From the IMG/VR virus record IMGVR_UViG_3300032282_003523, positions 1-24,451 of that record: a stretch of 24,451 bases of DNA. The stretch is one strand, 5' to 3'. The position numbers and the translations under genes are program-made. Source of the DNA: a virus. The notes below the pieces were generated by a model. It was not told the DNA's origin and searched no databases. It saw nothing but the letters and a program-made list of their open reading frames with translations. This document shows positions 1 through 24,451 of this stretch, in pieces; the stretch's first letter is position 1, and the number at the start of each line of letters is the position of its first letter.

Positions 1-415
1 CATCAACAGCAGTACCTGTAGCTGAGTAGTAGGCTAGTTTCTTTGCAACACCTGAATTTACTGTGCCTGAACTTGCGCCGCCAGTAGATGCAATAGTAAT
101 TGTATTAGCATCGGTTCTGGTCAGTGTGACATTAGAACCGGCAGCTAGTTTAACATCGTCTGTGGTTGAGTTGGACCCAGTTAATCTAAGATTAACTCCG
201 CCTGTGGCAGTTTCTGCACTGATACCGTAAGTTGCACCTACTGAGCCGGTAACATTGCTTAAATCAGCAAGTGCTAATTCATATCCTCCGGCAGTAGTTC
301 CGTTATGCACAATTAGTGTGTGCTTGGTAGTATCTACTGTGACCTCTCTTGCGAGGCCAGTAAAAGAGGCATTTTGTGATGTATTGCCGCCTCGTAATTG
401 AAGTTGTGTGGGCAT
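1..415 (-). CDS. Tail-fibre/receptor-binding-like protein, 3'-truncated by the window edge
   Basis: An open minus-strand frame runs from ATG at 415 off the left edge, giving 138 residues without a stop. A GGAGA ribosome-binding site lies about 11 nt upstream. The N-terminus reads QLRGGNTSQNASFTGLAREV, then VDTTKHTLIVHNGTTAGG. This 'QLR.GT..qn..FTG..gEvtvDt...l.vHdG' pattern is known from the N-terminal domains of phage hyaluronidases, the major tropism determinant (Mtd) and many fibre proteins. The rest is Thr/Ser/Gly/Asn-rich and looks like a beta-structured shaft. It has its own late-type promoter at 438-445 and follows the 160-aa appendage-like gene. I infer a virion fibre or adhesin component. 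The C-terminus, where receptor specificity would lie, is outside the window. Confidence 0.7.
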   Translation of the reverse strand, partial: MPTQLQLRGGNTSQNASFTGLAREVTVDTTKHTLIVHNGTTAGGYELALADLSNVTGSVGATYGISAETATGGVNLRLTGSNSTTDDVKLAAGSNVTLTRTDANTITIASTGGASSGTVNSGVAKKLAYYSATGTAVD

Positions 416-437
416 GATTATTTTTCTCCGCTGAAGG

Positions 438-445
438 TATTTACC
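438..445 (-). promoter_or_regulatory. Late promoter GGTAAATA
   Basis: The minus strand reads GGTAAATA with its last base 23 nt before the ATG at 415, leaving room for a short leader with a GGAGA site. It matches the core of T4 gp55-dependent late promoters (TATAAATA) and recurs before other structural genes here. It lies between the stop of the upstream gene and this start. Confidence 0.7.
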
Positions 446-448
446 ATT

Positions 449-931
449 TTAAGCAATGCTTCCTAGATCAACATTAGTAAGAGCGCCGCTTTCACCAAGG
501 TCTAAGTTTGTTAATTCAATTTGGGCACCAAAGGCATCTACTGCACCAACAGAAGTAACAGACCCCATATCACCCGACGATAATACTGCAATAGGATCTA
601 ATGTTTGTGCGGCACCAATCGGAACCCATTCTGATCCTGTATCGTAGTAGATTTTATTTTCGGTTGTATCTATCCAAATTCTTCCCATATTACCCGACAC
701 AGGTCTTGATACTAGTTCGCCTGCTGAAATTGATTCTACTCCGGTGCCGCGCAACAATGTAAACCAATCTACAAATCCTTTACGTACTTCAAGTTCCCCT
801 GAAGTAGTATTAAATCGTATGGTTCCTGGCAATGCGTTTACCGGGCGTTGTGCTTCTGTGCCACGAGGTAACTGTACTCCATTAGTACTATCGATTATAA
901 GTCGATCATCTGGTCTAATTTTAGTTGTCAT
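449..931 (-). CDS. Phage structural appendage protein with two short repeat modules, 160 aa
   Basis: The protein carries two related modules. The first, about residues 20-60, has QLPRGTEAQRP, then GTIRFNTTSGELE and an aromatic W. The second, about residues 72-106, has LVSRPVSGNMGRIWIDTTEN followed by YYDTGSEW. This 'RP..G.iR(f/w).(t/d)t...e.y....W' module is common in neck, fibre and appendage proteins of T4-like phages. I know no enzymatic activity for it. The start at 931 has a GGAGA site and a GGTAAATA promoter 20 nt upstream. It is downstream of the capsid cassette but separated from it by a strong terminator, so it is a separate late unit. A virion role is inferred from the module and position. 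The exact function is unknown. Confidence 0.7.
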   Translation of the reverse strand: MTTKIRPDDRLIIDSTNGVQLPRGTEAQRPVNALPGTIRFNTTSGELEVRKGFVDWFTLLRGTGVESISAGELVSRPVSGNMGRIWIDTTENKIYYDTGSEWVPIGAAQTLDPIAVLSSGDMGSVTSVGAVDAFGAQIELTNLDLGESGALTNVDLGSIA

Positions 932-950
932 GATAGGAAATCTCCATCAG

Positions 951-958
951 TATTTACC
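951..958 (-). promoter_or_regulatory. Late promoter GGTAAATA
   Basis: The minus strand reads GGTAAATA, 20 nt before the ATG of the 160-aa gene at 931, with the GGAGA ribosome-binding site between. It sits just downstream, in the direction of transcription, of the terminator at 971-1002. The unit therefore restarts transcription after the capsid operon ends. Confidence 0.75.
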
Positions 959-970
959 GTTTGAGAGGAC

Positions 971-1002
971 AAAAAAATACCGGGTATTTCTACCCGGTAT
1001 TT
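971..1002 (-). terminator. Rho-independent terminator after gp23
   Basis: Bases 975-986 and 991-1002 form a perfect 12-bp inverted repeat with core ATACCGGGTA/TACCCGGTAT. On the minus strand the loop is GAAA, a GNRA tetraloop, and the stem runs into seven T's (971-977). It lies 24 nt past the gp23 stop. It is a textbook intrinsic terminator for leftward capsid transcripts. No T-tract follows it on the plus strand, so it looks unidirectional. Confidence 0.9.
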
Positions 1003-1025
1003 GTATTGCTTTAAGGCAACTTGGA

Positions 1026-2204
1026 TTAAGCGAAAACCAATCCAGCAACTGCAATCTTGTTCAGATAGTCAGCGGCGTTACCGAAGCTTGATGAAGTGTT
1101 GGTCAATTCAACATATCCGTAACGTGTCATGAAGCTGACAGTTGGTTCGAATGTGTTTGGATCAAGCACAACACCTGAGCTCATCAATGGAATGTATGGG
1201 CAATAGAAACTTGCGGCATCCATTTCATTTGGTCCTTTGTAACCAACCAATACTGGTGTTGTGTCAGTAGCATAGCTATCAACATAAACACGTACTGAGT
1301 TGTTCAAAGTACCAACAAACTTGGTGTTTGTAGGAGCTTCAAATGTACCTTCTGTAGTACGAGCGAAAGCAGAAGTAGTAGCAGACTGTAGAACTGTCAA
1401 AGCTGTTGGGCTTACAACAATCCAGTTACCTGCGCCACGACGTGTGCGCTGAGCGATCTGGTTGGCTGCACGGTTGATCATGATTGCCAATACTGCGTGG
1501 CGATCACCAACATAGTTAGGAGTACCAGTGAAGGCTGTTCCTGTTGTTGGAGTCATGTCAAATGTGTCGCTTGTACCAGCAAGAGCACGTAGGCTGGTCA
1601 ACAATTCCTGGTCGATTTCAGCTGTGATTTCTTGTGCAAGTGCTGCCATGATTTCTGCTTCAACATCAAGACCATGCATTGACTGAGCGTCCTGTGCAGC
1701 CTCAAATGTCCAGCGAGCTTGTAGCTTGCGTGACTTGGCTTCAACAGTTTGCTTCAAGATCTGGATGTTTAGCTTCTTACCACCGTCACCTTCAAGTGTG
1801 CTAGTAGCGGCTGCGGCAGGAGTGCTTGTTGACAAGTTACCTGAGTAAGCCTTAGCAATATCGAAAGGACCAAGTGCTTCGTCACCAGCAGTACGGCCAG
1901 CGGCTGTTTCTGCATAGCGAACACGCATTGTGTGGATCTGGCCTACTGGACCAGTCATTGGTTGAACGCCAAGAATTTCGTTAGCGATCACTGTTGGCAT
2001 TACACGACGGATTACTGGAAGAATAACCTTGTTCAATACAGCGACGTTGCCGGCTGTAGTTGAAGTGGCTGCACTTTCAGTCATATACTTACGTGTATTT
2101 TCTAATACGGTCTCCATAACTGTCTTACGGTTACCTGAGAGTCCTTCAACGAGAGCCTCTTTAGCGGCTGACCAGTTACGGGACTCGAAAAGTTTATCGG
2201 ACAT
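1026..2204 (-). CDS. 23: Major capsid protein, gp23-like, 392 aa
   Basis: This is the main head-shell protein of T4-like phages, assembled on the gp22/gp67 core and trimmed by the gp21 protease. The call rests on gp23-family features: an N-terminal segment with VLPVIRRVMPTVIANEILGV, then QPMTGPVGQIHTMRVRY, and a C-terminal YGYVELTNTSSSFGNAADYL. It also rests on its place after protease and scaffold. I chose the ATG at 2204 (MSDKLFE) over an in-frame ATG at 2240, because CAGGAG lies 7 nt upstream and the longer start would overlap the gp22 end. At 392 aa it is clearly shorter than T4 gp23 (521 aa), so the insertion domain is probably reduced or absent. The sequence YMTE followed by SAATS near residue 55 fits a gp21-type (hydrophobic-x-Glu) cleavage site, which is inference. 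No TAAATA promoter is visible directly upstream; it probably shares the gp67 transcript. Confidence 0.93.
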   Translation of the reverse strand: MSDKLFESRNWSAAKEALVEGLSGNRKTVMETVLENTRKYMTESAATSTTAGNVAVLNKVILPVIRRVMPTVIANEILGVQPMTGPVGQIHTMRVRYAETAAGRTAGDEALGPFDIAKAYSGNLSTSTPAAAATSTLEGDGGKKLNIQILKQTVEAKSRKLQARWTFEAAQDAQSMHGLDVEAEIMAALAQEITAEIDQELLTSLRALAGTSDTFDMTPTTGTAFTGTPNYVGDRHAVLAIMINRAANQIAQRTRRGAGNWIVVSPTALTVLQSATTSAFARTTEGTFEAPTNTKFVGTLNNSVRVYVDSYATDTTPVLVGYKGPNEMDAASFYCPYIPLMSSGVVLDPNTFEPTVSFMTRYGYVELTNTSSSFGNAADYLNKIAVAGLVFA

Positions 2205-2220
2205 TGTAATTCTCCTGTTA

Positions 2221-3324
2221 TTACTTTGCGATTCCGGCAAGTTTCTTAAGACTGATTATCGAACCATCATCAATGGCAGATTCAGAAGTCTTATCACCTG
2301 TGGCAGCACTAGTGTTCTGCTCTTGGCGACTTTCGATAAGCGGCTTTTTACCGGGACTGCGGCCACTCTCGTTCAGAACTGACGGAAGATATTTCTGGTA
2401 TGACTCACGAAGCTTTTCAGTCGAAACTGTGCCTAGTAGGTCTTCCATGATACCACGCTTGTCTTTCGACAAAGGCGCCATCAATTCTTGCATGACACGA
2501 TCGCGCTTCAACGTATCTTCTGCGATACGAGCTTTGCGTTCAGCGTCAGCTATTGCTTGTTGCTTGCTTTCGACGATCTGTTCCTTTTCAGCAACAGCTC
2601 CTTCTAGAGCAATGATCTTGTCACCTAGCTTCTTGAGCTCAGTAGCATCTGCAAAATGCGATGCCATAAACTCAGCGGCGTATGCTTCCATGATCTTACG
2701 ACCGAAAGCATTCTTGCGAGCTTCGGTAATATCTTGCTTCAATTGGCCGATTTCCTTGCGGAGTGCTTCGCCAATAAAGGCATTGGCTTTTTCAGCAGCC
2801 TGAGAAACGAATTTCTGCTTGGCTTCCTTGATTGCCTGCTTGCCTTCTGAAATCAATTGAACTCTGGTGTCGATGAGCTTTTGCTCTTCTTCACGCAATT
2901 CATTCAGTTCCTTGGTCAACTTGCGAAGTGTAAATTCTTCCAGCTTTTTAATGCTAGTTTTATTTGTTTCGCGGTCTTCTCTCAATTCGTTGATTTCCTT
3001 AGCCATCGTTTCGTTTACAAAGCGATTTAGTAGCTCAGCATGCTCAGCTACTTTCTTCTTGTATTCTACACGTGCTTGTACCATTGCATCGCGATCTTGC
3101 TTGAGCTCGCCGAGCTCTTTCTGCAAGTTTTCGCTGATGAAAAGGTCCAATGCTTCGACCATGACTGATTTGTCATGCTCGTAACGCTGGGAGAATTCCT
3201 CACGGAGTTCTGCTAATGCTTCGGTCTTGTTTTCCTTGACCTTTGCATCCCAGGCTTCTGCTAGCTTGGATCTCACATCTTCTGAGAGTACCTCGGATCC
3301 GAAAAGTTCTGTAAAGTTTGCCAT
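2221..3324 (-). CDS. 22: Prohead core scaffold protein, gp22-like, 367 aa
   Basis: This is the main scaffolding-core protein around which the gp23 shell assembles, later degraded by gp21. It is highly charged and almost entirely predicted coiled coil. The segment EIGQLKQDITEARKNAFGRK, then EAYAAEFMASHFAD, resembles the conserved C-terminal half of gp22. It lies between protease and capsid genes as in T4. A block of the form 'F(I/V).E.(L/M).KE(L/I).(E/Q)L(K/R).(D/E)' recurs four times, at about residues 62-92, 101-130, 131-160 and 183-205. The protein is longer than T4 gp22 (269 aa), consistent with expansion of this repeat. AAGGAGAC precedes the ATG. The gene starts 12 nt after gp21 and ends 16 nt before gp23. 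Confidence 0.88.
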   Translation of the reverse strand: MANFTELFGSEVLSEDVRSKLAEAWDAKVKENKTEALAELREEFSQRYEHDKSVMVEALDLFISENLQKELGELKQDRDAMVQARVEYKKKVAEHAELLNRFVNETMAKEINELREDRETNKTSIKKLEEFTLRKLTKELNELREEEQKLIDTRVQLISEGKQAIKEAKQKFVSQAAEKANAFIGEALRKEIGQLKQDITEARKNAFGRKIMEAYAAEFMASHFADATELKKLGDKIIALEGAVAEKEQIVESKQQAIADAERKARIAEDTLKRDRVMQELMAPLSKDKRGIMEDLLGTVSTEKLRESYQKYLPSVLNESGRSPGKKPLIESRQEQNTSAATGDKTSESAIDDGSIISLKKLAGIAK

Positions 3325-3336
3325 CTCTTAGTCTCC

Positions 3337-3963
3337 TTATTTCAGGCTACTGATGAACTTTAGAACCTCTTCGTGGAGGAACTTCTGCGCCCGTCTGTCA
3401 TGATTCACTGCGCCAGCGACATCCATCAATGCTGCGCGACGCTTATGCATCATGGCCCTTTCATAGATCGCTGTGGGATAGGCATCTGGTGCACTGGGTT
3501 GTGCAACAATGTCTACTGTAACAATATCAAAGTCTTTGACGTTTCCGTCTTCATTGACGTTGCCACTGCCTCTGCTAGAAACTCCTAGCTTGACACCACT
3601 TTCCATCAGGGTCTTGATGATATTACCCATTGGAGTAGGTAATACCTTAAGTTTGCCATAACCATTAGGTCCGTCCATCCACATTGATTCGATCATGTGG
3701 CTTACACGGTCTATGTTTACGGTTAAATCTTCTGGGTGGTCTGCCTCACCCAATACGCTGTAACCAGAGTCTAATCTCTGTTTGACGCTATCAACTGCCT
3801 TAGCAATCTCTTGCACAGGATACACACGCTGGTTCTGGTTCTTCACGCCACCTTGTATAAAGATGCCGCTCATGATCAAAGACTTACCGCCGGTAGGGCT
3901 GTCTTTTGCTTCGACAACCATACCTGCTTGATCAAATGTAAGTGCTTCTACCAACGGTAACAT
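3337..3963 (-). CDS. 21: Prohead maturation protease, gp21-like, 208 aa
   Basis: This serine protease sits inside the prohead, processes capsid and core proteins and then self-destructs. Family hallmarks visible are SGIFIQGGVKNQNQRVYP near the N-terminus, GEADHP with the likely catalytic His at 76, GVSSRGSG with the likely nucleophile Ser at 129 or 130, and DIVAQPSAPDA around 151-161. Its length is close to T4 gp21 (212 aa). GGAG lies 10 nt before the ATG. It follows the gp67-like gene by 5 nt and precedes the scaffold by 12 nt, which is the T4 order. I see no sign of degeneration. Confidence 0.93.
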   Translation of the reverse strand: MLPLVEALTFDQAGMVVEAKDSPTGGKSLIMSGIFIQGGVKNQNQRVYPVQEIAKAVDSVKQRLDSGYSVLGEADHPEDLTVNIDRVSHMIESMWMDGPNGYGKLKVLPTPMGNIIKTLMESGVKLGVSSRGSGNVNEDGNVKDFDIVTVDIVAQPSAPDAYPTAIYERAMMHKRRAALMDVAGAVNHDRRAQKFLHEEVLKFISSLK

Positions 3964-3968
3964 GTGTA

Positions 3969-4724
3969 TTATGCTCCGGAAATTGGGCTTTTAACATTAA
4001 CACCAGAAGCCTGTGCTGTTACTGGCTTTGGTGCTGGTTTTACGTTTGGTTCAGTTGTGGAATTCAAGCTAGGAGGTGCTGAAACTTTACCACCTGTTTC
4101 ATTACCTTGTCCAAACTTAACAGCGGCAGCGCCGTTTAGTGGAGCATCAGCTTTGCGAACTGGACTTGCTTTATTGTCAGCCTTATCACCGTTGTCTGGT
4201 GTAGCAACCTTTGCAAGGTCAACTGCTTCACCTAGTGATTCTTCTGGCATGTCTGTTGGTGCTTCTTCAGCATCATCAGCTGGGGCTGCTTCTTCGCTAT
4301 CGCCTTCGCCGTTTACCAACTTGTCAAATTCTGCTTTCAATGCTGAAATTGCATCTTCAACATCCATCATAGCATCTTCAACACTTGACTTAGCATCATC
4401 TTCTGGCGCGGCTTCTGAATCATCAGCTGGCATTTCTGCGTCTGGTGAAACTTCGTCTGCGGCAGCTTCTGGATCCATGTCGCCGTCTTCTTCGGAGAAC
4501 ATTTCTTCATTTTCAATTTCTGCTTCGTCAGCAATAACTTCTTCTTCAAAATCGTGGATTGGATCAGCACCAATTTCTTCTTCAATCTGTTCATCAGACT
4601 GAATCATACTCTCGTATATGCCGCGACCCTTCTCTACGAAGTAACTGTGCAACAAATCGCCTGCGGCTTCTTGATCATGATTGAGCAAGTGCTCTAGGAC
4701 TTTTTCTAATTGTTTATGTGACAT
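3969..4724 (-). CDS. 67: Acidic prohead core protein, gp67-like, 251 aa
   Basis: The first 45 residues, MSHKQLEKVLEHLLNHDQEA then AGDLLHSYFVEKGRGIYESM, match the pattern of T4 gp67 ('I.A....D..AARKLF...M..R..D'). As in gp67, a very acidic Asp/Glu/Ala tract follows (about residues 44-170). T4 gp67 is only about 80 aa, so this version has a large C-terminal addition rich in Pro, Ala, Lys and Thr (about 175-251). Its position between portal and protease is that of gp67/gp68, and it may combine both core roles, which is inference. AAAGGAGAG precedes the ATG at 4724, and a late-type promoter lies 44 nt upstream. The long antisense frame over this gene is an artefact of its acidic codons. Confidence 0.75.
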   Translation of the reverse strand: MSHKQLEKVLEHLLNHDQEAAGDLLHSYFVEKGRGIYESMIQSDEQIEEEIGADPIHDFEEEVIADEAEIENEEMFSEEDGDMDPEAAADEVSPDAEMPADDSEAAPEDDAKSSVEDAMMDVEDAISALKAEFDKLVNGEGDSEEAAPADDAEEAPTDMPEESLGEAVDLAKVATPDNGDKADNKASPVRKADAPLNGAAAVKFGQGNETGGKVSAPPSLNSTTEPNVKPAPKPVTAQASGVNVKSPISGA

Positions 4725-4767
4725 TTCTAAGCTCTCCTTTGGCCAAAGACAGGTATGTCCGTGCTTT

Positions 4768-4775
4768 TATTTACG
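4768..4775 (-). promoter_or_regulatory. Late promoter CGTAAATA for the gp67-21-22-23 operon
   Basis: The minus strand reads CGTAAATA, 44 nt before the gp67-like ATG, in the 128-nt gap after the 70-aa gene. It differs from the commoner GGTAAATA at one base. As the only TAAATA motif I see before gp67, gp21, gp22 and gp23, it probably drives the whole capsid-assembly transcript, which ends at the terminator at 971-1002. Confidence 0.65.
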
Positions 4776-4835
4776 GACACCATGTACTATATAGCTTCAA
4801 ATGGTGAAAAAAGCGGAGTTTTTCTATTTGGTCTT

Positions 4836-4851
4836 GGTGATAAGTATCACC
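4836..4851 (-). terminator. Hairpin just after the 70-aa gene; weak terminator or RNA-processing site
   Basis: GGTGAT (4836-4841) and ATCACC (4846-4851) form a 6-bp perfect stem with a 4-nt loop, starting 1 nt after the stop codon of the 70-aa gene. No T-run follows on the minus strand, so it may only attenuate or protect the 3' end of the portal transcript rather than terminate it fully. A T-rich stretch comes about 35 nt further on. Confidence 0.4.
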
Positions 4852-4852
4852 G

Positions 4853-5065
4853 TCAACCGCCAGCCCTGGCGTAGATTTCCGCATAATGCTTGCGCTCTTC
4901 AGCTTGTTGTTGCTTCCTAAGCTCGCGCATGGACCTTAGTTTGTTAAGGTGCTCTAGTGTTAACCGTGTACGACGTGTGTCTTTCTTGGTTAATGGGTTG
5001 TTATAGCCAATTTCTAAGCTCTGTGGATCTGGCTCAGTTGGCTCTTTGAATTCTCTTAATTTCAT
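4853..5065 (-). CDS. Small basic protein of unknown function coupled to the portal gene, 70 aa
   Basis: The ATG overlaps the portal stop codon in an ATGA arrangement, a strong sign of translational coupling. The protein is rich in Arg, Lys and Glu. Its C-terminal half, with LTLEHLNKLRSMRELRKQQQ followed by an Ala/Glu/Tyr tail, predicts a single amphipathic helix. I recall short proteins of similar type beside gp20 in other marine T4-like phages but cannot attach a function. A role in portal or prohead assembly is inferred from the coupling only. It is not positioned like T4 gp68, which lies after gp67. Confidence 0.7.
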   Translation of the reverse strand: MKLREFKEPTEPDPQSLEIGYNNPLTKKDTRRTRLTLEHLNKLRSMRELRKQQQAEERKHYAEIYARAGG

Positions 5066-6801
5066 ATGCCTGCGCCTCCTGGAGGTGGTGCTTCTGCGCC
5101 TGCAGGAACTGCGCCAGCAGGTGCTGTTTCTGTGCCAGTTAGATTTTCTTCAGCGGCACCTAGGTTATTTTCTAAATCTTTTGTTTCTAGCGGTGTCAAG
5201 TTGGGCTGTCTAATGCCCACGCTTGCTAGGTCTGTGTTGGATGTTTCAGCATCCAATGAAGCACCTGCGGCTCCGCCTGGATTTTCTTCTTTCCACATGC
5301 GCTCATTTTCTTTGATTTCTTCTTTAGTCAATCCCAGATATTTCTCAAGCACAAAGCGCCTTGACAAGTAAGAAGTCTCAGCAACTTGTGAGAATGCCTG
5401 CAAGCGGTTGCTGTTAAGCTCAATATCTCTGTATTCGCTGAAGCTCTGTGGATCAATAAATCGTAGATCAAACACGCCGGAATCAATCTCTACGCCTTTC
5501 CACTTCAAGAACATCTTGAATTCGTGGTCCAGTGTGGTGCATAACAAGTTCTGCATGCGTTGGCAATACTTGTTAAAGCGATATTCCTGGATGTATGCTG
5601 TGCCTACTTTGCCGTCATTGTAAACAGCAGTACCGTCATCTGGTCCTGTAGGCATGTAGCTTGAAGGGATGCGCAATGCTCGCATCATTTTATTAGTGAA
5701 GAATTTTAGGTCGTCAATCTGTCCTAGATTGTCGCCACCTGGCAGCACTTCAACCTTAGAACCTCGGCCTTCCGAAGTCTGCGCGAAGAAGTAATCTTCA
5801 AGCATGCTCAATGGGTTATAGCTTGAATCCATGACTGTTGCGCCGCCTCCTGAGCGTGTGGGTATGCGACGTTGATGGATTTCATTTTTAACACGTTCAA
5901 CGAATGCCATTGCCATATGGCTAGGCATGTTGCCTACGTCAATATAGAACACACGACGTTCTGGCGCACGTTGCACACGATAGATGATGATACTATCTTC
6001 AAGCAATTCTTTCTGTTTGTAGATCTTGAAAATAGGTTCAAGTACACTGGTACCAAATGGCCAGTTGCCGTCCATGCCTTCACTGAGGCTCAACTGCATG
6101 ATGTGGCTTGCATCTACTGCAAATTCTTTATCGCTGATGTTGCTTCCATTTGGAGAACCTTGTCGGAAGTTTTGTAGCACAGGAGCAGACTTGCTCATAC
6201 CAACCATGCTGGTAAATGCCGTCTGATGCTCAACTGGGCTTGTAGCTGTTTTGTCAATCATGTTCAACGCAAGGTTGCGCATCACATACTGTTCTGTTTC
6301 GCGGCCTTTGGAATCATTGATGATGATCTTGACCATGTCAGCTGGGTTGATCCACAGCAGTTCATAGGTTTCTGGATCACGCACAAAGAACTGATCGCCA
6401 TACTTCAATGTGCTACGAACCACACGCCAGATGCGCTTGTCCCAATCATTAATATTGCACCACTGATTCAGGCTTTTTTCCAGCACCTGCTGTTCAGCTT
6501 CTGTAGGATCCTGTTTGTAGAACAGTTCAAAAGGAACACCCTTGTTCTCGTCGAACTGTGTGCAGAATTCTGCGATAGTATCCAAGGCAGCATTGATTTC
6601 ACTGTCCTGATCCATTTGATCGTATTGGGTATAACGATCTGTCCTATTTGGTTGCCCAGTATAGACTTCAGCAAGATAAGAATTCCATTTGCTGGATTGT
6701 ACTCCACGACCTTGTTGTCTTGGATCCTGGGGATTCACTGACATCATCTGGTTAGTAGATGATGTTGGATCCCATATTTTGAAATGTTTGCGCCAACTCA
6801 T
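5062..6801 (-). CDS. 20: Portal vertex protein, gp20-like, 579 aa
   Basis: This dodecameric portal nucleates head assembly and is the DNA-packaging channel. Family motifs seen are DQMDQDSEINAALDTIAEFC (about 61-80), VQRAPERRVFYIDVGNMP (276-293), the SSYNPLSMLEDYFFAQTSEG to VLPGGDNLGQIDDLKFFTNK stretch (327-371) and LRIPSSYMP (376-384). T4 gp20 is 524 aa, and the extra length here is mainly a Pro/Gly/Ala-rich acidic tail (about 500-579). The start at 6801 has no good ribosome-binding site, and its late promoter lies only 6 nt upstream, so the mRNA may be leaderless. No nearby downstream Met (19, 20) has a better site. It overlaps the 70-aa gene by 4 nt. Confidence 0.95.
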   Translation of the reverse strand: MSWRKHFKIWDPTSSTNQMMSVNPQDPRQQGRGVQSSKWNSYLAEVYTGQPNRTDRYTQYDQMDQDSEINAALDTIAEFCTQFDENKGVPFELFYKQDPTEAEQQVLEKSLNQWCNINDWDKRIWRVVRSTLKYGDQFFVRDPETYELLWINPADMVKIIINDSKGRETEQYVMRNLALNMIDKTATSPVEHQTAFTSMVGMSKSAPVLQNFRQGSPNGSNISDKEFAVDASHIMQLSLSEGMDGNWPFGTSVLEPIFKIYKQKELLEDSIIIYRVQRAPERRVFYIDVGNMPSHMAMAFVERVKNEIHQRRIPTRSGGGATVMDSSYNPLSMLEDYFFAQTSEGRGSKVEVLPGGDNLGQIDDLKFFTNKMMRALRIPSSYMPTGPDDGTAVYNDGKVGTAYIQEYRFNKYCQRMQNLLCTTLDHEFKMFLKWKGVEIDSGVFDLRFIDPQSFSEYRDIELNSNRLQAFSQVAETSYLSRRFVLEKYLGLTKEEIKENERMWKEENPGGAAGASLDAETSNTDLASVGIRQPNLTPLETKDLENNLGAAEENLTGTETAPAGAVPAGAEAPPPGGAGI

Positions 6802-6806
6802 ACAGT

Positions 6807-6814
6807 TATTTACC
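6807..6814 (-). promoter_or_regulatory. Late promoter GGTAAATA abutting the portal start codon
   Basis: The minus strand reads GGTAAATA, then ACTGT, then ATG. The last promoter base is 6 nt from the A of the portal ATG. T4 late transcripts start a few nucleotides past TATAAATA, so initiation is expected at or next to the ATG. The motif is identical to those at 438-445, 951-958 and 10738-10745. Confidence 0.65.
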
Positions 6815-6822
6815 TTGCTCTG

Positions 6823-9800
6823 TTATGACTTACTATTCAGGTTTTCTAGCACATCAACTGTGCGTCGTGCATCGCCTGCTACTTGTTCTTGTCGTGTAAG
6901 CATGGCCGTTAAGATTTGATTGGTTTGAGCTTGTTGATCAGCTAGTGTTTTAATATCCGTTTGAGCTTGTGCAACCTTAGCTTGTTCAGCAGTCTGTTGT
7001 GATTCGGGTGTATTGGTTGCTGTTTCAACTGCGGCACCAACTGCGCTGGCAGCGACAGATCCAACACCAGTAGAACCACTTGGCGTCTGAACGTTACCAT
7101 TTTGTCCTCCAGCAAAATTAGCGCCAGCTACATTGGTAGAAATTGCACCTACTGCGCCCGGTGCGACTGAACTAACAGCACCTTGTGCCTTTTGCTTGTT
7201 ATACTGTGCAAGTACCCAGTCTGGATAATTTTTAGCATTAGCAGGATTCATGCTGAGTGACATGCCTATTGCCGACATTTGATCTGGTGTTAACGGTTGG
7301 CCTTGCACAACTGGTTTACCGGCAATATTCAGTGTACCAGATGCTTGTACTTGTCCAGGTTGTGCACCTGGTCTAATTGCATCAAGCTCTCTGTTAATTC
7401 CTCGGTCGCTTGCACCAAATAACTTCTTAGATAACCAGCCTCCAGCAGATTGTGCGGCATTGCCCAATAACGAGTCAGCCAACATACTTCCGCCAATTGC
7501 ACCAGCTGTACCGGTTACTGCTGAAGCTACACCGCCCCCAGCTATAGCACCAACTGTTCCGCCAAGTGCGCCACCTGCGCCAGCGACACCACCTCGTGCA
7601 AGTGAGCCTCCACGAGACTCTGCTATCTTGTCATCAATTTCTTTAAGAGCATCAGTTGCAGTCTTTCGATCAATTTCACCCGACTGGTAACCTTTAATAA
7701 CTGCATCACGTGCGTTTCTTAACTCTCTTATGTCTGTTATTTCGTTTAATGCTGTATCAAATAATGCACCAAATACGCCACCGGCACGTGCTATCTTTCC
7801 TGCACTTCTTGCGCCTGTAGCTAACTTAGAGAATCGTGTTGATGTACCTTCTGCTGGACTTGCAGAAGCGCCAGGTGGTGTTCCTGCCGGTCTAGCCGAA
7901 TTTGCTTTTGCATTTGCTTCAGTCTGATTAGGTAAAGGTTTACCTGTTTCATCTAAAATAAGTTTTTTAGGATTCGTATCAATTTTACCTTCAACCACTG
8001 GAGGCTTAGGTGGTTCCACTGGCTTAGGTGTTGCTTCAATTGGCTTAGGTGCTGGTTTTGGTGGTTCCACTGGCTTTGGTGGTTCCACTGGCTTTGGTGG
8101 TTCCACTGGCTTTGGTGGTTCCACTGGCTTAGGTGCTGGCTTTGCTTCAACTGTAGGTTTTGTACTGGCTGCTTCAATTCCTAATGCTGAGCCTAGTCCA
8201 GTTGCCGCGCTTTTAGCAATTTCAACAGCACGGCTACCGCCTCTTTTAAGTGCTTCTCTCCAGCCTCCGCTTTTAGCGGCATCTCCGGCTGCTTCTGTTG
8301 CGGCACCTGTTCCTGGTGCACCGCCTGGTCCTTTAGGTGTTGGGGCACCCGACGGTGTTCCGGTTGTTCCTGCTGGTGGTGTTCTTCCGCCGCCGCCCCA
8401 ACCGCCTGGCATTCTACCTCCTACTGCACTTTTTGCCAGCCATCCTGCGCCTAGCATTGCAGCCAATACACCTAGGGCTAAGATAACTTGTTTGACAGCG
8501 GTACTTAGATTATTAAAGGATTCGATAACTGTTGTAATAACATTTACAAGTTTGGTTATCCACCCCATCAATGGTTCAACTGCTTGTAAGATAGATCCTT
8601 CAAGACGTTGCAATGATGCGTCAAGATCTTGCTTTGCGGCTGCTGCCTTTGCACCTTCAGTGGTAGGACCGCCTGCTTCAGCTAAATCTGTTCTTGACGA
8701 TGCTAACTGGTTCAAAAATTTCAGCATTGGGCGCATGTTAGGGTCCAATATCATTTGTCCAAGTTGACCTTGATATTTTGGATCTCGTATGATCATCTGT
8801 GCTTGCTGAGCCATGACTTGGTTGAGCTGTTCTGGCGTCATTCCGGCTTTTTGCCCATCCTTGATTGCTTTTTCAAGTTCAGGGAACATCAACATCATCT
8901 GTTGGTATTGACCCCCAAGCATTGAAGGATCGACACCAGCAATAGCTGCCAGCGACATGTCTTCAGCGATGCCTTTACCAAAATCGTCGCTGGCAGCAAC
9001 AAATGCTTTGGCAAGATTATTGACTTGCATAGCCGCATCTTTTTCGCCACGTGCTAATAGTCTGCTAGTGCCTAATCGGAAATAATCATTCTTAGCAAGA
9101 TCATCAAATCTGTTGTTGATTTCTTCAACAGTCTTACCTGTAGAGATGGAAAGACGTCGAACTGTATCAGCTTCGCCTAATGCCATCTGTGTTGCTGTTT
9201 TGACCGCATCGTCGCCTTTAAGTCCAGCTAATGCAACCATTTGTATTGATCGGCCAAATGACCTGTTTAGTTCTTCAAAGCTCTGACCAAAATAATTTGC
9301 TTTGCTGGCTGCTTCGCGGAAAGACTTGATACCATCAGCAAATGCTTGTCCTGTGTTCTTTACGTTGCTATCAATAAGATTAGCCATGCCACCGGCATTT
9401 TTCAAAGCCTTTTCAAATTGTTCAATAGAAAGGCCGGCAGTCTTTGCGGCAATAGCATAGCTAACAGCTGAGTTGGTTAATCCGTCAAGTCCTTGCATGA
9501 GTGCTTTAGTAGTTGTTTCGGCACCCATCTTCCAAATTTTAATCAGTTGCTCAGTAACACCAACAAGCACACTGAAGGCGGCTGCGGCTGCGGCTGCTAA
9601 TGGTGCAAACTTTCCAAAACTAGAAAGTAGCATTCCGCCTAGTGATTCCATCAATCCGCCAAGAATGCTTGTTGCGGCTCCTTTCGGATCTGATCCAATC
9701 TTGCCCAGGCCTTCTTTTACTTTGTTGCCGCCGCCCTCATTACCACCAGCAACACGTTGCCATACATCACTGTATTTTTCACCCGGGCGACGTTTTGTTT

Positions 9801-10713
9801 GTACGTCAACTGACTTAATATCTTTGTCTAGTTCTTTGAAAGCCTTGTTTAACTTACCAGTATCGCCGGCTGCGGCTCTTACTTTTTCCTGGAAATCTCT
9901 AAGAGGTTGTTTTGCCGCATCTCCAAAAATAGCTTTAACATCTTCGCCAATAATACGTGCGGCATCTTTCTTCTGCTGTGGCGACATACGTTTTAGGTCT
10001 TCTCTAACAGTTTTAATTGAACTGCTAGCCCTGTTTGTTGCGGTATCAAATTTAGAACGTGTATCTCTATCAGCAAATGAATAGCGTCCTTTGCTGTATC
10101 TAAACTTATGCCCACCAACCATATTTTCTAAATGTTCAGCATCATTGACGTTGCGATTTCTACGATTTGTGCTTTGATTAGCATTAGTATTGCCTCTAAT
10201 ACCGCCTGATGTATTACGATTGATAGAACTTAGTAGTGCATTAGCACGTGCTTGTTGCTGTGATAAAGACCTAAAACCTACATCAATTGCGCGAGTTAAT
10301 GTACGATTTCCCAATGAAATAGACGATGCACTCATGCCAGCAGATGCTGATGCTCTACCACCAGGTACTTTGGTTTTTGCTTCTAATCGACGTATAGCGG
10401 CAACTACTGCACTTTGTCCTTTGGCAATACCGTTAAGGCCAGCACTCAGAGATTTGATAGCACCTGCATTGCTTTGCTGTGCTTTAGCTGTTTTACCCAG
10501 CTGTCCGACTATGGCTTTTTGTGTAGCCTGGTCTTTTGTCGACGACGACTGTTGTTTGGCAAGTAAATCATTGGTCTTCTTAATAGCTGCCAGTAGGTCT
10601 TTATTACTGCGGCCCATGACAGCAGAAAGACTGTTGATAGATTCTTCCGTGGCCCATTTTGGCCAATTGGCAATCTTGTTAGCGATTTGATCTGGATCTG
10701 GTGGTAATGCCAT
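6823..10713 (-). CDS. Probable tail tape-measure protein, 1296 aa
   Basis: This is the largest protein in the window. Residues 1-330 are Ala/Lys/Gln-rich, helical and charged. Hydrophobic segments, likely membrane-active, occur near 355-395 (FGKFAPLAAAAAAAFSVLVG), near 725-760 (QVILALGVLAAMLGAGWLA), and in a Gly/Ala-rich run near 1060-1100. A Pro-Glu-Lys repeat linker sits near 865-915. Long helices broken by hydrophobic segments are typical of tape-measure proteins, which fix tail length and enter the cell at injection. I see no lytic or peptidase motif. T4 gp29 is 590 aa, so this would be an unusually long counterpart. It lies divergently beside the gp26-like hub-assembly gene, as tape-measure genes tend to lie near their chaperones. 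A weak TTGGATGA site and a late promoter 25 nt upstream support the start at 10713. It could instead be another large tail-associated protein. Confidence 0.6.
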   Translation of the reverse strand: MALPPDPDQIANKIANWPKWATEESINSLSAVMGRSNKDLLAAIKKTNDLLAKQQSSSTKDQATQKAIVGQLGKTAKAQQSNAGAIKSLSAGLNGIAKGQSAVVAAIRRLEAKTKVPGGRASASAGMSASSISLGNRTLTRAIDVGFRSLSQQQARANALLSSINRNTSGGIRGNTNANQSTNRRNRNVNDAEHLENMVGGHKFRYSKGRYSFADRDTRSKFDTATNRASSSIKTVREDLKRMSPQQKKDAARIIGEDVKAIFGDAAKQPLRDFQEKVRAAAGDTGKLNKAFKELDKDIKSVDVQTKRRPGEKYSDVWQRVAGGNEGGGNKVKEGLGKIGSDPKGAATSILGGLMESLGGMLLSSFGKFAPLAAAAAAAFSVLVGVTEQLIKIWKMGAETTTKALMQGLDGLTNSAVSYAIAAKTAGLSIEQFEKALKNAGGMANLIDSNVKNTGQAFADGIKSFREAASKANYFGQSFEELNRSFGRSIQMVALAGLKGDDAVKTATQMALGEADTVRRLSISTGKTVEEINNRFDDLAKNDYFRLGTSRLLARGEKDAAMQVNNLAKAFVAASDDFGKGIAEDMSLAAIAGVDPSMLGGQYQQMMLMFPELEKAIKDGQKAGMTPEQLNQVMAQQAQMIIRDPKYQGQLGQMILDPNMRPMLKFLNQLASSRTDLAEAGGPTTEGAKAAAAKQDLDASLQRLEGSILQAVEPLMGWITKLVNVITTVIESFNNLSTAVKQVILALGVLAAMLGAGWLAKSAVGGRMPGGWGGGGRTPPAGTTGTPSGAPTPKGPGGAPGTGAATEAAGDAAKSGGWREALKRGGSRAVEIAKSAATGLGSALGIEAASTKPTVEAKPAPKPVEPPKPVEPPKPVEPPKPVEPPKPAPKPIEATPKPVEPPKPPVVEGKIDTNPKKLILDETGKPLPNQTEANAKANSARPAGTPPGASASPAEGTSTRFSKLATGARSAGKIARAGGVFGALFDTALNEITDIRELRNARDAVIKGYQSGEIDRKTATDALKEIDDKIAESRGGSLARGGVAGAGGALGGTVGAIAGGGVASAVTGTAGAIGGSMLADSLLGNAAQSAGGWLSKKLFGASDRGINRELDAIRPGAQPGQVQASGTLNIAGKPVVQGQPLTPDQMSAIGMSLSMNPANAKNYPDWVLAQYNKQKAQGAVSSVAPGAVGAISTNVAGANFAGGQNGNVQTPSGSTGVGSVAASAVGAAVETATNTPESQQTAEQAKVAQAQTDIKTLADQQAQTNQILTAMLTRQEQVAGDARRTVDVLENLNSKS
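8060..8131 (-). repeat. Four tandem 18-bp repeats encoding a Pro-Glu-Lys linker
   Basis: On the plus strand GGTGGTTCCACTGGCTTT occurs four times head to tail (8060-8077, 8078-8095, 8096-8113, 8114-8131; the last ends in A). Being 18 bp, it keeps frame and encodes VEPPKP-type hexapeptides on the minus strand. Degenerate copies flank it on both sides (about 7990-8160). The array is inside the tape-measure-like gene and is a plausible site for length variation by slippage. Confidence 0.9.
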
Positions 10714-10737
10714 GTAGAGTCATCCAATGTTATCTTT

Positions 10738-10745
10738 TATTTACC
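10738..10745 (-). promoter_or_regulatory. Late promoter GGTAAATA for the tape-measure-like gene
   Basis: The minus strand reads GGTAAATA, 25 nt before the ATG at 10713. It faces away from the plus-strand motif at 10795-10802, so the 111-bp intergenic region is a divergent late-promoter pair. Confidence 0.7.
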
Positions 10746-10758
10746 GAAAAGAAAAAGT

Positions 10759-10780
10759 GGTATTTGAACGAGCAAATACC
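10759..10780. other. Palindrome between divergent late promoters
   Basis: GGTATTTG (10759-10766) and CAAATACC (10773-10780) form an 8-bp inverted repeat with a 6-nt spacer, midway between the two divergent late promoters. It could be a protein-binding site or a cruciform. If either promoter starts where predicted, it would not be transcribed. Confidence 0.5.
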
Positions 10781-10794
10781 CCCATTATAACCCA

Positions 10795-10802
10795 GCTAAA
10801 TA
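10795..10802 (+). promoter_or_regulatory. Late promoter GCTAAATA for the gp26-like gene
   Basis: The plus strand reads GCTAAATA, 23 nt before the ATG at 10825, with a CGGAGG ribosome-binding site between. The spacing equals that of the minus-strand motifs at 438-445 and 10738-10745. Confidence 0.7.
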
Positions 10803-10824
10803 AAAGCAATCGGAGGATCAACAC

Positions 10825-11673
10825 ATGACACAAGCTAACAACCCGTTAGGACAGTATTTTAGAAAACCTGGACTCAATGTCGCATTGCCCAGCGGAGGAA
10901 AGTTTTATAAGACAGCTCCTAAGATAACAGTTGACGGAGAAGTTGCAGTATTTCCTATGACTGCAAAAGACGAACTGCTGGTTAAAAATGCTGACTCTTT
11001 GCTCAATGGTGATGCTATCATCCAATTGATCAAGAGCTGTGTGCCCGATATTGCCAACCCAAGTGAAATGCCTAACCCAGACGTAGATGCGGTATTGCTT
11101 GCCATACGCAAAGCCACATATGGTGAAAAAATGGACATCAGCACCACATGTCCATGTGCTGAATGGTCTGGAACCTACGCAGTCAGTGTAGATACATTGC
11201 TGATCAAGATCAAAGGAATTGATCCTGTAAACGAAGTTGTATTAAGCAATGATCTCACCGTGCGTTTAAGTCCTAGTACTCTTGCTGATCAGAATAGACT
11301 GGGCATGGTACAGTTTGAAAATGTGCGCAAACTACAATCTGTCATGGACTCAGATGACGAAGGATTGAAACTACGTGTTAGTAATGAAGTAACTGGTCGT
11401 AACATTGAACTAGCACAAGAAATTATCTCAAAGGTAATTGATGCAGTTGTTACACCCGAAGGACAAGAAATTACTGACCGTGTGGCTATCAGCGAATGGC
11501 TTAGCCAATTAGAAACCGGTGAATTCAAGAAGATTGAAGACAAGATCAGAGAAGTAAATCAAAGTGGTGCTGAAACTCGTGTAGAAGTGGTATGTGGCAA
11601 AGAAGGATGCGGACAAAAGTTTGAAGTTGACTTTACCCTGGACCCAGTAAGTTTTTTCGCACAAGGCTCCTGA
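10825..11673 (+). CDS. 26: Baseplate hub-assembly protein, gp26-like; possible tail-assembly chaperone, 282 aa
   Basis: It resembles the T4 gp26 family of base-plate hub assembly proteins. Supporting features are the NPLGQYFRKPGLNVALPSGG opening, the FPMTAKDELLVKNAD motif (residues 43-57), and an N-half CPC pair (Cys109, Cys111) that can combine with Cys257 and Cys262 to form a four-cysteine zinc site. T4 gp26 helps assemble the hub around gp27/gp29 and is not a major virion component. CGGAGG lies 9 nt before the ATG. Codons 277-278 are TTT TTC within a T TTT TTC slippery heptamer just before the stop. A -1 shift would bypass the stop and add the following 68-codon frame, giving a 359-aa product. 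This short-plus-extended pattern is that of tail-assembly chaperones. Confidence 0.85.
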   Translation: MTQANNPLGQYFRKPGLNVALPSGGKFYKTAPKITVDGEVAVFPMTAKDELLVKNADSLLNGDAIIQLIKSCVPDIANPSEMPNPDVDAVLLAIRKATYGEKMDISTTCPCAEWSGTYAVSVDTLLIKIKGIDPVNEVVLSNDLTVRLSPSTLADQNRLGMVQFENVRKLQSVMDSDDEGLKLRVSNEVTGRNIELAQEIISKVIDAVVTPEGQEITDRVAISEWLSQLETGEFKKIEDKIREVNQSGAETRVEVVCGKEGCGQKFEVDFTLDPVSFFAQGS

Positions 11674-11694
11674 GCACCACAGACAACGCTCAGG
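11652..11694 (+). promoter_or_regulatory. Putative programmed -1 ribosomal frameshift signal
   Basis: Bases 11652-11658 read T TTT TTC, with TTT and TTC being in-frame codons 277 and 278 of the gp26-like gene. This is the canonical X XXY YYZ form. Ten nucleotides later, CCTGAGC (11669-11675) pairs perfectly with GCTCAGG (11688-11694) across a 12-nt loop, and the zero-frame TGA lies in the 5' arm. After a -1 slip the reading continues from 11658 with 13 sense codons and reaches the ATG at 11697 in frame. All of this is seen directly. Function is inferred. Confidence 0.7.
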
Positions 11695-11696
11695 TA

Positions 11697-11903
11697 ATGA
11701 AGTATGTCGATGAATATAAAATCGAAGCCAGGGGCCTAATCAAAGATGTACAGCAACTGGCAGTTTATAGCGGCCTAAGCTATAACGAAGTAATGAACAT
11801 GAGTTTAGAAGAAAGGCAAGTCCTAGCAGAAGTAGTCAAGGATAAAGTTGAGCTAGATATGAAACTAGCAGGGGTTAAGACAAAAACCCAACAGATGCTA
11901 TAA
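11697..11903 (+). CDS. Small helical protein, probably the frameshift extension of gp26-like (gp51/T-like), 68 codons
   Basis: The frame encodes a charged, helical peptide beginning MKYVDEYKIEARGLIKDVQQ and containing the segment LSYNEVMNMSLEERQVLAEV. I cannot match it to a named family with certainty. By position it corresponds to T4 gp51, another hub-assembly factor next to gp26, but T4 gp51 is much longer (249 aa). Its ATG has only CAGG 2 nt upstream, too close for normal initiation, and lies just past the arm of a hairpin. The frame is open back to 11658 in the -1 frame of the preceding gene. It is therefore best read as the C-terminal part of a frameshift fusion, although independent re-initiation after the TGA is possible. 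Confidence 0.6.
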   Translation: MKYVDEYKIEARGLIKDVQQLAVYSGLSYNEVMNMSLEERQVLAEVVKDKVELDMKLAGVKTKTQQML

Positions 11904-11941
11904 TCAGAACTTGCCTTATATTTCAAGTATCCTCTAACACT

Positions 11942-11959
11942 AGGCTGCTGTCGCAGCCT
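11942..11959 (+). terminator. Probable terminator after the gp26-like unit
   Basis: AGGCTGC (11942-11948) and GCAGCCT (11953-11959) form a 7-bp GC-rich stem with a TGTC loop, 39 nt after the stop codon of the small frame. It is followed by the T-containing tract TTCATTTC, which is weaker than a full U-run. It is the best candidate for ending the rightward transcript. Confidence 0.5.
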
Positions 11960-12009
11960 TCATTTCACATTCACATCGCTATCGCTCGTGATATGTTCAT
12001 GAATCATTT

Positions 12010-12183
12010 TTACTTTTTAGATTCTAAGTTATTTTGTTTAGTAGTGAAACAAGATGATATTTTCTCTGAGGTTCCAGCCACACTTCGCCCTGTTAAGGGC
12101 AAAGTGAAAAGCTGGACTAAGGACTTTCTCCAGAGTACCATACCACATCTATCAGAAACAACCCAGTGGGTAAAGGCGGTCAT
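12010..12183 (-). CDS. Possible small protein, 57 aa (doubtful)
   Basis: A minus-strand frame from ATG 12183 to TAA 12010 has a fair ribosome-binding site (AAGG, 6 nt upstream). The peptide contains WVVSDRCGMVLWRKS and ends with a Lys-rich tail. I do not recognise it. It overlaps the nested hairpin at 12064-12135, which argues that either the RNA structure or the frame is accidental. It would lie downstream of the nuclease gene on the same strand. I list it only because it is the best-placed frame in the region. Confidence 0.2.
   Translation of the reverse strand: MTAFTHWVVSDRCGMVLWRKSLVQLFTLPLTGRSVAGTSEKISSCFTTKQNNLESKK
12064..12135. ncRNA. Candidate structured RNA: nested four-stem hairpin
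   Basis: Four nested complementary pairs stack around one apex: CTCTG 12064-12068 with CAGAG 12131-12135; TCCAGC 12073-12078 with GCTGGA 12111-12116; CACTT 12081-12085 with AAGTG 12102-12106; GCCCT 12087-12091 with AGGGC 12096-12100, loop GTTA. The inner two stems are separated by a single C/A mismatch. This is much more pairing than a simple terminator. The transcribed strand is not known. A related hairpin with loop GTAA recurs near 12330-12350. Confidence 0.4.
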
Positions 12184-12480
12184 GCTGTACCTTTTTACGT
12201 CTATCTTCTTTAATGACGCTGACTAACCCAAGACACCCGATAGAATCGTCTTAGGATCATGCAAGTTATAATTGTCAATAGAGCTTGCTCATTTCGGTCT
12301 TGCTATTCTCACACCAAGCCAGTTTCATACCGTTTGACTTACGTCCTGTAAAGGATAGTGGTGCTGAGTCTGTGCTACCGCGCACAATTTCCGTCCCTGC
12401 GATACGTGTGTCCAGGTCTAGGGCAACTAGTTATGCGGCCGTTGCGCAGCCTATCGGTAGAGATGAGCCTATGGGGAGTT

Positions 12481-12999
12481 TTAAGGGATAGAAAGGGTTT
12501 TAACTGCGTCTTTGTTCAATTGCCAAAAGTCGTCAAAGCCTGTAAATGCCCATGGTCCGTGTTTTACGCTGTCGTAACGGACATGCCTATGTGTTGTAAA
12601 TGTAGGGAAGTGCTTGTACTCAAACGCAATGAAGCTGCCTTTTCTGTTGAACTTCATGATAACGATGTTAAGGTCGTTTTCATCGGCAGCTTCAATGGTC
12701 TGATCTATCCAATTGTCTAAGAGTGTTATTTTACCTGACGTGAAAAGCTGGTGGAATGGAAATTCAGCATAGCTTTTGCATTCTATGTTGAGGTGCTTCC
12801 ATTCGCCCGGGGGAGTGATGTCGCCCTTCATTGAGCGTATCTGTCCTTCGTGCAAGAACTCTTTGCGAACAGCATTTTTGCCACCCACGTATGCACCACT
12901 AGACGGAACACGTATAAACGATGCTCCATACAGGTCGGACAAGAAATTTGCAACATCTCTCTCCCAAGACTTACCTTTATTTTTGCTTTTCGACGCCAT
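12481..12999 (-). CDS. PD-(D/E)XK nuclease, Holliday-junction-resolvase-like, 172 aa
   Basis: The N-terminus GKSWERDVANFLSDLYG is the 'GK.(W/F)E..(v/i)a..l' helix of the RecU/Hjc-like nuclease fold with Glu13. It is followed by VPSSGAY, then GDI with Asp60, and IECKSY with Glu73 and Lys75. Together these make the complete metal-binding site E...D...E-x-K. Such enzymes cut branched DNA or act as restriction-like endonucleases. Beside gp46/gp47, a role in processing recombination or packaging junctions is likely, as T4 endonuclease VII does with a different fold. The start at 12999 lacks a clear ribosome-binding site. CATAAATC at 13009-13016 resembles a late-promoter variant but is not convincing. 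It is the last gene of the leftward early block. Confidence 0.78.
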   Translation of the reverse strand: MASKSKNKGKSWERDVANFLSDLYGASFIRVPSSGAYVGGKNAVRKEFLHEGQIRSMKGDITPPGEWKHLNIECKSYAEFPFHQLFTSGKITLLDNWIDQTIEAADENDLNIVIMKFNRKGSFIAFEYKHFPTFTTHRHVRYDSVKHGPWAFTGFDDFWQLNKDAVKTLSIP

Positions 13000-13031
13000 G
13001 TGTACTTTGATTTATGCCATGAACCTGTTTA

Positions 13032-13238
13032 TCAGGCCTTCTTCTCGGTCATAGCAGTTTTCTCTACCATGATTTCCTTACGACGCTCGCCAGCTGCCTT
13101 GCGGATGTCGCCTAGTGCCTTACGTGCGCGACTTGCAGCCGCTTTGACACCCTTGCCAGTGAACTTTGCGTTCTCATCAAGATACGTCTGAAATGCTTCT
13201 GCAATAATGTCGTGATTGCTTTTTGTTTGTTCGGTCAT
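13032..13238 (-). CDS. Small basic histone H1-like protein, 68 aa
   Basis: The core GKGVKAAASRARKALGDIRK, followed by AAGERRKEIMVEK, resembles the bacterial histone H1-like (Hc1-type) motif 'kGNKaA..RaRKaL.eI.kl..e.RkEi' found in chlamydial Hc1 and related small bacterial proteins. It suggests a helical DNA-binding or nucleoid-associated protein. Two starts are possible. ATG 13244 overlaps the gp46 stop (ATGA), but its GGAGG is only 1 nt away. ATG 13238 has GGAGG at a perfect 7-nt spacing, so I chose 13238. It sits in the same transcript as gp46/gp47. DNA binding is inferred from the resemblance and basic charge. The exact role (host nucleoid disruption, protection or recombination) is unknown. 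Confidence 0.65.
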   Translation of the reverse strand: MTEQTKSNHDIIAEAFQTYLDENAKFTGKGVKAAASRARKALGDIRKAAGERRKEIMVEKTAMTEKKA

Positions 13239-13240
13239 TT

Positions 13241-15016
13241 TCATGCCTCCACCATATCCACATCCGTCGAGAACGTGGTAAATCCGTTTTCTTTGACAAC
13301 TTGCAAACTGTTGTTCACACGTGTTATCAATTCATCTCTATGAGATATCAAGAAAACATTCTTCTTTGATTCTCTGCTGAACTTCTTGAGCACGGCCAGT
13401 GCGGCGTCTACGCCTACTGGATCCATACCTGAATCTACAAGCTCGTCAATGAACAGCAAATTACAAGGAAAATTCAAACTCTCAAACACGTCTCGGAAAC
13501 TCCAGCTCAATCCAAGGATGAGTCGGTTACGTTCGCCGCGGCTGAGATTGTCAAAGTCAAATTCTTGTCCTAGCATTTTGATACCAACAGTAAGGTCACT
13601 TTGGAAATTGACTTCATGTGGTAGCTGTAGCAATGTAAGATAGTGATTTAACCTGTGATTCAAATAGCTCAAGTTCTGCTCAATGATGCGACGTCGCACA
13701 AATGAGTCCTTGTTAGTAAGCAATTTATACAAGAATTCTTGATGTTCAAGCTTCTTGTTAAGTGTGTTGATTGGGTTCCAATCAACTTCCGCCAGTGCTT
13801 TATTGCGCAATGTTTCAATCTGATCCTGATATGGATCCGTATCTGTATCACGTTGTACCAATTGCGACTTTAGATTTTCCAAGCTACTCTTGTGGTTCAC
13901 AGCATCATTTATGTCAGTATACCGAACACGTGGTGCTGTACCCAAAACACCTGATTCATCAATTTTTGCTTTGGCCTCTTGCTCTAGTGCATGTTCGCGC
14001 TCTAGATCATCTGCCACGCTCATCATTGCAGATTCAAGCTCAGAGATCATGGATGTTTGCTGGTCATCATGTAGGCCTTGTCCACAAGCATGACACTTGT
14101 GATCTTTTGCTTTTTCACATGCGCCAGTCAACTCTACCAACTGCCCGCTCAGTCGCTTTACTGCGGCCTGTGCATTTGCCAGGTCCTTGGTATAACGCTT
14201 GATCTTTTGTTCTTTTTCTTTCCACGCAGTCAGTGCAGAATGGTTTGAAAGTTCTTGGTCAATGTCAATAGTTTCAAGTTCGTTGATTGAAGCAACCAAC
14301 TTGACCATATCGTCATCTTTCTTCTTGACCCAGATGCGACTACGACGTTCAATGTCTTCGATAGAGCTCTGTATCTTGGCATTGGTTTCTTGCAACGCCC
14401 TGATACGGAACTCTTCTTCCTTGATACCATCGCGTGTGTTTTTCATTGCTTCTTTAAGAAGCTCTGCTTTTTCACTGAGTAGTGTGATACCAAGTAGTTC
14501 TTCAATGATCTCTTTCTGATCATTGTTCTTCATGCTTAGGAAAGGTTCATTGTAGGTATTCAGTGCCAGGATGTGTTTGAACATCTCATGGCTCATGCCC
14601 AGGATGCGTTCTACTGCTTCCTGGGTAAGTTTGTTTTCTCCCTGTCCTTCATTGGTGCCTGCTTCGTTTACTTCGTCATCATCAACTGCGAAACGAAATA
14701 TGTTTGGCTTACGCCCACGTTCAATGCGATACGTATGGCCGTTCTTTTCAAACTCCACAGTGACCAACATGTTCTTATCATTGGTCTTGTTGATAAGATT
14801 GTCTTTGCGGATGTTGCTGAGTGCATTGCCATATAATGCATAGCTAAGTGCATTAACGATAGTAGTTTTACCTACGCCGTTTCGTGCGCCCTCGCCGCCC
14901 ATGTCCATGTTAAGACCAATGACCAGGGTGAGGCCATGTTGGTCAAGGTTTACCGCTTGGGTAACATTACCAACAGACAGGAAGTTCTTTACCGTGAGAT
15001 TTTTAATTGTCAGCAT
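13241..15016 (-). CDS. 46: Recombination endonuclease subunit gp46, SbcC/Rad50-like ATPase, 591 aa
   Basis: With gp47 it forms the ATP-dependent nuclease that resects DNA ends for recombination-dependent replication and degrades host DNA in T4. Motifs seen are Walker A GARNGVGKTT (Lys50), a long coiled coil (about 185-450) with the zinc hook CHAC at 308-311, the ABC signature LSRGE at 491-495, Walker B LLFIDE at 520-525 and the H-loop SHRDE at 558-562. I chose ATG 15016 (MLTIKNL) over an upstream in-frame ATG at 15076. It has AGGA at 7 nt, begins at the conserved strand and avoids overlap with gp47. T4 gp46 is 560 aa. The gene overlaps the H1-like gene's upstream ATG. Confidence 0.95.
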   Translation of the reverse strand: MLTIKNLTVKNFLSVGNVTQAVNLDQHGLTLVIGLNMDMGGEGARNGVGKTTIVNALSYALYGNALSNIRKDNLINKTNDKNMLVTVEFEKNGHTYRIERGRKPNIFRFAVDDDEVNEAGTNEGQGENKLTQEAVERILGMSHEMFKHILALNTYNEPFLSMKNNDQKEIIEELLGITLLSEKAELLKEAMKNTRDGIKEEEFRIRALQETNAKIQSSIEDIERRSRIWVKKKDDDMVKLVASINELETIDIDQELSNHSALTAWKEKEQKIKRYTKDLANAQAAVKRLSGQLVELTGACEKAKDHKCHACGQGLHDDQQTSMISELESAMMSVADDLEREHALEQEAKAKIDESGVLGTAPRVRYTDINDAVNHKSSLENLKSQLVQRDTDTDPYQDQIETLRNKALAEVDWNPINTLNKKLEHQEFLYKLLTNKDSFVRRRIIEQNLSYLNHRLNHYLTLLQLPHEVNFQSDLTVGIKMLGQEFDFDNLSRGERNRLILGLSWSFRDVFESLNFPCNLLFIDELVDSGMDPVGVDAALAVLKKFSRESKKNVFLISHRDELITRVNNSLQVVKENGFTTFSTDVDMVEA

Positions 15017-15029
15017 TGATTGTCCTGCA

Positions 15030-16052
15030 TTATACTGTAAGACCGTTGTAGATGTCAACCAACATCTTCTTGTCAATCACATCCGAGTCGATCGCATTCA
15101 ATTGCGTCATAACGATTTGGTCAACGCTTTCAAATTTTACATCCTCAGCAGTCCATTCTTTGGCATGCTCTTCTTTCTTTGCAGGAATCAGCGTAAGATC
15201 CCTGCAACCGTATTCTTCCATAAATGTTTTCTTAAGGAACTGTGCTTCTTCATAGCTGATATCAATGTCAATGCTGATACGAGCAAATGTGTTCTTATCA
15301 AGCACCCTGCTTGGATCTTCAATAACACCGCCCAGTGTAAGCACACGGAACTTAGGCGCATCTGGCCAGCTCTTGTACTCTGGCTTGCCGCCCCAGTCCA
15401 GCAACATCATGCCACGTTCATCATCCCATGCGTCAGCGAAGTTATGCGGAAATGGATTGCCCATGTACACAACATTGCCTTTTTGCTGGCGCTTGTGGAA
15501 ATGTCCACTGAACACAAGTTCTTGGTTTGGAAAGTGGCCTGCATTAAGGCCGCCATGGTCTGGCATTTCAACCATGGCATTCATCTTGAAGCTAGGCAAC
15601 TCAAAATGTCCAAAGACATATCTGCTGTCTAGCTTCTTCATGGTTTGCCATTCATCACCAACAAGCCATGGAACGATAGCAACATCTCCTTCGACTATTG
15701 CTTCATTGACCATGGTGATGTTGTTAAGATACTTACCAAATGGCAAGCTATGGATCTCACGCTTCTCTCTATAGAACAAGTCGTGATTGCCGGTGATAAA
15801 GAACACACGATCAAAACTCTTGCTGAGATACTCTAGGTTACTCACTGTATAATTCAGTGTACTCACATTAACCGTTGAACGATTGTTATGCCAGTCACCA
15901 AGAAAAATACAAGTCTCAGCACCAGCCGCTTGTGCTTCCTTTACAAACCACTTGATGAACGATTCACAATCGTCGTTGTGTGTACGACTGTTACTACGCA
16001 TACCAAAATGAATGTCCGTAAAGCAAGCTGCCTTCTTGAATAGTTGACCCAT
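15030..16052 (-). CDS. 47: Recombination endonuclease subunit gp47, SbcD/Mre11-like, 340 aa
   Basis: This calcineurin-like metallophosphoesterase is the nuclease partner of gp46. All five metal-site motifs are present: TDIHFG (Asp13, His15), LGDWHNN (Asp53), TGNHDLF (Asn89, His90), FGHF (His149) and SGHFHKR (His184, His186). The length matches T4 gp47 (339 aa). AAGGA lies 7 nt before the ATG. It precedes gp46 by 13 nt and follows the MazG-like gene by 17 nt, so the four genes from gp55 down to gp46 appear to be one leftward operon. No unusual features were noticed. Confidence 0.95.
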   Translation of the reverse strand: MGQLFKKAACFTDIHFGMRSNSRTHNDDCESFIKWFVKEAQAAGAETCIFLGDWHNNRSTVNVSTLNYTVSNLEYLSKSFDRVFFITGNHDLFYREKREIHSLPFGKYLNNITMVNEAIVEGDVAIVPWLVGDEWQTMKKLDSRYVFGHFELPSFKMNAMVEMPDHGGLNAGHFPNQELVFSGHFHKRQQKGNVVYMGNPFPHNFADAWDDERGMMLLDWGGKPEYKSWPDAPKFRVLTLGGVIEDPSRVLDKNTFARISIDIDISYEEAQFLKKTFMEEYGCRDLTLIPAKKEEHAKEWTAEDVKFESVDQIVMTQLNAIDSDVIDKKMLVDIYNGLTV

Positions 16053-16069
16053 TGTGTTCCTTCTAGATA

Positions 16070-16486
16070 TTAGAGATCGCCGTCTTTTCGAATCTCGCTA
16101 CGATTAACTGAAAAACTGTCGCCATATCGTGCTTCTAGCTTGGCGATGTTTTCATAGATAACTTCGTCTGGATTAAGACCAAGTGCGCGACATGCATTGA
16201 CCCAATACCACATGATGTCTCCTAGTTCACGCTTGAGGTGGAACACGACATCTTGTGTGAAAGGCTTGCCTTGGAAGAAGATCTTCTTGGCAATTTCCTG
16301 GAACTCGCCGCCTTCGCTACCAATGCCCATGGCCGCAGTCAGGAACAACGGAACATTGAGATCCGGCGCACCTTCAACTGAAGTCTGTTCTTCGAGTTCT
16401 CTACAGCGACTGATGAAATCGTGTAGGTTATTGCTTTGTGGGCTGGTGATACGCTCAACAAAGTCCTTATAGTGTTGCATGTCCAT
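16070..16486 (-). CDS. MazG-like nucleoside triphosphate pyrophosphohydrolase, 138 aa
   Basis: The core GSEGGEFQEIAKKIFFQGKP contains the E-x-x-E metal motif, and HLKRELGDIMWYWVNACRAL the E-x-x-D motif, followed by LNPDEVIYENIAKLEARYG. This is the all-alpha MazG fold common in aquatic T4-like phages. These enzymes hydrolyse (d)NTPs, and in cyanophages a dNTP-sanitising role has been proposed; the substrate here is unknown. I prefer ATG 16486, 1 nt after the gp55 stop, over ATG 16513 inside gp55, because the 9 extra residues are only the antisense-free tail of gp55 in another frame. GAGGA is about 11 nt away. A second ATG at 16480 is also possible. Confidence 0.88.
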   Translation of the reverse strand: MDMQHYKDFVERITSPQSNNLHDFISRCRELEEQTSVEGAPDLNVPLFLTAAMGIGSEGGEFQEIAKKIFFQGKPFTQDVVFHLKRELGDIMWYWVNACRALGLNPDEVIYENIAKLEARYGDSFSVNRSEIRKDGDL

Positions 16487-16487
16487 A

Positions 16488-17396
16488 TTATGCTTCTTCC
16501 TCATCTTTGGCACCTTCGCTCAAGGCAGCATTGCGCTCTCTTGTGGCTACTTGCTGTGCCTGGTATTCTAGCTGGCGTGACCAGCTGGGCATTTGTCCTG
16601 CATCTTGCAAGAGGTCATCTCGTATATTTTGATTCTTCTTTTCCATGTTAAGCACACGTGTGAAGCTGTTGGTAATAGCCGCCGTGTAGTATGCAAATGG
16701 ATTAGAGCTTTTGCTTTCGTCAAACTGCAAACCAATCTGACTGAGCTGTAGCAAGGCTTGCCCACGCATTTCCTCAACGTAAGTATAGCCTCGCCAATTT
16801 GATCGCATGCTGTAACGCTCGCATAATTTAATGTACATTCTGGCAAGGTTATCAACCACTTTGCCATGACTGACGCTAAATTGTCCTTTCTTGATATCAC
16901 CTTTCCAGTGGCTACGTACTACCTCAATCCATTCATCTTCTACTTTAACCCAATGCTTGAATGGAGGAAAATTTACTTTAGAATGTAAGTCTGCGGTAAT
17001 CTTAGGCTTATTTTTACGCCCTGGTTCGACTGGAATGTGATCAAAGCTAGATGTACGTATTACTAGTTCTTCTACGGGTATTTTTTTAGGATCAGGCATA
17101 AACTGATCCAGCTTTGGCTTTAAGCCTTTTTGCCCTGTTTCTCGCCATTCTCGATCTGCTATTTCCAATGCCTGCGCCGCTTGCCTATTGGCACGATTCT
17201 CTCTCGCAGTAGTTATTGCTCCCTTAGGAAAAGCTACATTTTTGCGATTATGGAACTTGGCAAGATCATCAATGATTAGATCGTAATAGTAATATTCTGG
17301 ACTCTTAACCCAGCAATAAGTCATCTTACTGTGGTGGATCTCTTTGAGAAGATCTTTATTTGATAGATATATTGTTTTTGCGGGTGTGGTTGTCAT
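16488..17396 (-). CDS. 55: Late-transcription sigma factor gp55-like, 302 aa, with a large insertion
   Basis: gp55 directs host RNA polymerase to late promoters of the TATAAATA type. The start matches T4 gp55 (residues 10-25, YLSNKDLLKEIHHSKM against T4 YVNNKELL...K). The sigma region 2-like core lies at about 180-262: NLARMYIKLCERYSMRSNW, then EEMRGQALLQLSQIGLQFDE and NPFAYYTAAITNSFTRVLN. Between them are about 150 residues (28-178) absent from T4 gp55 (185 aa). They are Tyr/Lys/Pro-rich and of no family I recognise. The C-terminus is polar and lacks the hydrophobic SLDFLYE-type tail by which T4 gp55 binds the sliding clamp. No ribosome-binding site precedes the ATG, and its sigma70 promoter ends 7 nt upstream. 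TAAATA motifs elsewhere in the window fit it as their reader. Confidence 0.85.
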   Translation of the reverse strand: MTTTPAKTIYLSNKDLLKEIHHSKMTYCWVKSPEYYYYDLIIDDLAKFHNRKNVAFPKGAITTARENRANRQAAQALEIADREWRETGQKGLKPKLDQFMPDPKKIPVEELVIRTSSFDHIPVEPGRKNKPKITADLHSKVNFPPFKHWVKVEDEWIEVVRSHWKGDIKKGQFSVSHGKVVDNLARMYIKLCERYSMRSNWRGYTYVEEMRGQALLQLSQIGLQFDESKSSNPFAYYTAAITNSFTRVLNMEKKNQNIRDDLLQDAGQMPSWSRQLEYQAQQVATRERNAALSEGAKDEEEA

Positions 17397-17403
17397 GTGT
17401 AAT

Positions 17404-17432
17404 AGTATACGTTTTTAGTCAGTGGATGTCAA
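17404..17432 (-). promoter_or_regulatory. Sigma70-type early promoter for gp55 and the recombination operon
   Basis: The minus strand carries TTGACA (17427-17432), a 17-bp spacer and TATACT (17404-17409), i.e. a perfect -35 and a five-of-six -10. The expected start falls at 17396-17398, on or next to the gp55 ATG, so the mRNA should be leaderless. It probably drives gp55, mazG, 47, 46 and the genes after them. Confidence 0.8.
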
Positions 17433-17476
17433 CCTCTTTTATAAACCAAAAGCAATAAAGCTGGGTTTTTCAAAGC

Positions 17477-17484
17477 ACTAAATA
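17477..17484 (+). promoter_or_regulatory. Late promoter ACTAAATA abutting the gp48/54-like start
   Basis: The plus strand reads ACTAAATA, then GTTTATC, then ATG at 17492. The last promoter base is 8 nt from the A of the start codon, and no ribosome-binding site is present. It lies back to back with the early gp55 promoter within 81 bp, so this short region switches between leftward early and rightward late transcription. Confidence 0.65.
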
Positions 17485-17491
17485 GTTTATC

Positions 17492-18208
17492 ATGCCTATT
17501 ACCACAGCCAGACTCTCAATGAGAGCAGACCCAAATACAGTACTTGGCGCTGAAGCTGCCAACAGCCCTCTATTGGGTTTTTTACGTGCAGGCGGCCCAA
17601 GAGAAAATGGCACAAACGTAATTAGCCAGGGAATAGAAGGAGTTGCCGATTGGATGACATCAAAATTAGGTGCAATCGGCCTTGGCGGCGGTAATGCACT
17701 AGTTCTAAATTTTCCATATACACCAACAATACGTACAGGTATTGAAGCAATGTATACAGAAATGGAACTAACACATACTAACTATCAGCCGCATGCATTC
17801 AACCGCTCCCAAATTCAAAATATTAGCATCAGTGCTAAGTTTACATCACAGACTGATCTTTGGGCAAAACATAGCCTAGGAGTAATTCATTTTTTACGCA
17901 CGATAACAAAAATGCGTTATGGCGAAGGCGATCCTCTAAGAGGTGCACCGCCTCCTGTGCTGAGTTTCACAGCATATGGAAGATACATGTTTGAAAACGT
18001 ACCAGTAGTTGTTAAGAGCTTTAATATCACATTGCCAGACGATGTAGACTATGCAGAGCTAAACGTAGCCGGCCAATATCATGCTGTTCCTACGCTGTTT
18101 ACAATTGATATCGAACTTATGGTACAACGTGCAGTTGGTCCAGTACGTACTGAATTTACCCTTGGTAAATTTGCAGGCGGACAACTAGCAGATAAAGGAT
18201 ACATCTAA
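17492..18208 (+). CDS. Baseplate tail-tube cap/initiator protein, gp48/gp54-like, 238 aa
   Basis: The segment LNFPYTPTIRTGIEAMYTEM, then THTNYQPHAFNRSQIQNISI and AKFTSQTDLWAKHSLGVIHF followed by LRTITKMRYG, is a pattern I associate with gp48/gp54-type proteins of marine T4-like phages. They sit on the baseplate hub and start tail-tube polymerisation. T4 gp48 and gp54 are longer (364 and 320 aa), and I cannot decide between them. If the genome has only one such protein, it may do both jobs. It starts a rightward baseplate cluster and shares a TAATG stop-start overlap with the next gene. The ATG lacks a ribosome-binding site and follows a late promoter by 8 nt, implying leaderless translation. 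Confidence 0.72.
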   Translation: MPITTARLSMRADPNTVLGAEAANSPLLGFLRAGGPRENGTNVISQGIEGVADWMTSKLGAIGLGGGNALVLNFPYTPTIRTGIEAMYTEMELTHTNYQPHAFNRSQIQNISISAKFTSQTDLWAKHSLGVIHFLRTITKMRYGEGDPLRGAPPPVLSFTAYGRYMFENVPVVVKSFNITLPDDVDYAELNVAGQYHAVPTLFTIDIELMVQRAVGPVRTEFTLGKFAGGQLADKGYI

Positions 18209-18504
18209 TGTCAGTTGCATATGACCCTCGTAGTTTCTACTCGGTAACAAATATGAAATCTTCGTATTTAGATTATCTTACACCACCGTCTATTGTTTTA
18301 GACAGTGATCAATCTCAATATTTGATAGATTCAAAATACGCACATCGTCCAGACAAGTTAGCATACGACCTTTATGGTACTGCTAAACTTTGGTGGGTCT
18401 TTGCCGCGATCAATCGAGACAAACTAGAAGACCCATTATGGGACTTTGTTTCGGGGCTACAAATCACTGTACCTAGTCCAAATTCAGTTAAAAGGTTTGC
18501 CTAA
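18208..18504 (+). CDS. 53: Baseplate wedge protein, gp53-like, 98 aa
   Basis: The central stretch YLIDSKYAHRPDKLAYDLYG followed by TAKLWWVFAAINRDKLEDPL is typical of the gp53 family ('.i..ey.yRPDlis...YG...LWW......n...dp'). In T4, gp53 joins adjacent wedges around the hub and carries a LysM-like fold. T4 gp53 is about twice as long (196 aa), so this is a core version. It is bracketed by TAATG overlaps on both sides, implying translation coupled to the gp48/54-like gene upstream and the hub gene downstream. Confidence 0.78.
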   Translation: MSVAYDPRSFYSVTNMKSSYLDYLTPPSIVLDSDQSQYLIDSKYAHRPDKLAYDLYGTAKLWWVFAAINRDKLEDPLWDFVSGLQITVPSPNSVKRFA

Positions 18505-20492
18505 TGCCAGTAACAACATCAGCACTTTTTGATAAACTGACCTTTGATCAAAACACACTGAACAAATATGATAGTGTGGATTACAGACTACGTGTTAGCT
18601 TATTAAGGCCACAAGATGCGCTGTTTATGGATCCAAGCAAAGGTTTTACGTTAGCTGAAAGTGCAACAACCAGCAGATTTATCTTGACTGATTTAGAGTT
18701 GAAACAGTCATATTCACTGAGTCCAAATGCACGTTCAGCATTCTTTGCACAAGGAATCATGACTGTGCTAGATCCCAGCGGATTTAAGTTCCTGGATGCT
18801 ATCATTGAATCTGCTGCCACACTTGGCATTGCCAATGGCATCATCAACTGTCGTTATCTTATCGAGGTTGAATTTCCAGGGCATCTTCCAAATGGCAATG
18901 TACAGATTGACCCAGAACGCGGCATCTATGTAGTACAGGTTTTCAAAGTAGAAACACGCCTGACAGAAAAAGGCGGAGAGTTCAAATTGCATTTTGGTGG
19001 ACTTGACTATGATGCATCTCGACATGTCAATGTTACGTTATCGTCAACTAAGACAATTACACACACAGGACATTTCAAAGACTACATTAAAAAACTAGAA
19101 GACATGCTCAAAGAAGAAGAAAAGCGCAGGGTAAGCAAGGGCGAGCAACAATACGAAAACGAATGGCATTTCATCCTTGAACCTTTTATCTCTTCAAGCG
19201 ATCACTTCAAATTTGAAGCAAACGATCCAGACAAACAACAATTTCGTTCGCAAACATCTAGACCGATGGATGGTAGCAATGGTTTGCTGAACACAAATAG
19301 AGAAGGATCAACTATATTACAATGTATTGATAATGCCATGGCTGACACGAAAGCGATGCAATATGGCCTTAATCAAGACGGTACATTAAGCGATCCTCTA
19401 AAAATTATTGACAAAGCAAAAGCACTTGAAGACGCCAAGAAAATCAAACAAATATATCGTGTAGACGTAATGGTAGATCCGGATAGTAAATGGGATACTA
19501 TCACCAATGACTATGTTAAGAAATTTTACTACTATATCTTTTTACAAGATAGTCCAGATTGGTTTTATGGTCCAGTGAATCAAATTGAAAAAGGCGAATT
19601 TCAAACACAGGTTGCCGCACGTTTAAGCAACGCAGCCTATATCAATAATTTACGCAAGAGATATGATTATTACTTTACCGGCATTAACAGTGAAATTCTG
19701 AAATTTGAAATCAAGGCAGAATATGGATTGTTTGTTGCTGAACATCTTTTAAGACAATATTCGCCAGGAACTGGCGCTACCACTGGCCCAGGGGCAACAC
19801 AACGTCCAGGCTTGGTAAACACAGTATTAAGTGCAGTTGGTTTAGTAAATCCGGCACAACCAATGTCAGGCGCAACTAACTCTGTACAGCAAAAATTAAG
19901 TTATGCTGAAGAAAAAATTCCAACTATACAAACAGGTACAGGCTCAGGACAAGGCGGAGCAAGCGCAGGTGATGCGCCAGTATTTCCTCATTTGTATAGC
20001 TATGATAACAATGCAACAGACAAAGGCACAGGTGCTAACTCAAACCCATCTGAAGCTGAACGCCGTCGAATGAAATTCCAGCATGTATACGACGGACTTA
20101 ATTATACAGGGCCGGATTTTCAAAAGATAACAATGACCGTACGTGGAGACCCATATTGGTTTGGTGCTGCCAAACCGGTGTTTTCACAAGGGCCGTTTGC
20201 CGGACGTATACCATCAGACATTACACGAGCAAAAGATGCACGTGCTGATTTTTTTGTAGGACAACAAAAATTCTATATAGAAGTACGATCAGCAGATCTT
20301 GCAACACAAACTGAATCGGGCCTTGCGCCAACTAATAGAACTATATCAGGTGTATATACAGTAACTGAGTGTAGGAATAGATTTGTTGGTGGCCGATTTG
20401 AACAAGAACTAACCGGTGTCCGTGATCTGATGATACACGGAGAATCAATGTATACGGCTTTAGAAAAAGCTACGACTAGACCAGCAAAATAA
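18504..20492 (+). CDS. Probable baseplate hub protein (gp27 position), 662 aa
   Basis: I do not recognise a motif that proves the family. The N-terminal 200 residues are beta-rich (YDSVDYRLRVSLLRPQDALF, then RYLIEVEFPGHLPNGNVQID, EKGGEFKLHFGGLDY), followed by a charged helical stretch (about 188-215) and a second long domain. A Gly/Thr/Ala-rich linker is near 423-510. The final 150 residues include MTVRGDPYWFG and SGVYTVTECRNRFVGGRFEQ, the latter resembling the end of phage hub and LysM-type tail proteins. Lying immediately before gp5, with which T4 gp27 forms the hub, it is the best candidate for the hub trimer, although larger than T4 gp27 (391 aa). It overlaps the gp53-like stop in a TAATG and ends 15 nt before gp5. 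Confidence 0.55.
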   Translation: MPVTTSALFDKLTFDQNTLNKYDSVDYRLRVSLLRPQDALFMDPSKGFTLAESATTSRFILTDLELKQSYSLSPNARSAFFAQGIMTVLDPSGFKFLDAIIESAATLGIANGIINCRYLIEVEFPGHLPNGNVQIDPERGIYVVQVFKVETRLTEKGGEFKLHFGGLDYDASRHVNVTLSSTKTITHTGHFKDYIKKLEDMLKEEEKRRVSKGEQQYENEWHFILEPFISSSDHFKFEANDPDKQQFRSQTSRPMDGSNGLLNTNREGSTILQCIDNAMADTKAMQYGLNQDGTLSDPLKIIDKAKALEDAKKIKQIYRVDVMVDPDSKWDTITNDYVKKFYYYIFLQDSPDWFYGPVNQIEKGEFQTQVAARLSNAAYINNLRKRYDYYFTGINSEILKFEIKAEYGLFVAEHLLRQYSPGTGATTGPGATQRPGLVNTVLSAVGLVNPAQPMSGATNSVQQKLSYAEEKIPTIQTGTGSGQGGASAGDAPVFPHLYSYDNNATDKGTGANSNPSEAERRRMKFQHVYDGLNYTGPDFQKITMTVRGDPYWFGAAKPVFSQGPFAGRIPSDITRAKDARADFFVGQQKFYIEVRSADLATQTESGLAPTNRTISGVYTVTECRNRFVGGRFEQELTGVRDLMIHGESMYTALEKATTRPAK

Positions 20493-20507
20493 ACTTAAGG
20501 TACGCAC

Positions 20508-23003
20508 ATGGCAAGACCGATTAATACATCAGACAGAGGCACAGTTGCGCCAGCGCATCGTGACGGCCCTAGTGGACAAAATAATAGTGCGTTTGGTGTA
20601 TATACTGCAAAGGTAATGAATAACATTGATGCACTGAAGTTAAATCGTGTGCAACTTCATGTGCCAGCATTTGGTGGTGCAGAAACAGATAAAGACAGTT
20701 GGATTACAGCAAGATCACTAACACCGCACGGTGGCGCCACACCAAATCAAGGAAACAATCAAGAAGATTTTGATAAAGTACAAAAATCATATGGTACTTT
20801 TACACCAGCACCAGATATTGGAACACAAGTAACAGTTGCATTCCTTAATGGAGATTTAGGACAACCTGTTGTAGTTGGTTCTTTGTTCCAGGATAATCTT
20901 ACACATTCATTGCCGGGCATTGGTACAGGAAAGTATAAAGATAAAGATGGAAATATTGTTGAAGGACCTGTAACAGAACATAACCATGCGAACCCAACAG
21001 ATCAAATTGACGAAAGAGTGCGCCATAGGACTCTTGACGATGCTGTTAAAAAGCAAGGCTTAGAGAACGATCCTTATCGTGGTCCTTCTTCGAGTTCGGC
21101 CCAGCGCGAAAGTCCAAGTCGTGTGCATGGTACACTAACACGAGGCCAACAACAGTTTGTAATGGATGATGGCGACTCCGATGGCAATAACCGATTGATC
21201 CGCCTCCGAACACGTAATGGTGCACAGGTATTATTGAGCGATAGTTGTGGCTTTGTTTATATTATCAGTAAGGATGGCAATAGTTGGTTAGAACTTGCCA
21301 ACGACGGTTCGGTTAGCATATACGGTGCTGATAATATCAATATACATTCAGGAAAAGATCTAAACTTAGTTGCACAAGGTGCAGTTAACATTGAAGGCAA
21401 TGACGTTAACATCAAGAGTAGGACAGCAGACATACGTATGGAATCTAAAATGGATTTCCATGCAACCTCGCATAATAACATGTATCACTACAGCGAGAAA
21501 AACGCCGACTTGTTAGTCAAAGGCAACTATAAAGAAACAGCACAAAAGATTGATATGAATGGCCCAAAGGCCGAAGAAGCTAAACAGCCACTACTACATG
21601 ACTTGGCAGTAAACTCTGGTTTTCGTCAAAGTATTGCAACTGCGGCACCCGAAGCTGAACCATGGGGCGGTCACGCAGGCTGCGGTGACGGCACAAATAA
21701 AAATCCAAGCCTTGATGCAGATCAAACTGCGGCAACAGGTGTACCAGAATCTGCTGGCCAACAAGTTGGTAACAATACAGCAAGTGCATTGCCGCCAGGT
21801 CAACAAACTACGCTACCGGGTGGTATGTCTGGATTGCCAGGGGTTCCAACCATCGGAGGACAACCACAAACTGGTAGTCTTGGAAGTGTTCTTGGCTCAG
21901 CCGCACAACTACCAATTGGAATAGGTACACAAGGTGTGTTGGGTGTGTTGGGCGGCGCCGTAGCCAATGTACTTGGCGTTCCGTCAACTGGTTTCTTAGG
22001 CAATCCAAAAGCACAAGCACAAGCAAACCCAGACAGATATGGTGAATATCCAAGTCCTCCTATTGCTAGAGCAAAACCACCAACTGGTGGCGGATTCCTG
22101 CGAGATGGTCAAGGAAACATTGTCAAGGATGGACAAGGCAATCCAGTTAAAGCTGGCAGCAATCAAGGCGGCACCGGAGAATCAACTACCCAGCCTGGTG
22201 CAGGCGGTAATAAGACTGAAGCAGTTCCGCCAAGACCATCAAACGATAAGAGTTGTGAGAAAGGGCCAACTACCCCTGCTACTGCGCTTGATGAATATGG
22301 TTGCTTGATGATTTGTTGTTTTGAATTGTATAGAGGAGTTGCATACAAAGATGGTAATCAAGGTTATGCATCTATCGGTTATGGTAGGTTGCTTGCCGAG
22401 AAGTCTGAACCATTTGTTGCTAAGGCACATGATGAAGGACAAGGTGGCATCACGGAAGATGAAGCATGGGCTGGGCTACAGCGTTATAAGAGCACATACG
22501 AAGCAGGCGTAAATCGGTTAGCCGCAGGTAAGCCACTTCCACAAAATGTATTCAATGGACTATGCAGTTTCTTATATCAAAACGGGCAAGGCCGCACTAC
22601 TGCTAATGGACAAGATCTGAAACAGTTGATATCTGCAGGTAATTGGGGTCAGTTAGCACAGGCAATCCAGGGTCATGGCGGCGACAGACATCGTCGTTCA
22701 TTGGAAGCTCAGTTGATAGTAAACGGATGTTATCCTTTCCATATTGTCAGCAAGGGATCTGCAAGGATACGCGAAGAAAAATTACTTGAAGGCATTCGTG
22801 CCCTTGGCGGCGCATTGAAATCTCCAGGCGGCGTCAACGGTAATCGAGGATATAGTTTTGCCACACACGGTAATAGTCCACGTGCAACACCAAATCAAAT
22901 TACACAAAATCAAGCGAGTCGTTTGCTAAGGATATATTCAGGTGATTCTCGTCCAGCTGTAGCAGACGCGGCAAAACGAGTCATGGGTGGCGGCCAAGGC
23001 TAA
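20508..23003 (+). CDS. 5: Baseplate hub spike with lysozyme domain, gp5-like, 831 aa
   Basis: gp5 trimers form the membrane-piercing spike and digest peptidoglycan during injection. Domains in order: an OB-fold (about 28-128, with GVYTAKVMNNIDALKLNRVQ and QPVVVGSLFQD); a beta-helix-forming segment (about 228-320) of VgrG/gp5-type repeats such as DGSVSIYGADNINIHSGKDL; a Gly/Pro/Gln-rich linker (about 390-590) with a hydrophobic patch near 465-500; and a T4-type lysozyme domain (about 594-740). In the lysozyme, Glu606 and Asp615 have the E-x8-D spacing of T4 lysozyme Glu11 and Asp20, and Ser622 replaces Thr26. In T4 gp5 the lysozyme lies between the OB-fold and the beta-helix, so the order here is different. 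AAGG is 7 nt before the ATG. A tail of about 90 residues follows the lysozyme. Confidence 0.9.
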   Translation: MARPINTSDRGTVAPAHRDGPSGQNNSAFGVYTAKVMNNIDALKLNRVQLHVPAFGGAETDKDSWITARSLTPHGGATPNQGNNQEDFDKVQKSYGTFTPAPDIGTQVTVAFLNGDLGQPVVVGSLFQDNLTHSLPGIGTGKYKDKDGNIVEGPVTEHNHANPTDQIDERVRHRTLDDAVKKQGLENDPYRGPSSSSAQRESPSRVHGTLTRGQQQFVMDDGDSDGNNRLIRLRTRNGAQVLLSDSCGFVYIISKDGNSWLELANDGSVSIYGADNINIHSGKDLNLVAQGAVNIEGNDVNIKSRTADIRMESKMDFHATSHNNMYHYSEKNADLLVKGNYKETAQKIDMNGPKAEEAKQPLLHDLAVNSGFRQSIATAAPEAEPWGGHAGCGDGTNKNPSLDADQTAATGVPESAGQQVGNNTASALPPGQQTTLPGGMSGLPGVPTIGGQPQTGSLGSVLGSAAQLPIGIGTQGVLGVLGGAVANVLGVPSTGFLGNPKAQAQANPDRYGEYPSPPIARAKPPTGGGFLRDGQGNIVKDGQGNPVKAGSNQGGTGESTTQPGAGGNKTEAVPPRPSNDKSCEKGPTTPATALDEYGCLMICCFELYRGVAYKDGNQGYASIGYGRLLAEKSEPFVAKAHDEGQGGITEDEAWAGLQRYKSTYEAGVNRLAAGKPLPQNVFNGLCSFLYQNGQGRTTANGQDLKQLISAGNWGQLAQAIQGHGGDRHRRSLEAQLIVNGCYPFHIVSKGSARIREEKLLEGIRALGGALKSPGGVNGNRGYSFATHGNSPRATPNQITQNQASRLLRIYSGDSRPAVADAAKRVMGGGQG

Positions 23004-23354
23004 TCATATACTATGAGGGTCAGGTAGTTCGTGCGTATGTTGTAACCGTAGCACAAACTCCTGCTCTCTTGTCAAGAACAGCGCAATTTTTACACGACGA
23101 TCAAGAGTAAATGGATCACGGTGCGCGGCTATCCATACTTCTACAACATCTTCGCTTCTAATAAACTCTCCAACCCACGATGAGTGTATGCTATCAGATA
23201 TCACATCATGTGGATCATCCATGTCCATACACACCATAGAAAGCACATGCACAAACCTCCCCATGAAGGGAGGAATTGAGTGCTCTCGTATCTTTATCCT
23301 CAATGGTGGGTCTCTTTCAAATTCCCACCACTTGTTCGTGTGCCCGATAGCCAA
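23004..23354 (-). CDS. Unknown protein, 116 aa, TTG start
   Basis: I do not recognise it. The protein is mixed alpha/beta with many His, Asp and Met residues (for example VCMDMDDPHDV near 41-51) and no signal peptide or membrane helix. The stretch VVEVWIAAHRDPFTLDRRVK, near 69-88, looks like a folded-domain core. The frame starts at TTG 23354, directly before the ligase stop in gene order, with AGGAG 11 nt upstream. An ATG occurs only at residue 31. It ends exactly where the converging gp5 gene ends, without spacer. Tight packing with the ligase implies co-transcription as an early gene. Confidence 0.55.
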   Translation of the reverse strand: MAIGHTNKWWEFERDPPLRIKIREHSIPPFMGRFVHVLSMVCMDMDDPHDVISDSIHSSWVGEFIRSEDVVEVWIAAHRDPFTLDRRVKIALFLTREQEFVLRLQHTHELPDPHSI

Positions 23355-24451
23355 TTAAATCTTTTCTCCTGCTTCAAACCCACGGAAGCCTTTGAATCTC
23401 GGAAAGCGCAGGCTGTAAGAGCCGTCTTGGTTTTGTGTTACTGCATCGGCTCGGACCTCTACCAAGTGGCCAAGAACTTTAACACGATCGGCCCAGACAG
23501 CATCACGTAGGTCATCACTAAATCCACTACCACAATTCGTCTTGATAGTCTTGCCATCATCAACTCCCTCGAGTACCAGTGCTCCAAGACGTCCTACGTT
23601 CTTGCCGGTACCTTCTTCTATATCTATCACTTTGAGGCTGACTTCAATAAAGGGTTTTTGCTTGAGCCATGCTACACTACGTTTGCACTCGTATGGTGCT
23701 TTGGGATCTTTAATCATGATACCTTCGTAGCCGCCAGCGATAGCATTAGCATTGATTTCTTTGAAACGTGCTCGACCCTCATTTGTTTTTAGGTCAACAC
23801 GCTCTTGGCCAAGGATTTCGATGTTAGGAGTTCTATCAGCCCACAAGTCTTTCCAACCACGCAATGTAGCACTACGATTCTCTTGTGTTTCGTTGTACTT
23901 GCCTGCTTTGAAAGCAGACAACGGAAGAAGGTCAAACAAGTGCAATACAGCATCTTTGGCGTTGACATCACTTTTACGATGCACCTGGCGCATGAGATCC
24001 TGGAAACTGCTACTCATCACTTCGCCGTCAAATACCATGGGCTCGGTGATGCGAGTAACAGTGAGAGTAAATTGTTGTTTGATGTGGGGAAAGTTTACAA
24101 GTTCCTTGCCGTTGCGGCTATACTGGTCAACACGCCCATCTGGGTAAACAACAGTGAGCACACGCACACCATCTAGCTTGACTTCAATCAGCTTGTCGCC
24201 GTCGACCTTGCTTTCGTGATTGGCACCATCATGTGCCAGCTGGCATTCAAACAACGGAATAGAAAACTGCGGAAACTTCTTAGCGGTAACACGATTGATA
24301 GTGCCTTCGGTAGCACCACAGCGCATGTCCTTTGACAATATGCGACGGTACCAACCGTTCCAGTCTGCTACGGTAGAGCGCACCATTACCGCATCCAGTG
24401 CTTCCTTTGCGGCATTACCAGTAAGCTCACGTTGACTCAGTTTACGTGCAA
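23355..24451 (-). CDS. 30: ATP-dependent DNA ligase, gp30-like, N-terminus outside the window
   Basis: It seals nicks in replication and recombination. The adenylation motif EVKLDGVR places the reactive Lys codon at 24177-24179. Other nucleotidyltransferase motifs are FDGEVMS (III), YEGIMIKD (IV) and AWLKQKPF (V). An OB-fold follows with LGALVLEG and a C-terminal SLRFPRFKGFR. The frame remains open through the right edge: upstream of the first in-window ATG (24386) it encodes RKLSQRELTGNAAKEALDAV, which belongs to the N-terminal domain of T4-like ligases, so the gene is partial here. DWNGWYRRILSKDMRCG is also characteristic. It is 365 codons within the window. Confidence 0.93.
   Translation of the reverse strand, partial: ARKLSQRELTGNAAKEALDAVMVRSTVADWNGWYRRILSKDMRCGATEGTINRVTAKKFPQFSIPLFECQLAHDGANHESKVDGDKLIEVKLDGVRVLTVVYPDGRVDQYSRNGKELVNFPHIKQQFTLTVTRITEPMVFDGEVMSSSFQDLMRQVHRKSDVNAKDAVLHLFDLLPLSAFKAGKYNETQENRSATLRGWKDLWADRTPNIEILGQERVDLKTNEGRARFKEINANAIAGGYEGIMIKDPKAPYECKRSVAWLKQKPFIEVSLKVIDIEEGTGKNVGRLGALVLEGVDDGKTIKTNCGSGFSDDLRDAVWADRVKVLGHLVEVRADAVTQNQDGSYSLRFPRFKGFRGFEAGEKI

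Follow-up and report, generated by a model that had tools for sequence, protein, structure and literature searches.

Organization of the Locus

The stretch of DNA analyzed here (24,451 nt, referred to throughout as the window) is a fragment of the genome of a T4-related myovirus. On its plus strand it carries a gene (10825–11673), preceded by the ribosome-binding site GGAGGA (10812–10817, 7 nt 5′ of the ATG at 10825), that encodes a protein of 282 amino acids. This protein matches the Pfam family PF12322 (E = 1.1e-19; 71.5 bits, against a curated cut-off of 24.5) and phrog_150 (E = 3.8e-24), has homologues in the phages Atu_ph07, Phosso, PA5oct, 121Q, and RaK2, and is modeled by AlphaFold with a pLDDT of 90.5. 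The match above the curated cut-off bears out its original description as gp26-like, and the gene is annotated here as a putative short tail-assembly chaperone (TAC-N).

Close to the 3′ end of this gene the zero frame reads AGT TTT TTC (11650–11658), which places a candidate slippery heptamer, T TTT TTC (11652–11658), in phase over codons 277 and 278. A spacer of 10 nt (11659–11668) separates the heptamer from a potential 7-bp RNA stem, the 5′ arm of which (CCTGAGC, 11669–11675) includes the zero-frame stop codon TGA (11671–11673) and is joined by a 12-nt loop to the 3′ arm (GCTCAGG, 11688–11694). Between 11631 and 11900 the −1 frame contains no stop codon; it terminates with TAA at 11901–11903 and shares 43 nt with the zero frame. 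If entered at the slip site, it would supply an extension of 81 codons plus stop (11658–11903, plus strand), forming the C-terminal domain (TAC-C) of a shifted product of 278 + 81 = 359 amino acids, compared with 282 without the shift. The heptamer, its phase, the spacer, the stem, the stop within the 5′ arm, the open −1 frame, and both product sizes had been described in the original prediction and were confirmed to the base. The separate 68-codon frame named there corresponds to the 11697–11903 part of the extension, and inspection of its ATG at 11697 likewise revealed no usable ribosome-binding site upstream.

Divergent from the gp26-like gene, and adjoining it, is a minus-strand gene (6823–10713) for a tape-measure-like protein of 1296 amino acids. 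This assignment, also part of the original prediction, is supported by a weak profile match to phrog_1533 (a tail length tape measure family; E = 7.3e-5 across some 70 residues) and by gene order, since the succession of portal gene, large structural gene, and divergent gp26 is shared with Phosso, PA5oct, 121Q, RaK2, SCTP-2, and CBB; the protein also contains hydrophobic segments at residues 366–391 and 736–762. Low-complexity-masked BLASTP among the large neighboring proteins did not link the 1296-residue protein of the window to its counterparts, and in Atu_ph07 the gp26-like gene does not adjoin an annotated tape-measure gene. No enrichment of the T4-type late promoter motif was found within the window.

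Conservation of the Slip Site

The bare sequence TTTTTTC is not rare, being found five times in the window against 7.8 occurrences expected, and the fold downstream of the heptamer is unremarkable when this single sequence is considered (z = −1.0). The signal nonetheless stands above chance, because the heptamer is conserved in relatives. In a first comparison set of 29 relatives with 32–91% identity (27 IMG/VR loci together with Atu_ph07 and Phosso), TTTTTTC in the same phase, followed by an open −1 frame, was present in every member. The comparison was then widened to 114 loci, of which the window is one and 87 are distinct. The exact heptamer was found, with identical phase and position in the protein, in 113 (86 of the 87 distinct loci), at distances of 10–25 nt from the stop codon and down to approximately 30% protein identity. 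Comparison of homologues, which had been proposed as a check on the heptamer, therefore came out in favor of the original prediction, the one remaining locus having a longer run of T. That locus (L043, 3349–3356) carries eight T residues followed by CC, which may represent either an extended slip sequence or a sequencing error within the homopolymer.

The distribution of the motif is broad. PA5oct, 121Q, RaK2, and SCTP-2, which are counted within the 114, have TTTTTTC at the equivalent place, and outside that set either TTTTTTC or a run of seven T residues is found in CBB, Vibrio phage 2.275, Munch, Hallingskeid, XaC1, XacN1, CM1, S-SM2, Syn33, phiM7, VmeM-32, D486, and nACB2, outgroups that comprise other jumbo phages, cyanophages, a Sinorhizobium phage, and KVP40-type Vibrio phages.

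Codon statistics were compiled from 59 non-redundant loci. The codon preceding the Phe-Phe pair is AAT, GAT, AGT, ACT, CAT, or CGT (encoding N, D, S, T, H, or R), and its third base is T in all 59, compared with a share of 39–67% for T-ending codons when the same boxes are counted over the rest of these genes. The Phe-Phe pair itself is encoded by TTT-TTC in 58 of the 59 loci, against an expectation of 19%, counts that overstate independence given the relatedness of the sequences, though the residues near the site vary widely. No other in-phase run of six T residues is encountered when these genes are read through, over approximately 16,300 codon positions. Judged by this codon usage, constraint at the slip site acts on nucleotides and not on amino acids alone.

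A homopolymer could also promote slippage of RNA polymerase, such that a subpopulation of mRNAs would encode the fused product, and the T8 run of L043 and the T7 runs of XacN1, CM1, phiM7, VmeM-32, and nACB2 are in keeping with such a mechanism. A run of six T residues is, however, short for RNA polymerase slippage, and the conserved final C, the fixed phase, and a downstream RNA structure, none of which transcriptional slippage needs, suit tandem slippage by the ribosome; the transcriptional route is accordingly considered very unlikely.

The Downstream RNA Stem

Taken alone, the helix of the window has a shuffle p-value of 0.02. Across the loci, helix scores for the 70 nt following the heptamer averaged 17.28, compared with 11.94 (SD 0.33) in 100 shuffled sets and 11.68 in windows lying upstream within those genes. 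The folding z-score was −1.43 directly after the heptamer and about 0 both at 30 nt further downstream and at nearly all upstream offsets. At the level of individual loci the stem did not reach p ≤ 0.05 in 32 of 59. Stem arms and loops vary between subgroups, with loops of 3–16 nt in hairpins and of 42–46 nt in helices that overlap the stop codon. The stem of the window is common only to close relatives in which its arms are unchanged, and there is therefore no covariation evidence for that particular stem. In one subgroup of ten sequences, two-sided (compensatory) changes were found in four of ten pairs, the covariation score was matched by none of 500 shuffles, and sliding the pairing partner by 1–3 bases reduced the paired cells from 90% to 31–51%. 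Whether the slip site has stayed frozen while the adjacent RNA stem was repeatedly rebuilt across T4-related jumbo, cyano-, and KVP40-type phages is, in our estimation, evenly balanced; if so, the family would constitute a natural series for the evolution of frameshift stimulators around a fixed slippery site.

The −1 Extension as a Protein

Among the loci examined, the −1 extension spans 64–97 codons. Stop codons in the −1 frame of homologues, which would have spoken against a shift, were looked for in all 114 loci, and the frame is truly interrupted in a single one, by one codon; the short −1 frames of L064 and L109 simply reach the ends of their contigs. The interruption (L042) is an in-frame TAG at codon 14, counted from the start of the heptamer, at a position occupied by a Glu codon in the closest relatives, after which the homologous frame resumes. 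This TAG could be a sequence error, a sign of decay, or an amber codon read as a residue.

The −1 product can be aligned in register over 51 rows, from the FFR at the slip site to a WYMRGG...sl.eR-like motif, and its AlphaFold model is all-helical (pLDDT 86.7). Structure searches with both this model and that of the zero-frame protein returned no PDB match at E ≤ 0.001 and no solved chaperone relative; one phage protein was matched in BFVD (E = 1.1e-4).

The most direct alternative to a shift is that two genes are present, the small frame being translated alone, either from its own start or by reinitiation past the gp26-like stop. Annotators have listed separate genes, an ATGA overlap in Phosso could permit reinitiation, and the window does possess the ATG at 11697. 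An independent start is nevertheless essentially absent among the 59 non-redundant loci: 15 have no ATG, GTG, or TTG within the first 32 codons of the −1 frame, and a start with a Shine-Dalgarno match of at least 4 nt is present in that interval in a single locus, so independent translation is not general. Furthermore, conservation of the −1 protein begins at the Phe-Phe of the slip site, ahead of any possible start codon, and two genes would leave the heptamer unexplained. Such an arrangement is regarded as exceedingly improbable.

A programmed −1 frameshift that yields a long form of the chaperone, as originally predicted by reference to the G/GT logic, is favored by the conserved heptamer and the open −1 frame devoid of an independent start, and on these sequence comparisons we hold it to be very probably correct.

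Relation to T4 gp26 and gp51

Frameshifting is reportedly conserved in several T4-like groups, the T4 group having 26 and 51 as two distinct genes. T4 gp26 matches PF12322 over residues 1–206 of 208 (215.6 bits; Pfam) and is homologous to the short form described here through this shared family, and a search with gp26 of S-SM2 recovers its counterparts in T4 and in close relatives of T4 (E about 2e-8). T4 gp51 matches the same family over residues 1–201 of 249 (177.5 bits; Pfam) and has 48 further residues. Because gp26 and gp51 both match nearly the full length of PF12322, gp51 corresponds to the whole of the frameshifted product: it consists of a PF12322 region followed by a C-terminal extension and in this respect resembles the long form of the window. 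The view that the 68-codon frame occupies the position of gene 51, put forward in the original prediction, is thus not supported, that frame being instead the C-terminal domain of the long product. At the place equivalent to the slip site, T4 gene 26 reads GAG TTC TTT GAG, with no heptamer and a closed −1 frame, and T4 has probably replaced the shift with two genes for the short and long forms.

It could still be argued that gp51 has a genuine homologue in the small frame, which would then play a role of its own and be no chaperone extension, as several phage records name it "gp51" or "baseplate hub assembly catalyst". T4 gp51 is a full-length gp26 paralogue with a tail, however, and the last ~50 residues of gp51 are the sole possible counterpart of the small frame, a match that is not significant; this reading is barely credible. 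When profiles of the locus alignments were compared with individual T4 sequences, hhalign returned nothing informative (a probability of 2% for the small frame against gp51). A C-terminal HMM scored 6.8–7.8 bits, a level reached by 2 of 1000 shuffles, which is suggestive at most and was not accepted as evidence of homology. On the sequence evidence, the small frame is at most equivalent to the tail of gp51.

The small −1 frame is annotated as a gene of its own, under one or other of these labels, at L125 (3262–3399), L122 (5196–5369), L126 (3214–3375), and L128 (3337–3504). Such labels occur in records of cyanophages (Syn33, S-SM2), a Sinorhizobium phage (phiM7), and Vibrio phages, in which the frame looks as if it belongs to the long product of the gp26 gene.

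Proposed Mechanism and Known Systems

In the mechanism proposed for the programmed frameshift, most ribosomes would terminate at the stop codon at 11671 and release the gp26-like short form of 282 residues (TAC-N). Some would slip back by one base on T TTT TTC at 11652–11658, probably aided by the stem-loop 3′ of the heptamer, and continue in the −1 frame to produce a long form of 359 residues (TAC-NC) with an all-helical C-terminal domain. On the model of lambda gpG/gpGT, the short and long forms may coat and deliver the tape-measure protein during tail assembly, and the 1296-residue neighbor would be their client; homology and analogy together make a chaperone role for both forms likely. Unlike the lambda locus, the present one has T TTT TTC as its heptamer, followed by a stem that spans the stop codon, and its tape-measure-like gene is divergent and not downstream.

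Tail-assembly chaperones of T4-like phages have been identified previously (Vladimirov, Gautam, and Davidson, 2022, Virology 566:9–15, as cited in PMC10885494 and PMC12846349). As that work is cited in the report on PRFect (PMC10885494), some T4-like phages do not frameshift but carry one short gene and one long, fused gene, and as cited in the paper on phage Adele (PMC12846349), the TAC-N genes of T4-like phages carry poly-T −1 signals. In these accounts the T4-like chaperones likewise combine a gp26-family short form, poly-T −1 slippage, and a C-terminal extension. The tail-assembly chaperones of Vandenendeviridae and Andersonviridae also share a poly-T −1 shift and an uninterrupted −1 frame but differ in their invariant motif, GTTTTT, and in the phage families concerned (PMC12846349). 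The novelty implied by the original prediction, for which no such shift had been described for T4 gp26 or gp51, does not hold: going by these citing papers, frameshifting in T4-like chaperone genes is already known, and the novelty of the present case is low. Its interest lies in showing that very divergent large phages have kept a single coding device for their tail-assembly chaperones, and in the consequences for annotation. In genome records a single protein is divided between two genes, or its extension goes under the wrong name of "gp51"; a corrected annotation would give a name to the long product, which the records examined do not list.

Several further sites were observed. In the Salmonella phage Kuttervirus maane (L130, 2507–3310) the heptamer is absent and the gp26-like gene ends GAG ATT TTC ATT TAA; the −1 frame is still open for 53 codons past the stop, and the slip site, if there is one, must differ. 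An uncultured phage of 595 kb (L124, 4193–4202) has GGTTTTTTC at 70 nt ahead of the stop codon of a distantly related gp26-like gene, the −1 extension of which is very different. Within structural genes of the window itself, further in-phase, T-rich heptamers of slippery type (TTTTTTA, TTTTTTT) are found at codons 29 and 133 of 17492–18208 and at codon 582 of 18504–20492.
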